From the NCBI GenBank assembly GCA_946887075.1, contig CAMPKA010000011.1, forward strand, positions 1-64,000: DNA of 64,000 nt. The letters run 5' to 3'. The notes under the pieces were generated by a model, which ran no database searches, was not told the origin of the DNA, and saw only the letters and a program-made list of their open reading frames with translations. Shown here one piece after another: positions 1-64,000 of the stretch; position 1 is the stretch's first letter, and each line of letters begins with the position of its first letter. Position numbers and translations under genes: made by a program. Source of the stretch: an uncultured Salinimicrobium sp. (GTDB lineage: Bacteria; Bacteroidota; Bacteroidia; Flavobacteriales; Flavobacteriaceae).

Positions 1-57
1 TAGAGCATCTGACTGTTAATCAGAGGGTCGCTGGTTCGAGCCCAGCAGGAGGAGCCA
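1..57 (+). tRNA. tRNA-Asn(GTT), 5' part cut off by window start
   Basis: The 3' three quarters of a tRNA is visible. The anticodon stem TCTGA/TCAGA closes a seven-base loop with anticodon GTT (Asn). It is followed by a T-arm (GCTGG, loop TTCGAGC, CCAGC, positions 30-46), the 3' acceptor strand AGGAGGA, discriminator G and an encoded CCA at 55-57. The 5' acceptor strand and most of the D-arm lie outside the window. A strong hairpin follows directly. Confidence 0.93.
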
Positions 58-60
58 AAT

Positions 61-98
61 ATCAATAAAGCCATCCATAGACGGATGGCTTTATTGAT
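61..98. terminator. Bidirectional intrinsic terminator between tRNA-Asn and proC
   Basis: A perfect 16-bp inverted repeat (61-76 with 83-98) closes a six-base loop. Its outer arms are A/T-rich, so either strand gives a GC-centred hairpin ending in a U-rich run. It lies between the 3' end of the tRNA and the 3' end of the converging proC, so it can serve both. Confidence 0.85.
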
Positions 99-116
99 TG
101 TAGATTTTTAAACGTC

Positions 117-923
117 CTACTCCCCCTCGCCGAGTTCAACAGCACGATCAAAAGCTGCATAAGCAGCTTCTTTGATCAGTTCTTTCACATTGTTGTCATC
201 CATGGAATCCAATGCAGCTCTGGTAGTGCCACCTTTAGACGCGACGCGGTCCATCCAAAGGGTGGGAGAAAGGTCATTCTGATTGAACAATTCCACGGCT
301 CCTTCGAAGGTCTGGCTGACCAGTACCCGGGAGTCATTTTCAGAAAAACCCATTTTTAAAGCAGCTTCCAGCATGGAATTCATAAAATAGAAAACGTAGG
401 CAGGTCCACTGCCAGAGATTCCTGTTGAGGCATCTATGAATTTCTGATTCTTCACATGGATGGAAGCGCCGGTGGTGTCAAGAAGGTTCCGGATCATGAG
501 CAGTTCTACTCTGGAGACCTCTTCTGATTCCGTAAAGGAGGTCACTCCTTTTCCCACCTGTGCCGGGAGGTTCGGCATCGTTCGAACCACCTTTTTGACC
601 CCGAGTCCTTGCTGTATGGATTCAATAGTTACCCCTGCCATAAGAGAAACTATAATCTGTTCAGAACTCATCATCGGTTTCATTCTCTGGAACAATTCAT
701 CCGCATGAAATGGTTTGACGGCAACGAAGATCACATCTGCTTTGGGAAGGGCATCCTCCAGCTTTTCATAGACATCGAACATTTCCATTTCCTTGAGGGA
801 GATGATCTTATCTGCAGAAACGTCATAGACCATGAGTTTCCTTTTGTTCAGATATGACGAAGCGGCCATCCCTTCCGCATAGGTTAATCCCATGTTTCCG
901 GCTCCAATAACTAAGACTTTCAT
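117..923 (-). CDS. proC: Pyrroline-5-carboxylate reductase
   Basis: This 268-residue cytosolic enzyme reduces 1-pyrroline-5-carboxylate to L-proline with NAD(P)H, the last step of proline synthesis. A Rossmann nucleotide-binding motif GAGNMG is at residues 7-12. The family's C-terminal half is present, with GSGPAYVF near residue 170 and ASKGGTTRAAL near residue 230, which is the P5CR signature. Length matches the family (about 265-275). The ATG at 923 places the Rossmann strand immediately at the N-terminus, as in homologs. The gene converges on tRNA-Asn and shares the terminator at 61-98. It is divergent from the M28 peptidase gene and looks monocistronic. Confidence 0.96.
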   Translation of the reverse strand: MKVLVIGAGNMGLTYAEGMAASSYLNKRKLMVYDVSADKIISLKEMEMFDVYEKLEDALPKADVIFVAVKPFHADELFQRMKPMMSSEQIIVSLMAGVTIESIQQGLGVKKVVRTMPNLPAQVGKGVTSFTESEEVSRVELLMIRNLLDTTGASIHVKNQKFIDASTGISGSGPAYVFYFMNSMLEAALKMGFSENDSRVLVSQTFEGAVELFNQNDLSPTLWMDRVASKGGTTRAALDSMDDNNVKELIKEAAYAAFDRAVELGEGE

Positions 924-1010
924 TTTAATTTTCGGTTTGATTCTTATTCATATGATCAAAGACCATACATCAGGCGGTTCTTTATTATTTTTTTCTCAGA
1001 TGCCTCTGTA

Positions 1011-1018
1011 TATTTTTG
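1011..1018 (+). promoter_or_regulatory. Possible -7 box (TATTTTTG) of the M28 peptidase gene
   Basis: The octamer matches the Bacteroidetes -7 consensus TAnnTTTG. No convincing TTG -33 element sits at the expected spacing, so support is limited. If used, the transcript would carry a leader of about 115 nt before the start codon at 1140, containing the direct repeat GGTCCTG (1027-1043 area) and the small inverted repeat TTGAC/GTCAA. Confidence 0.4.
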
Positions 1019-1139
1019 TCAATCCCGGTCCTGTCCGGTCCTGGACGACTGGTGACGGAAATTGACAAATCGTCAAAACCCTGAAAAAGCGTCAGGTGCT
1101 GTTTCGGTTTTTTACATATATTTAAAAAAAAAATCCATT

Positions 1140-2693
1140 ATGCGGTTATTTCTACGGTTTCTTGTGTGTTGCTTCTTTTTCTCGCAAAGTCCCTGTTTTG
1201 GACAGGAGGATGAAATTATTCAGAATATGATCAAAGAAGCGAGGCAGGATTCCCAGCTGAGGGAACTCGCGCATGAGCTGATGGACAGCATCGGCCCAAG
1301 ACTAGTCGGAACCCCTCAAATGCGCAATGCTCACGAATGGGCGGTGGAGAAATTCGAAAGTTGGGGAATCCCGGCCCGGAATGAAAAATGGGGACAATGG
1401 CGCGGATGGGAGCGTGGTATAACCCACATTGATATGATATCCCCAAGAGTGCGAACGCTTGTGGGAAGACAGCTGGCGTGGAGTCCTTCTACAGGAGAGA
1501 AGGCGGTTACCGCCGAAGTAATCGTTCTTCCGGAAGAGCTTGGGGACTCCCTGGATTTTCAGGAATGGTTACCTTCAGTCAAGGGCAAATTTGTGCTGGT
1601 TTCGATGAAGCAGCCGACCGGAAGGCCGGATTACAACTGGGAAGAATTTGCAACAGAGGCTTCGTTTGCTAAGATGAAACGGGAAAGATCAGCATTGGAG
1701 GAAGCTTGGAGAGAAAAAATCCGTTCCACGGGATATACCAGCAGAACGCTTCCTGATGCTCTTGAAAAAGCAGGTGCGGCTGGGGTAATCAGTTCCAACT
1801 GGAGTGAGGGATTTGGAGTGAATAAAGTGTTTGGCGCCAGCACGGAAAAAATTCCAAGTCTGGACCTCTCTCTGGAGGATTACGGCATGCTTTATCGCCT
1901 GGCAGAGAGTGGGAGTAAACCCGTTATCCGTGTTCGGGCGGAATCCAAGGACCTGGGGATGGTGCCTACCTTCAATACTATTGCAGAAATCAAAGGAACG
2001 GAAAATCCAGAGGAGTATGTGGTGCTTTCTGCGCATTTTGATTCCTGGGATGGTGCAACCGGTGCTACGGACAACGGAACAGGAACAGTATTGATGATGG
2101 AGGTTGCGCGTATTCTTAAGGAGCATTATCCTGACCCAAAACGCACTATTTTGGTAGGGCTCTGGGGGAGTGAGGAGCAGGGGCTTAACGGTTCCAGGGC
2201 TTTTGTCGAGGACCATCCGGAAATTGTGAAGAATATTCAGGCGGTTTTCAATCAGGATAATGGAACGGGAAGAGTAGTCCGTATTTCGGGGAATGGTTTC
2301 CTTCACTCCTATGATTATCTGGGAGACTGGCTCTCTGAGGTTCCCGATACAGTTCAGCGGCATATCGAAACCGAATTCCCAGGACGTCCCGGGAGGGGAG
2401 GTTCAGATTATGCTTCCTTTGTGGCTGCCGGAGCTCCGGCTTTTAATCTCAGTTCTTTAAGCTGGGCCTACTGGAATTATACCTGGCACACCAACCGGGA
2501 TACCTTTGACAAGATTGTTTTTGATGAACTTGAAAACAATGTGATCTTAACGGCCGTTCTCGCCTACATGGCCAGTGAAGATGAGGAAAGGACCTCGCGG
2601 GAGAAGATTAATCTTCCGGTGGACCCACAGACGGGAAGACCCGAAGAATGGCCCTCTCCCAGAAGCCCTGAGCGTAAAGGGGGAATGAATTAG
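1140..2693 (+). CDS. Secreted M28-family zinc aminopeptidase
   Basis: This is a co-catalytic zinc exopeptidase of family M28 (Zn-dependent aminopeptidase / glutamate carboxypeptidase-like), predicted to be exported. Taking the ATG at 1140 gives 517 residues starting with a hydrophobic signal peptide (MRLFLRFLVCCFFF... ending near CFGQ). An upstream in-frame TTG at 1062 would add 26 residues that look like untranslated leader. A protease-associated-type insert occupies the middle. The M28 core follows, with AHFDSWDGATGATDNGTG (His and Asp ligands, near 299-315), WGSEEQGLNGS (catalytic Glu and Glu ligand, near 345), NQDNGTG, and a late WHTNRDT supplying the last His. All expected zinc ligands are present, so it should be active. 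It has no T9SS C-terminal domain. It stands alone; the next gene converges on it. Confidence 0.92.
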   Translation: MRLFLRFLVCCFFFSQSPCFGQEDEIIQNMIKEARQDSQLRELAHELMDSIGPRLVGTPQMRNAHEWAVEKFESWGIPARNEKWGQWRGWERGITHIDMISPRVRTLVGRQLAWSPSTGEKAVTAEVIVLPEELGDSLDFQEWLPSVKGKFVLVSMKQPTGRPDYNWEEFATEASFAKMKRERSALEEAWREKIRSTGYTSRTLPDALEKAGAAGVISSNWSEGFGVNKVFGASTEKIPSLDLSLEDYGMLYRLAESGSKPVIRVRAESKDLGMVPTFNTIAEIKGTENPEEYVVLSAHFDSWDGATGATDNGTGTVLMMEVARILKEHYPDPKRTILVGLWGSEEQGLNGSRAFVEDHPEIVKNIQAVFNQDNGTGRVVRISGNGFLHSYDYLGDWLSEVPDTVQRHIETEFPGRPGRGGSDYASFVAAGAPAFNLSSLSWAYWNYTWHTNRDTFDKIVFDELENNVILTAVLAYMASEDEERTSREKINLPVDPQTGRPEEWPSPRSPERKGGMN

Positions 2694-2709
2694 AAGGTAT
2701 CGAGAAGTA

Positions 2710-3234
2710 TCAGGACATCTTTAGGATCTTTTTTCCTTTTATGATCTCCTGTCGCGCCCTTTCAAAAAGCTCCGGATCTCCCTGCTGAAGAACCCCCACC
2801 AGGGCATCCATTTCCCGAACATATCTTCTACCGAAACCGGGGTCGTTTCTTACGATATCCATGGTATTGTCAATAACATCAGCAAGTTTGATGGTTTTGG
2901 CATCCGGACTCATCGAAGCCTGTCTGGCTACTTCCTTTGCTTTACGCTGTTTCCGATTCAGGTGAGGATAGTCCTCCTTGATAAATTCATCTGTAAGTTC
3001 CTCTACCAACTTGGCTATGCTGCCCCCGAATTTACGTGCTATCTCTTCCAGTTCAATGGGAGTATCCTCCACGACATCATGCAAAAGGGCTGCCGCTATC
3101 ATTTCGGGGGTATGGGGTACTGTTTTGACAGTGGCCGCCACCCGTTTAAGGTGTTCTACATAAGGTTCTCCCGAATATTTTCGTTTCTGATCTCCATGGG
3201 CCTCTTCGGCGAATAGAAGTGCATCTTCTTCCAT
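2710..3234 (-). CDS. Single-domain HD hydrolase, MESH1/SpoT-hydrolase-like
   Basis: This 174-residue protein consists of only the HD-type hydrolase domain of RelA/SpoT proteins. Expected metal ligands are visible: H28 (YVEHLKRV), H52-D53 in ALLHDVVEDT, and D119 in KLADVIDN. The ED pair E56-D57, which marks pyrophosphohydrolase activity in the family, is also kept. There is no synthetase, TGS or ACT domain. By family, it would hydrolyse (p)ppGpp or a related nucleotide such as NADPH. The substrate is inferred and not shown by the sequence. It lies upstream of nothing obvious on its strand; the lipoprotein and DUF1028 genes follow in the same direction at short spacing (14 nt) upstream of it, so the three may be co-transcribed. 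Confidence 0.82.
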   Translation of the reverse strand: MEEDALLFAEEAHGDQKRKYSGEPYVEHLKRVAATVKTVPHTPEMIAAALLHDVVEDTPIELEEIARKFGGSIAKLVEELTDEFIKEDYPHLNRKQRKAKEVARQASMSPDAKTIKLADVIDNTMDIVRNDPGFGRRYVREMDALVGVLQQGDPELFERARQEIIKGKKILKMS

Positions 3235-3248
3235 GCCCGGTGGGATTT

Positions 3249-3602
3249 TTACTCAAGTTTAGCGCCCACCGGAACTGAACAATCGTGCCCGGGCTGTCCG
3301 TGAGGAGGGTTAACATCCGGGGTCTGATCGATCCGAATGGGAGAAACCGATGTTGCGGGCATCTGGCTCACTGGCGAGGGATTTGGAGTCTCCTCTGCTG
3401 AAGCGTCCAAAGGGGCTCCTACAGGGAGGTCACAACGATGGCCAGGTAAACCATGAGCAGGATTTACTTTTATGGCCGACGCGTCTATTTTATCTTTTTC
3501 TTCAGTTGAAGCTGCAGTTTCTGCTTCCTTAACTCCCTCATTGCAGGCCATCACCATCAGCGTGGTGACTGCTAATAACAATTTGTAAAAATTCCTTCTC
3601 AT
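3249..3602 (-). CDS. Small lipoprotein with duplicated NPxHGxPGHxC motif
   Basis: This 117-residue protein has a lipoprotein signal peptide with lipobox VMAC and lipidated Cys at residue 20. The mature part is low-complexity and rich in Pro, Ala and Ser. It carries two copies of a 19-20 residue motif: NPAHGLPGHRCDLPVGAPL (from residue 47) and NPPHGQPGHDCSVPVGAKL (from residue 98, ending the protein). Each repeat holds two His and one Cys at fixed spacing, suggesting metal or heme ligands or a docking tag, but no function is established. The motif recurs in uncharacterised Bacteroidetes lipoproteins as far as I recall. Only 3 nt separate it from the DUF1028 gene upstream, so the two are probably co-transcribed. 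Confidence 0.8.
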   Translation of the reverse strand: MRRNFYKLLLAVTTLMVMACNEGVKEAETAASTEEKDKIDASAIKVNPAHGLPGHRCDLPVGAPLDASAEETPNPSPVSQMPATSVSPIRIDQTPDVNPPHGQPGHDCSVPVGAKLE

Positions 3603-3605
3603 AAG

Positions 3606-4598
3606 TTACAGGTTAATAATTTGTTCCAGTTCAGCTTGGGAGACATGTAGTAAACCGGCCCTAGGCAAACGCCGGGTCATTTCTCTCCAGTTATCATCCT
3701 CCTCAAAAATAGAACGAAATATTGGAAGGGCCTCCTCCAATTGCCCGGAATTCACCATTGCGACAGCAGTCCAGTATTGCATTTCGAGATTTTCAGGAAA
3801 AAGTTTCATCGCCTCCCCGTATTGCTCAAGGGCAGTTTCGACGTTTCCTTCTTCCATTGCAACATCTCCTCTGTTCATATACTGATATGCGCGTGCTACC
3901 TTTAGAAGACGCCCAAGTTCCTGAATTGGATTTTCGTGGTCATCCACCCGAAGATCAATCCTTTTATCCTCCCAGCTGTTGGCCACCTTCTCGGGACCAA
4001 CCACGATAAGTGCGGCTGATTGTTTTCCTCTGATATCACCACCGACAGATTGTGCAGCTTCCAAGACACGGAGCACCCGTTCTGCAAGTGGTAGGTCCGT
4101 ATGTTTTTTAAAGGCCTCTCTCATTGCGGGTATCACCTGATCATTGAGCATCATATTGGCCTGCACGGAAAAATTCTGTTCTGCATAGTCCGCTGCAACC
4201 TCAACACAATTTTTGCCTGTATGAACAGCTGTGTTTCCATGCTGATCGAGAAATGCAACTTGCCGAAAAGCTCTGCCTTCATCCTCTAAGAGCAGGATTT
4301 CAAGTGCCTGATCAGCGGTTTTTCCCTTTTCCATCAGATCCAGACCTTCCGGTCCATAAGCAGGATTCACAAAACTTTGCGTAGCCACTACTCCAACACC
4401 CGATTTTCCCCAAGGTACAAGCGTGCCTACCGAAAACCAGTGGCTTTGTACACCTACAGCCATTTCACCGGTTCTTGCGTCTCGCGCCACGATTGAAAAT
4501 GTATGGGCAAAGGGATCTTTTCCAAATCTGTATTCCTGGCCTAAAGCCGTGGCGCTTGAGGAGAGGAGCAGAACGATTAGGAATTCAGGTATTTTCAT
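3606..4598 (-). CDS. Secreted DUF1028 (Ntn-hydrolase-like) protein with C-terminal TPR-like region
   Basis: This 330-residue protein begins with a signal peptide (FLIVLLLSSSATALGQ). Residues about 30-240 match DUF1028: TFSIVARDARTGEMAVGVQS, then VGTLVPWGKSGVGVVATQSF and NPAYGPEGLDLM. That fold resembles Ntn hydrolases; catalytic function is not established for the family. Residues about 245-325 form TPR-like helical repeats (MNRGDVAMEEGNVETALEQYGEAM and onward), an arrangement also known from other bacterial members. The signal peptide implies a periplasmic or secreted location. It is the first gene of a probable minus-strand unit with the lipoprotein and HD hydrolase genes. Confidence 0.87.
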   Translation of the reverse strand: MKIPEFLIVLLLSSSATALGQEYRFGKDPFAHTFSIVARDARTGEMAVGVQSHWFSVGTLVPWGKSGVGVVATQSFVNPAYGPEGLDLMEKGKTADQALEILLLEDEGRAFRQVAFLDQHGNTAVHTGKNCVEVAADYAEQNFSVQANMMLNDQVIPAMREAFKKHTDLPLAERVLRVLEAAQSVGGDIRGKQSAALIVVGPEKVANSWEDKRIDLRVDDHENPIQELGRLLKVARAYQYMNRGDVAMEEGNVETALEQYGEAMKLFPENLEMQYWTAVAMVNSGQLEEALPIFRSIFEEDDNWREMTRRLPRAGLLHVSQAELEQIINL

Positions 4599-4703
4599 GA
4601 ATTAAATATACTACAACCTCGTAATTTTTCAGTGAGTAACGGAATAAAATCTCATACCTGGTCATGAAACTCCAGGGATTTTTTAAATTTGCAACCGCAT
4701 TTC

Positions 4704-4775
4704 GGCCTCGTAGTTCAATGGATAGAATAGAAGTTTCCTAAACTTTAGATCCAGGTTCGATTCCTGGCGAGGCTA
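4704..4775 (+). tRNA. tRNA-Arg(CCT)
   Basis: A complete cloverleaf can be drawn. The acceptor is GGCCTCG/CGAGGCT, the D-stem GTTC/GAAT, and the anticodon stem GAAGT/ACTTT with loop TTCCTAA (anticodon CCT, 4737-4739). The T-arm is CCAGG/CCTGG with loop TTCGATT, and the discriminator is A. CCA is not encoded. An intrinsic terminator follows at 4811. Low-G+C accessory DNA begins immediately downstream, as at integration hot spots, although no integrase gene or duplicated tRNA 3' end is seen. Confidence 0.95.
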
Positions 4776-4810
4776 CAACTTGTGATATATGATGGAACAT
4801 CATGACCCAT

Positions 4811-4843
4811 AAAACCTCCTATTTTGGAGGTTTTTTGTTTTTT
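4811..4843 (+). terminator. Intrinsic terminator after tRNA-Arg
   Basis: AAAACCTCC (4811-4819) pairs with GGAGGTTTT (from 4826), with a six-base loop and a long T tract through 4843. Confidence 0.85.
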
Positions 4844-4895
4844 AAGTAGATCACAAATCTCTATTAACAGCTACTAAGCTAATTGTCTTACACCG

Positions 4896-5220
4896 ATGGA
4901 TCTTCAAACTTTTGGAAAACCCCCGGCAACTCTGCAGTTATACAGGGGTTACGCTTCCACTTCGAGAGTTAGAAATCAGCGTGAGAGGTCGAGGCCGAAT
5001 AACCCAAATGGGTTAATGCCAAGTTTTAAACACAACAGAGTCTGTAGGGAGATCTTAGGAGCGAATTATAGCAAAGAGGAAAAGCAAAACGTTGGCTCTT
5101 ATAGCAGTGTGTAACAAACTACTGAAACAGGCATGTGCTATCGGAAAATCAGGAATGTTTTATGAGGAAGATTTTGTCTCTAAATTAGCTAAAAGAACTT
5201 TGTTTTTTAAACTCAGTTCT
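4896..5220 (+). pseudogene. Decayed C-terminal part of an IS110-family transposase
   Basis: Two reading frames joined by a frameshift near 5050-5070 together resemble the C-terminal half of a Bacteroidetes IS110 transposase. The first frame gives RNQRERSRPNNPNG and then SFKHNRVCREI, the region normally following the conserved glycine-rich site. It appears to carry an internal deletion. The second frame gives KTLALIAVCNKLLKQACAIG followed by KSGMFYEEDFVSKL, which matches the family's very typical C-terminus. The N-terminal catalytic part is absent here. A fragment of such an N-terminus lies 0.9 kb downstream at 6078. Assignment rests on my memory of family sequences. Confidence 0.75.
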
Positions 5221-5232
5221 TTTTTAGCCCAG

Positions 5233-5796
5233 TCATTCTATAAATCTAGTTAGATTGGGATAGCTCATTTCAACTTGGCCTTGTTTAGCTTTTATTGCAA
5301 AGACAATCGGCAAAACAATATTTATTGCACATAGACCAAGAAACGCATAGAACAATATGTCAATTGATCCATAATGCATGACCTTTGAAAATGCATAACC
5401 TGTAATTAAAAGGAAAGCCAAGATGGTCCATAATATTTGAAAATTTAGAACATTTGCTCCTAATTTTTCCAATCCTATGACTTTGTCCTTCTTAGTCAGC
5501 CATAGGACTAAAGGAAGTATAATATTTCCTAATGGTATAGCTAAAAAAATCAATACCGATAAATGAAAAAAAACTAAATAACTCCGGTCAATATGTTTCC
5601 CGTAATCCAGAATGTCCTCAGCATTAATTTGCAATACATCGCAAATAGAGTTCAAAGTTCTTCCTCTGGGTTCGTTTTGGTTATTTTCGATCCGCTGAAT
5701 CGTTCTTAGATTCACCTTAGCCAGGTCAGCTAGTTCTTCCTGAGAAAAACTCTTCCTCTTCCTTGCTTCTTTAATTTTGTCGCCTATTTTTTTCAT
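5233..5796 (-). CDS. XRE-type HTH regulator fused to a DUF4870-like membrane domain
   Basis: This is a 187-residue protein. Residues 5-60 form an XRE/Cro-type helix-turn-helix (IKEARKRKSFSQEELADLAK, then LRTIQRIENNQ). Residues about 72-100, 118-138 and 146-168 are hydrophobic segments. The first contains PLGNIILPLVLWLTKKDK, the DUF4870 (Tic20-like) signature. It should be a membrane-anchored DNA-binding protein, a combination seen repeatedly in Bacteroidetes; its targets are unknown. It is A+T-rich compared with the surrounding core genes and sits between two IS110 transposase fragments, so it was probably acquired horizontally. A -7 box and a pair of 9-bp direct repeats lie upstream. Its 3' end overlaps the tail of the transposase relic. 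Confidence 0.85.
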   Translation of the reverse strand: MKKIGDKIKEARKRKSFSQEELADLAKVNLRTIQRIENNQNEPRGRTLNSICDVLQINAEDILDYGKHIDRSYLVFFHLSVLIFLAIPLGNIILPLVLWLTKKDKVIGLEKLGANVLNFQILWTILAFLLITGYAFSKVMHYGSIDILFYAFLGLCAINIVLPIVFAIKAKQGQVEMSYPNLTRFIE

Positions 5797-5823
5797 TTTT
5801 TTTGTGTAAAGTGAAATCCTTCA

Positions 5824-5831
5824 CAAATCTA
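5824..5831 (-). promoter_or_regulatory. Probable -7 box of the HTH-DUF4870 gene
   Basis: On the minus strand this reads TAGATTTG, matching TAnnTTTG. It would start transcription about 20-25 nt before the ATG at 5796. No clear TTG -33 element is present at standard spacing. Confidence 0.5.
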
Positions 5832-5864
5832 CTTATGACAAGAAATAAATGATAGCGGTTTTAA

Positions 5865-5884
5865 TGCGACATTTCTGCGACATT
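5865..5884. repeat. Tandem TGCGACATT direct repeats, possible operator
   Basis: Two exact 9-bp copies (5865-5873 and 5876-5884) start 11 bp apart, close to one helical turn. They lie about 35-60 bp upstream of the HTH gene's likely -7 box. The same-face spacing would suit cooperative binding by a regulator such as the HTH protein itself. That role is inferred. Confidence 0.45.
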
Positions 5885-5945
5885 AGTGACTGTTGTTGGT
5901 TTTTAATGGTGCTAACGTTTTGTATTTAAACATTTCGAACCTGCG

Positions 5946-5992
5946 AGCTTGATTGCCCACAGGACAATCAGCTTAATCAACGGTCATTGATT
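5946..5992 (+). other. Adjacent stem-loops upstream of the IS110 N-terminal relic
   Basis: One hairpin has stem AGC(t)TGATTG/CAATCAGCT (5946-5955 with 5965-5973). A second has stem AATCAA/TTGATT (5975-5980 with 5987-5992). They lie in the non-coding stretch ending at the transposase fragment start (6078). Intact IS110-group elements encode their bridge RNA in the corresponding left non-coding end, so these could be relics of one. The evidence is structural and weak. Confidence 0.3.
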
Positions 5993-6077
5993 TTCCCTTG
6001 TAGACAGGTTTGAGCATTGGTTTTAGCATCAATGAAAAAGCAGTACATCAAGTATCTTAAATAAAAAATCCTAAGAT

Positions 6078-6281
6078 ATGGATATTCAATTTATTGTCTC
6101 AGCACCCAAATTATACGTTGGTCGTGACATCGACAAGAGAAGCTGGAAAATACACTGCAGCACAGATCTTTTTGCGGGTAGATTCTTTTCCATGCCACCT
6201 ATTCCCGAGCAACTGTTTTAGTTTGTGGATAAACATTTCTCTGGTTATGAAGTGATTACTGCCTATGAAGCTGGTTGTTGA
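6078..6281 (+). pseudogene. Decayed N-terminal part of an IS110-family transposase
   Basis: From the ATG at 6078 the frame reads LYVGRDIDKRSWKIHCSTDL, then FAGRFFSMPPIPEQLF. After an in-frame TAG at 6219 it continues VDKHFSGYEVITAYEAGC until TGA at 6279. This matches the N-terminus of Bacteroidetes IS110 transposases (consensus about VGIDIHKRSWKVHC...TDLF...MPPEPEQL...YEVVTAYEAGCCG). The first catalytic Asp of the RuvC-like DEDD domain (in RDIDK) is still present. The reading frame is broken by the stop, and nothing recognisable follows, so the copy is dead. It is in the same orientation as the C-terminal relic at 4896, but the pieces are in the wrong order. Confidence 0.8.
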
Positions 6282-6364
6282 ATACGGGATACCTCACATA
6301 ACTTGTCCCCGCTTTTCTAGTTCTTTGTCCAGCCCATTGCTAAAGTAATCCGTGAAATTTTTGT

Positions 6365-7000
6365 TTAGTGAATAGCCGGTTTCTCTCCAAGAATGCAGTG
6401 AGCACCAAATTTTACTCGGTCATTGCGTTCCGTTCGGCAATTGACAAAGCCAGCATTGCGGAAGGCCGCTTCGAGATCTGTAAGCTCATGGAGGTAAAAC
6501 CCCTCTGTTGCTACGGGTTTAAAACGCATAAAATTTTCCCGAATTGGAAAGGTGATGGCTGCCCGTCCTTTAGGTTTGAGAACACGGAACATTTCTTTGA
6601 AAACCGCTCCCGGATCCTCAATCACATACGCCGTGGCTACAGTACATGCTTTGTCAAATTCATTGCTTTCAGAAGGAATTTGATTGCCTTGAGCCAGGTG
6701 AATTTTCACTTTGCCTTCAGAGATTGCTGTGGCATTTTTCTTAGATGCCATTTCGATTGCCGTCTTTGATATTTCTACTCCCGTCACAGACCCCTTTACT
6801 GCTCGTTCCGACAGTAATTTAATGTTGGCGCCGTTTCCAAAACCGATTTCAATAATATGGTCTTCGGGTTGAATGTCGAGAAGGTCGGCAGTCCACCGAG
6901 CATGAGCAATTGTTTTTGGTGTCATCCAGGCAAACAAAACCTTACCGAAAAACCCAGTTGGATACTGCATTTGCTTGCCGATTGCTTTCAATAGTTTCAT
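6365..7000 (-). CDS. Class I SAM-dependent methyltransferase
   Basis: This 211-residue protein has the Methyltransf_11-type Rossmann fold. Motif I is EIGFGNGANI (residues 51-60), an acidic VEIS strand end follows, and the post-I region has KIHLAQGNQIP. FDKACTVATAYVIEDP covers motif II and KEMFRVLKPKGRAAITFP is the typical motif III region. The substrate cannot be told; small-molecule methyltransferases are most similar. The gene stands alone in the A+T-rich accessory stretch between an IS110 relic and a non-coding region, so it may be acquired cargo. The N-terminal 40 residues (MQYPTGFFGKVLFAWMTPKT) are conserved in this subgroup and support the ATG at 7000. Confidence 0.87.
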   Translation of the reverse strand: MKLLKAIGKQMQYPTGFFGKVLFAWMTPKTIAHARWTADLLDIQPEDHIIEIGFGNGANIKLLSERAVKGSVTGVEISKTAIEMASKKNATAISEGKVKIHLAQGNQIPSESNEFDKACTVATAYVIEDPGAVFKEMFRVLKPKGRAAITFPIRENFMRFKPVATEGFYLHELTDLEAAFRNAGFVNCRTERNDRVKFGAHCILGEKPAIH

Positions 7001-7494
7001 AGTATCATGTGTTTGTATTTATTAAACATTCCGGATTTCAGCGGCGGCATAACGGAGGGTTAACACATGGGGCGGAGCAGGGGGCGCTAATTTATCTTGT
7101 GAACAAGTTATTACAGGTCACCAATTACATGCTTTTTCTTCAGCGCAATCGTCTTGAATTTCCAATTTTAAAAATTGAAGCTTCATGAAACTATTTCATC
7201 TCAATACAAAGTTATTACTTTTTTATTATTGCGAAATCTGGAGCTGGATGTGTATGTACCAAGTTCAACCTGCAGATCACTTATTTGTAATGGAACTTAC
7301 GAGGCACTCCTTACTCTTCGGTCCAGTTCCTGTATGAACTAGGTGCAAAAGCCGATATACTAAAGTGCTTTTTTTACCTTTCCAGTAGTTATATCACGTC
7401 TTCAGGAGCTTCTGAATGATCGTGTTTCTTATGAGAAGCCATTTCATGTTCTTGGCCAACAATCGAAAGCGTGATAGGATTTGATCAGGGATTT
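7001..7494. other. About 490 bp with no recognisable gene
   Basis: Only short frames with frequent stops are present. One 38-codon frame (about 7296-7411: TPYSSVQFLYELGAKADIL and onward) does not resemble a family I know. No clear repeat, promoter or structured RNA was seen. It may be decayed sequence at the right boundary of the accessory stretch. Confidence 0.5.
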
Positions 7495-10400
7495 TTAAAA
7501 TTTGAAGTTTAACATGACGCTGACCCTGTTGCCATCCTCCCCATGATATAATCCAATATTTCCTGTCACAGCATACAGGGCATTGATCCAGATGGATCCA
7601 CCATAGTCATAATGCCATTCTTTTGAAGGTTCCCCTGGCACCCACACCCGACCATAGTCGAATCCGGCCGTCACACCATAGATAATAGGGAGAAAAGTGT
7701 TTTTCCACAAGCCCAGGGCAGTCCTAAGGTCAGTGCTGTGAAAAAACGATTTTTCCCCGTTGAAGCGATGGTTGCGATACCCTCTTAGGTTACTGTTCCC
7801 ACCAAGATCTGCTGCATCATAGAAGGCATATCGGTCTCCGAAAATTACTTCACCACCTACTCTTGAGGCTAAAACAACTATATTCGACACCAACGGATAA
7901 TCGAACGAAAGATGCGACTGACCATATCCGAATGCAATATCATGTTCATCCAGGCTTCTTTTATAACCGGTTCGGAGATAGAAGTCACTTCCCAGGCTTG
8001 GATAGGAAGCATTGTTCTTATTGATAAAGTGGAAAATTCCTTCACCACCAAGATAGCGGTGCGGACTGAATATGGGATCGGCAATGGCAAAATTCTGGGC
8101 CAAAAAGCTTCCTTCGCGATGGACCACTTCCACACTCTGGAGATATGGCCTGAGTCTAAAAACAGAGGTTTCCTTGCGCCAGATCAAGGAAGGAGCAAAT
8201 CCCCATTCTTCCATCATGACCCTGTGGAATGGTTTTTCGACGCTTTCCCTGGGATATGAAGATTCGTTACCCCAACCAAAATAGTTATAGGAATAGTTGG
8301 GAGAGGAATATCTGGCTTCCAATCCCAGATTCCAGCCGTAGAAAACATGGGCGAATTCTGCTGAAGCATCCAGAGAAAACCCATCGCTGGCAAAGAAGTA
8401 AAGCCCTTCAAAGGTATAACGGCTTGTGAAAGGGTTCCTGACAAGACCGAAAGTGGTATATACATCCTTTACGCCTAAGGTGAAACCCGCATCCGGTTCA
8501 AATCCCGCGCTGGGCAGGATTTGGTTTTCCGAATACTTTCTTTTGAGATAATGATAATGATTAATCTCATAAGAATCGACCAAGCGCTTGTTGGAGCGTG
8601 GGTTTAAAATCGTATTTTCTGAAGAAGCCCGGTCATATAACCGTATGCCCCTGAGATTCTGAAAATCATAAACATCATTTTCGTGACCTCCGAGAGCCTT
8701 GATCTCTATCTTGGTACTGCCCCGGCCGGTAACCTTTATGGTATCCTCCCCGTCAAGACCATAGATCCAGATCTCTTCAGTCTGTGCTGGAAAATAGGAA
8801 TTTCGGAAGAGTTCCTCCTTTCCTTCTGAGATTATTATCTCTGTTGCCTCTTTGTGGCGCTTTATTTCAATACGATTGTCCTCCGAAGTACCAGTGAGCA
8901 CCTGAAATTCCTGAAGATAATTCCGATACCGCTTTGCGATCTGCATTAAATTCTTTCTACGCGCCTTAAGATCTTCCTGAATAGACTGGAGATCCTCCCC
9001 TTGAATCGATTCAGGGAGCTTGGAAAACGCTTTTGCGATCACCTCATCTGTGACGTTATTCTGAATAAATTTGACCTGTTCCTCCCACCGCTTCCAATCG
9101 GCATTTTTTATAAATCTCTGATCCAATGGATACCCGGACCAGTTGAAGCGTACGACATCTTCAATTTCCCCGTCATAGCTCTGCATTTTTCGCATCAGGG
9201 GAACTGCACCCTTGATAATATCAATGATAAAGCCGTCATACGTGCTGAAGGCATGATCTCTGTCCCTTGGGATAGGAACAAAGCGCCTGTTTTCCCCTTC
9301 TTCATGAAGCGCCCATCTCCACTGGTCCTGATGACGGTCCCAATCTCCGATGAGCATGTCGAATAATCTCGCCCTGATGTAGGCGTCCTGGTCTACCCAG
9401 CTGGTCGAGGAGTCCTTCAGTTCTTCTAGAAGATCCGAAGTGCTGAGAATATCATCGGGTGTGTGGAAAATTTCAAAGTTTTTGTTTTCGTCCCCTACAT
9501 GCGGCTCAAACATAAACAGAGCATTCCCGTAGTTCCGGTTATAGATCCCAAGAGGTTCCTGTTTTGGAAGATAATATAATTCCCGACTGGCATGAGGGAT
9601 ATTGATGGATTGCAGGAGGTCTCCTACTGCAAAAGGGGCGTATGGATGGGCAGTAGTAAAGAAGTCGGAAACAACCCGTTCAGCAAAGGTGTTGTCCAAA
9701 AAATCATGAATATAAGCATCGGGCACAAGGTCAGCCTGGATATACTGTAGTGGATCTTTGCGCATGGCTCTCAGGGTGAACTCATTTTCCTGATCGTTGA
9801 TCAGCCGCAAGGACCGGCTTTGCTGGCCTCCACCTTCTGCGATTGGGCGGAGGTTTTGCTGTAGGGAATCGAGGTAAAGGACGGGTACAGTCACCTCGGT
9901 CCCATATACTTCCCGGTAGTGTTCCCCCCAGAACCATTCATAAAGTTCGCTTTTTTCTGTCTCCTCATCGGAATAAATAGAGGCGGAAACCGGTTCTGAA
10001 AGCGGTTCAGGAAAAGCGATATCAATATCTTCAGCCTGTAATCGTTCCCTGGTGATCCTTTTCGAAAAAAGGAGTTCCTCCGCGCCCTTTTGAACAGCAA
10101 AGAAGGCAACCTCGGAAGAACCGTCCTCAAAAACGGTAAGGCGGGCAAAGCCTTTAGTGGCAGCAGCAAATTCGTCAGCTCCGGTATTTTTCACCGCTTG
10201 GATGGCTGAGCCAGACCCGCTGATAATCTGCGGATTTCTTTCATTGCTCAGGAATTGGAGGTTCCGATGATTCCCTGAAACAAAGATGACATCCTTGAAC
10301 TGACTTGCCAGGGTTTCCAGGCGACCCCGCAACGTTTGGTACTCGGGATTTTCATAAGCCTGTTGTCCAATGCCTGACAACTTTTCCAGGAGAGGAATTT

Positions 10401-11073
10401 TTGTGTTACTCATTGTGGGATGATGCACGGCAACGATGATGGTTTTCCCCTGGCTGTCTTTGAGGTCATCCTTAAATTCCGTGAAGAATTCCTCCCTTGT
10501 GCTATATTGGCAATCGGAGTTCATCTCCTCGTGGTCATCCCACTCTTCCAGGTACCACTGAGAATCCACGGTGATAAGGACTACCTCCTCACTTAGCTCT
10601 TCGTTCTCCACCGGGCACCCGTCATCTGGCCACAGATCCTTTTGGTCCTCCTTCTGGAGAAAGTCTTCAAGATCCTCAATGCTTTCAGGTGCGGCTTTGT
10701 TCCATTCATTGACACCCGGTGCAAATACGATCTTCCCGGAAAAACCGGTTAGCGGTGCAAGAATATCCCTCTGCAGGAAATCCTGTGTTTTCTGCCGGGA
10801 AAGGGAATCTTCTGGATATCCTTCCGGGGGGGTGAAATTTCCCAGGAGCAACACGCTCGAATGCTGTTCATTAGCGGCCATACTCGCTATGGCTTCCAGG
10901 ACTGCAGTCTCATCTGAATTTCCGGTGTTCGAGGTGACATACAATCTGTGAGAAATGGGCGGATCCTCCTGCGCCATCGCGGGAAAAATGGCCATCAAAA
11001 AGAAAAGGAACAAGAATTGCCTGTTGAAGGGAATCGGAATCGTTATGGGGAAAATGATCTTTTTCAAGTGCAA
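7495..11073 (-). CDS. Giant outer-membrane protein: degenerate calcineurin domain, kinase-like middle, BamA-type barrel
   Basis: This 1192-residue exported protein has a hydrophobic signal region around residues 18-35 ending in AMAQ. Residues 40-330 align with the calcineurin-like metallophosphatase seen at the N-terminus of this Bacteroidetes family, but metal-ligand motifs are altered: SNTGN (48-52), LGNF (77-80), GVNEW (120-124) and GNHRN (267-271); only HHP (217-219) stays canonical. Residues about 410-640 contain GGGQQSRSLRL, LFDMLIGDWDRHQDQWRW (near 576) and PIPRDRDHAF (near 605), reminiscent of catalytic and metal loops of HipA/CotH/PI-kinase-like folds. The C-terminal 350 residues are a BamA/TamA-type surface-antigen barrel with DLGGNSNLRGYRNHRF near 1096. 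It is probably outer-membrane anchored with soluble domains in the periplasm. It has no close operon partner. Confidence 0.82.
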   Translation of the reverse strand: MHLKKIIFPITIPIPFNRQFLFLFFLMAIFPAMAQEDPPISHRLYVTSNTGNSDETAVLEAIASMAANEQHSSVLLLGNFTPPEGYPEDSLSRQKTQDFLQRDILAPLTGFSGKIVFAPGVNEWNKAAPESIEDLEDFLQKEDQKDLWPDDGCPVENEELSEEVVLITVDSQWYLEEWDDHEEMNSDCQYSTREEFFTEFKDDLKDSQGKTIIVAVHHPTMSNTKIPLLEKLSGIGQQAYENPEYQTLRGRLETLASQFKDVIFVSGNHRNLQFLSNERNPQIISGSGSAIQAVKNTGADEFAAATKGFARLTVFEDGSSEVAFFAVQKGAEELLFSKRITRERLQAEDIDIAFPEPLSEPVSASIYSDEETEKSELYEWFWGEHYREVYGTEVTVPVLYLDSLQQNLRPIAEGGGQQSRSLRLINDQENEFTLRAMRKDPLQYIQADLVPDAYIHDFLDNTFAERVVSDFFTTAHPYAPFAVGDLLQSINIPHASRELYYLPKQEPLGIYNRNYGNALFMFEPHVGDENKNFEIFHTPDDILSTSDLLEELKDSSTSWVDQDAYIRARLFDMLIGDWDRHQDQWRWALHEEGENRRFVPIPRDRDHAFSTYDGFIIDIIKGAVPLMRKMQSYDGEIEDVVRFNWSGYPLDQRFIKNADWKRWEEQVKFIQNNVTDEVIAKAFSKLPESIQGEDLQSIQEDLKARRKNLMQIAKRYRNYLQEFQVLTGTSEDNRIEIKRHKEATEIIISEGKEELFRNSYFPAQTEEIWIYGLDGEDTIKVTGRGSTKIEIKALGGHENDVYDFQNLRGIRLYDRASSENTILNPRSNKRLVDSYEINHYHYLKRKYSENQILPSAGFEPDAGFTLGVKDVYTTFGLVRNPFTSRYTFEGLYFFASDGFSLDASAEFAHVFYGWNLGLEARYSSPNYSYNYFGWGNESSYPRESVEKPFHRVMMEEWGFAPSLIWRKETSVFRLRPYLQSVEVVHREGSFLAQNFAIADPIFSPHRYLGGEGIFHFINKNNASYPSLGSDFYLRTGYKRSLDEHDIAFGYGQSHLSFDYPLVSNIVVLASRVGGEVIFGDRYAFYDAADLGGNSNLRGYRNHRFNGEKSFFHSTDLRTALGLWKNTFLPIIYGVTAGFDYGRVWVPGEPSKEWHYDYGGSIWINALYAVTGNIGLYHGEDGNRVSVMLNFKF

Positions 11074-11210
11074 TTTCGTTCAGTGGCCAGTCAATATTCG
11101 AAAAAATGAACTGTTCCTCATAAAATTTAACTTTAAATAACAGTTTGGCCTGAAGGTAAGGGGGCGGCTTGGCCGGTGTTTTTCGCCAACCTTTTACAGG
11201 AACACCCCTT

Positions 11211-11660
11211 TTAATTGAGGTTTCTCTTCTGAAGAAAGAATCTTTTTAGCAGGTCTGAAGCCTCTTTGGCCAACACACCGGAACGTACAACAGTCTTTGG
11301 ATGGAGTTTTCCTCCTACTGATCTGTAACCCCTTACCGGATCCTCTGTACCAAAAACCAGTTCGGAGATTTGGCTCCAGTAAAGGGCGCCTGCACACATT
11401 TGGCAGGGTTCCAGGGTGACATACATGGTACACCCGTGCAAGTATTTACCTCCCAGAAATCCGGCCGCAGCAGTGATGGCCTGCATTTCTCCATGGGCGG
11501 TGACATCATTGAGGAGTTCGGTGAGGTTATGCCCCCGGGCTATTATCTGTTGATTTACAACAACAACAGCCCCCACCGGAATCTCTCCCTTATCGTACGC
11601 GGCATGGGCCTCCTGGAGTGCTTTCCGCATGAAATAAGCATCGTCAAAAACAAGTTCCAT
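11211..11660 (-). CDS. tadA: tRNA-specific adenosine deaminase / nucleoside deaminase
   Basis: This protein of about 149 residues belongs to the zinc-dependent cytidine/adenosine deaminase family. The TadA-type would convert adenosine-34 of tRNA-Arg(ACG) to inosine. LEPCQMCAG supplies the PCxxC zinc cysteines. The catalytic HAE motif reads HGE here (TAHGEMQAI), an Ala-to-Gly change that keeps both the ligand His and the catalytic Glu. I take the ATG at 11660 (MELVFDDAYFM) as the start. An in-frame TTG two codons earlier overlaps the -7 box TATTTTTG (11664-11671), which lies only 3 nt from the ATG, so the mRNA may be leaderless. It is divergent from dxs. Confidence 0.9.
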   Translation of the reverse strand: MELVFDDAYFMRKALQEAHAAYDKGEIPVGAVVVVNQQIIARGHNLTELLNDVTAHGEMQAITAAAGFLGGKYLHGCTMYVTLEPCQMCAGALYWSQISELVFGTEDPVRGYRSVGGKLHPKTVVRSGVLAKEASDLLKRFFLQKRNLN

Positions 11661-11663
11661 ATT

Positions 11664-11671
11664 CAAAAATA
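11664..11671 (-). promoter_or_regulatory. -7 box of tadA, almost abutting the start codon
   Basis: TATTTTTG on the minus strand fits TAnnTTTG and is separated from the ATG at 11660 by only 3 nt. With a start site 4-7 nt past the box, the transcript would have essentially no leader. Confidence 0.6.
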
Positions 11672-11684
11672 CGATTTCAAAATG

Positions 11685-11692
11685 TACCTTTG
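11685..11692 (+). promoter_or_regulatory. -7 box of dxs, 6 nt before the start codon
   Basis: TACCTTTG matches TAnnTTTG and ends 6 nt before the ATG at 11699. It is divergent from the tadA box, with 13 bp between the two. No obvious TTG -33 element was found. Confidence 0.55.
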
Positions 11693-11698
11693 TTCACA

Positions 11699-13495
11699 AT
11701 GCCGGAAACTATTCTAAATAAGATAGATTCTCCTGAAGATCTGAGGAAACTTTCAGTCTCAGAACTGCCTGCGGTGGCTGCAGAACTCCGGAAGTTCATC
11801 ATTGAAATCGTCGCAGCCAAAGAAGGGCATCTCGGGGCCAGTCTGGGGGTAGTGGAGCTGACCATTGCCCTGCATTACGTCTTTGATACTCCTGAAGATC
11901 TTCTTGTGTGGGATGTAGGACACCAGGCCTACGGGCACAAGATTCTCACCGGTCGTCGTAACATATTCCACACCAACCGGCAACTCCATGGTTTAAGCGG
12001 TTTCCCGAGACGGAATGAAAGCCCTTATGATACTTTCGGAGTGGGACACTCTTCCACTGCGATCTCCGCTGCCCTTGGAATGGCACTGGCTTCCCAACTC
12101 CAGGGAGCGCATGAGAGGCATCATATCGCTGTTGTGGGAGATGCTTCCATCGCCAGCGGAATGGCCTTTGAGGGATTGAATCATGCTGGTGTTACAGATG
12201 CCAATCTGTTGATCATCCTCAACGACAATGCCATTGGGATTGATCCGAGTGTCGGCGCCCTGAAGGATTATCTGACCCGTGCAAAAGTCGGATACAAACC
12301 TGCCCAGGACAACATTGTAGAAGCCCTCAATTTCCGTTATTTTGGTCCTGTGGATGGTCATGACCTGGAGGGGCTCGTTTCTGTCTTAAAGAGCCTGAAG
12401 CCGATCAAAGGACCCAAATTCCTTCACGTGATCACAACCAAAGGAAAGGGGTTAAAAAAGGCGGAGGAAGATCAGGTGAAATACCATGCCCCCGGAAAAT
12501 TTGAACCTGTTACTGGCGAACTTCTATCCGGTACGGACCAGGATGGTCCCCTGAAATTCCAGGATGTGTTCGGACTCACCTTGCTGGACTTGGCCCGCCG
12601 AAATAAAAAAATCATCGGGATCACTCCCGCAATGCCAACGGGCAGTTCTCTAAAGTACATGATGGAAGCTTTTCCAGACCGTGCCTTTGATGTCGGAATA
12701 GCAGAACAACATGCTGTCACTCTCGCCGCAGGCATGGCTATTCAAGGGTATACCGTGTATTGTAATGTCTATTCCACCTTTCTCCAAAGGGCATATGATC
12801 AAGTGATTCATGACGTCGCTTTACAAGATCTTCCGGTTATATTTTGTCTTGATCGCGCTGGTATTGTGGGAGAGGACGGAGCAACGCACCACGGGGCCTT
12901 CGACATCGCCTACCTTCGATGCATTCCGAACCTGGTAATTTTTGCACCCCTCGATGAGGTGGAATTGCGAAACATGTTGTATACTGCCCAGGAAAATCTC
13001 CCGGCGCATCCCCTGGTCATACGCTATCCCCGGGGAAGGGGTTATAGGGAAGACTGGGAGTTGCAGTTCGAGAAGATCCCGACGGGCAGGGGAAGGGAGT
13101 TGCGCAGGGGTGCGCGGCTTGCTGTACTCAGCTTAGGATCCATCGGCCAGAATGTTATCAAAGCCCTATCCGATCTTCCCGGCGCCGAAAAGGTGGCCCA
13201 CTATGATATGCGCTTTGCCAAACCGCTTGATGAAAGGCTGTTGCACGATATCCTGAGTAGATTTTCCCGGATTATCACGATAGAGGATGGAGTCGTGTCC
13301 GGAGGTTTTGGTTCCGCTGTTCTGGAATTCGCTGCACAACACGGATACCATCCCAAGGTGAAGTCGATGGGGATTCCGGATCGTTTTCTGGAACACGGGA
13401 AAGTTCAGGAATTACAAGAAATCGCAGAAATTGACGTTCAAAGTATAAAGAAAACCATTAGCCTTTGTTTAGCATCTCCAGAAACTGATCCATGA
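11699..13495 (+). CDS. dxs: 1-deoxy-D-xylulose-5-phosphate synthase
   Basis: This thiamine-diphosphate enzyme condenses pyruvate and glyceraldehyde 3-phosphate into DXP, the entry step of the MEP isoprenoid pathway. It is 598 residues from the ATG at 11699; an in-frame TTG at 11690 lies inside the promoter box and is rejected. Characteristic blocks are DVGHQAYGHKILTGR, then GDASIASGMAFEGLNHAG ... LNDNAIGIDPSVGAL (ThDP/Mg site, with GDA in place of GDG). Further on come the pyrimidine domain DVGIAEQHAVTLAAGMA and the transketolase C-terminal domain ending in IPDRFLEHG. Length is slightly below the E. coli enzyme. Its stop overlaps the start of the DUF3078 gene by 4 nt (ATGA). Confidence 0.96.
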   Translation: MPETILNKIDSPEDLRKLSVSELPAVAAELRKFIIEIVAAKEGHLGASLGVVELTIALHYVFDTPEDLLVWDVGHQAYGHKILTGRRNIFHTNRQLHGLSGFPRRNESPYDTFGVGHSSTAISAALGMALASQLQGAHERHHIAVVGDASIASGMAFEGLNHAGVTDANLLIILNDNAIGIDPSVGALKDYLTRAKVGYKPAQDNIVEALNFRYFGPVDGHDLEGLVSVLKSLKPIKGPKFLHVITTKGKGLKKAEEDQVKYHAPGKFEPVTGELLSGTDQDGPLKFQDVFGLTLLDLARRNKKIIGITPAMPTGSSLKYMMEAFPDRAFDVGIAEQHAVTLAAGMAIQGYTVYCNVYSTFLQRAYDQVIHDVALQDLPVIFCLDRAGIVGEDGATHHGAFDIAYLRCIPNLVIFAPLDEVELRNMLYTAQENLPAHPLVIRYPRGRGYREDWELQFEKIPTGRGRELRRGARLAVLSLGSIGQNVIKALSDLPGAEKVAHYDMRFAKPLDERLLHDILSRFSRIITIEDGVVSGGFGSAVLEFAAQHGYHPKVKSMGIPDRFLEHGKVQELQEIAEIDVQSIKKTISLCLASPETDP

Positions 13496-14460
13496 ACCAA
13501 TTTTATCTCCTCCTGTTCCTTTTATGTCTGCCAACCTTGCTTCATGCCCGCATTTCTGATACCACTGCGGTAGACACTGTCACTGTCGTAAATGAAAAAA
13601 TCACCTACTGGAAGAAGGTGAACAAGGTCGGTCTTAACCTTAATGAGGTCGCCTTTGTCAACTGGCATTCCGGTGGGAATAATTCCTTTTCCGCCCTGCT
13701 ACATGCTTTGTTCAGCCGGACCTACAAGAAAGAACTTCTCAACTGGAATAATTCTGTTTCGGTAAAGTATGGGTTCAATGCACAGGAAGGCAGGGAGCTC
13801 AGGAAGACTGAGGATCATCTTGAAATCAATTCGAATTTCGGATACAGACGTGACTCGATTTCTAACTGGTATTATTCTGCAAAACTCAACTTCAGTACAC
13901 AATTCACATATGGGTACCGGTATCCCAATACGGAAGAGCCCATATCCAAATTTATGGCGCCAGGTTATGCATTTGTGGGAGTGGGAACAGAATATTCCTC
14001 CCCTACAGAGGATCTGACGGTTTATGTTTCTCCGGTCACAGAGAAATCGACATTCGTTCTGGATCAAAGGATGGCCAATGAGGGCATGTTCGGGGTAACT
14101 CCGGCTATACGTGATGAGGAAGGAAATGTCATACAGGAAGGAGAAAAGGTGCGGACCCAATTCGGATTTCTGGTCAGCAGTGCTTTTAGTAAACAGATCT
14201 TCGAAAATATAGGACTGAGCAATCAACTGAGGTTGTATTCCGACTACCTCAACCAGTTTGGGAATATCGATGTGGATTGGGAACTAAATCTTGATCTTAA
14301 AGTTAACGATTATGTCAAGGCCAACGTGGGCTCTCATCTCAAATATGATGATGACGTGAAGTTTCAGCAGGATTACGACGGGGATGGGGAATTGGAAACC
14401 GGAGGGGCGAGGATCCAGTTCAAACAGCTTTTAGGAGTCGGAATCGTCTATCAGTTCTAG
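13492..14460 (+). CDS. DUF3078 outer-membrane-type protein
   Basis: This 322-residue protein has a signal peptide (FYLLLFLLCLPTLLHA). It matches the DUF3078 pattern of Bacteroidetes, with WKKVNKVGLNLNEVAFVNWHSGGNNSFSAL followed by alternating amphipathic strands and a terminal aromatic residue (VGIVYQF). A beta-barrel in the outer membrane is the likely structure; its function is unknown. It overlaps dxs by 4 nt and is therefore translationally coupled to it. An Asp-rich stretch (DYDGDGELETGG) near the end could bind calcium. Confidence 0.85.
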   Translation: MNQFYLLLFLLCLPTLLHARISDTTAVDTVTVVNEKITYWKKVNKVGLNLNEVAFVNWHSGGNNSFSALLHALFSRTYKKELLNWNNSVSVKYGFNAQEGRELRKTEDHLEINSNFGYRRDSISNWYYSAKLNFSTQFTYGYRYPNTEEPISKFMAPGYAFVGVGTEYSSPTEDLTVYVSPVTEKSTFVLDQRMANEGMFGVTPAIRDEEGNVIQEGEKVRTQFGFLVSSAFSKQIFENIGLSNQLRLYSDYLNQFGNIDVDWELNLDLKVNDYVKANVGSHLKYDDDVKFQQDYDGDGELETGGARIQFKQLLGVGIVYQF

Positions 14461-14479
14461 GCGACCTCCAACGAAGGGA

Positions 14480-17359
14480 TCAAAGCTTCACGATTTTTTC
14501 CACTACCACCTTCTCAGGGGATTCGATCCGCACGAAGTAAACGCCCCGAGCTACCTGTGGCAGGCTCAGGTCTACCGGAATATTTGCTTCGATTTGATGT
14601 CTCACCATTTGGACGAGTTGACCCTGCACATCAAAGACCAGGATTTCCGTCATTCCCAGTTCTGCTGAGGAGATGACCTGATAATTTCCTTCAGAAACGG
14701 TAGGATAAACCCCGGTGACCAATATGTCCAGGCCTCCTTTTTCTGCTTCCTCTTCGAGTGCGGTCTTAAAATGTCCAGAAAAAATACCCCTTCCATAAGA
14801 GGCGGCAAAGACTTCGCTGCTTCCTTTTTGGAGCTCAAGATCAGTGACCTTCACGTCACTCATACCATTGTAGGAATGTTCCCAATCAGGATTACTGCTG
14901 CTGAAGTTTCCTGTAGTCCAGACTCCGAGTTCAGTACCTACGATGACTTCGTCCTCATTGAGGGGATTCGGTAGGACGCTCAACACAGGCATATCAGGAA
15001 GGTTCCCCTCCTTGTTCTCCCAGTCAGGCTCGTCGGCAGTAGCGTTGGAGGAATACCAGATACTCGTCACTCCATAGTTGTAGAAGGTGACGAATAGTTC
15101 ACTTTCACTTTGACCAAACTCTATATCGGAAATGCTCCCGACGAAATCAGGACCCGTAATTTCCGTCCAAATCGCCTCTGAAGGTTTTCCATCAGCCTTC
15201 CTAACTTTAATGATCTTTCCATTGATGAGTCCGAGCATTAAGGTGGAACTGGAAGTGGTAAATGGGGAGACTTTCAGGGCGGAAATCGAAGGCAGATAAT
15301 CCGGGCTTGTCTGAAGCAGGGGATGGGTAAAGACGGTTCTAGGGGCCAGAGGATCGTCAAAATCCGCCCCATCCTCGCCAATCGGCTCCAGGTCGTCCAG
15401 TCCATCATACCGATAGAAAACGGCATTGGGCCCGTTTGAATACAGCATATCGAGATTGGAGTCAAGAGCCTGTGGGTTTATAAAGAAGCCGTCGAGATCG
15501 TCATTAAACGCGATCAGGCCAAATGTCCCCTGACTAAAATCGCGCGCCACAATTACCTGGTTATAAACCTGGTTAGCGACGTAATAATCCGTGTTTACCT
15601 GATCATAAAAGGCGGCCGCACCGTCTCCATCGATGACTTCAAAGGAATGGGCATCATTATTTCTAAAGGATTGGGTCCCGTTGTCCTGAGTACCTCCGAG
15701 AAAAAAATCACTTGTTGAAAAATCATCAGGAGCCACGGCCACAGAGTAGAATTGGGAAGTGACGTAGTCTTCCTCCAGAGTGGTGAATACATCAGACACC
15801 GGAGCCGCTTCCAGGTTGCTGGCAAAGGAAACCCCGCCGTCATGACCGAAGACGCCCTGATTGGAATTTCCTGGCCTGAACTGCATCACATGTTGATCCG
15901 CATGTACATGGGAGACAGGAAGGTCCTTCAGATTATTGTTGTCTGACCATTTGGAGATTTGCTGCCAGGTTTGCCCACTATCTTCGGACCGGAAAAGATC
16001 TATCCCTCCTGCATAGACGATGTTGTCATTGTTGGGATCAGATTCGATCATCAAAGCGTAAAAGGCGAGACCTCTGGTAAAATCATCAGCGAGGATGTCC
16101 AGGTCAGCATCATCCGGTTCGTTGATGCTTTGGACCGAGTTAAAGCCATCCGTTGTAATCCAGAGTTCGGCTTCTGAGGTAAAATCACAGGGATCAATTC
16201 CCGGATTGATCTTCTCTGCCAGGATGTAGAATTTCTGGGGATCGACAGCAGATGCTTCTATTTCAGTGCGTTGTACTTCCGGAATGGTCGTGATTAGTTC
16301 AAAATCAGAATTAGGATCCTTGGCTCGTCGGAAAATCTTACCTCCCCTTGAATCACATCCTTCTCCCGGGGAAAAAGTCGTTGCTGCCCATAGGTTTCCC
16401 GCCGCGTCAACCTCAAAGTCGTTGAAGGAATCCCCCTGACGAATTTTTTCCCAGGAACTTCCTCCATCGGTTGACCCATAGAGGCCTCGTTCGAAAAAGC
16501 CCAGCAGGTTTTCAGGGCTTTCTGCCTGAGCGTACACATGCGTGGAGACCCCTATGAGAATTTCTGTAAACGTCCCGTTATCCCAGGCAATGATATCGTT
16601 GATATAATACAATCCTCCTTCGAGAAGAAGCTCATCCCCCGAGGTGGTCTCAACGGTTTCCGTTCTTGCGTAGGCCTCGACGTCGAGCACCTGAGTCCAG
16701 GTATTTCCCGCATCGCTGGTTTTAAATACCCCGGTTCCTACAACGTCCCCACCTGTATATTGTTCTCCCGTTCCGGCATACCAGGTTTTTGCGTCCCTGG
16801 GGTCGACTGTAATGCAGGAGAGGTTAAGGTTTCCAGGGAGTGTTTTGATCTGTGTCCAGGGAGAAGAGGGATTGGTAATATCTTCATTTTTCCATAGGCC
16901 TCCGCTCACAGCCCCAGCAAATACTCTTTTTCCCTCTGGATCAGTGGGGTCGAAAAGCAGAACCCTAGTTCGCCCTCCGACATTGGTAGGCCCACGAGAA
17001 ACCCATTTATTTTGTTCGTATTCCCCAGGCGAAGCCATTGTTGCAGTGTTCCTGGGAGGTTTCCCCAGCAGAAGTTTTTCCCTGATGGCTTTGGCCTTTT
17101 CCGGTTCCGGATAACCCAGAGCAGGATTCATTGTGAAATATTCCATCAATTCATACCATTGATTCGGAGGAACGGACTCCCGGATCTCCTCCAATCGCGG
17201 TACCGCTTCTGCTCTTTTGGGAGCTCTGCTGATCAGAAAAGCCTCATGGCTTTTTCGTAATTCCTCTGGACTGGTACCGACGCTCCCCCCAAACCGGTAA
17301 CATAGAAGAACAATGGTAAAGGCCATTACAGGAAAAACAAAGGAGAGCTTTTTATTCAT
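14480..17359 (-). CDS. Secreted BNR/sortilin-repeat protein with T9SS C-terminal sorting domain
   Basis: This protein is 959 residues from the ATG at 17359, which begins a signal peptide (MNKKLSFVFPVMAFTIVLLC). An upstream ATG at 17398 would add 13 residues unlikely to belong. Residues about 130-850 carry many BNR/Asp-box and sortilin-like beta-propeller repeats, for example VFKTSDAGNTWTQV, LYGSTDGGSSWEKI and LFRSEDSGQTWQQI. The last 85 residues form a type A T9SS sorting domain (ILVFDVQGQLVQMV ... ARGVYFVRIES ... EKIVKL), so the protein should be exported by the type IX system and attached to or released from the cell surface. Glycan binding or hydrolysis is possible but not shown. It lies just downstream of dgt on the same strand, 52 nt apart. 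Confidence 0.9.
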   Translation of the reverse strand: MNKKLSFVFPVMAFTIVLLCYRFGGSVGTSPEELRKSHEAFLISRAPKRAEAVPRLEEIRESVPPNQWYELMEYFTMNPALGYPEPEKAKAIREKLLLGKPPRNTATMASPGEYEQNKWVSRGPTNVGGRTRVLLFDPTDPEGKRVFAGAVSGGLWKNEDITNPSSPWTQIKTLPGNLNLSCITVDPRDAKTWYAGTGEQYTGGDVVGTGVFKTSDAGNTWTQVLDVEAYARTETVETTSGDELLLEGGLYYINDIIAWDNGTFTEILIGVSTHVYAQAESPENLLGFFERGLYGSTDGGSSWEKIRQGDSFNDFEVDAAGNLWAATTFSPGEGCDSRGGKIFRRAKDPNSDFELITTIPEVQRTEIEASAVDPQKFYILAEKINPGIDPCDFTSEAELWITTDGFNSVQSINEPDDADLDILADDFTRGLAFYALMIESDPNNDNIVYAGGIDLFRSEDSGQTWQQISKWSDNNNLKDLPVSHVHADQHVMQFRPGNSNQGVFGHDGGVSFASNLEAAPVSDVFTTLEEDYVTSQFYSVAVAPDDFSTSDFFLGGTQDNGTQSFRNNDAHSFEVIDGDGAAAFYDQVNTDYYVANQVYNQVIVARDFSQGTFGLIAFNDDLDGFFINPQALDSNLDMLYSNGPNAVFYRYDGLDDLEPIGEDGADFDDPLAPRTVFTHPLLQTSPDYLPSISALKVSPFTTSSSTLMLGLINGKIIKVRKADGKPSEAIWTEITGPDFVGSISDIEFGQSESELFVTFYNYGVTSIWYSSNATADEPDWENKEGNLPDMPVLSVLPNPLNEDEVIVGTELGVWTTGNFSSSNPDWEHSYNGMSDVKVTDLELQKGSSEVFAASYGRGIFSGHFKTALEEEAEKGGLDILVTGVYPTVSEGNYQVISSAELGMTEILVFDVQGQLVQMVRHQIEANIPVDLSLPQVARGVYFVRIESPEKVVVEKIVKL

Positions 17360-17411
17360 TACTGGGGAGTTACAGCACCCGGAAATAGGGCAGGACAAAA
17401 TACGAAAAATA

Positions 17412-18752
17412 TTAGATCTGCAATCCCTGAAACTTTCGGAAGGCGTCTACGATCCTGCTGTCGGTCATGGAAGAAATATAGCTGCAGATACGGATCAGGC
17501 AATCATAATCGGGTAGTCCTTCAAATTCCTGGTAACCCGGAATCATTCTCAGGACAAGGCGGTCATAGTTCGTTCTGGTGCCATTCCGGGGAAGTAGGGC
17601 CGTGGTATAAGTTTCCAGAAGGTGAGCCAGCATTTGGTAACCCGCGATTTCTTTGCTGATCACCTCATCGCTTTGATAGATTTTTTCTACACTGATTTTG
17701 ATGATGTCGGATACCTGAGCCTCGTATTTGCTTTTATCAAAAAGGGCATGGTGGTACTGACCGCGGAGAATGGCTTCCTCATTGTCAAGGAAAGTTTCAA
17801 CCGCTTCCGAGATTAAGGTATTTATGGCAAGTGCTCTGAGATAACTTAGCCGGTCTTCTCGGGTTTTCAGCTCCCGATATTTCGAAGCATTGATGGAACT
17901 CTTGACCAGGTTGATTAGATATTCCAGGGCATACTCCTCCTGAATAAGCCCCAGATTGATCCCATCTTCAAAATCTATGATGGTATAGCAGATGTCGTCA
18001 GCCGCCTCTACCAGAAAAGCAAGAGGATGTCGGCAAAAAGCCATTTTCCCATCCCGGGCAATTGGCAGCAGCCCGAGCTCCTCGGCGACTTCAGAGAAAA
18101 CCGCCTTTTCCGTCTGAAAAATTCCGAATTTCTTATCCCCAATCTTCGGGGTAGGTCTGGCCGGTAAAGATTCTTTGGGATATTTGATGAAGGCTCCCAG
18201 AGTAGCGTAGGAGAGCCGCAATCCTCCCGGGATACCCGGTCGGCTTTCAGTGAGAATGCGAAAACCGTTGGCATTCCCCTCAAATTTGACCAGGTCTTCA
18301 TATTCTTCAGCAGTAAGCCTTCCTCTGAACCTTTGTCCCGCTCCATGACTGAAAAATTCCCCTATAGCTTTTTCACCAGAATGCCCGAATGGGGGATTTC
18401 CAATATCATGAGCCAGTGCGGCTGCAGCCACGATGGCGCCAAAATCATTCATCTGGTAACCAAAGGTACTCTGGAGGTAGGGATGTCGTTCCAGAAGCTT
18501 CTGGCCTGCGAGGCGACCCAGAGAGCGTCCGACGACAGATACCTCCAGGCTATGTGTCAGACGGGTATGAACAAAATCAGTTTTGGAAAGCGGTATTACC
18601 TGGGTTTTATCCTGAAGGCTTCTGAATGCACTTGAGAATATGATCCGATCATAGTCTACCTCGAATCCGAGACGGGTCTCATTCTGCTCCTTGCGGATTC
18701 TTTTATTGGTGTCCCCTGATCTTTTCAAAGAAAGGAGCTGCTCCCAGTTCAT
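17412..18752 (-). CDS. dgt: Deoxyguanosinetriphosphate triphosphohydrolase-like dNTPase
   Basis: This HD-domain enzyme releases tripolyphosphate from dGTP or other dNTPs and so lowers dNTP pools. Family hallmarks are RIIFSSAFRSLQDKTQV, HTRLTHSLEVS (first metal His), AALAHDIGNPPFGHSGE (the HD pair) and a later Asp in VEAADDICYTIIDFEDG. The start is taken at the ATG at 18752 (MNWEQLLSLKR), the usual beginning of Bacteroidetes homologs; earlier in-frame ATGs at 18755 and 18770 are possible. It is about 446 residues, normal for the group. Directly upstream on the same strand, 55 nt away, is a ribonucleotide reductase R2-like gene, which makes a functional link in dNTP control attractive. Confidence 0.93.
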   Translation of the reverse strand: MNWEQLLSLKRSGDTNKRIRKEQNETRLGFEVDYDRIIFSSAFRSLQDKTQVIPLSKTDFVHTRLTHSLEVSVVGRSLGRLAGQKLLERHPYLQSTFGYQMNDFGAIVAAAALAHDIGNPPFGHSGEKAIGEFFSHGAGQRFRGRLTAEEYEDLVKFEGNANGFRILTESRPGIPGGLRLSYATLGAFIKYPKESLPARPTPKIGDKKFGIFQTEKAVFSEVAEELGLLPIARDGKMAFCRHPLAFLVEAADDICYTIIDFEDGINLGLIQEEYALEYLINLVKSSINASKYRELKTREDRLSYLRALAINTLISEAVETFLDNEEAILRGQYHHALFDKSKYEAQVSDIIKISVEKIYQSDEVISKEIAGYQMLAHLLETYTTALLPRNGTRTNYDRLVLRMIPGYQEFEGLPDYDCLIRICSYISSMTDSRIVDAFRKFQGLQI

Positions 18753-18807
18753 CATGGTATCCGATAGCATAGATTAAAGCAAATTCATATTTTGGTAAGG
18801 GAACGTT

Positions 18808-19752
18808 TTACAAATCACGATCCGTTTCTGGCTCCTTATCAGATGGGAGTACGCCAGTCTTCTTACGTAGAGCAGCAATCCTTTGCTGCGCCAGACCTGG
18901 ACTACCAGCGGGATTTTCTTCTGGAGCCGCAAAAGGATTTTCCTGATCAAAGTGACGATCAAAGCCACACGATATCAGGATTCGATCCGTGCTGAATTTG
19001 ATAAAGGCCAGGCTGCGGATTTCCTGCTGTTCTTCGCCACCCTCAGAGGGTATTTGAAGTGCTGCAATATCAAATTGGTCCAGCAAGAGCTCTTTTAAGG
19101 AATTCGGCAACAAAGGTCGGCTCAGATGGTAGTTGTAAAGGTGAAGGCAAAACTCATAAAACATCTTAAGATGCTCCATGACCCCTGTAAAGGTTTTGGC
19201 CAGACCAGGAATTTTGCTTGAGGCAGGGGAGTCCTGAAGCGGTAAAATACTGGATGTAAGGAATAGTTCCGTAAGGTTGGCATAGGTCACCAGTTTTTCC
19301 GCCAGCGGACGGCTTGAGATCTCTTTGAGGTGGGAAAGCAACTTCCGGAAAACTCCAGCCTCAGTTGTTTTTTGAAGGAAATCCATCTTGGAATTCTCTT
19401 TACACAAAGGGCTTAGGAGCAAATCATAGCTGTGAAGATGGACATTCTCCAGAGCATTCTGAAGCCCCAAAAAATACCTAGCATCCTCCAGGGTGATCTC
19501 AGCAAGCAGGACCTGGGTAAGGTGCTGGTTGATCAGCCTGTTAGCAATCGCCATCTGCGCCAGACTGCGTTTCAGGATTTCCGTCTCCTTTTGTGACAGA
19601 TCCACGGAAAGTACCGTTCGCATCCCCATATCCCTGACAGACCACTGAGAAGCTTCAAGCGCACAATATCTGTCCCAAATGTCCTGGTGTTTGTTCGGAA
19701 AGATCACGAAGCGATCCTTATTATCTCGGGAAATCGGTTCAGGCTGGCTCAT
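18808..19752 (-). CDS. Degenerate ribonucleotide reductase R2-like (ferritin-fold) protein
   Basis: This 314-residue protein is clearly homologous to class I RNR small subunits: RFVIFPNKHQDIWDRYCALEAS aligns with the RFVxFPIxHHDIWxxYKKxEAS start. ARYFLGLQNALENVHLHSYDL aligns with the FYGFQxxxENIHSETYSL helix. AEKLVTYANL, FCLHLYNYHL and NPF near the end also match. Compared with remembered flavobacterial NrdB, only E102, H105 (ligands) and Y109 (radical Tyr) are kept. The other four iron ligands are changed: D to V47, E to T161, E to L195, H to F198. It should not assemble a normal di-iron centre, so a regulatory or structural role is more likely than catalysis. It precedes dgt in a likely operon. 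Homology is confident; function is open. Confidence 0.8.
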   Translation of the reverse strand: MSQPEPISRDNKDRFVIFPNKHQDIWDRYCALEASQWSVRDMGMRTVLSVDLSQKETEILKRSLAQMAIANRLINQHLTQVLLAEITLEDARYFLGLQNALENVHLHSYDLLLSPLCKENSKMDFLQKTTEAGVFRKLLSHLKEISSRPLAEKLVTYANLTELFLTSSILPLQDSPASSKIPGLAKTFTGVMEHLKMFYEFCLHLYNYHLSRPLLPNSLKELLLDQFDIAALQIPSEGGEEQQEIRSLAFIKFSTDRILISCGFDRHFDQENPFAAPEENPAGSPGLAQQRIAALRKKTGVLPSDKEPETDRDL

Positions 19753-19879
19753 CGTTTACATTATAGATGTCGCCCACAAGGGCAGTCTAACAAATATTGC
19801 AAATCCCAAGGTGTGATAAAAGGGAATAGCCCTGGAGTTTTAACATACTTATCAACACGGAAAATCTTTCTGCCCTCTG

Positions 19880-20467
19880 TTAGCGGCGGTTCTCCAGGGA
19901 GCTTTTGTGTTTTTCTGCCACTTTCTCAAGTTCGCTGTACCAGTCCTCCCCGAATTTACGGATAAGGGCAGCCTTGACGAACTTGTAGATCGGAACCTGA
20001 AGTTCTTTTCCCAGGGTGCAGGCATCATCACAAATATACCACTGATGGTAGTTCACCGCCGCGAATTCGGAGTAATCCTGTACCCTTACCGGATAAAGAT
20101 GGCATGAGACCGGCTTCTTCCAATCCGTTTTCCCCTGATTGTACGCCTCCTCAATTGCACAAAGGGCTGTCCCTTTTTCATCGAAGGTCACATAGGCGCA
20201 ATCCGCACCGTCTATAAGAGGTGTTTCAAATTCTCCATCTTCCCCAATCACAAAAACACCCTGTTTCGCTATGGCTGCTGCTCCCTCAGGGCGTAAAAAG
20301 GGTTTCACCTGCGGATAGATCTCCTCCAGAATGGCCGTCTCGCTTTCCTCCAGGGGTGCACCTGCGTCTCCAGCAATACAACAGGCACCTTTACAGGCCG
20401 AGAGATTACAGACAAAATCCTTTTCAAGGATTTCCTCAGAAACTATGGTCTTACCGAGTTGAAACAT
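19880..20467 (-). CDS. DUF3109 cysteine-rich protein
   Basis: This 195-residue cytosolic protein has clustered cysteines: CNLSACKGACC (residues about 19-29), then CAYVTF...ALC and CHLYPVRV further on and a final CDDAC. It resembles the YkgJ-type CxxxCxxCC cluster proteins thought to bind zinc or an Fe-S centre. The function is unknown; the family is widespread in Bacteroidetes. I choose the ATG at 20467 (MFQLGKTIVSEE) because a -7 box lies 4 nt upstream; an ATG at 20677 would place that promoter inside the gene. The gene is 127 nt upstream of the R2-like gene on the same strand and could head that unit. Confidence 0.87.
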   Translation of the reverse strand: MFQLGKTIVSEEILEKDFVCNLSACKGACCIAGDAGAPLEESETAILEEIYPQVKPFLRPEGAAAIAKQGVFVIGEDGEFETPLIDGADCAYVTFDEKGTALCAIEEAYNQGKTDWKKPVSCHLYPVRVQDYSEFAAVNYHQWYICDDACTLGKELQVPIYKFVKAALIRKFGEDWYSELEKVAEKHKSSLENRR

Positions 20468-20471
20468 AATG

Positions 20472-20479
20472 CAAAGATA
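20472..20479 (-). promoter_or_regulatory. -7 box of the DUF3109 gene, 4 nt before the start codon
   Basis: TATCTTTG on the minus strand matches TAnnTTTG. The implied start site coincides with the ATG at 20467, so the mRNA should be leaderless or nearly so. Confidence 0.6.
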
Positions 20480-20544
20480 ATTTTTTCTGTTCCCTGGAAA
20501 AAGCAGACTGGGGATCTGGATGTTAAATTTCGCTCGAAATAGTA

Positions 20545-20573
20545 TTGTTGGAGTGGAGATAAGTCTTATTTTT
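20545..20573 (+). promoter_or_regulatory. Promoter of the small membrane protein / FAD oxidoreductase pair
   Basis: TTG at 20545-20547 (or 20548-20550) is followed after 15-18 nt by TATTTTTG at 20566-20573, a good fit to the flavobacterial -33/-7 promoter. It would leave a leader of about 115 nt before the ATG at 20696. Confidence 0.5.
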
Positions 20574-20695
20574 GCCAGGGACAGGTTGAGCCGAGGGAAG
20601 AAAACTTGGCAGTACATCGAATGTTTGTCTCCTTCGGGTTTTTGGAATTTGCATCTTTCATGGCAAATAGCGTTCAATCAAATGGATTGTCTCTT

Positions 20696-20893
20696 ATGAA
20701 AATACTGATCTATATCCTGATCGGACTGGCTTGCGCCTTGATCATTTATAATTTTACCTTCGTCGATTTTGACCATGCCTTTTCAGGGGATAGTGCAACA
20801 GCCCTAATTGGAATCCTTTGTTCCAGTATTGTAGTGGTTTTGATGGTCATTCTGCTGATTTCGAGATCTATTTCAGAAAAAGCAGATAAATAA
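20696..20893 (+). CDS. Small two-helix membrane protein
   Basis: This 65-residue protein has two hydrophobic segments (ILIYILIGLACALIIYN near the start, IGILCSSIVVVLMVILLIS near the end), a short acidic loop (FVDFDHAFSGDS) and a basic C-terminus (RSISEKADK). It resembles a conserved hypothetical protein in Flavobacteriaceae. The start at 20696 begins directly with the first helix; an upstream ATG at 20606 adds a non-conserved stretch. The stop overlaps the next start (TAATG), so it is translationally coupled to the FAD oxidoreductase and may anchor or accompany it. No function is known. Confidence 0.72.
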   Translation: MKILIYILIGLACALIIYNFTFVDFDHAFSGDSATALIGILCSSIVVVLMVILLISRSISEKADK

Positions 20894-21510
20894 TGGAATC
20901 CGATTTTGACGTCCTGATCGTCGGAGGAGGTGCTGCCGGAATGTCCTGCGCTCTTACGCTGGGTTCAGGTCTAAACCGTCCATTTGCTGAGAATCGCAAG
21001 GCTGGAATTCTCCTGCATCAGAAAGCCTCCAACCTTCAGAACGCCTTGTTCAACAATGTGCTGGGACTTTCCCCGGGCACTACTGGAAGGGAGATACTGC
21101 AACGGGGAATCGCACATCTCAAGGAACAGTACCCCGGAATGATTCAGATTCCCTCTGAAAAAGCGATTGAAATTGCCTTTCTCGAAGAAGGATTCGAGAT
21201 CAAAACCAACCGGAACCTTTATTTTTCCCGAAAAGTAGTAGTAGCGACGGGATATACCTCGGGTGTTGTGATTAAGGGGCTTGAGTCTTTTGTCATACCA
21301 CATAAAAAGACGAAGCCGGAAAAGAAGCGGATTCAGCTTCTAAATGAAGATCACCTGGTGCGTCCGGATCTATATGTAGCCGGAACGCTTGCCGGGCATC
21401 GCAGCCAATTTGCGATTGCTTGTGGTAGTGGCGCTGCGGTGGCCACAGACATTCTTACGGAGTGGAACCAGGGTGTGCATACCAAGATCCACGATAAAAT
21501 TACCATTTAA
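20893..21510 (+). CDS. Half-size FAD-dependent, thioredoxin-reductase-like oxidoreductase
   Basis: This 205-residue protein has an FAD-binding Rossmann motif VLIVGGGAAGMSCAL at the N-terminus, VVVATGYTSG in the middle and the closing FAD motif RPDLYVAGTLAGHRSQFAIACGSG near residue 160. It corresponds to the FAD domain of thioredoxin reductase. The NADPH domain and the redox-active CxxC are both missing, and full-length relatives exceed 300 residues. The two halves of the FAD domain are joined directly, so this is a compact natural architecture and not a frameshift. Electron donor and acceptor are unknown. It is coupled by a one-base overlap to the small membrane protein upstream. Confidence 0.82.
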   Translation: MESDFDVLIVGGGAAGMSCALTLGSGLNRPFAENRKAGILLHQKASNLQNALFNNVLGLSPGTTGREILQRGIAHLKEQYPGMIQIPSEKAIEIAFLEEGFEIKTNRNLYFSRKVVVATGYTSGVVIKGLESFVIPHKKTKPEKKRIQLLNEDHLVRPDLYVAGTLAGHRSQFAIACGSGAAVATDILTEWNQGVHTKIHDKITI

Positions 21511-21527
21511 AGAGACGGGGGTATCGC

Positions 21528-23135
21528 CTATTTTTTAAAATTGGCGTTTCTGCTGGAGAGTTCAAGGATTTTCTCGATCACCGGATCCTCAGTATTTAAT
21601 ATCTGCTGAAATTCATTACTCCCAAAAAGTTGCTGAGCCATGGTTGCTTTCAAAAAGCGTCTCAGGACGGGAAGATACTCAGAGATCTTGATCCGAAAAT
21701 TCTCTCTTGCGGTAAAACGTTGAAATGCTTCCAGCACCTCCTGATCGATAATTTCTCGTTCCAAAAAGTCTTCATAGCTCAGTCCATTATAGTAATGGCG
21801 ATTTTCTTCAAGGATTTCGAAAATAAACCTGTCCAGGAAGCCGCTATGGAGCATCAGGTTCAAACTTTCCTTCTCGAAGGCAGTGTCTTTGGGAACAAAG
21901 ACATCGGGAATGATTCCACCTCCACCGTAGACGACTTTCCCCCCGGGAGTAACATATTTCAGAGAATCCTCTACGGAAATGCTGTCGGCACTGATCAATT
22001 CTCCATTCCTGTAGCGATTGAGGTAATCATTGAAATAGGCCTTGTTTCCCTCATCATAGGGTCTTTGTATGGATCTTCCTGTCGGGGTGTAATATCTGGC
22101 AATAGTCAAACGTACTGCACTACCATCTCCTAATCCCATTTCCCGTTGGACGAGTCCTTTACCGAAGGACCGTCTTCCGACGATCGTTCCTTTATCATTG
22201 TCCTGCAGGGCACCTGCGACGATTTCACTGGCCGAAGCGGAATTCTCATTAATCATGATATAGAGTTTACCATGCTCAAAGATTCCCTTGTCGGTGGCGT
22301 AGGTTTTTTCAATGGAATTGCTTTTGTTCTTGGTAATGAGCATCAGCTTATCCTCCGGGAGAAATTCATCAACTATCTGGGTGGCCTCTCCGAGGTATCC
22401 TCCGGGGTTGTTTCTAAGATCCAAAGCGATCTCCTCAGCTCCCTGCCGTTTAAGATCGGCCAGACTTCTCCTGAATTCTTCATAGGTGGATTCCGCAAAT
22501 CGGTTGATTTTAATATAACCGAGACGGTCTGTAAGCATGTAAGAAGACTCGACGCTCTTGAGAGGAACCTTCCCTCTCGTGACGTTGAAGGTCAGAAGTT
22601 CCGGCTCCCCTTCCCTGAGAACCTTAAGTTCGACCTCCGTGTTTTCCTCACCTTTAAGGTGCTCTGTAATGGAGTCATTGCTGATTTTTCTATTGAACAG
22701 AGGCATTCCATTGGCATACAGGATCCTATCCCCACCTTCGATGCCGACTCTTTCACTAGGCCCTCCTTCCAATGTCCGGATGACGGCTATAGTATCATTG
22801 ACATTATAGAAACTCACGCCGATTCCGACGAAGTTTCCTTGCATGCTGGCTGTAAGAGAAGCATATTCCTCTTCAGGAATATAGACTGAATGCGGATCGA
22901 GATCGCTTAGTATCTCATTTACTGTAACATCCACGATACTGTCCATGTCGACATCATCGACATATTCATATTCAATATAGTCGATCAACCGAGTCAGTTT
23001 TTGCCTCGTATCATTGGAGGAGAGCAGGGCGGGGTCTGTGCTATTGCTCAGTTCTAAGCCTGTTCCCAAAAGTATTCCAATGGCACACGCCAGACTCATT
23101 AACAAAGGGAGGTATATTTTCTGTCTATTCTTCAA
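21528..23135 (-). CDS. S41-family C-terminal processing peptidase (tail-specific protease)
   Basis: This 535-residue periplasmic serine protease has an N-terminal signal or anchor helix (IYLPLLMSLACAIGILLGTGL). It continues with the S41 N-terminal helical region, a PDZ domain (about 90-180, NFVGIGVSFYNVNDTIAVI and onward) and the catalytic core: LRNNPGGYLGEA, the Ser in ENSASASEIVAGALQD, and the general-base Lys in RRSFGKGLVQ. It is expected to trim or degrade proteins with exposed hydrophobic C-termini. Its start codon overlaps the stop of the upstream dCMP deaminase gene by 4 nt, a coupling of unrelated functions seen in relatives. Confidence 0.94.
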   Translation of the reverse strand: MKNRQKIYLPLLMSLACAIGILLGTGLELSNSTDPALLSSNDTRQKLTRLIDYIEYEYVDDVDMDSIVDVTVNEILSDLDPHSVYIPEEEYASLTASMQGNFVGIGVSFYNVNDTIAVIRTLEGGPSERVGIEGGDRILYANGMPLFNRKISNDSITEHLKGEENTEVELKVLREGEPELLTFNVTRGKVPLKSVESSYMLTDRLGYIKINRFAESTYEEFRRSLADLKRQGAEEIALDLRNNPGGYLGEATQIVDEFLPEDKLMLITKNKSNSIEKTYATDKGIFEHGKLYIMINENSASASEIVAGALQDNDKGTIVGRRSFGKGLVQREMGLGDGSAVRLTIARYYTPTGRSIQRPYDEGNKAYFNDYLNRYRNGELISADSISVEDSLKYVTPGGKVVYGGGGIIPDVFVPKDTAFEKESLNLMLHSGFLDRFIFEILEENRHYYNGLSYEDFLEREIIDQEVLEAFQRFTARENFRIKISEYLPVLRRFLKATMAQQLFGSNEFQQILNTEDPVIEKILELSSRNANFKK

Positions 23136-23563
23136 TCTTCTAAAATGCTAATTTGTTCGAGTTCCACACCTGCTTTTTCAAGAAAGCGAAGCCCGGAATC
23201 ATCTTTATAATCGATGTGGTACACCAGTCGTTTGATTCCTGCCTGATGAATGAGCTTGCTGCATTCCTTACAGGGAGACATTGTGATATAGAGGGTGGCT
23301 CCTTCACAGCTCTGGGTGGAACCTGCCACTTTCAGGATGGCATTTGCCTCGGCATGTAAAACGTACCACTTCGTGTATCCTTCCTCATCTTCACAAGGAT
23401 TTTCAAAACCTGTAGGAGTACCATTGTATCCATCGGAAATTATCATCCTATCCTTTACAATAAGTGCGCCAACTTGTTTCCGTTTGCAATGGGATAATTT
23501 ACTCCATTCCCGGGCGATTCGCAAGTATGCCCGGTCATATTTAAGCTGTTTTTTATGCTGCAT
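23132..23563 (-). CDS. Deoxycytidylate (dCMP) deaminase
   Basis: This 143-residue zinc enzyme converts dCMP to dUMP for dTMP synthesis. The cytidine-deaminase fold is marked by LHAEANAI (ligand His, catalytic Glu) and SPCKECSK (two Cys ligands). An additional Cys in SHCKRKQVGALIV and the GYNGTPTGFENPCED loop are typical of ComEB-type dCMP deaminases. The length is normal. It is the first gene of a two-gene unit with the S41 protease (4-nt overlap). Together with dgt and the R2-like gene nearby it adds to a local concentration of deoxynucleotide genes. Confidence 0.93.
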   Translation of the reverse strand: MQHKKQLKYDRAYLRIAREWSKLSHCKRKQVGALIVKDRMIISDGYNGTPTGFENPCEDEEGYTKWYVLHAEANAILKVAGSTQSCEGATLYITMSPCKECSKLIHQAGIKRLVYHIDYKDDSGLRFLEKAGVELEQISILED

Positions 23564-23638
23564 CTGTTTCTTTTTATAACAAGGTCACTTCCTGTGGCGA
23601 CGGTTTCCCCTGTTTAAGCCTGCGACATGTTCGCTCGG

Positions 23639-24226
23639 TCAGAGTGCCAGGAAGTTGTCCCGCAAGATAGGAAGGATCACCCCGATAACAACCGATGACA
23701 GGACCAGAATCCAGTCTCTTCGTGAAAATCCCAGCATGTTTTGAAAAATGAATGCGAGGATCAGGACTCCCAGGACTACGATAACCTGAGCGGTTTCAAT
23801 TCCCAGGGCGAATTCCAGTAGCGGAAGAAAACGGTCTTCCATGCCGGAGGAAATCATTTTAAAGTATGTGGAGAATCCCAGCCCGTGAATAACCCCGAAG
23901 AATGCAGTACAAAAATACAGCAGACTTGGATTGTTTTTGTTTTCCTTGCGTTTGGCCGTAGCGATATTATATATCGCGGTGACCAAGATCGTGATAGGAA
24001 TCAGGAGCTCAACATAGCCGCTATCCACCTTGACAATACCATAGACTGAGAGAAACAGGGAAATGGTGTGTCCCAGGGTGAATATGGTGACCAGCCACAA
24101 AACCCTTTTCCAGCCGAGGAAGGTGTAAGAGGCAACCAGAACAATAAGAAACAGGATATGGTCATAGGCATTCCAATCCAGAACGTGCTCCAGCCCTAAA
24201 CGAAAGTATAGCCAGAATTGTGACAT
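23639..24226 (-). CDS. HupE/UreJ-type membrane protein
   Basis: This 195-residue integral membrane protein has about six hydrophobic segments. Its conserved start FRLGLEHVLDWNAYDHILFLIVL (helix with His and Asp) and FTLGHTISLFLS match the HupE/UreJ_2 family, in which these His/Asp residues are thought to handle nickel or cobalt. A further FFGVIHGLGFSTYF block is also characteristic. I take the ATG at 24226 because homologs begin with the MSQFWLYFRLGLEH stretch; an ATG at 24274 would add a hydrophilic leader. No urease or hydrogenase genes are nearby, so the transported substrate is undetermined. Confidence 0.85.
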   Translation of the reverse strand: MSQFWLYFRLGLEHVLDWNAYDHILFLIVLVASYTFLGWKRVLWLVTIFTLGHTISLFLSVYGIVKVDSGYVELLIPITILVTAIYNIATAKRKENKNNPSLLYFCTAFFGVIHGLGFSTYFKMISSGMEDRFLPLLEFALGIETAQVIVVLGVLILAFIFQNMLGFSRRDWILVLSSVVIGVILPILRDNFLAL

Positions 24227-24346
24227 AGGGTTTGCTATAGGGGCCGAATTTACGACTTCCCACAAATATGACAAAAAAAGAGGAAATTCCTTTGCAGGAT
24301 TTCAGAAGTAGCTCAAGACCTGCCTCCGGCTGATCCTGGTTCATTT

Positions 24347-24868
24347 TTATCTGATCAGGGGCAGATATCTTTCCCTTATGATGTTCAGGTGATGGATCTG
24401 ATGTGCGGTAATCGTAAACCCGATTGCATAAAGGGGCATTTCGTAATCGAAAAATTTGCAGGTCGTTCTCAGGATCTTTTCGTTGAAGGATTCAAACATC
24501 AGGATTGTTGACTGCCTCACAATTCGCAGCTCCTTTATCAATTGTTCGATGGAAAGTTCGTCGGCATTCATGTTTTCCCCCATGATTTCCTCGTCATGGC
24601 CTTCAGGGATGCTTCCTTCCTGACGGGCAAAAATTATGGCCCTGAAACACCAAATCCGTTCCCAGTCTATGATGTGTTGAAGTATTTTATGAACGGTCCA
24701 CTTGTCTTTTTGATAAGTCTTGTGTCCGATTTGTTTCAATTGCTCTATATCAATGGCATCGATTGCCTCTAAGCTCGAAGCAAAGGCTTCAGAGAGTTTA
24801 GCCTCACCATTCAACTTGAAAACCTGTTGCAAAAATTCCGGCTTCCTTTTGTTCTCTGATTGATCCAT
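24347..24868 (-). CDS. DinB-family (DUF664-like) four-helix protein
   Basis: This 173-residue protein fits the DinB/YfiT-like putative metalloenzyme fold. The three metal His positions are represented by KILQHIIDWERI (near residue 65) and ITAHQIHHLNIIRERYL near the C-terminus. Length and His spacing suit the family, which in some members acts in thiol-dependent detoxification. The precise reaction is unknown. It lies between the HupE-like gene (120 nt downstream) and tRNA-Leu, with no tight operon partner. Confidence 0.85.
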   Translation of the reverse strand: MDQSENKRKPEFLQQVFKLNGEAKLSEAFASSLEAIDAIDIEQLKQIGHKTYQKDKWTVHKILQHIIDWERIWCFRAIIFARQEGSIPEGHDEEIMGENMNADELSIEQLIKELRIVRQSTILMFESFNEKILRTTCKFFDYEMPLYAIGFTITAHQIHHLNIIRERYLPLIR

Positions 24869-24980
24869 GGGTACGGTTTTTTGGGGCTCTGAATTTTTCC
24901 CGATTCCGGAGCTATACCGGATTTTTCAACTCCTTGTGCAGGATTACTGTTCGATCGTCACATTGCAGTGCTCTGGTTCC

Positions 24981-25009
24981 AAAGAAGAAAAGCGCCCTCA
25001 GCGGGCGCT
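24981..25009 (-). terminator. Intrinsic terminator of tRNA-Leu
   Basis: On the minus strand, AGCGCCC (25009-25003) pairs with GGGCGCT (24997-24991) over a five-base loop and is followed by the T-rich run TTTCTTCTTT, 13 nt past the tRNA 3' end. Confidence 0.8.
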
Positions 25010-25021
25010 CTCATCATCTGG

Positions 25022-25104
25022 TACCGAAGGCGGGACTCGAACCCGCACGCCTTATCAGCAATGGATTTTGAATCCATCGTGTCTACCAGTTCCACCACTT
25101 CGGC
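25022..25104 (-). tRNA. tRNA-Leu(CAA)
   Basis: This is an 83-nt class II tRNA on the minus strand. The acceptor is GCCGAAG/CTTCGGT, and the anticodon stem ATGGA/TCCAT closes loop TTCAAAA with anticodon CAA. It has the long variable arm expected for Leu, T-arm GCGGG/CCCGC with TTCGAGT, and discriminator A. CCA is not encoded. Confidence 0.95.
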
Positions 25105-25298
25105 TTCGGTTCTCTGCTCAGGACCCGATCTGCTTTCCGGGGCCCTGGGAAAACAGGAACAAAAATATAACTTTTTCCCATAATCAGCCATGAGAAAAGA
25201 TGTTTCTTCTTAGTACAGAAAAGCGGCAACAGGTTTTTTCCTTATCTTGAAGCTGAGAATTCGCGGTAATCGATATTATCGGGCCTGACAGCAGGACC

Positions 25299-26207
25299 AT
25301 GGGGAGCAGGAGTATTACATTTGAAGAAGCGAGAAACATTTCCATAGTGGAACTTTTGGCCGGGATGCAGTGTTTCCCTTTTAGAACCACACCACGGGAG
25401 GCCTGGTACCTCAGTCCGCTACGACCGGAAACAAAACCCTCGTTCAAGGTATCCCTCAAGATCAATTGCTGGTATGACTTCGGTCTGGGGCAGGGAGGTG
25501 GCCCTGTTGAGTTTATACGGGTCCTTAAAAACTGTACGGCTCTGGAGGCACTGAGTTTTCTTACCGGGGAAATGCCTCATCTGAGCCTTCACCAATACGA
25601 CCGGCGGCACCATGAGGAGCCGAGGATCAAAATCCTTCAGACAAAGGAAATTTCTGACATTCGTCTGAAAAAATATCTCCACTCGCGAAGGATTTCCCAT
25701 ACAACCGCTGCGCGATATTGCAAGGAGGTATGGTATACCTGTAATGACAAGCAATATTTCGCCCTTGGGCTACAGAACAGGCTGGACGGTTGGGAACTCA
25801 GGAGCAGGAATTTTAAAACCTCCAGCTCCCCTAAAAGTTATACTTTTTTGGGAAACCAGGCCAAGGAACTTCTCGTGATGGAGGGGATGTTCGATATGTT
25901 GTCCCTGGCAGAATTATTCCCGGGAGCCTTGACGGGAAGGGATACCGTGGTCCTGAACTCCCTGTCCTTTTTAGATCAGGTGGAGGAGTTGTTTGAATCC
26001 TACGACGGGATAGATCTATGTTTGGACAATGATCAGGCGGGGTCGGCCAGAGCCAGAAGGCTGCTGTCCAAGTACGACCATACCCGAGACCGGAGTGGTC
26101 TGTATCTCGGCTTCAAGGACCTTAATGAGAAACTGGTGTATTTGGGGAACTCACGGGAAGATCTAAGAAAAAACACTGGCTCCTTCCTCTGGAAAGAGAA
26201 TGAATAG
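25299..26207 (+). CDS. Toprim-domain DnaG-like primase of the mobile-element type
   Basis: This 302-residue protein has two parts. Residues 1-90 resemble a CHC2-type primase N-terminus (SIVELLAGMQCFPFRTTPRE ... PSFKVSLKINCWYDFGLGQGG), but the zinc-binding Cys/His set is missing, with only scattered cysteines. Residues about 185-270 form a Toprim domain with the acidic motif LLVMEGMFDMLS (catalytic Glu) and the DxD-type LCLDNDQAGSARA. This architecture is typical of primases on Bacteroidetes conjugative and mobilisable elements, yet no mobilisation, replication or integrase gene is adjacent. It sits between tRNA-Leu and prs, so it may be a leftover of an element integrated at tRNA-Leu. A weak hairpin follows at 26210-26223. 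Confidence 0.82.
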   Translation: MGSRSITFEEARNISIVELLAGMQCFPFRTTPREAWYLSPLRPETKPSFKVSLKINCWYDFGLGQGGGPVEFIRVLKNCTALEALSFLTGEMPHLSLHQYDRRHHEEPRIKILQTKEISDIRLKKYLHSRRISHTTAARYCKEVWYTCNDKQYFALGLQNRLDGWELRSRNFKTSSSPKSYTFLGNQAKELLVMEGMFDMLSLAELFPGALTGRDTVVLNSLSFLDQVEELFESYDGIDLCLDNDQAGSARARRLLSKYDHTRDRSGLYLGFKDLNEKLVYLGNSREDLRKNTGSFLWKENE

Positions 26208-26242
26208 GGCCGGGAGGTCCCGGTCGCAAGGAAATAATTTTT

Positions 26243-26250
26243 TAAATTTG
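26243..26250 (+). promoter_or_regulatory. -7 box of prs
   Basis: TAAATTTG fits TAnnTTTG and would give a leader of about 23 nt before the ATG at 26279. No TTG is seen at the -33 position. Confidence 0.5.
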
Positions 26251-26278
26251 CTGCCAATAACCAGCTAAACCTCTCACC

Positions 26279-27220
26279 ATGCCCGAAGGAGCCATCGAAG
26301 CCAAAGTTTTTACCTGCAGCCAGAGCCGAGTTCTGGCGGAAAAAATTGCTGAATCTTACGGCACGAAACTGGGGAACGTCATTACTTCCACTTACAGCGA
26401 CGGGGAATTTCAACCTTCGTACGAAGAATCGATCAGGGGAGCGAGAGTATTTATCATCGGTTCTACACATCCGGGATCCGATCACCTTATGGAGATGTTG
26501 CTCATGCTGGATGCTGCTAAAAGAGCCTCTGCACGGCATATCACTGCGGTGATCCCATATTATGGGTGGGCCAGACAGGACAGGAAGGACAAACCGAGGG
26601 TTCCCATCGCGGCCAAACTGATTGCCAAAATGCTCGAAACAGCGGGAGCTACCAGAATCATCACTATGGATTTGCATGCCGATCAAATCCAGGGTTTTTT
26701 CGAAAAACCGGTAGATCACCTTTTCGCCTCAACGGTGTTCCTCCCCTATTTGAGAGGGCTAGAACTGGAAAATTTGACCATCGCCTCGCCGGATATGGGG
26801 GGTTCCAAGCGTGCTTATGCCTATTCCAAAACTATGGAAAGCGATGTGGTGATCTGCTACAAACAACGGGCAAAGGCCAATGTGATCTCCCATATGGAAC
26901 TCATCGGAAACGTGGAAGACAAAAATGTGGTTCTGGTTGATGATATGGTCGATACCGCCGGAACCCTGACAAAAGCAGCTGATGTCATGATGGACCGGGG
27001 AGCCCTGAGCGTAAGGGCCATCTGTACGCATCCTGTTCTTTCTGGGGATGCTTACCGCAGGATAGAGGATTCAAAGCTTCTGGAGCTGATAGTTACGGAC
27101 TCTATTCCATTGCGTCAGGATTGCAAGAAAATCCGGGTGGTAACCTGCTCCGAGCTTTTTGCTGATGTCATGAAGCGGGTCCATAACAATCGCTCTATAT
27201 CTTCAAACTTCATTATGTAG
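26279..27220 (+). CDS. prs: Ribose-phosphate pyrophosphokinase (PRPP synthetase)
   Basis: This 313-residue enzyme transfers pyrophosphate from ATP to ribose 5-phosphate, giving PRPP for purine, pyrimidine, His, Trp and NAD synthesis. Class I hallmarks are YSDGEFQPSYEESIRG, the flexible ATP loop YYGWARQDRKDKPR, and MDLHADQIQGFF. The PRPP loop is VLVDDMVDTAGTL. Length matches the family (about 310-315). It is followed after 100 nt by rplY with its own promoter. Confidence 0.97.
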   Translation: MPEGAIEAKVFTCSQSRVLAEKIAESYGTKLGNVITSTYSDGEFQPSYEESIRGARVFIIGSTHPGSDHLMEMLLMLDAAKRASARHITAVIPYYGWARQDRKDKPRVPIAAKLIAKMLETAGATRIITMDLHADQIQGFFEKPVDHLFASTVFLPYLRGLELENLTIASPDMGGSKRAYAYSKTMESDVVICYKQRAKANVISHMELIGNVEDKNVVLVDDMVDTAGTLTKAADVMMDRGALSVRAICTHPVLSGDAYRRIEDSKLLELIVTDSIPLRQDCKKIRVVTCSELFADVMKRVHNNRSISSNFIM

Positions 27221-27274
27221 CCTCCCTCCCGGGCTGCTGTGGTTCAGTACTTATTTATTTTACGCAAGCTTTTC

Positions 27275-27301
27275 TTTGCTCGGAAAAAAGATATACTTTT
27301 G
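27275..27301 (+). promoter_or_regulatory. Promoter of rplY
   Basis: TTTG at 27275-27278 and TACTTTTG at 27294-27301 (15-nt spacing) fit the flavobacterial -33/-7 pattern. The leader would be about 15 nt to the ATG at 27322. Confidence 0.55.
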
Positions 27302-27321
27302 CAGCCTAAAAATTTTTTACA

Positions 27322-27954
27322 ATGAAGTCAATTACGATCAACGGATCTAAAAGAGAAAGCGTGGGCAAGAAAGCTACTAAAGCCCTACGTAATGCTGGAC
27401 AGGTTCCTTGCGTATTATACGGGGGAGATGAGCCATTGCATTTTGCAGCAGATGAAATTGCGTTCAAGGATTTGGTCTACACCCCGGACGTTCATACGGT
27501 CGAGATCGATCTCAAGGAAGGAGGGAAGTTTGACGCGGTCCTACAGGATATTCAATTCCACCCTGTAACTGACGCGATTCTTCATATCGATTTTTACCAG
27601 ATTTTCGAAAACAAGGAAATCACCATGGAGATTCCGGTTCATACCAAAGGAGTTGCCCGCGGGGTAAAGAACGGGGGAGTTCTCCGATTCAACCTGCGAA
27701 GGATCAGGGTGAAGGGTCTCCCACAGAACCTTCCGGATTTCATCGAAGCGGACATTACGCCGCTTAAGATCGGAAACAAGCTATATGTCACTGCGCTGGA
27801 AAGCGAGAAATTTAAGATCATGCACCCAGAAAATACGGTGGTATGTCAGGTTCGAACTTCCCGTAATGTTGTGGCCCTTGAAGACGAAGAGGAACAGGGA
27901 TCAGAAGCTTCCGCAGATGAGGTTCCCGCTACCGAAGTCAAGGAAAACGAATAA
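27322..27954 (+). CDS. rplY: 50S ribosomal protein L25 / general stress protein Ctc
   Basis: This 210-residue protein is the long CTC-type form of L25, which binds 5S rRNA. The N-terminal L25 domain (about 1-95) starts with [25 protein letters not shown]. The TL5-type C-terminal beta domain (about 96-185) contains [19 protein letters not shown] final acidic tail ([14 protein letters not shown]) follows, typical for Bacteroidetes members. An intrinsic terminator follows at 27975. The neighbouring prs and pth genes are the conserved context of this protein in many bacteria. Confidence 0.95.
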
Positions 27955-27974
27955 GGATTTTGCAGTTTGCAAGT

Positions 27975-28010
27975 AAAAAAGCATTCCGGTACGGGATGCT
28001 TTTTTATTTT
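27975..28010 (+). terminator. Intrinsic terminator after rplY
   Basis: AAAAAAGCATTCCG and CGGGATGCTTTTTT pair over a short loop (one G-U) and run into a T tract. It also shows that the pth start must lie downstream of this point. Confidence 0.85.
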
Positions 28011-28026
28011 TACCCAAATGTATGAT

Positions 28027-28650
28027 ATGCTTTCTTTCTTCGGAAGAATATGGAACAAGAACAGAAAAGAGGAAGAAACCCCAATGAAAAAATTTCTGAT
28101 CGCGGGTCTTGGCAATATTGGCCCTAAATATTACAATACCCGTCATAATATCGGATTTCGGGTACTGGATCAGCTTGCCGGGGAAGAATCTGTCGCGTTC
28201 GAAAGCCAAAAACTGGGAGAGATCGCGAGTTTCAGGTTTAAAGGACGTCAATTTATATTGTTGAAACCTTCCACTTTCATGAACCTGAGTGGGAAGGCTG
28301 TCAATTACTGGCTTCAGAAGGAAAAGGTCCCCCTGGAGCATCTGCTGGTCGTGACAGATGACCTGAATCTTCCATTTGGGACCATACGGATCAAGACCAA
28401 AGGAAGTGATGGAGGTCATAATGGACTCAAGGATATCCAGACGCAGCTTGGGACCACGGCCTATAACCGGTTTCGGTTTGGGATCAGTGATCAGTATAGC
28501 AAGGGCAGACAGATCGATTATGTGCTGGGAGAATGGGATGAGGAAGAGTCTACTGCGCTCGGGGAGAGACTGAAAGTCTGTAGTGAGGTCATCCGATCAT
28601 TCGGTACCGCCGGGGTTCATAATACGATGAATAGGTATAACGGAAAATAG
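28027..28650 (+). CDS. pth: Peptidyl-tRNA hydrolase
   Basis: This enzyme releases tRNA from peptidyl-tRNAs that drop off the ribosome. Core motifs are FLIAGLGNIGPKYYNTRHNIGF (catalytic His in TRHNIG), KPSTFMNLSGKAV, DDLNLPFG (catalytic Asp) and GGHNGLKDI. The core enzyme begins at the ATG at 28084. Bacteroidetes homologs carry a short N-terminal extension rich in Phe and Lys, so I prefer 28027 (MLSFFGRIWNKNRKEEE); 28018 is equally possible. Any earlier start would fall inside the rplY terminator. ribF follows 8 nt later, so the two are probably one transcript. Confidence 0.93.
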   Translation: MLSFFGRIWNKNRKEEETPMKKFLIAGLGNIGPKYYNTRHNIGFRVLDQLAGEESVAFESQKLGEIASFRFKGRQFILLKPSTFMNLSGKAVNYWLQKEKVPLEHLLVVTDDLNLPFGTIRIKTKGSDGGHNGLKDIQTQLGTTAYNRFRFGISDQYSKGRQIDYVLGEWDEEESTALGERLKVCSEVIRSFGTAGVHNTMNRYNGK

Positions 28651-28658
28651 TAACGGTC

Positions 28659-29597
28659 TTGAAAGAACATAAAGGAGCGGACAAGTTCCATAGTGAAAAC
28701 CATACGGTGGTGACTATTGGAACTTTTGACGGTGTACATGTCGGCCACCAGAAGATCATTGAAAGACTTGTAAGTGCCGCCCGTGGCGGCAATCTGGAGT
28801 CTGTTATCCTGACCTTCTTTCCGCACCCCCGGATGGTACTTCAGAAAGATGCGGATATCAAGCTCATCAATACCATAGACGAGCGCAAGGACATTCTGGA
28901 GAAATCGGGAATAGATCATCTGGTAGTTCACCCCTTTACCCGTCAATTCTCACGCTTGAGCGCCAGGGAGTTCGTGCGCGATATTCTCGTGCAGAAGTTA
29001 AAGGCCAAAAAAGTAATTATCGGCTATGACCACAGATTCGGTAGGAACCGTACTGCCAGTATATCGGACATGAGGGCTTTCGGAGCCGAATTTGGTTTTG
29101 AGGTGGAAGAGATCACGGAGCAGGAGATCGAGGAAGTCGCGGTGAGTTCCACCAAAATCCGTAAGGCCTTACTAGAAGGAAGGGTAGAAAAGGCCAATCG
29201 CTTCCTCAGTTATCCTTTCTCTCTGGCGGGTACAGTGGTAAAAGGCCGTGGCCTCGGAAAATCCTTCAAGTTCCCCACGGCAAACCTCCATGTCGCGGAG
29301 GACTACAAATTGATTCCGGCCAACGGGGTCTACGTGGTCAGGTCTTTTATCGAGGAGGTGCCGGTTTTCGGGATGATGAGCATAGGCACGAATCCTACAG
29401 TAGGCGGCACGCAAAAGACCATTGAGACCCATTTTCTGGATCTGGAATTGGACCTTTACGGTAAATTCTTGACCATTGAACTCCTGACACGGATTAGGGA
29501 CGAGAAGAAGTTTGATTCGGTGGACAGCCTGATGCTCGCTATGAAACAGGATGAGGCATTCACCCGGCAGTACATCAGGGATAACCATGATCGATAG
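28659..29597 (+). CDS. ribF: Bifunctional riboflavin kinase / FAD synthetase
   Basis: This 312-residue enzyme phosphorylates riboflavin to FMN and adenylates FMN to FAD. The N-terminal nucleotidyltransferase domain has TIGTFDGVHVGHQKI (about 20-34) and VIIGYDHRFGRNR. STKIRKAL precedes the C-terminal riboflavin kinase domain with GKSFKFPTANLH and GMMSIGTNPTVGGT. The first in-frame ATG lies well beyond the essential HxGH motif, so initiation is at the TTG at 28659, which gives the usual 20 residues before TIGTFDG. It is linked to pth (8-nt gap) and overlaps the following HTTM gene by 11 nt. Confidence 0.95.
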   Translation: MKEHKGADKFHSENHTVVTIGTFDGVHVGHQKIIERLVSAARGGNLESVILTFFPHPRMVLQKDADIKLINTIDERKDILEKSGIDHLVVHPFTRQFSRLSAREFVRDILVQKLKAKKVIIGYDHRFGRNRTASISDMRAFGAEFGFEVEEITEQEIEEVAVSSTKIRKALLEGRVEKANRFLSYPFSLAGTVVKGRGLGKSFKFPTANLHVAEDYKLIPANGVYVVRSFIEEVPVFGMMSIGTNPTVGGTQKTIETHFLDLELDLYGKFLTIELLTRIRDEKKFDSVDSLMLAMKQDEAFTRQYIRDNHDR

Positions 29598-30906
29598 GTG
29601 GTTATTCACAAGGATCGATAATTCCGCACTGATCCTTTTCAGGATCCTTTTCGGCGGTCTAATAGCTATAGAAGCTTTCGGTGCTATTCTGACCGGCTGG
29701 GTCAGGCGCATCTTGATTGAACCCGAATTTACCTTCAACTTTATCGGGTTTGGCTTTCTCCAGCCGCTTCCGGGGAATGGCATGCTGTGGTATTACGGGA
29801 CTATGGGCTTTTTGGGCTTGCTTATCATGCTCGGTTTCCGATACCGTATGAGCATGCTGGCCTTTGCTCTTCTGTGGTCCGGGGTATATCTCATGCAAAA
29901 ATCATCCTACAACAATCATTACTATCTGCTCATGCTCTTGTCATACCTGATGGTTTTGGTTCCTGCCCACCGTTTCCTTTCTGTAGATGCCTGGCTAAGA
30001 CCCGCAATAAGACGGATTCACATGCCTCGGTGGGTCTGGCTACTCATTGTTTTACAGCTGTGGATTGTCTACACCTTTGCAGCCGTTGCGAAGATCTATC
30101 CCGATTGGTTCAGCGGCCGTCTTCCAGCGCTCCTGATGGAGACCAAGAAGGATTACTGGCTGGTCGGTCCTTATTTGCAACAGGAATGGGTTCCTTATGC
30201 AATTGCTTATTTTGGTTTCTGCTTCGATCTGCTGATCATTCCATTGCTGTTGTACCGCAAAACAAGAATGGGGGCATTTTTGGCCTCCGTCTTTTTTCAT
30301 CTGTTCAACAGCCTGATCTTCCAGATTGGAATTTTCCCATATTTATCTTTGGCATTCATACTTTTCTTTTTTCCGTCGGAACAGATAAATCGGCTTTTCC
30401 TCAGATGGAAACCTCATTTTTCAGGTACGCTATTGATCCTGCCGTCCTACCGGAGACCCCTGAGGATATTCCTTGTGATCTGGTTCTCAATCCAGGTCCT
30501 GTTGCCCATCAGGCATTGGTTCATTCAGGACGACGTCCTCTGGACAGAGGAAGGGCATCGGCTGAGCTGGCGAATGATGCTTAGGTCCAAGTCGGGCATC
30601 ATCCTCTTCAAAGTGGTAGATAAGGAAAGGCCAAAGGATACGCTTTACATACAGAACAATCTCTATCTAACACCAAAACAGCAAAAGGCTTTGGCTACAA
30701 AACCGGACCTGATCTGGCAATTTGCCCAGCATCTGGAAAAAGATTATGCCAAGCAAGGTAGGGAAATCGAGGTTTATGTGGAGAGCCAGCTCAGCGTCAA
30801 TGGAAGACCCTATGTTCAATACATTGATCCACATGTAGACCTTGCAGCTGAGCAGTGGCGGTATTTCAGGCACAGTCCCTGGATTTTACCTGCACCTAAG
30901 GAATAA
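29587..30906 (+). CDS. HTTM-domain membrane protein (vitamin K-dependent gamma-carboxylase-like)
   Basis: This 439-residue protein, from the ATG at 29587, has at least six to eight hydrophobic helices in its first 300 residues. It matches the HTTM / VKGC-like family with SALILFRILFGGLIAIEAFG, SSYNNHYYLLMLLSYLM, AKIYPDWFSG and VFFHLFNSLIFQIGIFPYLS. The C-terminal 130 residues are soluble (RLSWRMMLRSKSG, LYIQNNLYLTPKQQKALATKPD), as in gamma-carboxylase relatives. Whether bacterial members carboxylate anything is not established. It starts inside ribF, overlapping by 11 nt, so it belongs to the pth-ribF transcript. The earlier in-frame ATG at 29551 would overlap ribF by 47 nt and is less likely. 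Confidence 0.85.
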   Translation: MIDRWLFTRIDNSALILFRILFGGLIAIEAFGAILTGWVRRILIEPEFTFNFIGFGFLQPLPGNGMLWYYGTMGFLGLLIMLGFRYRMSMLAFALLWSGVYLMQKSSYNNHYYLLMLLSYLMVLVPAHRFLSVDAWLRPAIRRIHMPRWVWLLIVLQLWIVYTFAAVAKIYPDWFSGRLPALLMETKKDYWLVGPYLQQEWVPYAIAYFGFCFDLLIIPLLLYRKTRMGAFLASVFFHLFNSLIFQIGIFPYLSLAFILFFFPSEQINRLFLRWKPHFSGTLLILPSYRRPLRIFLVIWFSIQVLLPIRHWFIQDDVLWTEEGHRLSWRMMLRSKSGIILFKVVDKERPKDTLYIQNNLYLTPKQQKALATKPDLIWQFAQHLEKDYAKQGREIEVYVESQLSVNGRPYVQYIDPHVDLAAEQWRYFRHSPWILPAPKE

Positions 30907-30922
30907 TTCTACCTGCTTTTGC

Positions 30923-30930
30923 TATTTTTG
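30923..30930 (+). promoter_or_regulatory. -7 box of serS
   Basis: TATTTTTG matches TAnnTTTG and would give a leader of about 40 nt to the ATG at 30978. Confidence 0.5.
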
Positions 30931-30977
30931 TGGTCCGATCAAATGAAAAAGTTCAGACCGGGGAAAAACAAGATCTC

Positions 30978-32249
30978 ATGCTACAGGTTGCCAATATCAG
31001 GTCACACAGGGAAGCCTACATTCCTGCCTTGAAAAAACGAAACTTCGAAGCTTCCGGCATGTTCGAGGAAGTGCTTGATCTCGACGAAACCAGGCGCAGC
31101 ACACAAGCAGAGTTGGATGAAACTCTGGCTGAATCAAAACGTCTTTCAAGAGAAATCAATCTTCTCTTCAAGAGCGGAGATCGACAAAAGGCCAATGTGG
31201 TCAGACAGCGATCTTCGGAACTAAAGGAAAGGTCAAAGGAGCTTTCAGAGCGTTTGGCGGAAACCACTGCGGACCTGAACAGGATACTAAGCAATATCCC
31301 TAACGTTCCGCATGAATCTGTTCCTCCGGGCGCCTCTGAAGTGGATAATCAGGAAGTTTTTCGGGAAGGGGATATTCCTGATCTTGGCGAGAAGGCCCTC
31401 CCCCACTGGGAATTGGCCAGAAAATTTGATATCATCGATTTCGAACTTGGAAATAAAATTACAGGAGCAGGTTTTCCTGTGTATAAAGGAAAAGGCGCCA
31501 GGCTTCAAAGGGCATTGGTTTCTTATTTTCTGGATAAGAATGTGGCGGCAGGGTATGACGAGGTCCAGGTTCCACTCCTGGTCAACCAGGCCTCGGGTTT
31601 TGGAACCGGGCAACTTCCGGACAAGGAGGGGCAAATGTACCATGTCCAGGATGATGACCTCTATCTGATTCCGACCGCTGAAGTTCCGATTACGAACATG
31701 TTCCGGGACAGTATTATCTCTGAAGGGGATCTTCCGATGACCTACACCGGTTATACTCCTTGCTTCAGAAGAGAAGCGGGCTCCTACGGGTCACATGTCC
31801 GGGGGCTAAACAGGCTCCATCAGTTTGACAAGGTCGAGATCGTCAGGATTGAGAAACCTTCTTCATCCTATCATGCCCTGGACCAGATGGTGGAACACGT
31901 CAAGAGCATTTTACGGGAACTCGAGCTTCCGTACCGGATACTGAGGTTATGTGGTGGAGACCTCGGTTTTACCTCCGCCCTGACCTTCGATTTTGAGGTG
32001 TATTCCGCGGCTCAGGAAAGATGGCTGGAAATTAGCTCCTGCTCTAATTTTGAAACATTTCAGGCTAACCGGCTGAAACTGAGATATAAGGACGGAGCGG
32101 GAAAGAAGCAGCTGGTGCATACCCTCAACGGTAGCTCACTGGCACTTCCCAGGGTCCTCGCAGGGATTTTAGAAAACAATCAGTATTCTGATGGAATAAA
32201 GATTCCTGAAGTCCTTGTGCCCTACACAGGGTTTGAAAAGATTGGCTAA
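30978..32249 (+). CDS. serS: Seryl-tRNA synthetase
   Basis: This 423-residue class II synthetase charges tRNA-Ser. The N-terminal tRNA-binding coiled coil covers about residues 20-100 (LDLDETRRSTQAELDETLAE and onward). The catalytic core has motif 2 TPCFRREAGSYG and the serine-binding TAEVPITN. Motif 3 reads LNGSSLALPRVLAGILENNQ. The start at 30978 gives the standard MLQVANIRSHRE beginning; a GTG/ATG further upstream lies near the promoter box. The preceding gene ends 71 nt upstream. Confidence 0.96.
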   Translation: MLQVANIRSHREAYIPALKKRNFEASGMFEEVLDLDETRRSTQAELDETLAESKRLSREINLLFKSGDRQKANVVRQRSSELKERSKELSERLAETTADLNRILSNIPNVPHESVPPGASEVDNQEVFREGDIPDLGEKALPHWELARKFDIIDFELGNKITGAGFPVYKGKGARLQRALVSYFLDKNVAAGYDEVQVPLLVNQASGFGTGQLPDKEGQMYHVQDDDLYLIPTAEVPITNMFRDSIISEGDLPMTYTGYTPCFRREAGSYGSHVRGLNRLHQFDKVEIVRIEKPSSSYHALDQMVEHVKSILRELELPYRILRLCGGDLGFTSALTFDFEVYSAAQERWLEISSCSNFETFQANRLKLRYKDGAGKKQLVHTLNGSSLALPRVLAGILENNQYSDGIKIPEVLVPYTGFEKIG

Positions 32250-32306
32250 GACAATCCGCAGGTGGGTCCCTAGAGGGGCAATGATCGTATAACCAAAACC
32301 GATGCA

Positions 32307-34088
32307 ATGAAGACCGTTTTCGTATTCCTGATGTTCTGGTCATTCCTGCCGAGTTTTGCCCAGACAGATCAACTGGCCCGTAACTATTTCGACCGGGGAG
32401 ATTTCGAAAAAGCCCTGGTGATCTATAAGCAGTTATATGAGAAAGAGCCCTATAACCAGGCTCATTTTATGGGGCTGGTGGAAAGCTATCAGCAACTACG
32501 GAAATTCGGGCAGGCGGAAGATCTTCTTCGAGACCGACTTAACACCACAGCCAATGCGCCACATTACCTGATCGAGCTGGGACATAATTACGAACTTCAG
32601 GAGAAGAAGGATGAGGCAGTAAAGCTGTACGATGAAGCGCTCAGATCTGTGGAGAGCCGGCCGAATTTCGCCTTTCCCATCGCCCGGACCTTCGAAAAGT
32701 ACAGCCTGTTGGATTACGCTGTGGCGGCTTATGAACTCGGGATGAGTAAAAATCCAGATGCCGAGTTTGGCATTCAGCTGGCCCGGTTATATGGGGAGCA
32801 AGGGGAGATCGACAAGATGCTCAGTTATTACATCGACGTGGTCACTCAAAACGAAACCCTTTTGCCTGCGGTAAGTAGAATTTACGGCCAGTTCATTACG
32901 GAGGATCCCGAGAATGAAGCGAACCGGCTATTCCGACAGCAGCTATTGAAAAGGCTGCAGGACGATCAGAGCATCATCCTCAATGAAATGCTGAGTTGGT
33001 TATATATTCAACAGCAGGATTTCGATAAGGCTTTTCTTCAGCTGAAAGCGATTTATAGAAGAAGCGGAGGGGATCTCGGACCCCTTATGAGGTTGAGTCT
33101 TTCCGCATTGGATCATAACCAGATTCCGACGGCTATAGAGATCCTGGAGTACATAATAGCAGAGTCTCCATCGCAGGTGGTCCAGTTGCAGGCACATCAG
33201 CTGCGACTTAATGCCATGCAAAAGATCACACCGGAGGAAGATTTTGGCAAAATCCAAAAGATTTATGAGGAACTGGTGTCCCAGTACAGCAGTGTCGGAC
33301 GTCCATTGCTATCGCTGAAAATCGACCAGGCGAATTTTCTCGCCTTTAGGCAGGGAAACACGGATGATGCAAAAAGAATTCTTGAAAGCAGCCTGGAATC
33401 CGAATTAGGAAGCTTTGACGAGGCCGGCCTTAAGATGGCCCTGGCCGATATTCTGGTCCTTGAGGAAAAGTTCAACAGGGCCCTTATCTATTATTCTCAA
33501 GTTCAAACCCTGGTGGAAAATGATCAGATAGCCCAAACAGCAGCCTATAAAGTGGCCAGAACCAGCTACTATAAAGGGGATTTCAAATGGGCATTGATGC
33601 AACTCGACGTGCTGAAAAGTGCTACCTCCCAGCTTGTTGCTAATGATGCCATGGAACTCAGCCTCCTCATCACCGAAAATAAGTCGGAGGATTCGACCCA
33701 GGCTGCCCTGCGGGCCTTTGCCAGGGCGGATCTTCTCGCTTTTCAGAAAAAGAATAGGGCAGCCATTGGGCAACTCGACTCACTGCTGGTTACATTTAAG
33801 GGAGCTGCGATAGAGGATGAGGCCTTGCTCAGACAGGCTCTTTTATTGAAGGAAGAAGGAGATTTTGATAATGCGGAGGCCAATCTTCTTCGCCTGATCA
33901 CGAACTATGGTTCGGGGATTCTGGGCGACAATGCACATTATCAGCTGGCAGAGCTATATTTCACCAAAGGAAACCTGGAGAAGGCAAAAACGTATTATGA
34001 GAAGATCATCTTCGAATATCCCGATAGTATTTATTTCGTCGATGCCAGAAAGAAATTCAGGGCCCTGCGGGGGGATGCCCTGGAATGA
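32307..34088 (+). CDS. Secreted tetratricopeptide-repeat protein
   Basis: This 593-residue protein has a signal peptide (MKTVFVFLMFWSFLPSFAQ). Nearly the entire mature part consists of TPR-like helical pairs, for example ARNYFDRGDFEKALVIYKQL, DRLNTTANAPHYLIELGHNY and, at the C-terminus, AHYQLAELYFTKGNLEKAKT. It is probably a periplasmic scaffold of the BamD/YbgF kind, with no enzymatic motif. Its stop lies two codons before the start region of the DUF4286 gene, and DUF4286-rsmA-mgtE follow without gaps, suggesting one long transcript. Confidence 0.88.
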   Translation: MKTVFVFLMFWSFLPSFAQTDQLARNYFDRGDFEKALVIYKQLYEKEPYNQAHFMGLVESYQQLRKFGQAEDLLRDRLNTTANAPHYLIELGHNYELQEKKDEAVKLYDEALRSVESRPNFAFPIARTFEKYSLLDYAVAAYELGMSKNPDAEFGIQLARLYGEQGEIDKMLSYYIDVVTQNETLLPAVSRIYGQFITEDPENEANRLFRQQLLKRLQDDQSIILNEMLSWLYIQQQDFDKAFLQLKAIYRRSGGDLGPLMRLSLSALDHNQIPTAIEILEYIIAESPSQVVQLQAHQLRLNAMQKITPEEDFGKIQKIYEELVSQYSSVGRPLLSLKIDQANFLAFRQGNTDDAKRILESSLESELGSFDEAGLKMALADILVLEEKFNRALIYYSQVQTLVENDQIAQTAAYKVARTSYYKGDFKWALMQLDVLKSATSQLVANDAMELSLLITENKSEDSTQAALRAFARADLLAFQKKNRAAIGQLDSLLVTFKGAAIEDEALLRQALLLKEEGDFDNAEANLLRLITNYGSGILGDNAHYQLAELYFTKGNLEKAKTYYEKIIFEYPDSIYFVDARKKFRALRGDALE

Positions 34089-34124
34089 ATGCTGGAGAAC
34101 GTATTGAACCCGCTATTGAAGAGC

Positions 34125-34445
34125 ATGATTATCTACAATGAAACCACAAGTATAGAAGAGGAGATTCATGAGCCTTGGCTGGATTGGATGAAGAACATTC
34201 GAATTCCGGAGATGCTGGCTACTGGAAAGTTTACCAGGGCGCTACTGGCCCGGGTAAAATCCCCACATCGGGAGACGACATATTCCGTGCAGTTCAGTTC
34301 CCCGGATGCCCAGACACTGCAGCGGTTTTTTCTTGAGGACGCACAGGATCTCCAGGAAGCTCCGGCAGGCTTTTTGGGCAAGATGATGAGCTTTGGCACT
34401 GAACTGGAAGTCCTGGAGCAGTCCTTCCCAAACTCCCCAGGATGA
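34125..34445 (+). CDS. DUF4286 family protein
   Basis: This 106-residue cytosolic protein is conserved in Bacteroidetes. The signature [22 protein letters not shown], then [14 protein letters not shown], is clear; the fold resembles small ferredoxin-like ABM proteins. Function is unknown. The ATG at 34125 matches homolog starts; an in-frame ATG at 34089 would add 12 unrelated residues. Its stop overlaps the rsmA start (ATGA). Confidence 0.88.
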
Positions 34446-35278
34446 AGAAAAAGCGACCCGCTTCCCGAGACCATGGCAGGTATCAGGCAAAGACAGCAGT
34501 CTCCCCAAAGAAGCACCTGGGCCAGCATTTCCTTGCCGATCAGAATATTGCCAGGAAAATAGCGGATACCCTTTCCTACTCCAGCTATGATCTGGTAGTG
34601 GAGGTAGGGCCGGGGATGGGGGTCCTGACAAAATATTTACTCGAGAAGCCGATAGAGGTTCACGTCGTGGAAATTGATCCCGAGAGTGTGGGTTATCTCC
34701 AGGAACATTTCCCGGGTCTCAGAGGCCGGATCTACCAGCAGGATTTTTTGAAGTATGACCTGCCTGGCCTACTGGGAGCTCGGCAATTCGCGGTGATCGG
34801 GAATTTCCCATACAACATTTCCTCGCAGATCGTCTTCCGAATGCTGGAAATGCGCAGCTATATTCCGGAATTTGCCGGAATGTTTCAAAAGGAGGTCGCT
34901 CAAAGGATATGCGAGCGGGAGGGAAGCAAGGTATATGGGATTCTCTCGGTACTTGTGCAGGCGTTTTATGATGCCGAATACCTCTTTTCAGTGCCAGCCG
35001 CGGTTTTTAATCCCCCTCCGAAAGTGGAAAGCGGCGTGCTCAGGCTGCGGAGGAAAGAGCATTTCTCATTGCCCTGTGATGAAAAACTATTTTTCCGGGT
35101 GGTCAAGACGGCATTCCAGCAAAGAAGAAAGACGCTCCGCAACAGCCTCAAAATATTTGAACTTCCGCAAAGTATCAAAGAAGATGTTATCTTTGATCTG
35201 CGGCCTGAACAGCTGAGCTTATCCGGATTTATTGACCTTACCCGAAAAATTGAAGTACATGCAGTTCGAGATCAATGA
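34442..35278 (+). CDS. rsmA: 16S rRNA (adenine1518/1519-N6)-dimethyltransferase
   Basis: This enzyme dimethylates A1518 and A1519 of 16S rRNA during 30S maturation. Motifs are [20 protein letters not shown], the SAM loop [14 protein letters not shown], and the catalytic [12 protein letters not shown] (NLPY-type). [13 protein letters not shown] lies in the C-terminal domain. A basic N-terminal extension of about 22 residues ([14 protein letters not shown]) precedes the core. The gene is coupled to DUF4286 (4-nt overlap) and its 3' end overlaps mgtE by 20 nt. Confidence 0.96.
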
Positions 35279-36611
35279 CGAGTACATAGAGAACATCGAG
35301 CATCTTATCGAGGAGAAGCGGGATGAGGAGATATTACAGCTTTTAGAAGAGGTCCACCATGCCGATATCGCCGAAATCATAGATGAGTTACATCTGGATG
35401 ACGCGACTTATATCATCAAGTTACTGGATAGTACCAAGACGTCAGAAGCGTTGATGGAGCTTGAGGGAGACGTTCGGGAACGAATTCTTGACAATCTCTC
35501 CGCCCGGGAAATTGCGGAGGAGCTCGAGAACATGGACACCGATGATGCTGCGGATATTATTGCAGAACTCTCCGAGGAACGCAAACAGGAAGTGATCGAC
35601 GAGATCATTGATGAGGAGCACGCCGGACATATTGTCGAGCTGCTGCGTTATGATGAGAATTCCGCAGGGGGATTGATGGCTAAGGAGCTGGTCAAGGTAA
35701 ATGAGAACTGGAGCGTGACGGGATGCATGACTGAAATGCGCGCCCAGGCTGAAAATGTCACCCGAGTCCATTCTATCTATGTCGTGGATGATAAAGGGAG
35801 ACTAAAGGGACGATTATCCCTGAAAGACCTGCTTACAGCCCCTAGCAAGGCGAATATCAGTGATGTCTATATCGATAAGGTGGATTATGTCACCGTCCAT
35901 ACCAAGGGAGACGAGGTGGCCAGAGTGATGCAGAAATATGACCTTGAGGCCATACCTGTTGTAGATGAGATGGGGAGACTGGTAGGGAGGATCACCATTG
36001 ATGATATTGTGGATTTCATCAGGGATGAGGCGGAGAAGGATTATCAGATGGCAGCTGGTATTTCCGAGGATGTCGAAGCAGATGATTCCATCCTTCGCCT
36101 CACCCGGGCCCGGCTCCCCTGGCTTATCCTTGCCCTTTTGGGTGGCTTCATCTCTGTTACGGTACTGGGCACCTTTGATGCGGCCATGCAGCAGCATGCG
36201 GCGCTTTTCTTTTTTGTGCCGCTCATTGCCGCTATGGCAGGGAATGTCGGGGTGCAGTCCTCTGCGATAGTTTTGCAGGGCCTGGCCAATCAAAGCCTGA
36301 GCGGTTCCCTTATAAACAGGCTGATCAAGGAAATTCTGCTGAGCCTTCTCAATGGAGCCGCCCTCGCTGTTCTGTTGATCATAGGGGGGATCTTTCTTCT
36401 TGGCTTTGACTTCTGGTTTGGACTCACGGTAGGTATTTCTCTGGTGTCCGTTATTGTCATTGCCTCCCTGATCGGGACTTTTGTTCCCATTATACTCGAT
36501 AAACTCGGAATTGATCCTGCAATGGCTACGGGACCTTTTATTACCACCAGCAATGACATTTTTGGGATCCTGATTTACTTTACTATCGCCAAGGCCATCC
36601 TTGGATTCTGA
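35259..36611 (+). CDS. mgtE: MgtE-family magnesium transporter
   Basis: This 450-residue inner-membrane Mg2+ channel has an acidic superhelical N domain ([16 protein letters not shown] and onward, about 1-125). Two CBS domains follow (about 130-250, with [20 protein letters not shown] and [20 protein letters not shown]). Five transmembrane helices complete it from about 285, including the pore region [17 protein letters not shown] and the Asp-containing [18 protein letters not shown]. The start is the ATG at 35259; a TTG at 35232 is less likely. It overlaps rsmA by 20 nt. Confidence 0.95.
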
Positions 36612-36624
36612 ACAGGACTGACCT

Positions 36625-37575
36625 ATGATCATAGTTCATGCAGACCGAAATCATCCAAGCCTTCTAAAGGAACTGGCCAGGGCGGGTCATGATAACCTGC
36701 AGGCATATGACCAGACCCGGGAAGAAATTCTTGAAAAACCGGCTCTCCTGGAGGGGTTGGTCATCAGAAGCCGGTTCCGGATTGATTCCGCCTTTATCGA
36801 TGCTGCTCCGAACCTGAGGTTTATTGCCAGAGTAGGGGCCGGACTGGAAAATATCGATGTCGCTTATGCGATGGAAAGAGGAATAGCCCTTTTTTCCGCT
36901 CCTGAAGGAAACAGCAATGCAGTTGGAGAACATGCCCTTGGAATGCTGCTTTCCCTAATGAATAAATTACACCAGGCAGATCGCCAGGTAAGGGCAGGAA
37001 AATGGCTGAGGGAGAATAACAGAGGAGTGGAACTGGAAGGAAAGACAATCGGGATTGTCGGGTATGGGAATATGGGAAAATCTTTTGCCCGGAAGCTTCA
37101 GGGATTCGAGGTAAGGGTGATCTGCTATGATATCGTTTCCGGGAAAGGAGATGAAAATGCTGTACAGGTGGACCTTGCGGAATTCAGAAAAAGCGTGGAT
37201 GTGGTCAGCCTTCATACCCCGTGGACGGATTTGACTGATAGAATGATAGACGCGGATTTCATCTCCGCCATTGAAAAGCCCTTCTGGTTTATCAATACTG
37301 CAAGAGGCAAAAGTGTGGTGACCGAGGACCTTGTTGACGGGCTGCGTAAGGGAAAGGTATTGGGAGCGGCCCTGGATGTGCTCGAGTATGAAAAAAGTTC
37401 TTTTGAAAGCCTGTTTCAGGGAAAGGATTCATTTCCCGACCCGCTGCGGGAACTGCTTCAGATGGAGAATGTGTTATTAAGCCCACATGTAGCAGGATGG
37501 ACCGTGGAGAGCCACCGGAAATTGGCCACTACCATCGCCTCCAAGATTATTTCCAGCTTTGGGGAAGCGAGCTAA
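36625..37575 (+). CDS. D-isomer-specific 2-hydroxyacid dehydrogenase
   Basis: This 316-residue NAD-dependent dehydrogenase is of the D-3-phosphoglycerate / glyoxylate-hydroxypyruvate reductase group. The NAD motif is GIVGYGNMGKSFA, and the catalytic Arg lies in INTARGKSVV. A Glu follows in the ALDVLEYEKS region, and the catalytic His is in LSPHVAGWTVES. ARVGAGLENIDV lies in the substrate domain. It lacks the ACT or regulatory domain of SerA, so serine synthesis is possible but not certain. The mgtE stop is 13 nt upstream, making it the likely last gene of that transcript. Confidence 0.88.
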   Translation: MIIVHADRNHPSLLKELARAGHDNLQAYDQTREEILEKPALLEGLVIRSRFRIDSAFIDAAPNLRFIARVGAGLENIDVAYAMERGIALFSAPEGNSNAVGEHALGMLLSLMNKLHQADRQVRAGKWLRENNRGVELEGKTIGIVGYGNMGKSFARKLQGFEVRVICYDIVSGKGDENAVQVDLAEFRKSVDVVSLHTPWTDLTDRMIDADFISAIEKPFWFINTARGKSVVTEDLVDGLRKGKVLGAALDVLEYEKSSFESLFQGKDSFPDPLRELLQMENVLLSPHVAGWTVESHRKLATTIASKIISSFGEAS

Positions 37576-37589
37576 AAGACGTCGTTGTC

Positions 37590-37781
37590 TTAGCGGAGGA
37601 TCTGCTGGACCCTGCCCACCTCTCCGGACTCCAGACGCACTTTGATCCCATGAGGATGGCTGGAAGATTTGGTAAGGATGTCCGCTACCACTCCCTCCGT
37701 TAATTTTCCAGAACGCTGATCCATTTTTTGGATAACAGCTACGCTTATTCCGGGAGCCAGTTCTTTTCTTGACGGTTTCAT
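37590..37781 (-). CDS. YwbE family (DUF2196) small protein
   Basis: This 63-residue protein matches the YwbE pattern, with LAPGISVAVIQKMDQRSGKLT followed by GVVADILTKSSSHPHGIKVRL and GEVGRVQQIL. It is a small beta-barrel-like, KOW-type fold and probably a nucleic-acid binder, but no function is established. It lies 8 nt downstream of the NAD-binding protein gene on the same strand and is probably co-transcribed. Confidence 0.87.
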   Translation of the reverse strand: MKPSRKELAPGISVAVIQKMDQRSGKLTEGVVADILTKSSSHPHGIKVRLESGEVGRVQQILR

Positions 37782-37789
37782 GGACCTCG

Positions 37790-38449
37790 TCAGGTTTCCT
37801 GGTTCTGGGTCAGCCGGATCAGAGCCTCCTTGATGGGCTCCTTTCCTTCAACGGCTTCGAAAACCAGATTCCTCGCGAGAGGATCAGCCAGAGACATTAC
37901 CAGCAGGTAGGCCACATCATCCCTTGAAATTTCTCCCTGGCCGGAAATATTTGTGCCGACCTTCACCTTTCCCAGTCCGAGATCATCGGTAAGCCTGCCA
38001 GGCCGAACAATAGTATAGGGCAGCCCGCTCTGGCGCAGATGGTCATCAGCCAGCGCCTTGGCTTTTAGGTAGTGTTCCAGTTTTGGGTGCTGGGATGGGT
38101 TTTCGACTCCCATTGCACTTAACATGATGAATTTGCGGATTCCAGTCTCTTTTGAGGCATCGATCAATTTTATCGCTCCCAGATGATCGACCGCTGTGGT
38201 TTTATCCGGACCCGTTTTGCTGCCTGAACCCGCAGCAAAGATCACCTTGTCTATTCCTTTGAGAATCGGTCCGAAATCATTGTGCTCCAGGTCTGCGACC
38301 ACGGATTGAACCTCCATGTCCTCAAATATCGATTGTTGCTCTTTTTTCCTGACCATGGCGACGGGTTCGAAACTCCTGGAACTACTCAGGATCTCGATCA
38401 CGCGTTTTCCGGTACTTCCTGTCGCGCCTGCTATCAGTATTCTTTCCAT
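37790..38449 (-). CDS. NAD(P)-binding atypical SDR protein
   Basis: This 219-residue protein is of the NAD(P)H-binding_10 / YwnB-like group. The N-terminal motif ILIAGATGSTGKRVIEIL binds the dinucleotide. DKVIFAAGSGSKTG and FIMLSAMGV follow, with a lone Lys in HYLKAKALADDHLR and YTIVRPGRLTD near the end, as in flavin-reductase or isomerase-like SDRs. It lacks the classical YxxxK, so the reaction is uncertain. It is transcribed with ywbE downstream. Confidence 0.85.
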   Translation of the reverse strand: MERILIAGATGSTGKRVIEILSSSRSFEPVAMVRKKEQQSIFEDMEVQSVVADLEHNDFGPILKGIDKVIFAAGSGSKTGPDKTTAVDHLGAIKLIDASKETGIRKFIMLSAMGVENPSQHPKLEHYLKAKALADDHLRQSGLPYTIVRPGRLTDDLGLGKVKVGTNISGQGEISRDDVAYLLVMSLADPLARNLVFEAVEGKEPIKEALIRLTQNQET

Positions 38450-38527
38450 TTTCAGCTTTTTCAGGAAGTTAAGAAATCAATTGGTTCTTTCCAAGATACC
38501 AAAAGAGCAGGCACCTGATCTTTGTGA

Positions 38528-40339
38528 TCAGGAGTTTCTCTCCATTTCGGCGGCCTTGCGTTCCAGCTCTTGCTGGAATTCTTCCATCACTGGTTTTACA
38601 GTGCTTTCCGGAAGATCCGCAATCCTGATATACATCAGGCCATCTACCGCATCATTAAAGAGCGGATCCACGTTAAAAGCGACCACCCGGGCATTCTGCT
38701 TGATGTATTTCTTGATAAGGACTGGAAGTCGCAGATTCCCCGGTTCTACCTCATCGATGATCCTGTCGAACTTATTGAGATCCGCCTGCGTCTCATCGAA
38801 AACAAAATCCTTGTCCCCGTCTTTGAGCTTCACCTTAAACTCCTTTTTCGGCCGGACGAATTGTGCAATATAGGGATCGTAGTAGTGGGACCGCATAAAC
38901 TCAATCATTAGGGACTTGGAAAAATTGGAGAATTTGTTGCTGATACTGACCCCTCCGATAAGATACTTGTGCTCCGGGAACCTCAGGGTACAATGCACGA
39001 TGCCCTTCCACAGCAGGAACAGGGGCATGGGTTTTTGCTGATACTCTCTGATGATGAACGCCCGGCCCATTTCAATGGACTGGGACATCATCTTATAGAG
39101 TTCGGGCTCGAACCGGAATAGATCCTGCAGATAGAAGCCGTTGATCCCATGATCGGGAAAAATTTCCGCACCCATGCCCATTCGATAGGCTCCGGCAATT
39201 TTTTTTGCGTCGTTGTCCCAAAGGAACATCTGGTAGTAATAATCATCGAACTTGTCCAGGTCGGTAGGATTGTTAGTCCCTTCCCCAATAGCCCGGAAGG
39301 TGATTTCCCGAAGCCGTCCGATCTCCTTGAGAATATTGGGAATGATTTCCTTTTTTGCCAGAAAGACCTCGTAGTTCTTGCTTTCCAGAAGTCTTTTATC
39401 CAGTTTGCGGCAGGTCGCTATTTCCCGAAGCATCAGCTCTTCCTCCGTCTCCTGAACGATTTTTTTTGGGGATTTCTGGATTTTAAGGTTCGTCGGGATG
39501 TTCCGGTAAAATGGCTTTTTTTCGAATGCGTTGGCCAGCATATAAGTCTTGCGCCTCAGGAAGGCGGTGAAAGGTTCAAGATGGGTGATCTCCTTCATGT
39601 CCTCAACAGGAATAGGATTTCCAATCCGGATTTTGATCTTCCGTTTTTTCTGGGACAACATCTCGCTCGGAAGTTTTGCTGTCCTCAGGATGTCGCTGAC
39701 TGAAGCGAGCCTGTAGAAGAAAGTACTGTTTTTGGCGTGGAAATAAACAGGGATTACAGGCACTGCTGCTTTTTGGATCAGCTTCATCGCCGCAGGATCC
39801 CAGGGCCGATCCACGATCATCCTGTTGTCCCGGAAAGTGGACACTTCTCCAGCAGGAAAGATCCCCAGGGATTTTCCTTCTTTCAGGTGACGGATAGCCT
39901 CCTTCAGGCCTGACAGGCTGCTTTGCGCTTCCTTATGTTCCTCAAAGGGATTGACAGGCATGATAAAAGGCTGGAGGGGTTCGATCCTGTTGAGTAGAAA
40001 ATTTGCTAGTACCTTGTAATCCGGGCGCGAACCAAGCAACAATTTCATCAGGATCATCCCGTCTATACCTCCCAGGGGGTGATTAGAAATTGTGATGAAG
40101 GGACCTGATTTCGGGATTCTTTTCAGGTCCTCCTCGGGGATGGTATAATTGATCTCAAATGCTTTTAGAATAGAATCGATGAACTCGGGAGCCGGTAAAT
40201 GCTTACGCTTTTCATATTCTTTGTTGATCACTGACAATTTGGTGGTCTGGAGCACGACCCATCCGACGGAGTTGCCCAGGAACCCGAATTTTTCGAGGTT
40301 CATTACCCTGGCGACTTCTTTTGCGCTGACTATTCCCAT
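38528..40339 (-). CDS. Bifunctional PlsC-type acyltransferase + OlsB-like GNAT fusion (aminolipid synthase-like)
   Basis: This 603-residue protein has two acyltransferase modules. Residues about 60-290 form a PlsC/OlsA-like domain with the catalytic His/Asp block ISNHPLGGIDGM (near 85) and IFPAGEVSTFR (near 160). Residues about 310-590 form a GNAT-fold, OlsB-like N-acyltransferase with YEVFLAKKEIIPNILKEIGRLREITFR, GAYRMGMGAEIF and ELYKMMSQSIEMGRAFI. In ornithine- and glycine-lipid synthesis an OlsB-type enzyme N-acylates the amino acid and an OlsA-type enzyme adds the second acyl chain. Here both are fused, in the order A-B. In Bacteroidetes the expected products are glycine or related amino lipids; the amino acid cannot be read from sequence. 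It follows lysC by 11 nt. Confidence 0.87.
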   Translation of the reverse strand: MGIVSAKEVARVMNLEKFGFLGNSVGWVVLQTTKLSVINKEYEKRKHLPAPEFIDSILKAFEINYTIPEEDLKRIPKSGPFITISNHPLGGIDGMILMKLLLGSRPDYKVLANFLLNRIEPLQPFIMPVNPFEEHKEAQSSLSGLKEAIRHLKEGKSLGIFPAGEVSTFRDNRMIVDRPWDPAAMKLIQKAAVPVIPVYFHAKNSTFFYRLASVSDILRTAKLPSEMLSQKKRKIKIRIGNPIPVEDMKEITHLEPFTAFLRRKTYMLANAFEKKPFYRNIPTNLKIQKSPKKIVQETEEELMLREIATCRKLDKRLLESKNYEVFLAKKEIIPNILKEIGRLREITFRAIGEGTNNPTDLDKFDDYYYQMFLWDNDAKKIAGAYRMGMGAEIFPDHGINGFYLQDLFRFEPELYKMMSQSIEMGRAFIIREYQQKPMPLFLLWKGIVHCTLRFPEHKYLIGGVSISNKFSNFSKSLMIEFMRSHYYDPYIAQFVRPKKEFKVKLKDGDKDFVFDETQADLNKFDRIIDEVEPGNLRLPVLIKKYIKQNARVVAFNVDPLFNDAVDGLMYIRIADLPESTVKPVMEEFQQELERKAAEMERNS

Positions 40340-40350
40340 AGGGAGGGGGT

Positions 40351-41613
40351 TTAGGAAGCATAACTGCCGCTGACGACGATCTGGGTGGTTTCCTGGGTGG
40401 ATTGTCTGAGGAGGATCTCTTTGTCCTTTTCCAGGTTCTTCACCGCGGTACTATCGAAGTGCCTGACGGTATAAAGATCCACCCCTTCCCTGCAACTTAC
40501 CCTGAAAGTCGCCTTAAGCTGCCTGATTAACTTCTCTAAGTTATTAAATTTATTGTCAACACATACAGAAAAGCTGATCGCGGAATTCTGAATAAGGTCA
40601 ACCTTGATCTGATACTGGTGGAACAGTGCAAAGATATGACTGATGTTTTTCTCCATGATAAAGGAGAAGTCAAGAGAAGAAAGCGAGATCAGGACCTGGT
40701 TCCTTTTGACTATAAAACAAGGCACCTTGGGAGAAATTCCAGGACCTTTCCGAACCACTGTCCCTTCCTCTGACGGAACCACAAAGGACTTAACGAACAG
40801 GGGAATTTCTTTTCTCTGTAGCGGCTGCAGGGTTTTCGGATGTATAACTGAGGCACCGTAAAAAGCCAGCTCGATGGCTTCCTCGTAGGAAATCTGGCGT
40901 AGCAGCACCGGTTGGGGGAAACTCCTGGGATCAGCATTGAGAACTCCAGGAACATCCTTCCAAATCGTTACGCTGTCGCAGTCCAGGCAGTAGGCGAAAA
41001 TCGCAGCGGTATAGTCACTGCCTTCCCTGCCAAGGCTGGTGGAGAAATTATTGTCGTCTGCCCCGATGAATCCCTGGGTGACGGTGAGTCCGCCAGGGTC
41101 CACCTGGGCAATAATCTGCTCCTGTGTTTCCTCCCATTGTACTTGCGCGTCCCTGTAGGTGCTATCGGTTCTAATACAGCTTCGGGCGTCCAACCACATA
41201 TTCTGATGTCCCCTAGACTCGAGATAAGCACTCATGATCCTGGTCGAAAGCAGTTCGCCATAAACGATCACCTGATCATAGACGTAATCATAATTCTCAG
41301 ACCTGTTGTGTTCCAGAAAATTGTTCAGATCTGAAAAAAGGGCGTCGATCCGGCTAAAGACGGAAGGCTGACCGACAGGAAAGAGGTCTTTTATGATCTG
41401 CTGATGAAACCCGCGGACCGCTTCCAGGATTTCCTTATGATTGCCCTGACCAAGATATTCCCTGACGACTTCCTCCAGGGCGTTGGTCATTTTCCCCATG
41501 GCGGAAATCACGACGACCTTTCCGCTAACACCACTGCTTTCCAGAACCCGTACCGCATTACGGACACCGTTTGCATCCTTTACGGACGCACCTCCGAACT
41601 TGTATACCTTCAT
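40351..41613 (-). CDS. lysC: Aspartate kinase (monofunctional)
   Basis: This 420-residue enzyme phosphorylates L-aspartate, opening the Lys/Thr/Met/diaminopimelate pathway. The kinase domain starts KVYKFGGASVKDANGVRN and contains VTQGFIGADDNNFSTSLGREGSDYTAAIFAYCL. EAIELAFYGASVIHPKTLQPL is also present. The C-terminal 120 residues are the ACT regulatory region (LISLSSLDFSFIMEKNISHIFALF), pointing to feedback control. No homoserine dehydrogenase domain is fused. Its start overlaps the GNAT gene by 4 nt and the lipid synthase gene follows by 11 nt, so the three form one unit. Confidence 0.94.
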   Translation of the reverse strand: MKVYKFGGASVKDANGVRNAVRVLESSGVSGKVVVISAMGKMTNALEEVVREYLGQGNHKEILEAVRGFHQQIIKDLFPVGQPSVFSRIDALFSDLNNFLEHNRSENYDYVYDQVIVYGELLSTRIMSAYLESRGHQNMWLDARSCIRTDSTYRDAQVQWEETQEQIIAQVDPGGLTVTQGFIGADDNNFSTSLGREGSDYTAAIFAYCLDCDSVTIWKDVPGVLNADPRSFPQPVLLRQISYEEAIELAFYGASVIHPKTLQPLQRKEIPLFVKSFVVPSEEGTVVRKGPGISPKVPCFIVKRNQVLISLSSLDFSFIMEKNISHIFALFHQYQIKVDLIQNSAISFSVCVDNKFNNLEKLIRQLKATFRVSCREGVDLYTVRHFDSTAVKNLEKDKEILLRQSTQETTQIVVSGSYAS

Positions 41614-42092
41614 AGATTTGTTTCTACGAATTTGGTGATTCCTTTTTCATCCATCTGTACCGTATACCAGTCCTTTAGGATAGTCGCGCCACTGCGCCTG
41701 TAGAATTCAATAGCGTTATGATTCCAATCCAGAACCACCCACTCTACTCTTTTCAGTCCCTCTTTTCTGGCGAACCTGATAACCTCCTTGTAAAGCGCAT
41801 TTCCGATTCCCTTTCCTCTTTTTTCCTTTCGCACGATCAGGTCCTCCAAATGAAGGGTTTTTCCCTTCCAGGTTGAGAATCGGTAGTAGAACAGCGCCAT
41901 TCCTTCAATCATCCCTTCGCACTCTGCAACAAAGGCGTGAAACATCGGATGTTCCCCGAAACCCTCGCGCTGCAACTCCTCAACACTTGTCTCTACTGCA
42001 TCGGGTTCTTTCTCAAAGGCTGCCAATTCCCGAATGAGCTCCAGGACAGCCGGCATGTCCTCCTTCTGGGCTTTTCTTATTTTAACTCCCAT
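41610..42092 (-). CDS. GNAT-family N-acetyltransferase (SSAT/thialysine-type)
   Basis: This 160-residue protein resembles spermidine/thialysine acetyltransferases, with AVLELIRELAAFEKEPDAVET at the start and ALFYYRFSTWKGKTLHLEDLIV. The acetyl-CoA loop is RKEKRGKGIGNAL (about 87-99), followed by WVVLDWNHNAIEFYRRSGA and LKDWYTVQM. Those C-terminal blocks are typical of the SAT2 branch, suggesting an amine or amino-acid substrate. It is the first gene of the GNAT-lysC-lipid synthase unit and overlaps lysC by 4 nt. Confidence 0.88.
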   Translation of the reverse strand: MGVKIRKAQKEDMPAVLELIRELAAFEKEPDAVETSVEELQREGFGEHPMFHAFVAECEGMIEGMALFYYRFSTWKGKTLHLEDLIVRKEKRGKGIGNALYKEVIRFARKEGLKRVEWVVLDWNHNAIEFYRRSGATILKDWYTVQMDEKGITKFVETNL

Positions 42093-42150
42093 ATCGAATA
42101 TTTCTAAACAAAAGTAGGGGATAGATTTTAAAAAAAATTTGCGAAAACGT

Positions 42151-42184
42151 TTGAGTGCTGTAAAAAATATTTGGGTTAGTTTTG
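42151..42184 (+). promoter_or_regulatory. Promoter of fbp
   Basis: TTG at 42151-42153 and TAGTTTTG at 42177-42184 (23-nt spacing, at the long end) fit the flavobacterial promoter. The leader would be about 23 nt before the ATG at 42213. Confidence 0.5.
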
Positions 42185-42212
42185 CTCGACAGTAACATTT
42201 CAGCAGTTAAAA

Positions 42213-43223
42213 ATGGTCAGGAAAAACCAAACCCTCGGAGAATTTATCATAGAGAATCAGGCCGAATTTGCCTATTCTTCAGGAGAGCTTTCCAGGTTGA
42301 TAAATTCAATCCGGTTGGCCGCAAAGGTAGTCAATCACGAGGTGAATAAGGCAGGCCTGGTGGACATCACCGGGGCAGCCGGGGAGACCAACGTTCAGGG
42401 GGAAGATCAGCAAAAGTTGGATGTATATGCCAACGACAAGTTCATTCAGACCCTTACCAACCGGGAGATAGTTTGTGGAATCGCTTCAGAGGAAAATGAC
42501 AGTTTCATCACCATTGCCGGATCGAACAATGATCATAAGAACAAATACGTGGTTCTCATGGATCCGCTGGACGGGAGCAGTAATATCGATGTCAATGTGT
42601 CTGTGGGTTCCATATTCTCTATCTACAGGCGGATCACGCCGGTGGGAACCCCGGTCCAACTGGAAGATTTCCTGCAGCCTGGCCATAAGCAGGTGGCTGC
42701 CGGATATGTTGTCTATGGAACATCCACGATGCTGGTTTATACCACTGGCCACGGGGTGAACGGATTCACCCTGAATCCGGCCCTGGGGTCCTGGTACCTC
42801 TCCCATCCCGACATGAAATTTCCGCCTACCGGACGTATCTACTCCGTGAATGAAGGGAACTATGTACATTTTCCACAGGGGGTGAAGGATTACATCAAGT
42901 ATTGTCAGGAGGAGGAAGGGGACAGGCCATACACTTCCCGTTATATCGGTTCCCTCGTTTCGGATTTTCACCGAAACATGATCAAGGGCGGGATCTATTT
43001 CTATCCGACGAGTTCCAAAGCTCCTAACGGAAAGCTTAGGCTGCTTTATGAATGTAATCCGATGGCCTTTATTGCCGAACAGGCAGGAGGGAAGGCCAGT
43101 GACGGCTATCGTCGGATCCTCGATATCGAACCGGAAGAACTCCATCAGCGGGTTCCATTTTTCTGTGGCAGCAGGGAAATGGTGGAAAAAGCCGAGGAGT
43201 TCATGGCCCGGCACAGGAAATGA
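42213..43223 (+). CDS. fbp: Class I fructose-1,6-bisphosphatase
   Basis: This 336-residue enzyme dephosphorylates fructose 1,6-bisphosphate in gluconeogenesis. Metal site motifs are present: [32 protein letters not shown] (near 115-135) and [21 protein letters not shown] close to the C-terminus. GKLRLLYE marks the substrate site. Length matches class I enzymes. It has its own promoter, is divergent from the GNAT-lysC unit, and is followed 80 nt later by the ligase-associated operon. Confidence 0.96.
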
Positions 43224-43303
43224 CCAATGGGCCACCGCTGAGGGATTTTTAATTTTTTCCTAATGGAATTCCCGGCCTCCTGAAAAAGTCCTACCTTGAA
43301 TTC

Positions 43304-44353
43304 ATGCCGGAAGAAAACAGGAAAAAACCCTTGCTGTGTTTCGACGAAAAGGGGATCTGCTGCGAAGAGGCGGGAGTATACCTCGATCCCTGGAAACCAG
43401 TGGAAAATGCCATCATTACCCACGGACATGCCGACCACTCCCGATGGGGCCACAACAGGTATATCACCCACCATAGCAATGTCCCGATCCTCAGGCACAG
43501 GCTCGGTGAAATAACGGTGTCCGGCAGGGAATACGGAGAAAGTTTTAGAATTAACAACGTGAAATTCACCCTATATCCTGCGGGTCATATTGTAGGGTCC
43601 TCCCAGGTACGGGTGGAGCATAAGGGGGAGGTATGGGTGTTCAGCGGGGATTATAAGACGGAACCAGACGGTATTTCGGTTCCCTTCGAACCTGTTGCCT
43701 GCGATGCCTTTATTACGGAAAGCACCTTTGGGCTTCCGGCCTTTACCTGGCTTCCTCAGCAGGAGGTAATGCAGGATATTAATCAATGGTGGCAACAGAA
43801 TATCCTGGAAGGGAAGACCTCAATGCTTTTTGGTTACGCTCTTGGAAAGGCGCAACGCCTCCTGAAATCCCTTGATCCTTCGATTGGTCCTATTTATACG
43901 CATGGTGCGATAGAGAATATGACCGAGGTCATCAGACCTCTGACTTCCTTGCCGCCGACCATCAGAATGACCCGGGAAGTTTCAAAGGAAAGTATCCGGG
44001 GAGCAATGGTCCTGGCACCCCCCAGTGCCCAGGGAAGTTCCTGGCTGCGAAAAATGGTTCCTTATGAAACCGGCATGGCCAGCGGGTGGATGGCCTTCAG
44101 GGGGGCAAGGCGCCGGAGGGCCGTTGACAGGGGATTCGTGCTGTCCGACCACGCCGACTGGCATGGACTCCTGGGTGCGATCAAAGCGACCGGATGTGAG
44201 CGCGTCATCTGCACCCACGGGTACGCGGACATCTTCTGCCGATATCTCGGTGAGATCGGCTATGATGCCAGAACCGCAAAAACACAGTACGAAGGGGAAC
44301 TTGCAGAGATGGAGGCAAAAGGCGAGGAGGAGAACCAGACACAGGAGCCATGA
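43304..44353 (+). CDS. Ligase-associated DNA exonuclease (metallo-beta-lactamase fold)
   Basis: This 349-residue protein has the beta-lactamase/beta-CASP nuclease fold. The zinc motif HGHADH lies at residues 40-45, GHIVGSSQVRVEH and VFSGDYKTEPDG follow, and a late LSDHADWHGL and CTHGYAD complete the metal site. It corresponds to the exonuclease that always accompanies the ATP-dependent ligase and DEXH helicase in this DNA repair cassette. The first gene of the four, it overlaps the ligase by 4 nt (ATGA). Confidence 0.93.
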   Translation: MPEENRKKPLLCFDEKGICCEEAGVYLDPWKPVENAIITHGHADHSRWGHNRYITHHSNVPILRHRLGEITVSGREYGESFRINNVKFTLYPAGHIVGSSQVRVEHKGEVWVFSGDYKTEPDGISVPFEPVACDAFITESTFGLPAFTWLPQQEVMQDINQWWQQNILEGKTSMLFGYALGKAQRLLKSLDPSIGPIYTHGAIENMTEVIRPLTSLPPTIRMTREVSKESIRGAMVLAPPSAQGSSWLRKMVPYETGMASGWMAFRGARRRRAVDRGFVLSDHADWHGLLGAIKATGCERVICTHGYADIFCRYLGEIGYDARTAKTQYEGELAEMEAKGEEENQTQEP

Positions 44354-45933
44354 GAGATTTTGCCATGCTGATCAAGGAACTGGATTCCACAAACAAAACC
44401 AATGTAAAGGTGGAAGCGCTTACCCGGTATCTAAAAAGGGCAGCCGACAAAGACAAAGTCTGGGCGATTGCCGTGCTTTCACATCGTAGGCCCCCCCGTC
44501 CCGTAAACACGACCATGCTGAGGCATTTTGCCGCAGAACTGGCGAGGATTCCGCTCTGGTTGTTCGAGGAATCCTATCATATTGTAGGGGACCTGGCAGA
44601 GACTATAGCCCTTGTCATTCCACCCGCTGAGGAATCCACAGAGAAGCCACTTTCCCAATTCCTCGAAGAGATGATCCAGCTGAAAACGGCACCTGAAGCA
44701 GAAAAAAAGGAATACCTGCATGAAAATTGGACTGCCCTGAACTACTATGAAAGGTTCGTATTCACAAAATTGATCACCGGAAGTTTCCGGATAGGAGTCA
44801 GCCAGAAATTAATGACCCGGGCACTGGCCAGGGCCACCGATATAGATGAAGATATTTTAGCCTATAAGCTTATGGGGAGCTGGGATCCGGGACAGATCAG
44901 TTTCGAAAAACTGATTTTGGATCACCAGGAGGAGGACTACTTTTCCAAACCTTACCCGTTTTACCTGGCCTACGCCATTGAGGGTCCGCCAGAAACGTTA
45001 GGCGATCCCGGTATCTGGAGTGCAGAACACAAATGGGACGGGATCAGGGCACAGCTGATCGTCCGAAACCAGGAGATGTTCCTCTGGACAAGGGGAGAGG
45101 AGCTAGTGACAGATAAATACCCGGAATTTCTGCCGCTGGCGGAATGGCTTCCTGACGGTACCGTGCTAGATGGAGAAATCTTAGCCTTTCGAGATGGAGA
45201 AATAGGCAGTTTCAATGATCTTCAAACCAGGATCGGTCGCAAAAGGATCACCAAGGCACTTCTGGAAAAGGTTCCGGTAATTCTAAAGGCATATGATGTT
45301 CTGGAGTGGGAGGGGAAGGATGTCCGTAGCCTTGCCTTTGCGGACCGTAGAAGGATTCTGGAGAAGTTATACCGGCAGGTTGCTTTTGATTCCCCGCTGC
45401 ATCTGTCAGAGACCATCAGCTTTGACAATTGGGAGGAGGCGGCGAGGGAACGGGAACGGGCCAGGGAGGTAAAAAGTGAGGGGCTCATGCTGAAACGGTG
45501 GGACTCCCCTTACCTGGTCGGGCGAAAAAAGGGAGATTGGTGGAAGTGGAAGGTCGCTCCCCTGACTGTTGACGCTGTTCTCACCTATGCCATGCGAGGT
45601 CACGGACGTCGATCCAACCTTTTTACCGATTACACCTTCGGGCTTTGGGACGGCACAGAACTGGTGACTTTTGCCAAAGCCTATTCAGGTCTTACCGATG
45701 CGGAATTCCGGCAAGTCGATTCCTGGATTAAGAGCAATACGATCGAGAGGTTTGGACCTGTGAGAAGTGTAAAGCCTGAACTTGTGTTCGAAATTGCCTT
45801 CGAAGGAATTGCCTTTTCTTCCCGCCATAAGAGCGGTGTTGCGACCCGGTTTCCCCGGATCCTGAGATGGCGGCAGGACAAAAAACCTGAGGAAGCTAAT
45901 TCCCTTGAGGAGCTTAAACAATTGATTTCCTGA
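44350..45933 (+). CDS. ATP-dependent DNA ligase
   Basis: This 527-residue ligase uses ATP, in contrast to the NAD-dependent replicative LigA. The adenylation motif I EHKWDGIRAQL has the nucleophile Lys at residue 228. Later motifs include VLDGEILAF, VKSEGLMLKRWDSPYLVGRK and DWWKWKVAPLTVDAVL. An N-terminal DNA-binding domain (about 1-190) and a C-terminal OB fold complete the standard layout. It probably seals breaks after end processing by the cassette's nuclease and helicase. It is tightly coupled upstream (4-nt overlap), with a 2-nt gap downstream. Confidence 0.95.
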   Translation: MRDFAMLIKELDSTNKTNVKVEALTRYLKRAADKDKVWAIAVLSHRRPPRPVNTTMLRHFAAELARIPLWLFEESYHIVGDLAETIALVIPPAEESTEKPLSQFLEEMIQLKTAPEAEKKEYLHENWTALNYYERFVFTKLITGSFRIGVSQKLMTRALARATDIDEDILAYKLMGSWDPGQISFEKLILDHQEEDYFSKPYPFYLAYAIEGPPETLGDPGIWSAEHKWDGIRAQLIVRNQEMFLWTRGEELVTDKYPEFLPLAEWLPDGTVLDGEILAFRDGEIGSFNDLQTRIGRKRITKALLEKVPVILKAYDVLEWEGKDVRSLAFADRRRILEKLYRQVAFDSPLHLSETISFDNWEEAARERERAREVKSEGLMLKRWDSPYLVGRKKGDWWKWKVAPLTVDAVLTYAMRGHGRRSNLFTDYTFGLWDGTELVTFAKAYSGLTDAEFRQVDSWIKSNTIERFGPVRSVKPELVFEIAFEGIAFSSRHKSGVATRFPRILRWRQDKKPEEANSLEELKQLIS

Positions 45934-45935
45934 CC

Positions 45936-48425
45936 GTGAAACCGCCCACTCCAAAGAAACTCCTACCGACGGAGGTGCCAGATTTGATCGCTGTCGCCCA
46001 GGACTGGTTTGCCCGACGGCACTGGCAGCCTTTTCCTTTCCAGGTTCAATGTTGGAGAGCTTTCCTGGAGGGTAAAAACGGGTTGCTCAATGCCCCCACA
46101 GGTAGCGGCAAGACCTATGCCCTCTGGATCCCAATTGTCCTGGACCAGATCCGGAAAACCGAGATTTCGGGCTCGAGATCCAGCGGGCTCAAAGCAATCT
46201 GGGTCACGCCGCTTCGCGCTCTTTCTGTAGAAATCGAACAGGCAGCGAACCGGTTCCTCGAGGGAATCGGAAGTGATATGACGGTAGGCATTAGGACTGG
46301 CGATACGCCTCAAAAACTGAGAATATCCCAGAAGAAGAAAATGCCTGACCTGCTGATTACCACTCCAGAAAGCCTGCACCTGCTGCTCTCGTCAAGGGAC
46401 TACGACAAGCTGTTTCACCGGCTTTCCGCTGTTGTGGTCGATGAATGGCATGAATTGCTTGGCAGTAAAAGGGGCGTCCAGATCGAATTGGCGCTCTCAA
46501 GATTGAAGAATATGATCCCCGACTTACGGATCTGGGGGATTTCCGCTACCATCGGCAATCTTCAGGAGGCGCGGGAGGTGCTCCTGGGAACCGATTCTCC
46601 CGCCCTGAAGCAGTCAGAACTCGTGGTGGCTGACATTCCTAAGGAAATCGAGGTGAGGTCGATTATACCTGCCAAAATGGAAACCTTTCCCTGGCGGGGT
46701 CACCTTGGGCTCCATCTTCTGGATGAGGTCGTGTCCATTGTGAAAAGCAGCAAGACCACCCTCCTCTTTACCAACACACGTTCCCAATGCGAAATCTGGT
46801 TTCAGCGGATCCTCGAGAAATATCCGGAATTTGCTGGAGAGATCGCAGTGCATCATGGAAGTATTGATCGTGAAACCCGGCTATGGGTCGAAGAGGCCAT
46901 ACGGGAGGAAAGGCTGAAAGCGGTGGTTGCCACTTCCAGTCTTGACCTGGGCGTGGATTTTGCTCCTGTGGAAACCATCATCCAGATTGGCGGACCTAAA
47001 GGGGTAGCCCGGTTTATTCAGCGGGCAGGGAGAAGCGGGCATCGGCCAGAGGCTAAATCAGTGATTTATTTTCTGCCGACTCACGCCATGGAACTTATTG
47101 AAGCATCAGCCTTGAAAAAGGCTGTAAAGCATTCCGTAGTTGAGGAACGCATCCCCTACCTGGGGAGTTTCGACGTTCTGATCCAGTATCTTACAACCCT
47201 GGCCGTATCAGACGGGTTCTATCCCGAGCGCATTTTCCCCGAAGTAAAGGCCACTTTCTGTTATAGGGATATCAGCCGTGAGGAATGGCAATGGGTGCTA
47301 AATTTTATTACCAAAGGGAGTCAGAGCCTTCAGGCCTATGATGAATTCAAAAAAGTCGAAATCGAGGAAGATGGCCGGTTTAAAGTCCACAGCAAGGCGG
47401 TCGCCACACGACATCGGCTCCAGATCGGTACAATCGTGGGCGATGCCCTGCTGGTAGTGAAATTCCTCGGAGGATCTTATCTGGGAACCATCGAGGAATC
47501 CTTCATATCCAAACTCAATCCTGGAGATAACTTTACCTTTGCAGGAAGGAATCTGGAGCTTCACCAGGTCAGGAATATGCAGGTACTGGTAAAACGTTCC
47601 GCAAAGAAAAACAGCAGGTTCCCGAGTTGGGCAGGGGGCAGGATGACCTTCTCGGCCAGGATGAGCGAACTCCTCCGGGAAGAACTGTGGGAAGCAGCAA
47701 AAGGAACTCAGGAATCCCCTGAACTAAAAGCCCTGTCCCATACCTTCGACCGCCAGCGGAAGGAATCCCTCATTCCTACGGCCAATCAATTCCTGATCGA
47801 ATCCTTTAAAACCAGGGAAGGCTATCATACGCTGTTTTACCCCTTCGAGGGAAGATTTGTTCATGAGGCCCTTTCAAGCCTGATCGCCTACAGGTGCAGT
47901 CTTTTGAATCCGATTACCTTCTCCCTAGCGTATAATGATTATGGTTTCGAGCTACTCTCGGATCGTCCGTTGGATATCCAGCAGGTACTGGACAATGACC
48001 TGTTTACGGACGAACATCTTATGGACGATCTTCAGACAAGCCTAAACTTCACCGAGATGGCTAAAAGGAAATTCAGAGACATAGCCGTAATTTCCGGAAT
48101 GGTCTTTACAGGTTACCCTAATAAGATGGTGCGGACAAAGCATCTTCAATCGAATTCTCAGTTGCTGTTTAGCGTGTTCAGGGATTATGAACCTGAAAAT
48201 CTCCTTTTCAGACAGGCTTTTCAGGAGACCTTTGAGCACCAGCTGGAGGAGGGAAGACTCCGCCTTGCCCTGGAAAGGATTGGAACCCAGGAAAAGGTAT
48301 GGATGAAATGTCAGAAGCCGACGCCCTTCTCCTTCCCGATCATTACAGACCGGATGAGGGACAAGTTGAGTTCTGAAAAGCTGGAGGACAGGATCAGACG
48401 CATGATTGCCCAGTGGGAAAATTGA
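45936..48425 (+). CDS. Ligase-associated DEXH-box DNA helicase (Lhr-like)
   Basis: This 829-residue SF2 helicase has Walker A APTGSGKTYALW (about 49-60), TPLRALSVEI, TTPESLHLLLS, the motif II box VVDEWHELLG, and WGISATIGN. In RecA domain 2 are VATSSLDLGVDF and FIQRAGRSGHRP. A long Lhr-type C-terminal region follows. The start must be the GTG at 45936, because the first in-frame ATG is beyond Walker A and the ligase stop is just 2 nt upstream. It is the third gene of the repair cassette. Confidence 0.94.
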   Translation: MKPPTPKKLLPTEVPDLIAVAQDWFARRHWQPFPFQVQCWRAFLEGKNGLLNAPTGSGKTYALWIPIVLDQIRKTEISGSRSSGLKAIWVTPLRALSVEIEQAANRFLEGIGSDMTVGIRTGDTPQKLRISQKKKMPDLLITTPESLHLLLSSRDYDKLFHRLSAVVVDEWHELLGSKRGVQIELALSRLKNMIPDLRIWGISATIGNLQEAREVLLGTDSPALKQSELVVADIPKEIEVRSIIPAKMETFPWRGHLGLHLLDEVVSIVKSSKTTLLFTNTRSQCEIWFQRILEKYPEFAGEIAVHHGSIDRETRLWVEEAIREERLKAVVATSSLDLGVDFAPVETIIQIGGPKGVARFIQRAGRSGHRPEAKSVIYFLPTHAMELIEASALKKAVKHSVVEERIPYLGSFDVLIQYLTTLAVSDGFYPERIFPEVKATFCYRDISREEWQWVLNFITKGSQSLQAYDEFKKVEIEEDGRFKVHSKAVATRHRLQIGTIVGDALLVVKFLGGSYLGTIEESFISKLNPGDNFTFAGRNLELHQVRNMQVLVKRSAKKNSRFPSWAGGRMTFSARMSELLREELWEAAKGTQESPELKALSHTFDRQRKESLIPTANQFLIESFKTREGYHTLFYPFEGRFVHEALSSLIAYRCSLLNPITFSLAYNDYGFELLSDRPLDIQQVLDNDLFTDEHLMDDLQTSLNFTEMAKRKFRDIAVISGMVFTGYPNKMVRTKHLQSNSQLLFSVFRDYEPENLLFRQAFQETFEHQLEEGRLRLALERIGTQEKVWMKCQKPTPFSFPIITDRMRDKLSSEKLEDRIRRMIAQWEN

Positions 48426-48435
48426 CCAGAGAAAC

Positions 48436-49086
48436 ATGACCAGACGGATCAGCATTCGGAACAACTCTTTTATCTTACATGCTACGGGTGCCCTATACTG
48501 GAAAGAACACAGAAGGCTGCTCATCAGTGATGTGCATCTCGGGAAAATCAGTCATTTCCGCAAACACGGCAGTGCCGTGCCCCATGGTGTGATCGGGGAA
48601 AACTTCAGGAAACTCGATACGGTGATGAGCCTTTTTCAGCCCAGGGAGCTGATTTTCCTGGGAGACCTTTTCCACAGCAGACTCAATCGGGAGTGGGCCT
48701 TGTTTGCGGGCTGGGTAGAGCAACAGAAGGCCAGGATCAGCCTCGTGGAAGGCAATCACGACATCCTCTCACCGGAGAAGTACGCTTCTCTGGGGATAAG
48801 TGTCCATGAGGAACTTCAAATGGAAGATTTCATCCTGACACATGAGCCTAGGAACAGGGAAGGACTTTTCAATTTCTCCGGCCATATTCATCCGGGAATA
48901 AAAGTTCAGGGAAAAGGCAGGCAATCCCTGAGTCTTCCTTGTTTCTTTCGGACCAGGGACTGCCTGATCCTGCCTGCATTCGGGGCTTTTACAGGGAAAT
49001 ATCTCCTGAATCCCGGTCCGGGAGACCGTGTTTTTATCATTACTCCCCAGGAGGTTATTCCATTTTCTCCAGGTAGGTCCAAATGA
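48436..49086 (+). CDS. pdeM: Ligase-associated DNA damage response endonuclease PdeM
   Basis: This 216-residue calcineurin-like metallophosphoesterase has a full metal-ligand set: LLISDVHLGKISHFRKHG, IFLGDLFHS, LVEGNHDIL, LTHEPR and FSGHIHPGI. The start at 48436 (MTRRISIRNNSF) lies 10 nt after the helicase stop; an ATG at 48406 would overlap the helicase by 20 nt. It completes the four-gene cassette and is followed by a strong terminator. Confidence 0.93.
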   Translation: MTRRISIRNNSFILHATGALYWKEHRRLLISDVHLGKISHFRKHGSAVPHGVIGENFRKLDTVMSLFQPRELIFLGDLFHSRLNREWALFAGWVEQQKARISLVEGNHDILSPEKYASLGISVHEELQMEDFILTHEPRNREGLFNFSGHIHPGIKVQGKGRQSLSLPCFFRTRDCLILPAFGAFTGKYLLNPGPGDRVFIITPQEVIPFSPGRSK

Positions 49087-49097
49087 TAAAATTACGT

Positions 49098-49129
49098 GAA
49101 GAGCCCCGGCTCTTCCCTCTGGTTTTTTT
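49098..49129 (+). terminator. Intrinsic terminator of the ligase-associated operon
   Basis: A perfect 7-bp GC-rich stem (GAAGAGC 49098-49104 with GCTCTTC 49109-49115, loop CCCG) is followed by a run of seven T at 49123-49129. Confidence 0.85.
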
Positions 49130-49150
49130 AATTTAATAAAAACGCTTGTT

Positions 49151-50998
49151 TTGAACCATAAAAACATAGAAGAAAGCGAATATCAACCCATTGAGAACTA
49201 CGGGATTATCGGAGACCTCAATACCATCGCCCTGGTAGGTTTGAACGGGTCCATCGATTTCATGTGCTTCCCTAACTTCGATTCCCCCAGCATTTTTGCC
49301 TCTCTTCTCGATGCCGAAAAAGGAGGTTCGTTCCGAATCTCGCCCCAGTTTTCGCAAATGAAGACAAAGCAGCTCTACCTCCCCGATACCAATGTTCTGC
49401 TTACCCGTTTCCTTTCCGCAGAGGGGGTTGGAGAGATCACGGATTTTATGCCGGTCGAGGAACTTTATTCAGGGAAAGAACTTATTCGAAGGGTAACCAG
49501 TGTGCGGGGGCAGGTATGTTACCATCTCTGTTTCGCACCGCGTTTCAACTACGGAAGAAGTGGTCATAGGATCCAGGTCGTTTCCGATTCGGAAGTGATC
49601 TTCACCAGCCTTGGGGATGACAAGACAGTAGTGAGGTTTAAGGCTACCGTCCCTTTGACTGTAAAAGAGGACAAGGTGATAGCAGAATTTATCCTGGAGC
49701 CGACCGAAACTGCAGACTTCCTAATGGAAAGTGTCGATGAAAATCCGTCCAAACAGGAAAACCTGCAGGATTTTGTGGAGAAAAGCCTGTTCGATACCGT
49801 AAATTACTGGAAGGAGTGGGTCGCGCGAACGCAGTATCGTGGCCGATGGAGCGAAACGGTAAACCGAAGTGCTCTGGTACTGAAGCTCCTGATCTCGGAC
49901 AATTATGGATCCATAGTGGCTGCTCCTACCTTCAGCCTTCCCGAAAGCATAGGAGCAGGCAGAAACTTCGACTATCGCTATACCTGGATCAGGGATGCCT
50001 CATTCTCGATGTATGCCCTGGTCAGGCTCGGATATACCAAGGAAGCGGGAGCCTTTATGAACTGGGTCGAGAAACAGTGTCAGGATATCAAGGGGCAAAA
50101 CAGGCTGGGGATCATGTATTCCATCAATGGGGAACGTCAGATGGTAGAGAAGGAACTGGATCATCTTGAGGGATACCGAAATTCCAAACCGGTTCGTATC
50201 GGGAACCATGCCTACGGACAATTACAACTCGACATTTACGGGGAACTTCTCGACGCAGTATATCTTTATAACAAGTACGGCAATCCGGTATCATATGACT
50301 TCTGGAAGGATCTGGAGAAGCAGCTGGATTGGTTGACCGAGAACTGGAATCAGCCCGACGAGGGGATATGGGAGGTCCGGGGAGGCCGGAGGAATTTTCT
50401 CTACTCACGGCTTATGGTATGGGTGGCATTCGATCGGGCAATAAAAATCTGTGAATCCCGATCTTTCCCCTATAACCATAGGTGGCGGGAGGAACGCGAT
50501 AAGATTTTCAACAGCATATTCGCAGAATTCTGGGATGAGGACAAAAAAGCCTTTATGCAATATCCAGGCTCTCAAACCGTGGATGCCTCTACGCTGCTGA
50601 TGCCCCTGATCCGCTTTATCAGTCCTAAGGATCCGAGGTGGCTGTCCACACTGGAACGTATCGAAAAGGAACTGGTTTCTGACTCTCTGGTCTACCGGTA
50701 TCGCCCGGATCTTGCCGCTCCGGATGGTTTTGTCAGCCACGAAGGGACCTTCTCCATGTGTTCTTTTTGGTATGTCGAATGCTTGTCCCGGGCCGGTCAA
50801 CTCGAAAAGGCAAGATTTTACTTTGAGAAGATGCTTGGTTATTCCAACCATCTGGGTCTTTACGCGGAACAACTTGGGTTTCAGGGGGAACATCTCGGGA
50901 ATTTTCCACAGGCGTTCACCCATCTCGGCCTGATCAGCGCAGCCTATAACCTGGATCAGCAACTTAATGACAGCAGAAATAAGAACGTAAATTATTGA
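49151..50998 (+). CDS. Glycoside hydrolase family 15 (glucoamylase/trehalase-like)
   Basis: This 615-residue protein has no signal peptide and is therefore probably cytosolic. The N-terminal beta-sandwich begins YQPIENYGIIGDLNTIALVG. The (alpha/alpha)6 barrel follows, with RNFDYRYTWIRDASFSMYALVRLG, the likely general acid in GIWEVRGG, and the general base region SHEGTFSMCSFWYVECL. Related bacterial enzymes act on alpha-glucosides such as trehalose or maltodextrins. Initiation is at the TTG at 49151, because the first in-frame ATG falls inside the conserved GSIDFMCFP. The glucose dehydrogenase gene starts 3 nt after the stop, pointing to oxidation of the released glucose. Confidence 0.92.
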   Translation: MNHKNIEESEYQPIENYGIIGDLNTIALVGLNGSIDFMCFPNFDSPSIFASLLDAEKGGSFRISPQFSQMKTKQLYLPDTNVLLTRFLSAEGVGEITDFMPVEELYSGKELIRRVTSVRGQVCYHLCFAPRFNYGRSGHRIQVVSDSEVIFTSLGDDKTVVRFKATVPLTVKEDKVIAEFILEPTETADFLMESVDENPSKQENLQDFVEKSLFDTVNYWKEWVARTQYRGRWSETVNRSALVLKLLISDNYGSIVAAPTFSLPESIGAGRNFDYRYTWIRDASFSMYALVRLGYTKEAGAFMNWVEKQCQDIKGQNRLGIMYSINGERQMVEKELDHLEGYRNSKPVRIGNHAYGQLQLDIYGELLDAVYLYNKYGNPVSYDFWKDLEKQLDWLTENWNQPDEGIWEVRGGRRNFLYSRLMVWVAFDRAIKICESRSFPYNHRWREERDKIFNSIFAEFWDEDKKAFMQYPGSQTVDASTLLMPLIRFISPKDPRWLSTLERIEKELVSDSLVYRYRPDLAAPDGFVSHEGTFSMCSFWYVECLSRAGQLEKARFYFEKMLGYSNHLGLYAEQLGFQGEHLGNFPQAFTHLGLISAAYNLDQQLNDSRNKNVNY

Positions 50999-51001
50999 TC
51001 G

Positions 51002-52111
51002 ATGAAAGCAATATCTCTAAAGCCCGGAACAACCGATCTCGCCCTGGTCGAGAAGGAAGAGCCTATTGTTAAAGAGCCCACTCAGGTAAAGGTTAAGGTC
51101 CTCCAGGTTGGGATCTGTGGAACTGACCGGGAGGAAGCCAGCGGAGGTAGGGCCGATGCTCCTCCAGGAGAATCCAGGCTCACCTTGGGACATGAAATGC
51201 TGGGGGTTGTTACGGAAATCGGAAAGGACGTGGGGGATATAAAGGTTGGGGATTACGGTCTCTTTACGGTAAGGCGGGGATGTGGGAAATGTCCGGCCTG
51301 TCTCAATGACCGTAGTGACATGTGTCTGACGGGCGACTACACGGAAAGAGGCATTAAGGCCCTGGACGGGTTTCAGTCCCATTATGTGGTGGACGAGGAA
51401 AGATATTTTGTTAAGGTTCCAGAGTCCATAAAAGACATCGGAGTTCTCACTGAACCTATGTCTGTGGCTGCCAAAGCTATCGATGAAGCCTTGATTGTTC
51501 AAAAGGCGAGGTTCTCCGGTTTCGAGGACACTTCCCTTTGGATGAAAGGAAAGAAAGCTCTGATTGGAGGGGTTGGGGCAGTAGGCCTGCTTGCCGCTTT
51601 TGCCCTTCGGCTGCGGGGTGCTGAAGTGTATGGTCTTGATATAGTGGATGAAAACAACCTGCGTCCCCAGATCCTTAAGGAGATCGGAGGAATGTATATC
51701 GACGGGAGAAACACCCAGACCACGGATCTGGATGAGAAATTCGGGGAAGTGGACTTTATTTTCGAAGCCGCGGGATTTGCCCCACTGCAAATCGAACTCA
51801 TCGACGCCCTGGGAACCAATGGCATCTATGTCTCCACAGGGATACCGGGGGGAAACAGGCCCATAGAACTAAATGGTGCGGAGCTCATGCGGCAACTTGT
51901 GCTTAAGAACCAGGTCGTGCTGGGAAGCGTAAATGCAAGTCCTGAACATTTCAAGATAGCAGTGTCAGATCTGGAGGCAGCGAGCCGGAAATGGCCGCAG
52001 GCAATCAGAAAGATGATCACGGAAAAGATCCCTTACTCCGAATTCAAGACGGCCCTCAAGGCTTCCACAGATGAGATCAAGGTTGTGGTAGAATGGGACG
52101 TAACGGCATGA
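51002..52111 (+). CDS. Zinc-dependent glucose 1-dehydrogenase (MDR family)
   Basis: This 369-residue NAD(P)-dependent enzyme of the archaeal-type glucose dehydrogenase group has catalytic zinc residues GICGTD and LGHEMLG. The structural zinc loop is GCGKCPACLNDRSDMC (four Cys), and the dinucleotide motif GGVGAVGLLAAFAL lies near residue 185. It would oxidise glucose to gluconolactone, fitting the glycosidase 3 nt upstream. The pair suggests a non-phosphorylating start of glucose catabolism; no gluconate genes follow in the window. Confidence 0.91.
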   Translation: MKAISLKPGTTDLALVEKEEPIVKEPTQVKVKVLQVGICGTDREEASGGRADAPPGESRLTLGHEMLGVVTEIGKDVGDIKVGDYGLFTVRRGCGKCPACLNDRSDMCLTGDYTERGIKALDGFQSHYVVDEERYFVKVPESIKDIGVLTEPMSVAAKAIDEALIVQKARFSGFEDTSLWMKGKKALIGGVGAVGLLAAFALRLRGAEVYGLDIVDENNLRPQILKEIGGMYIDGRNTQTTDLDEKFGEVDFIFEAAGFAPLQIELIDALGTNGIYVSTGIPGGNRPIELNGAELMRQLVLKNQVVLGSVNASPEHFKIAVSDLEAASRKWPQAIRKMITEKIPYSEFKTALKASTDEIKVVVEWDVTA

Positions 52112-52167
52112 ATGCGCCTGTGGGCGAGGCTCCTTGGTTTTAACACTGGCCAGATCTATTCAGGCCA

Positions 52168-52195
52168 TTGGTAAGGCAACAATCTACTATCTTTG
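52168..52195 (+). promoter_or_regulatory. Promoter of mfd
   Basis: TTG (52168-52170), exactly 17 nt, then TATCTTTG (52188-52195): the best match to the flavobacterial -33/-7 consensus in the window. It places the start site near 52200 and thereby excludes translation starts before about 52200. Confidence 0.7.
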
Positions 52196-52211
52196 CACAA
52201 AATTTCGATTT

Positions 52212-55200
52212 TTGAGCCTAAATTCCATCAGCAAGGTCATGCAGCAGTCTTCGCAGCAGCGGGAGCTGAATACCGCTGTACAACAAAGTCGCGGCAAAAA
52301 GAAGGTGAATGGTCTTGTCGGATCAGCGGTTTCATTTGTGATTGCTAATGCCTTTGAAGAGGTTGAAAAACCCTTCCTGTTGATCTTCGGGGATAAGGAA
52401 GAGGCCGCATACCATCTAAATGATCTTGAGCAGCTCCTCGGGGATCAGCGGGTGTTGTTTTATCCTGGAAGTTACAGGCGTCCCTATCAACTTGAGGAGA
52501 CAGACAACGCCAACGTGTTGCTTCGTGCAGAGGTCCTCAACAGGATCAATTCCAGGCGCAAACCGGTAGTAATCGTCACCTATCCTGATGCCTTATTCGA
52601 AAAGGTAGTGACCAGGAAGGAACTAGAGAAAAACACGCTTAAAATAAAGACGGGTGACGAGCTTTCTATAGATTTCGTCAATGAGGTGATGTTTGAATAT
52701 AAGTTCAAACGGGTGGATTTTGTGGCAGAACCCGGGGAATTTTCCGTGCGGGGTGGAATTCTGGACGTATTCTCCTTCAGCCATGATGAGCCCTACAGAA
52801 TAGAATTTTTCGGCAACGAAGTCGAAAGTATCAGGACCTTTGACGTGGAGACCCAGCTTTCAACTGCAACGGTAAAGAAGATTAGCATAATTCCGAATGT
52901 TGAGCACAAAGGAACGCAGGAAATTCGGGAAAGTTTCCTGAAGTATATTTCCAAAGAGACCGTTGTTTTCACCATGGACACGGAACCTTTGCTTTCCAGA
53001 ATGGACAGGTTGTTCGAAAAATCGGAAGAGGTTTTCGCTGATTTATCCCAGGAGATAAGGCGCAGTTCTCCGGAGGAGATCTTCTGCAATGGTTCCCTTT
53101 TGGAGCAGCAGCTGGAGGAATTTTTCGTGGTGGAATTCACCGGAAGCGGTTCTCAACAGGACCAGATTGTTTTTAATACCAGGCCTCAACCTTCCTTTAA
53201 TAAAAATTTTGATCTTCTGATCGAGGACCTTAAGGAGAATACCCGGAATGGGTATGTCAATCACCTCTTTTGTGTCAGTGAACAACAGGCCAGACGCTTC
53301 CACGATATTTTCCAAGATCTGGAGGAGCAGGTCCAGTATAACACAGAAGTATTCTCCCTGTACCGGGGTTTCATAGATGACGGAACAAAAAGAGCCTGCT
53401 ATACCGATCATCAGATATTTGAGCGATATCATAAGTTCCACCTGAAAAACGGCTATGCCAAAAAACAGGCAATCACACTGAAGGAACTGACCAATCTGGA
53501 GATAGGAGATTATGTCACCCATATCGACCATGGAATCGGGAAATTCGGAGGTCTCCAGAAGATTGATGTTGAAGGGAAACAACAGGAGGCCATCAAGCTC
53601 ATATATGGGGAACGGGACATTCTTTATCTCAGCATCCACTCCCTGCACAAAATTTCCAAGTACAACGGAAAGGACGGAAAACCTCCCAAGATATATAAGC
53701 TCGGCAGTAGCGCATGGAAAACGCTGAAGCAGAAGACCAAGGCGAGAGTAAAACAGGTAGCTTTCAACCTGATTGAACTTTACGCAAAACGGCGGCTCCA
53801 GAAGGGATATGCTTTTGGGCCGGACACCTACCTCCAGCACGAACTTGAGGCCAGCTTCCTTTACGAGGACACTCCTGATCAGAGTACTGCAACAGCCGAT
53901 GTGAAGACCGACATGGAAAACGAAAGGCCTATGGACCGGCTGGTTTGCGGGGATGTGGGATTTGGCAAAACAGAGGTGGCTATCCGGGCTGCCTTCAAAG
54001 CTGTGGATAACGGAAAACAGGTAGCGGTGCTGGTGCCCACTACCATTCTGGCCTTTCAGCATTACCAGACTTTTACAGAACGACTTAAAGATTTTCCCGT
54101 TAGTGTGGAATATCTCAACCGCTTCCGGACTGCAAAGGAGCGAAAGGAAACCCTGGAAGGATTGGCGGCGGGAACGGTCGATATCGTCATCGGCACACAC
54201 CAGCTTGTCAACAAGAACGTCATTTTCAAGGACCTTGGTTTGCTGATCGTGGACGAAGAGCAGAAATTCGGGGTTGCGGTCAAGGACAAACTTAAAACGA
54301 TCAAGGAAAATGTAGATACGCTGACCCTGACAGCAACCCCCATTCCCAGGACCCTTCAGTTCAGCCTTATGGCAGCACGGGATCTCTCCACCATCACCAC
54401 GCCACCCCCCAATCGCTATCCCATTGAGTCCCATGTGATTCGTTTCTCTGAAGAGGCTATTCGGGATGCCATAACCTATGAAATCCAGAGGGGGGGACAG
54501 ATATTCTTCATCCATAACCGGGTGGAGAACATCAAGGAAGTAGCAGGGATGATTCAACGCCTGGTACCAGAAGCCAAAATCGGAATCGGACATGGCAAAA
54601 TGGAAGGTAAAAAACTGGAACAACTGATGCTGAGGTTTATCAATGGAGAGTTCGATGTTCTGGTATCCACAACCATAGTGGAGAGCGGACTGGATGTCCC
54701 TAATGCCAACACCATATTCATCAATAACGCCAACAACTTCGGGTTGTCTGATCTGCACCAGATGAGAGGCCGGGTAGGAAGAAGCAATAAAAAAGCCTTC
54801 TGCTATTTTATCACCCCTCCTTATTCTGCCATGACCGAAGATGCCAGGAAAAGAATCACAGCCCTGGAGCAGTTTAGCGAACTGGGGAGTGGCTTTAATA
54901 TTGCGATGAAGGATCTTGAGATCCGAGGGGCAGGTGACCTGCTTGGTGGGGAACAAAGCGGCTTCATCAATGAGATCGGTTTCGATACTTATCAAAAGAT
55001 TCTGGGAGAAGCGATCGAAGAATTGAAGGAAAACGAGTTTCGGGACCTGTACGCGGATCAGTCGAAGGACGACAGGGAGTATGTGAAGGATACCCAGATC
55101 GATACGGATTTTGAGCTCCTATTCCCGGATGACTACATCAACAATATTCCTGAAAGGCTAAACCTGTATACAGAGTTGAACAACCTGAGAACTGAAGAAG

Positions 55201-55571
55201 AACTGGAAGGTTTCGAGAGAGAATTAAAGGATCGGTTCGGCGAACTTCCCGACCCTGCCCAGGACCTGTTGAACAGTGTGCGGATCAAATGGATCGCCGG
55301 GAAAATCGGACTGGAGAAGATCGTAATGAAAAAAGGCAAACTGATCGGCTATTTCGTCGCAAATCAGCAATCCAGTTTCTACCAGAGTAATGCCTTTTCC
55401 AGGGTGCTGCAGTATGTCCAGACGCATCCCTCCTCTTGCACGCTTAAGGAGAAAAAGACGCGAACCGGACTGCGGCTTCTGTTAAGTTTTGATCATGTAA
55501 AGTCCATAGACAAGGCACTGGAAGTACTCCATCCTCTCGATATCAGCACGAAGGCGGAAGTCGACAGCTAG
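52212..55571 (+). CDS. mfd: Transcription-repair coupling factor
   Basis: This translocase releases RNA polymerase stalled at lesions and recruits UvrA. It is about 1119 residues. It has UvrB-like N-terminal modules (KVNGLVGSAVSFVIAN, VSRGGI-type SVRGGILDVF) and an RNA polymerase-binding CarD-like domain (EIGDYVTHIDHGIGKFGGL). A RecG-like motor follows: Walker A VCGDVGFGKTEVAIRAAF, DEEQ box IVDEEQKFG, TATPIPRTL, STTIVESGLDVPNANT and RGRVGRSNKKAF. The C-terminal TRCF domain completes it. I favour TTG 52212 (reading MSLNSISKV), which resembles homolog starts; ATG 52239 is the alternative. The promoter lies just upstream. Confidence 0.93.
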   Translation: MSLNSISKVMQQSSQQRELNTAVQQSRGKKKVNGLVGSAVSFVIANAFEEVEKPFLLIFGDKEEAAYHLNDLEQLLGDQRVLFYPGSYRRPYQLEETDNANVLLRAEVLNRINSRRKPVVIVTYPDALFEKVVTRKELEKNTLKIKTGDELSIDFVNEVMFEYKFKRVDFVAEPGEFSVRGGILDVFSFSHDEPYRIEFFGNEVESIRTFDVETQLSTATVKKISIIPNVEHKGTQEIRESFLKYISKETVVFTMDTEPLLSRMDRLFEKSEEVFADLSQEIRRSSPEEIFCNGSLLEQQLEEFFVVEFTGSGSQQDQIVFNTRPQPSFNKNFDLLIEDLKENTRNGYVNHLFCVSEQQARRFHDIFQDLEEQVQYNTEVFSLYRGFIDDGTKRACYTDHQIFERYHKFHLKNGYAKKQAITLKELTNLEIGDYVTHIDHGIGKFGGLQKIDVEGKQQEAIKLIYGERDILYLSIHSLHKISKYNGKDGKPPKIYKLGSSAWKTLKQKTKARVKQVAFNLIELYAKRRLQKGYAFGPDTYLQHELEASFLYEDTPDQSTATADVKTDMENERPMDRLVCGDVGFGKTEVAIRAAFKAVDNGKQVAVLVPTTILAFQHYQTFTERLKDFPVSVEYLNRFRTAKERKETLEGLAAGTVDIVIGTHQLVNKNVIFKDLGLLIVDEEQKFGVAVKDKLKTIKENVDTLTLTATPIPRTLQFSLMAARDLSTITTPPPNRYPIESHVIRFSEEAIRDAITYEIQRGGQIFFIHNRVENIKEVAGMIQRLVPEAKIGIGHGKMEGKKLEQLMLRFINGEFDVLVSTTIVESGLDVPNANTIFINNANNFGLSDLHQMRGRVGRSNKKAFCYFITPPYSAMTEDARKRITALEQFSELGSGFNIAMKDLEIRGAGDLLGGEQSGFINEIGFDTYQKILGEAIEELKENEFRDLYADQSKDDREYVKDTQIDTDFELLFPDDYINNIPERLNLYTELNNLRTEEELEGFERELKDRFGELPDPAQDLLNSVRIKWIAGKIGLEKIVMKKGKLIGYFVANQQSSFYQSNAFSRVLQYVQTHPSSCTLKEKKTRTGLRLLLSFDHVKSIDKALEVLHPLDISTKAEVDS

Positions 55572-55594
55572 CCGGAAGCGGCAGGACTATTCCC

Positions 55595-56173
55595 CTATTC
55601 ATTTTGCAGGACTACGGCACCCACTTTAAGATCCAGGGAATTGAGCTCTTCCGCAGTGGGATTTATGGGGCTGTCTCCGATAAATTTGGCAGGGGGGTCT
55701 CCGGCCGGAGACAGGAAAACCCTGATATCTGTGTCAGACATCTTCCCCTCATTCCAGTTGACAGCTCCGCTGTAGTCCCAGCCAAACCCGTAGACTGTGA
55801 CCGGACTACCATTGAGTTTCAGCAATTCTTCGTATGGGGTTCCAATACGAATCCCTTCCTTGGTTTTCCACCTGCCGTCTTTCTCGAATCGAATCTGGTG
55901 GACCTCTTTTTTGTTATGATTTTTCCAGGTAACCCACAGTTCGTCAGGGGTACCTGGATAGAGAATCGTAAAAGGGCGCTCTGCTGTTCCTTCGTCGAAC
56001 AGATCTTTGCCTTCTTTGATCTGAGCATCGGGAAACCTATTCCTCAGTTCCCCCGATTCCAGGATTTGGACCAGATTTTCCACCTGAAATTTCTCAACCG
56101 ATTCAGCGCCGGTCTTCCGGCTTTTACAGCTGACCATGGAGGCCAAAACAAACAGAATAAAAAATCTTTTCAT
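55595..56173 (-). CDS. Uncharacterised lipoprotein
   Basis: This 192-residue protein has a lipoprotein signal peptide (MKRFFILFVLASMVSC, lipidated Cys 16). The mature part contains a conserved-looking core, RFPDAQIKEGKDLFDEGTAE, LYPGTPDELWVTWKN and GIRIGTPYEELLKLNG. The PxT-type SmpA/OmlA-like wording suggests a small alpha/beta domain. No function can be assigned. It converges on mfd with a 23-nt gap and is divergent from metG. Confidence 0.72.
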   Translation of the reverse strand: MKRFFILFVLASMVSCKSRKTGAESVEKFQVENLVQILESGELRNRFPDAQIKEGKDLFDEGTAERPFTILYPGTPDELWVTWKNHNKKEVHQIRFEKDGRWKTKEGIRIGTPYEELLKLNGSPVTVYGFGWDYSGAVNWNEGKMSDTDIRVFLSPAGDPPAKFIGDSPINPTAEELNSLDLKVGAVVLQNE

Positions 56174-56285
56174 CTCCGCTTTTTTACTAAAGTCCGGAAG
56201 ATTTGAAGGACCTCAATGCCCTTTTACAAGAATTTAACGGCCATTCCACTGCACTTGCTTAACTTTACGGCCTTTAGTTTTTAAG

Positions 56286-58367
56286 ATGATTTCACCAGAA
56301 AGATATACGATTACAGCCGCCTTACCCTATACCAACGGACCTATCCATATCGGCCATTTAGCCGGGGTGTATGTTCCGGCGGACATCTATGCCCGGTTCC
56401 AGCGATTACAGGGACGGGATGTGCTTTTCGTCTGTGGGAGCGATGAGCATGGGGTTCCGATTACCATCAAAGCCAAAAAGGAAGGCGTGACACCTCAGGA
56501 TGTGGTAGACAAGTACCACAAGATGATCAAGGAGAGCTTTGAGGCCTTTGGGCTTTCCTTTGATAATTACAGCCGAACAACTGCTGAAATTCATCATGAA
56601 ACCGCCTCCGAGTTTTTCAGGAGCCTATATGAGAACGGTAAATTCATTGAGGAAAGAACCCTGCAGCTTTATGATCAGGAGGCAGGACAGTTTCTTGCCG
56701 ACCGGTTTGTCATCGGAACCTGTCCCAAGTGTGGTTATGACGAGAGTTATGGAGACCAGTGCGAAATGTGCGGAACCAGTCACAACGCCACGGACCTGAT
56801 CAACCCGAAATCTGTGATCTCCGGCTCAAAGCCGGTCCTGAAAGAGACCAATCATTGGTTTTTGCCCCTGGATCAGTATGAGCAATGGCTCCGGGAGTGG
56901 ATACTCGACGGTCATAAGAATGACTGGAAACAGAATGTTTATGGCCAGGTGAAATCCTGGATAGATGATGGTCTGCGTCCCAGAGCTGTGACAAGGGATC
57001 TCGACTGGGGAATTCCGGTTCCCGTAGAGGGCGCTGAAGGAAAGGTGTTGTACGTCTGGTTTGATGCCCCTATCGGGTATATTTCCTCGACAAAGGAATG
57101 GGCTCGAAACAATGGCAGGGACTGGGAACCCTACTGGAAGTCCGAACGGACAAAACTGGTCCATTTCATCGGAAAGGACAATATTGTTTTCCATTGTATT
57201 ATTTTTCCCACAATGCTGAAAGCCGAAGGCAGCTTTATCCTTCCTGATAATGTGCCGGCGAACGAGTTTCTGAACCTGGAGGGCAACAAGCTATCCACAT
57301 CAAAGAATTGGGCGGTATGGCTTCACGAATATCTCGAGGATTTTCCCGGACAGCAGGATGTTCTCCGTTATGTACTAACGGCCAATGCTCCAGAAACCAA
57401 GGACAATGATTTCACATGGAAGGACCTCCAGGCCAGGAACAACAATGAATTGGTTGCGATTTTCGGAAATTTCATCAATCGCGTGGTAGTGCTCACTCAA
57501 AAATATTTTGACGGGGAGGTGCCTTCTTGCGAAGACCTGCTGGAAATCGATGAGAAAACGCTCGCAGAAGTCCGGGCCTATCCTGCTGTTATTTCAAGCT
57601 CGATCGAACGCTATAGGTTCAGGGAAGCTCAGTCCGAGCTGATGAACCTGGCCAGGCTCGGGAACAAATATCTTGCTGATGAAGAACCCTGGAAGGTAAT
57701 AAAATCGGATCCCCAGCGTGTCAAAACCATCCTGTTCGTTTCGCTTCAGATTGCCTCCGCTCTGACCATTCTCAGTGAACCTTTTCTTCCGATGACCTCC
57801 GCAAAGCTCAGGAAAATGCTGAATTTAAAACAAGCACCGGAGAAAGATGGTCAGGCTGCAGGAGACTGGGCATTGGTGGAAACCGAATCGGAGCTCCTGC
57901 CTGCCGGGCACCACATACAAAAACCAGAACTGTTGTTTACAAAGATCGAGGACGAACAAATAGCCCATCAACTGGAAAAGCTAAAAAAGACCAAAGCTGC
58001 AAATCTGGCCGGAGACAGGGAGGTGGATCCCCAAAAAGAAACCACCTCTTTTGAAACCTTTTCAAAGATGGATCTCAGGACAGGGACCATACTGGAAGCC
58101 GTCAAAATGCCAAAGGCCAAAAAACTGCTTGTTCTTAAGGTAGATACCGGCCTTGATGTAAGGACCATTGTTTCCGGAATAGCGGAAAGTTTTGATCCCG
58201 AGGAGGTTGTAGGTAAGAAAGTTACCGTGCTGGCCAATTTGGCGACCAGGAAAATCCGAGGTGTGGAAAGTCAGGGAATGATCCTGATGACTGAGGACGC
58301 TTCGGGGAAGCTCGTTTTTGTCAATGCCGAGGGGAACGGGGTCGACAATGGTTCCGTGGTTTCTTAA
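56286..58367 (+). CDS. metG: Methionyl-tRNA synthetase with C-terminal tRNA-binding domain
   Basis: This 693-residue class I synthetase charges tRNA-Met. The HIGH motif is in [14 protein letters not shown], and a four-Cys zinc knuckle is [17 protein letters not shown] (about 140-160). The KMSKS loop appears as [15 protein letters not shown]. An anticodon-binding helical domain follows. The last 100 residues form an EMAPII/Trbp111-type tRNA-binding domain ([40 protein letters not shown]) that supports dimerisation. The domain set and length match Bacteroidetes MetG. Confidence 0.96.
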
Positions 58368-58418
58368 GAGGGAAAAACGGGACCTGGAAGGGGGAGGATA
58401 TTAGCACATGGAGGACCG

Positions 58419-59321
58419 ATGCTGAAGATCGCTTTTCATCCCAACTTTGTACTGCCCTTACCCAAAGGGCATCGTTTCCCGATGGAGAAATACGAACTGG
58501 TTCCCCAACAACTCCTTCATGAGGGGACCTGTTCAGCTCATAATTTTTTCACTCCTTCCCCTCCTGACATCGAGGACATTCTTGCAGTTCATGACAGGGA
58601 ATATGTGGAGCGCCTGCAGAAACTTGCGCTTCGGCCTGAAGAGGTCCGGGAGATTGGTCTTCCCTTATCCCAGGAACTGGTCCAGCGTGAATTCCTGATT
58701 TGCCAGGGCACCATTATGGCTGCCCAATGGGCTCTCACTAGTGGCATAGCGATGAATGTCGCAGGCGGCACACACCATGCTTATAAAAACAGGGGAGAGG
58801 GTTTTTGTCTGTTGAATGATCAGGCGGTTGCTGCTAAATGGCTCCAGCGGCATTCCGAGATTAAGAAAATTCTGATAATTGATCTTGATGTCCATCAGGG
58901 CAATGGCACGGCCCAAATCTTTGATGGAGATGAGTCCGTTTTCACCTTTTCCATGCATGGAAGACATAATTTCCCCTTTGAAAAGGAGAGATCGGATCTG
59001 GATATAGCCCTTGACAGCGGGATGGAAGACGATCAGTACCTGGACATCCTGAAGGAAGTTCTGCCTGATCTGATCAGGACCTGTCGTCCGGATTTTATTT
59101 TTTATCTCAGCGGGGTGGATATTTTGAAAACCGATAAACTTGGGAAACTCTCCTGCAGTAAGTGGGGCTGTAAAGAAAGAGACCGATATGTTCTACAGAC
59201 TTGCAGAGACGAAAATGTTCCGGTTCAGGTCAGTATGGGGGGAGGTTATTCCACACATATCAAAACGACCGTGGAAGCCCATGCCAATACTTTCAGAGTG
59301 GCTCAGAACCTTTTCTTCTGA
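58419..59321 (+). CDS. Histone deacetylase-family (class IV-like) amidohydrolase
   Basis: This 300-residue zinc deacetylase is of the HDAC superfamily. Its N-terminus (IAFHPNFVLPLPKGHRFPMEKYELVPQQL) and DREYVERLQ are typical of the group closest to eukaryotic HDAC11. Active-site residues are visible: GGTHHAYKNRGEGFCLLND (His-His and the GFC loop), IIDLDVHQGNGTA (Asp and His zinc ligands), YLSGVDILKTDKLGKL (Asp ligand) and VSMGGGY. It should be an active deacetylase. The substrate (acetylated protein, polyamine or other amide) is unknown. It follows metG by 51 nt. Confidence 0.9.
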   Translation: MLKIAFHPNFVLPLPKGHRFPMEKYELVPQQLLHEGTCSAHNFFTPSPPDIEDILAVHDREYVERLQKLALRPEEVREIGLPLSQELVQREFLICQGTIMAAQWALTSGIAMNVAGGTHHAYKNRGEGFCLLNDQAVAAKWLQRHSEIKKILIIDLDVHQGNGTAQIFDGDESVFTFSMHGRHNFPFEKERSDLDIALDSGMEDDQYLDILKEVLPDLIRTCRPDFIFYLSGVDILKTDKLGKLSCSKWGCKERDRYVLQTCRDENVPVQVSMGGGYSTHIKTTVEAHANTFRVAQNLFF

Positions 59322-59334
59322 AAAGCAGAACGTC

Positions 59335-59381
59335 CCGGCTCTGCGAGCCGGAACATTGTCAGCTGGACGACTTCACAAGTC
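59335..59381. repeat. Two adjacent perfect hairpins between converging genes
   Basis: CCGGCTC/GAGCCGG with a 3-nt loop (59335-59351) and CGACTT/AAGTCG with a 3-nt loop (59367-59381) lie between the deacetylase and ssb 3' ends. There is no T tract, so they are not classical terminators, but the tandem arrangement is likely to affect transcript ends. Confidence 0.55.
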
Positions 59382-59406
59382 GGCGCAGCATTTGCCCGCC
59401 TTCGGC

Positions 59407-59739
59407 TCATTTCCCGAGAAGCAGGAGTTCGTTGCACACGACTTCGGTGACGTACTTTCGGTCGCCTTCCTTGTTCTCATAACTTCGGTTGACCAGCTTG
59501 CCCTCAATTCCGATCTGCTTGCCTTTCTGGACGAAGTTCTCGATGAAATCTGCGGTGCTACCCCAGGCCACCACATTGTGCCATTGGGTTTCGGTGATTT
59601 TCTCGCCTTGGGCGTTCTTGTAGATCTCATCGGTGGCGATGGAGAACTTGGCCAGCTTTCTGCCGGATTCGAGGGTCAGGATTTCAGGAGCGCTTCCCAC
59701 GTTCCCGATCAGTTGTACTCGGTTTCTTAAAGCATTCAT
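59407..59739 (-). CDS. ssb: Single-stranded DNA-binding protein, tail-less paralog
   Basis: This 110-residue SSB consists of only the OB fold: NRVQLIGNVGSAPEILTLESG, KLAKFSIATDEIYK, QWHNVVAWGSTADFIENFVQKG and GKLVNRSYENKEGDRKYVTEV. It ends right after CNELLLLGK. The Gly/Pro-rich linker and acidic DDDxPF tip that normally recruit repair and replication proteins are missing, with no frameshift in sight. The start at 59739 (MNALRNRVQLIGN) is standard; an ATG at 59778 would add an unusual leader. A second, tailed SSB probably exists elsewhere. Confidence 0.92.
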   Translation of the reverse strand: MNALRNRVQLIGNVGSAPEILTLESGRKLAKFSIATDEIYKNAQGEKITETQWHNVVAWGSTADFIENFVQKGKQIGIEGKLVNRSYENKEGDRKYVTEVVCNELLLLGK

Positions 59740-59788
59740 GATAATAGGTATTAGATCAGTTGAAAATCGTTTGTTCATTCCAACAGCA

Positions 59789-59796
59789 CAAACCTA
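59789..59796 (-). promoter_or_regulatory. -7 box of ssb
   Basis: TAGGTTTG on the minus strand matches TAnnTTTG and gives a leader of about 45 nt to the ATG at 59739. No -33 TTG was identified. Confidence 0.5.
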
Positions 59797-59919
59797 TTAT
59801 GCTTTAGGAGGTCTACTCGGGAGATAAAGATTTGTTTTCGTTTATATCTGATTACAATCGTTTGTACACGGTTATTTCGTTGGGATTTTCACTAATTTAC
59901 GCCTCAACCAACTCTTTCT

Positions 59920-60396
59920 ATGAAGCCAACCTCAGTCAAGGAAATCAGGGAACAGCTCCAATTTCTGGAGCCATACGAACTACAGGAAGTCATCCTCCGT
60001 CTTGCCAGGTTCAAGAAGGAAAATAAGGAATTGCTGACCTACCTCTTGTTCAAAGCCAAGGACGAAGATGCCTTCATAGATGAGGTTGAGCGGGAGATCG
60101 AAGCCGATTTTCAAGGGATTAATCGGAATAGCTACTTCTACATGAAAAAGAGTATGCGGAGGATTCTGAGGAATGTGAAGAAGTATAGTCGGTATTCCGG
60201 AAAAAAGGAAACGGAGAGTGTACTCCTCCTTTGCTACCTGAAAAACATGAATGAAATTTCGCCCTCTGTACATCGGGATCGGGTTTTGAAGAAACTTTAC
60301 CAGCGACAGCGGGAAAAGTTGGAGCTGCATATTTCTACCCTGCACGAAGACCTGCAATTTGATCTTAAGCGGGAGCTCGACCTCCTGCCGCACTAA
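59920..60396 (+). CDS. Uncharacterised helical protein
   Basis: This 158-residue, highly charged, mostly helical protein (KPTSVKEIREQLQFLEP, VILRLARFKKENKELLTYLL, SMRRILRNVKKYSRYSG) has no signal peptide or membrane segment. It contains a basic patch (KKSMRRILRNVKKYSRY) that could bind nucleic acid. I do not recognise a named family, though similar hypotheticals occur in flavobacteria. It is divergent from ssb and has a 108-nt gap to the next gene. Confidence 0.75.
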   Translation: MKPTSVKEIREQLQFLEPYELQEVILRLARFKKENKELLTYLLFKAKDEDAFIDEVEREIEADFQGINRNSYFYMKKSMRRILRNVKKYSRYSGKKETESVLLLCYLKNMNEISPSVHRDRVLKKLYQRQREKLELHISTLHEDLQFDLKRELDLLPH

Positions 60397-60504
60397 GCGG
60401 AGGCATACCTGTAGCATTCCCTTCCGATATAAGGACCGGGTAGACGAATCTCCCTAATGTGGATTTGTTTTGGCAGGCCAGCAGGTTTTTTTTTAAATTT
60501 AGCT

Positions 60505-60852
60505 ATGGAGAAGTCTTGTCTGGAATGCGGGGAAAGGCTTGTCGGCCGTGCTGACAAAAAGTTCTGTGGCGATTATTGCCGCAATGCCTATAATAACAAA
60601 CGCAATAAGGACCAGAAGAACATTGTCCGCAATGTGAACAATCTGCTCAGAAGGAATTACCGGATTCTTGAGGCCTTGAACCCCGGCGATAAGACCAGAA
60701 TAAGTAAAAGCAAACTTCAGACCGAGGGATTCAATTTCGAATACTTTACAAGTATTTATACCACCAGGTCGGGTAATACCTATTATTTCGTATATGATCA
60801 GGGATATCTGCCACTGGAGGGGGATTATTACGCTCTTGTCAGGAGGAATTAG
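60505..60852 (+). CDS. Small zinc-ribbon protein
   Basis: This 115-residue protein starts with a treble-clef/zinc-ribbon-like cluster CLECGERLVGRADKKFCGDYC (Cys pairs at about residues 5, 8, 21 and 25), followed by RNAYNNKRN, as in DUF2116-like proteins. The rest is a small alpha/beta region ending YYALVRRN. I take the ATG at 60505; an upstream in-frame ATG at 60457 adds 16 unrelated residues. Function is unknown. Its stop overlaps the stop of the converging CBS gene by 3-4 nt. Confidence 0.78.
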   Translation: MEKSCLECGERLVGRADKKFCGDYCRNAYNNKRNKDQKNIVRNVNNLLRRNYRILEALNPGDKTRISKSKLQTEGFNFEYFTSIYTTRSGNTYYFVYDQGYLPLEGDYYALVRRN

Positions 60853-61316
60853 AATTCCCAGTTCTGGCCTTTAAGGTTGATAGCTGCCCTGAGGACATCG
60901 CTTTGGCTGAGCTGACCGATTAGTTTACCCTCTCTGACAATTGGAAACCGCCGGAATCGATGTTCGATAAATTTCTTGGCCGCGTCGAGCACGTTCATGT
61001 CCGGATCGATTGTGACTACATCACAGGTCATCCTGTCACCAACCGTGTGGTTTTCCATCGGCATGTTATAATACCTGCTGTCGGAAATGTGCTTGACGCA
61101 ATCTCCCTCAGAGATCACGCCGAGAAGCATTCCTTCGTCATCTACCACACACCCTCCAGAAATCTTGTTTTTGTGGAGAAGTTCCATCACTTCGAACACA
61201 GGCTGATCTTTTCTAAAGGTGATCAGATCCGTCGACATGTAGTCTGATACACAAATAGGGGCTGTGGTTGCCTTTACAGGTTCAGCTCTTCTTCCCTGGA
61301 AACTCTTAATACCCAT
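60849..61316 (-). CDS. CBS-domain pair protein
   Basis: This 155-residue cytosolic protein consists of two CBS domains in tandem: VSDYMSTDLITFRKDQPVFE with CVVDDEGMLLGVISEGDCV, and DRMTCDVVTIDPDMNVLDAA with FPIVREGKLIGQLSQSDVLR. Such Bateman modules sense adenine nucleotides. As a stand-alone pair it may regulate a partner protein; none is adjacent. The N-terminal 20 residues are basic (GIKSFQGRRAEPVK). It converges on the zinc-ribbon gene and is divergent from the M28 peptidase gene. Confidence 0.9.
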   Translation of the reverse strand: MGIKSFQGRRAEPVKATTAPICVSDYMSTDLITFRKDQPVFEVMELLHKNKISGGCVVDDEGMLLGVISEGDCVKHISDSRYYNMPMENHTVGDRMTCDVVTIDPDMNVLDAAKKFIEHRFRRFPIVREGKLIGQLSQSDVLRAAINLKGQNWEF

Positions 61317-61451
61317 AATCCATGTATTTGAGAATGAGGATTTAAAATAAGGAATTTGGGTGAGCTGTCGCCCTGGGACCGGATTTATTAATAATAATTT
61401 ATGATTCCCATCGAATTCGTTTTTTTCGTATGCTTTTGGATATATTTGGTC

Positions 61452-63773
61452 ATGATTAAGAATATCCTGGCTTTCGTTTCATTCCTTATTCTCATTCTCG
61501 CCGTCTGCTGGAGTTTCTATCAGCGGGTGCCACATCCTGATCTTGATGATCCTGTTCCTGTAGAAGATTTCTCAGTAGCTCGTGCATATAACCATGTCCA
61601 GAACATTGCCCAAGCTCCTCATTATGTCGGGTCCGCAGCTCATTCCAGGGTGCGGAATTACTTGGTAAGGGAATTGGAAGCCCTGGGCCTTCTGGTGGAG
61701 ACCCAGGAGGGTATTGTGATAAACGGAGAGGGAATCGTGACCCGACCTCAGAATATCCTCGCCAGGATTCAAGGAAGCGGCAGGGGGAAAAGCCTGTTGA
61801 TCATGACCCACTACGACAGTGCGATGCATTCCTCTTTTGGTGCCAGTGATGCGGGGAGCGGAGTTTCGGTCATTTTGGAAGGAATTCGTGCCTTTATGGC
61901 TTCAGGAGCCAAGCCTCTCAATGATATTATCATCCTGTTTACGGATGCTGAGGAGCTAGGGCTCAACGGAGCTGCTCTGTTTGTTTCGGAACATCCCTGG
62001 GCAGAGGAGGTTGGAGTCGCCCTTAACTTCGAAGCTAGAGGAAGTGGAGGAAGTTCATTTATGTTTCTGGAACCCACCCTGGGAAACAGGGAGCTGATAC
62101 GCCATTTTATCGAGGCAGATATTGATAATCCGGTCTCCAATTCCCTGGTCTATAGCATCTATAAAATGCTTCCTAACGATACCGACCTCACCGTGCTTCG
62201 GGAACAGGGTGGGATCAATGGGTTCAATTTCGCTTTTATCGACGATCACTATGACTACCATACCGCTCTCGATATTCCTGAAAACCTCGATAAAAGCAGT
62301 CTCGCCCATCATGGAAATTACCTGATGCCACTGCTGGAATATTTCAGCCGTATCCCGCTTGAGGAGATGAATTCTGATGAAGAACTGGTATTCTTCGATA
62401 TTCCAATAGCTGGAATTGTGGCCTATCCTTATTCGTGGATTCCGGGGCTACTCATGGCCGCCGGTATTGGCTTGATGCTTTTACTGGGAACAGTGTTGTA
62501 CCAGAAAAAAGCATCGCTATCGGAGATCCTGATCGGAGCGTTCGTCTTCTTCATTTCTCTCTTGATGTCAGGGGGGTTGACCTGGGGATTGTGGGAGCTC
62601 GTTCTTTTGGTTTATCCGGAGTACCAGGAAATGGAGCATGGTTTTACCTATAACGGGTACTGGTATATTGGGGCTGTGATTTTTCTCAGTCTTGGCCTCA
62701 ACTTCTATATATATAATTTTTTTCGAAGGAAGGCTGGCTATGTGGATTTGTTTCTTTTTCCCCTGTTTTTCTGGTTTGGGCTTTGCGTCCTTTTTGGGAT
62801 TTATCTAAAGGGGGGCTCCTATTTCGTCATTCCGCTGATTTTCGGTCTTCTACAGATCGTGCTGATGTTGGTGCGCCCCAGGTGGTTGGTCGTGGCCCAA
62901 AGCCTGCTTTCTCTGCCAGCGGTGTTTATTTTACTTCCCTTCATCCTGATGCTGCCGGTGGCCATGGGACTCCAGATGTTGGTGGTAACGGCTATCCTGA
63001 CTACTTTACTATTCGTTCTGTTATGGCCGGTATTCGGGCTGTATTCGGGGAGGCAACTTCTGGGATTCCTGAGCCTTCTGACTTTTTTCGTGCTTTCCAT
63101 CATTGCTCATTTCAAGTCTGATTTCTCAGAAGATCGTCCTAAGCCCAACAGCCTGGTCTACCTGCTGGACGAGACAACAGGAATAGCTACCTGGAATACC
63201 TACGACGCCATCGGAGATGCCTATACCGCTTCGTTCATCAATGACAGTACTGCCATAAAAACAACTTCAACGGAATTTGAATCAAAGTACAATTCCGGAT
63301 TTGAAAGCACTGCCCTGGCACCCACTATCGCGGTTCCATCTTCTTCCATTCGGGTGAATAAGGTAGGCACCCCCAAGGCGGGACTCCAGAGGTATCAGGT
63401 AAATATCGCACCCAACCGCGAGGTTGATCGCATGGATCTCTATACGGATCTCACCGTGGACTTTGAGGAATTCAAGGTCAACGGAAAAACTGCCCCATAT
63501 CTTAAGGCTGATGCCGGCAGTCACGGCCTTCATATCTTCAGGAACAGGTGGACCGAGAGGTTGCTGACCTATTATCCGGTCAGTCGCGATACATTGAGAC
63601 TGGATATCGTCCTGAAAGAGGGAAGCCAGCCTGTCATCACCGTATTCGAGGCTTCCTATGACCTGCATGAAGAACCACGGCTACAGGTTCCCAAAAGGGG
63701 CACGGGAATGATACCCCGGCCATTCGTAATCAATGATGCGGTGATCACCAAAAAGGAGTTCGCTCTGGAGTAG
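61452..63773 (+). CDS. Membrane-bound M28 metallopeptidase (ERMP1-like)
   Basis: This protein is 773 residues from the ATG at 61452. An N-terminal anchor helix (MIKNILAFVSFLILILAV) is followed by an M28 catalytic domain (about 40-300) with all zinc ligands: MTHYDSAMHSSFGASDAGSG, FTDAEELGLNGA, LNFEARGSGGS and DDHYDYHTALD. From about 330 to 560 come six to eight transmembrane helices, then a C-terminal beta-rich extracytoplasmic domain (about 570-770). The layout parallels eukaryotic ER metallopeptidase 1 and other Bacteroidetes M28 membrane peptidases. The catalytic part should face the periplasm. An in-frame ATG at 61401 would extend the anchor region and cannot be excluded. Confidence 0.9.
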   Translation: MIKNILAFVSFLILILAVCWSFYQRVPHPDLDDPVPVEDFSVARAYNHVQNIAQAPHYVGSAAHSRVRNYLVRELEALGLLVETQEGIVINGEGIVTRPQNILARIQGSGRGKSLLIMTHYDSAMHSSFGASDAGSGVSVILEGIRAFMASGAKPLNDIIILFTDAEELGLNGAALFVSEHPWAEEVGVALNFEARGSGGSSFMFLEPTLGNRELIRHFIEADIDNPVSNSLVYSIYKMLPNDTDLTVLREQGGINGFNFAFIDDHYDYHTALDIPENLDKSSLAHHGNYLMPLLEYFSRIPLEEMNSDEELVFFDIPIAGIVAYPYSWIPGLLMAAGIGLMLLLGTVLYQKKASLSEILIGAFVFFISLLMSGGLTWGLWELVLLVYPEYQEMEHGFTYNGYWYIGAVIFLSLGLNFYIYNFFRRKAGYVDLFLFPLFFWFGLCVLFGIYLKGGSYFVIPLIFGLLQIVLMLVRPRWLVVAQSLLSLPAVFILLPFILMLPVAMGLQMLVVTAILTTLLFVLLWPVFGLYSGRQLLGFLSLLTFFVLSIIAHFKSDFSEDRPKPNSLVYLLDETTGIATWNTYDAIGDAYTASFINDSTAIKTTSTEFESKYNSGFESTALAPTIAVPSSSIRVNKVGTPKAGLQRYQVNIAPNREVDRMDLYTDLTVDFEEFKVNGKTAPYLKADAGSHGLHIFRNRWTERLLTYYPVSRDTLRLDIVLKEGSQPVITVFEASYDLHEEPRLQVPKRGTGMIPRPFVINDAVITKKEFALE

Positions 63774-63799
63774 ATGTGGTTTACTGGTTCAAATGAAAA

Positions 63800-64000
63800 T
63801 CACCAGATCCTGACACGGTCTTCTGGAGCAACGTACATGGAATCCCCTGGCTGAATATCGAAAGCCTTATAAAATGCGTCGATATTCTGAAGCGGTACCA
63901 CTGCTCTATACATGCCCGGAGAATGAGGGTCCGTCCTAATTTTGTTTCTTAGTGCTTCATCCCGCATTTTGGTACGCCATACTGTCGCCCAGGACAGGAA
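63800..64000 (-). CDS. M13 (neprilysin/PepO-like) metallopeptidase, C-terminal fragment
   Basis: The last 66 codons of a minus-strand gene run off the window end. The translation FLSWATVWRTKMRDEALRNK, then DPHSPGMYRAVVPLQNIDAF and GDSMYVAPEDRVRIW with a TGA stop, is the unmistakable C-terminus of M13 endopeptidases, which end in the conserved CxIW-type tail (here RVRIW). The zinc site (HExxH) lies outside the window. It converges with the M28 membrane peptidase, 26 nt apart. Confidence 0.9.
   Translation of the reverse strand, partial: FLSWATVWRTKMRDEALRNKIRTDPHSPGMYRAVVPLQNIDAFYKAFDIQPGDSMYVAPEDRVRIW

What the first reader, a model, noticed from the sequence alone, without database searches (positions are those of the whole stretch)
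18808..19752. Ribonucleotide reductase R2 homolog that has lost most di-iron ligands, next to a dNTPase gene
Sequence shows clear R2 homology along nearly the entire length, from RFVIFPNKHQDIW to NPF near the C-terminus. Aligned by eye to remembered flavobacterial NrdB, only E102, H105 and the radical-type Y109 remain. The other four ligand positions become V47, T161, L195 and F198. It lies 55 nt upstream of dgt on the same strand. A dead R2 paralog coupled to a dNTP triphosphohydrolase could act as an RNR decoy or allosteric partner that tunes dNTP pools, or bind Dgt itself. I know of no described system of this kind.
Basis: partly seen in the sequence, partly recalled or inferred. Interest (0 to 1): 0.78.

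Follow-up and report, generated by a model that had tools for sequence, protein, structure and literature searches.

The report
Orphaned, inactive ribonucleotide reductase small subunit
A flavobacterium keeps the small subunit of a DNA-precursor enzyme whose catalytic half is missing beside it, and relatives suggest that it has lost its chemistry yet is still maintained by selection, which hints at an unknown second job.

Summary
In detail: 18808-19752(-) encodes a full-length R2 (NrdB) homolog without a usable di-iron site, directly upstream of dgt. One detail is off: the lost Asp ligand is G43, not V47. The gene is the in-situ descendant of the native class Ia nrdB: relatives read nrdB-nrdA-dgt here, and in the window nrdA is missing. 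The same state occurs in Salegentibacter, G261 and G475, probably independently. Of 15 held genomes with such a relic, none keeps the old NrdA and 13 carry a class Id-type RNR. All 16 relics have lost Glu238 (E. coli numbering) and the C-terminal Phe, and 15 have lost Tyr356, so catalysis and ordinary NrdA docking are gone. Yet the Salegentibacter relics are under purifying selection (dN/dS 0.06-0.17 in the pairs printed), and 15 of 16 relics keep the ancestral nrd promoter, worn in the window. The dgt linkage is inherited synteny, no evidence of a Dgt partnership. Best reading: a neofunctionalised pseudo-R2 acting by protein contacts, partner unknown. Closest known kinds are yeast Rnr4 and apicomplexan R2_e2, which keep a cognate RNR. 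The window's genome is not held, so its RNR complement is inferred.

The parts
18808..19752 (-). Orphan pseudo-R2: in-situ descendant of class Ia nrdB; 314 aa; lost ligands G43, T161, L195, F198; retained E102, H105, Y109, W37
17412..18755 (-). dgt, dNTP triphosphohydrolase (NCBIfam PRK01096 440.2 bits, cut-off 439); start MMNWEQLL at 18755/18752 (an in-frame ATG also at 18770)
19837..19857 (-). Worn copy of the ancestral nrd promoter motif TGTTGAAAACTTTGTTGAAAA (16 of 21)
   Evidence: in 6 of 8 searched genomes the motif (up to 2 mismatches) occurs once, by position at the nrdB or relic start
19789..19798 (-). Second promoter block AATATTTGTT (10 of 10), 38 nt after the motif, as in canonical nrdB promoters that have the motif (38-39 nt)
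18756..18807 (-). Gap between pseudo-R2 and dgt; nrdA (about 2.45 kb) lies at this place in relatives with the intact operon
19880..20467 (-). DUF3109 gene (start at the conserved MFQLGKTIV), upstream synteny marker shared with the intact nrdB-nrdA-dgt loci

Best explanation
The gene is what remains of the native class Ia RNR operon nrdB-nrdA-dgt. Steps SHOWN in held relatives: a class Id-type RNR is present, in some genomes alongside the intact class Ia genes; in others class Ia nrdA is gone while nrdB stays in place upstream of dgt; that nrdB has lost metal ligands, the radical-transfer Tyr (15 of 16) and the end of the R1-docking tail; in Salegentibacter it stays full length under purifying selection; 15 of 16 relics, the window's included, keep the ancestral nrd promoter. 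Steps INFERRED: the window's own genome went the same way; the substitutions at the metal site (to Lys or to hydrophobic or small residues) let the fold stand without metal; the protein is now a metal-free R2-fold scaffold or regulator that acts by protein-protein contact through its retained body and N-terminal segment, not by catalysis and not by ordinary tail docking on NrdA. The partner is unknown. The first candidates are the probably co-transcribed Dgt and, by dimerising, another R2.
For: Synteny: in Salinimicrobium and Christiangramia DUF3109...nrdB-nrdA-dgt is intact; in the window, Salegentibacter, G261 and G475 the R2-like gene takes nrdB's place and nrdA is absent. No other RNR gene was found in the 64-kb window with five RNR queries. 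Recurrence: 13 of 15 Salegentibacter-genus genomes have the relic, 13 of 13 directly upstream of dgt; plus G261 and G475. Independence: G261 is sister to G417, which has the intact operon (100/99); the window is sister to Salinimicrobium (100/99); G475 groups with a canonical Gillisia (100/99); fewest state changes 6 with 20 of 27 rows labelled. Cognate NrdA (725-741 bits where present) is absent from all 15 relic genomes. Class Id identity: 545.7 bits of the G006 R2 to 6CWO and 1041 bits of the G005 NrdA to 6DQW. Dead: E238 lost 16/16, Y356 15/16, C-terminal F 16/16, E204 15/16. Selection: Salegentibacter relic dN/dS 0.061-0.174 against dgt 0.006-0.050 and class Id R2 0.004-0.028, in the 45 of 78 pairs printed (some of the 45 lack class Id R2, namely those with G019 or G021). 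Promoter: kept at 13 of 13 Salegentibacter relics (17-21 of 21), G475 (20 of 21) and the window (16 of 21 plus 10 of 10 at the same spacing).
Against: No partner or activity is shown. The relic is dispensable: two of 15 Salegentibacter-genus genomes lack it (G008, G014), G010 has only a class Id-type R2, and the six Zunongwangia-genus genomes gave no match to the relic profile; G008 and Zunongwangia atlantica keep dgt (L011, L013). In G077 only about the first 27 codons of an nrdB are left after DUF3109, with a stop, so full decay also happens. G261 has lost the promoter motif and the tail; its nrdB differs from G417's by dN 0.23 and dS 2.2 while dgt of the same pair has dS 0.51, so its constraint is unclear, and recombination at this locus, which would weaken its independence, is not excluded. 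G019 and G021 show no class Id RNR, only an NrdJ-type hit, perhaps from incomplete assembly. The dN/dS test covers Salegentibacter only; for the window dS is saturated.
Confidence: 0.6

Rival explanations
1. A decaying leftover with no present function: nrdA was deleted first and nrdB is on its way out.
For: Absent from G008, G014 and the Zunongwangia-genus genomes; a 27-codon remnant with a stop in G077; G261 lost promoter and tail; relic dN/dS is several times that of dgt.
Against: dN/dS 0.06-0.17 among 13 Salegentibacter-genus genomes, in the 45 of 78 pairs printed; all 16 relics are full-length ORFs (305-320 aa); neutral simulations never kept the ORF open even at 65% identity (0 of 200); promoter kept in 15 of 16 relics.
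Confidence: 0.17
2. One reading: a decoy or allosteric partner that docks on NrdA and tunes RNR.
For: Conserved R2 fold; penultimate Asp of the tail kept in 14 of 16 relics.
Against: Cognate NrdA absent from all 15 held relic genomes; terminal Phe lost 16 of 16; the class Id R2 tail (..SITADDLF) is of another kind.
Confidence: 0.07
3. Rnr4-like ligand-less partner that heterodimerises with the class Id R2 and helps its maturation.
For: Rnr4 precedent (PMC3824934, section 22); 13 of 15 relic genomes have a class Id-type R2.
Against: The two R2s are of different subclasses; G019 and G021 show no class Id R2; genomes with a class Id-type R2 but no relic exist (G008, G010, G014).
Confidence: 0.07
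4. The nrdB remnant is kept only because its promoter drives dgt; the protein is irrelevant.
For: Promoter kept upstream of relic plus dgt; only 52-55 nt to dgt in the window.
Against: Purifying selection at amino-acid level needs a protein; relic and dgt are 202-331 nt apart in the 12 Salegentibacter loci measured, room for a promoter of dgt's own.
Confidence: 0.06
5. A still catalytic, metal-free R2 like class Ie, with Lys in place of a metal.
For: E238->K in 14 of 16 relics; [quoted passage not shown]
Against: Window has Leu there; Tyr356, said to be conserved in all class I RNRs characterised to date (same paper, passages), is lost in 15 of 16; no cognate NrdA in held relic genomes.
Confidence: 0.02

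Closest known systems
Yeast Rnr4 (Y4), the non-canonical beta' subunit of class Ia RNR
   Different: Rnr4 works with cognate Rnr2 in an alpha2-beta-beta' enzyme; the relics of held genomes have outlived their cognate NrdA and are the in-situ class Ia nrdB itself, not a duplicate beside it.
Apicomplexan R2_e2 (PfR4)
   Same: Fast-evolving intact non-canonical R2; the C-terminal radical-transfer Tyr is not conserved (PMC3824934 sections 17 and 22).
   Different: R2_e2 mostly keeps the iron ligands and a conserved C-terminal motif, and PfR4 binds R1 and R2; the relics lose ligands and the tail's Phe.
Class Ie R2 (metal-free)
   Same: Carboxylate ligands replaced; Lys at E238 in 14 of 16 relics (that class Ie's Lys sits at this position is recalled).
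   Different: Class Ie keeps a working radical; relics lose Tyr356 (15 of 16) and the partner; the window has Leu, not Lys.
Canonical flavobacterial (eukaryote-like) class Ia NrdB
   Same: Direct ancestor: same locus, promoter and N-terminal block RFVIFPxKHxDIW.
   Different: Catalytic and docking features invariant in 51 canonical sequences (one D-to-E in the tail apart) are partly or wholly lost.

Membership tests
Class I RNR R2 (NrdB), catalytic | R2 fold and sequence homology | tested here: met
Class I RNR R2 (NrdB), catalytic | six di-metal ligands (2 His, 4 carboxylates) | tested here: not met
   window G43, E102, H105, T161, L195, F198
Class I RNR R2 (NrdB), catalytic | radical-transfer residues W48, D237, Y356 (E. 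coli numbering) | tested here: not met
   window W37 kept, H194 and L295
Class I RNR R2 (NrdB), catalytic | C-terminal R1-docking tail (..DADF) | tested here: not met
   window ends ..DRDL; terminal Phe 0 of 16 relics, 51 of 51 canonical
Class I RNR R2 (NrdB), catalytic | cognate NrdA in the same genome | tested here: inconclusive
   none in the 64-kb window and none in the 15 held relic genomes; the window's own genome is not held
Rnr4 / R2_e2 type beta' subunit | lacks residues for the metal centre yet keeps R2 fold (Rnr4) | tested here: met
Rnr4 / R2_e2 type beta' subunit | coexists with a canonical R2 of the same subclass | tested here: not met
   0 of 15 held relic genomes; not testable for the window's genome
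Rnr4 / R2_e2 type beta' subunit | forms a heterodimer with another R2 | not testable with these tools
   needs biochemistry
Class Ie R2 | Lys at the E238 position with Tyr356 kept | tested here: not met
   window L195 and L295
Class Ie R2 | NrdI partner | not tested
   not searched
R2lox | Val-Tyr cross-link residues | not tested
   not examined; PF00268 and class Ia-type R2s were the best matches

The most novel reading that the evidence does not exclude
Pseudo-R2 and Dgt form a dNTP-limiting defence module. After the host moved to class Id and class II RNRs, a metal-free class Ia-type R2 could no longer poison the host but could still form dead mixed dimers with the class Ia NrdB that flavobacterial phages bring along, while Dgt drains dNTPs. 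Such NrdBs exist: Tenacibaculum phages pT24 and Larrie carry NrdBs 78-80% identical to the Salinimicrobium one. This would explain retention after loss of the cognate enzyme, the continued coupling to Dgt, and loss of tail and metal with the R2 body kept. Nothing here tests it directly; PADLOC has no match for the pseudo-R2, and Dgt matches its dGTPase model.
Probability: 0.07. Interest if true: 0.88.

Novelty: new variant of a known kind. Interest (0 to 1): 0.62.

Why it matters
RNR is essential and its parts are thought to work only together. Here the radical-generating subunit appears to have outlived its catalytic partner in at least four lineages (if the intact operon is never regained in place); in the one lineage with enough genomes to test (Salegentibacter) it is maintained by selection as a dead enzyme. 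That makes the question whether an R2 fold can have a role outside RNR directly testable in named bacterial species (Salegentibacter, probably Antarcticibacterium flavum). It also gives a natural series of stages: intact class Ia, class Ia plus class Id, orphan nrdB with four of six ligands left (G261), long-diverged pseudo-R2 (Salegentibacter, window), and loss (G077 remnant, Zunongwangia). In the one relic genome examined for it (G005), none of the three RNR proteins scanned carries an ATP-cone, whereas a class Ia NrdA of the lost type (G009) has one, so loss of overall dATP feedback may be part of the story.

Tried and rejected
Paralog beside canonical nrdB: rejected for the relatives. Phage or mobile origin: PHROGs gave no match; a viral-contig scan with the relic alignment gave one contig with an ordinary nrdB-nrdA pair. 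Chance or misassembly: unlikely. A single shared relic clade in the gene tree: neither shown nor rejected, AU p 0.47, long branches (G475 not in that tree); independence rests on species placement. P0002, the only other hit, is a canonical NrdB start fused to a SusD-like stretch on a 1.1-kb contig, taken as an assembly chimera. L098 (G008), counted at first as a second R2, is a partial class Id copy and was dropped from relic counts; L085 was dropped (contig end). Four family genomes with a single R2 of 176-180 bits (G148, G254, G337, G406) and a contig-end piece (G101) were seen but not read. G434, divergent, has nrdA beside it. An orientation error was mended. The second AlphaFold run, on the shallower alignment, gave much the same helices. 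Papers: PMC3824934 passages and sections 17 and 22; PMC8463856, PMC4245953 and PMC5794259 passages; others only as search listings. Searches for prior reports showed in their listings no orphan bacterial pseudo-R2; the library lacks most subscription papers. Residue numbers of mouse and E. coli R2 and the role of the terminal Phe are partly recalled; the columns are.

Full report

ANATOMY OF THE LOSS. One search compares 16 relics (window, 13 Salegentibacter, G261, G475) with 51 canonical flavobacterial NrdBs. The columns looked at are invariant in the canonical set apart from one D-to-E at the penultimate residue. In the relics (order: window / 13 Salegentibacter / G261 / G475): Asp84 is G / D in 9, I in 3, N in 1 / D / D; Glu115 is E in all 16; His118 is H in 13 and Y in 3; Tyr122 is Y in 12 and F in 4; Glu204 is T / K in 10, N in 3 / E / K; Glu238 is L / K in 13 / K / L; His241 is F / H in 13 / Q / H; Tyr356 survives in 1 of 16; the terminal Phe in 0 of 16; Trp48 in 16 of 16. 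The six-ligand metal site is incomplete in all 16. Negative charges of the carboxylate positions are removed or partly balanced by Lys; that this lets the protein fold without metal is my inference.

WHERE IT COMES FROM. In Salinimicrobium nanhaiense (L001) and Christiangramia (L012 and others) the order is DUF3109 ... nrdB - nrdA - dgt on one strand. Of the 80 loci, 73 hold more than 4.5 kb upstream of dgt; 25 of these have an R2 homolog upstream on the same strand: 20 also have nrdA, though not always next to dgt; the other 5 are Salegentibacter, with a divergent R2 directly before dgt. Three further loci have a partial nrdA at the locus end. The window has the same flanks with nrdA missing. 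So the dgt linkage is older than the loss and is not evidence of a partnership.

HOW OFTEN. The genus of S. salarius (15 genomes) has the relic in 13, all 13 directly upstream of dgt (12 measured by script, the 13th read). G261, close to Salinimicrobium, has one with four of six ligands; G475, taken to be Antarcticibacterium flavum, has another. In 397 sampled genomes of the family, 376 had an R2 over the cut-off. In the Gillisia genus 12 of 16 genomes had canonical scores (342-352 bits), G475 280, two pieces cut short, one none. The six Zunongwangia-genus genomes gave no match to the relic profile (no positive control among them); G010, searched with PF00268, had only a class Id-type R2. G077 keeps only a remnant of about 27 nrdB codons with a stop after DUF3109.

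INDEPENDENCE. A four-protein tree (27 rows, some with gaps) puts the window next to Salinimicrobium (100/99), G261 next to G417 inside that group (100/99), and G475 with a canonical Gillisia (100/99). G417 and L001 have the intact operon. The fewest changes of state (intact, relic, none) is 6, with 20 of 27 rows labelled. If the intact operon is not regained in place, at least four separate orphanings follow: window lineage, G261, G475 and Salegentibacter. A doubt: nrdB of G261 and G417 differ by dS 2.2 but dgt by 0.51, so faster change or recombination at the locus is possible. The NrdB tree itself cannot decide (window branch 6 changes per site; AU p 0.47).

WHAT REPLACED IT. The other R2 of relic genomes (tested: G006) scores 545.7 bits to 6CWO; the sister entries 6CWP and 6CWQ are given as class Id in PMC8463856 (passages). 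The 558-aa NrdA of G005 scores 1041 bits to 6DQW. Of 15 relic genomes 13 have an R2 of this score class (228-239 bits); G019 and G021 (3.3 and 2.0 Mb) show none and may be incomplete. All 15 have a large RNR hit of the NrdJ type (that of G005 is over the NrdJ_Z cut-off). None of the 15 has the old NrdA, which scores 725-741 bits in the six intact genomes that showed it. G028, G417 and G418 hold both enzymes, a plausible intermediate. A cobalamin riboswitch precedes the class Id genes in 5 of 6 loci tested.

IS IT ALIVE? Nei-Gojobori dN/dS among Salegentibacter relics, in the 45 of 78 pairs printed (smallest dgt dS), is 0.061-0.174, against 0.006-0.050 for dgt and 0.004-0.028 for class Id R2 (absent for pairs with G019 or G021). 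Many dS values exceed 1 and are rough, but the eight pairs with relic dS under 0.7 agree (0.090-0.164). The N-terminal block (columns 21-40) averages 99% column identity among ten species, columns 281-319 about 73%. Neutral simulation never kept the frame open (0 of 200 at 65, 45 and 30% identity), but it is crude: no indels, near-even base choice. For G261 the constraint is unclear; for the window dS is saturated.

PROMOTER. Most canonical nrdB starts near this clade carry TGTTGAAAACTTTGTTGAAAA and, 38-39 nt on, AATATTTGTT. With up to 2 mismatches the motif occurs once in 6 of 8 genomes (none in the reversed control), and by contig position it sits at the nrdB or relic start; G261 and Zunongwangia G010 have none. 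It is kept at 13 of 13 Salegentibacter relics (17-21 of 21), at G475 (20) and, worn, at the window (16 of 21 plus the second block 10 of 10 at 38 nt); G261 has 14 of 21, the level of chance. Against generality: 6 of 18 canonical upstreams shown also have only 13-14 (L052, L053, L066, L073, L156, L157). Among 850 overlapping 300-nt pieces of the window only 2 match as well as the relic's upstream, and as pieces overlap both may be the site itself.

MECHANISM. Shown: origin, loss of chemistry, loss of the ordinary docking end, selection on protein in one genus, promoter kept in most relics. Inferred: a metal-free R2-fold scaffold working by contact. I rate no single partner above one in four. 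Dgt is the natural first test because the two genes are probably co-transcribed; phage NrdB is the boldest.

KNOWN KINDS. Yeast Rnr4 and apicomplexan R2_e2 are non-canonical R2s thought to complement a cognate R1/R2 pair (PMC3824934 sections 17 and 22). The flavobacterial pseudo-R2 resembles them in lost chemistry but fails the coexistence feature in the 15 held genomes, so I call it a new variant of a known kind. On checking I moved the confidence from 0.62 to 0.60 and that of decay from 0.15 to 0.17, for the G077 remnant and the dS mismatch at G261.

Noticed in passing
L087, L091, L105, L187, L188: Cobalamin riboswitches (RF00174 or RF01689; 5 of 6 loci tested, not L222) lie upstream of the class Id-type nrdB genes of Salegentibacter and Salinimicrobium relatives, which also have an NrdJ-type RNR.
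   Followed up: partly
L208:5300-5650 and nrdB upstreams of other loci: A 21-nt direct-repeat-like motif TGTTGAAAACTTTGTTGAAAA marks the class Ia nrdB (or relic) start once per genome in 6 of 8 genomes; it may be a replication-linked (DnaA-box-like) or sigma-factor site.
   Followed up: partly
L098 (G008, Salegentibacter sp. oa5): A partial second copy of the class Id-type R2 with stops near the start of the chromosome record; possibly a circularisation overlap or a duplication.
   Followed up: no
L176:6551-6720 (G077): Remnant of about 27 nrdB codons with a stop, just after DUF3109, in a genome whose only R2 over the cut-off lies elsewhere.
   Followed up: partly
P0002 (192 aa, 1.1-kb contig): Canonical NrdB N-terminus fused to a SusD-like stretch; probably an assembly chimera.
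   Followed up: no
Tenacibaculum phages ON950054.1, LC168164.1; L232: Flavobacterial phages carry class Ia nrdB (78-80% identical to the Salinimicrobium protein), and a viral contig carries a related nrdB-nrdA pair.
   Followed up: partly
G005 RNR genes (L090, L120, L137): None of the three RNR proteins scanned has a Pfam ATP-cone, whereas class Ia NrdA of Christiangramia (L114, G009) has one.
   Followed up: partly
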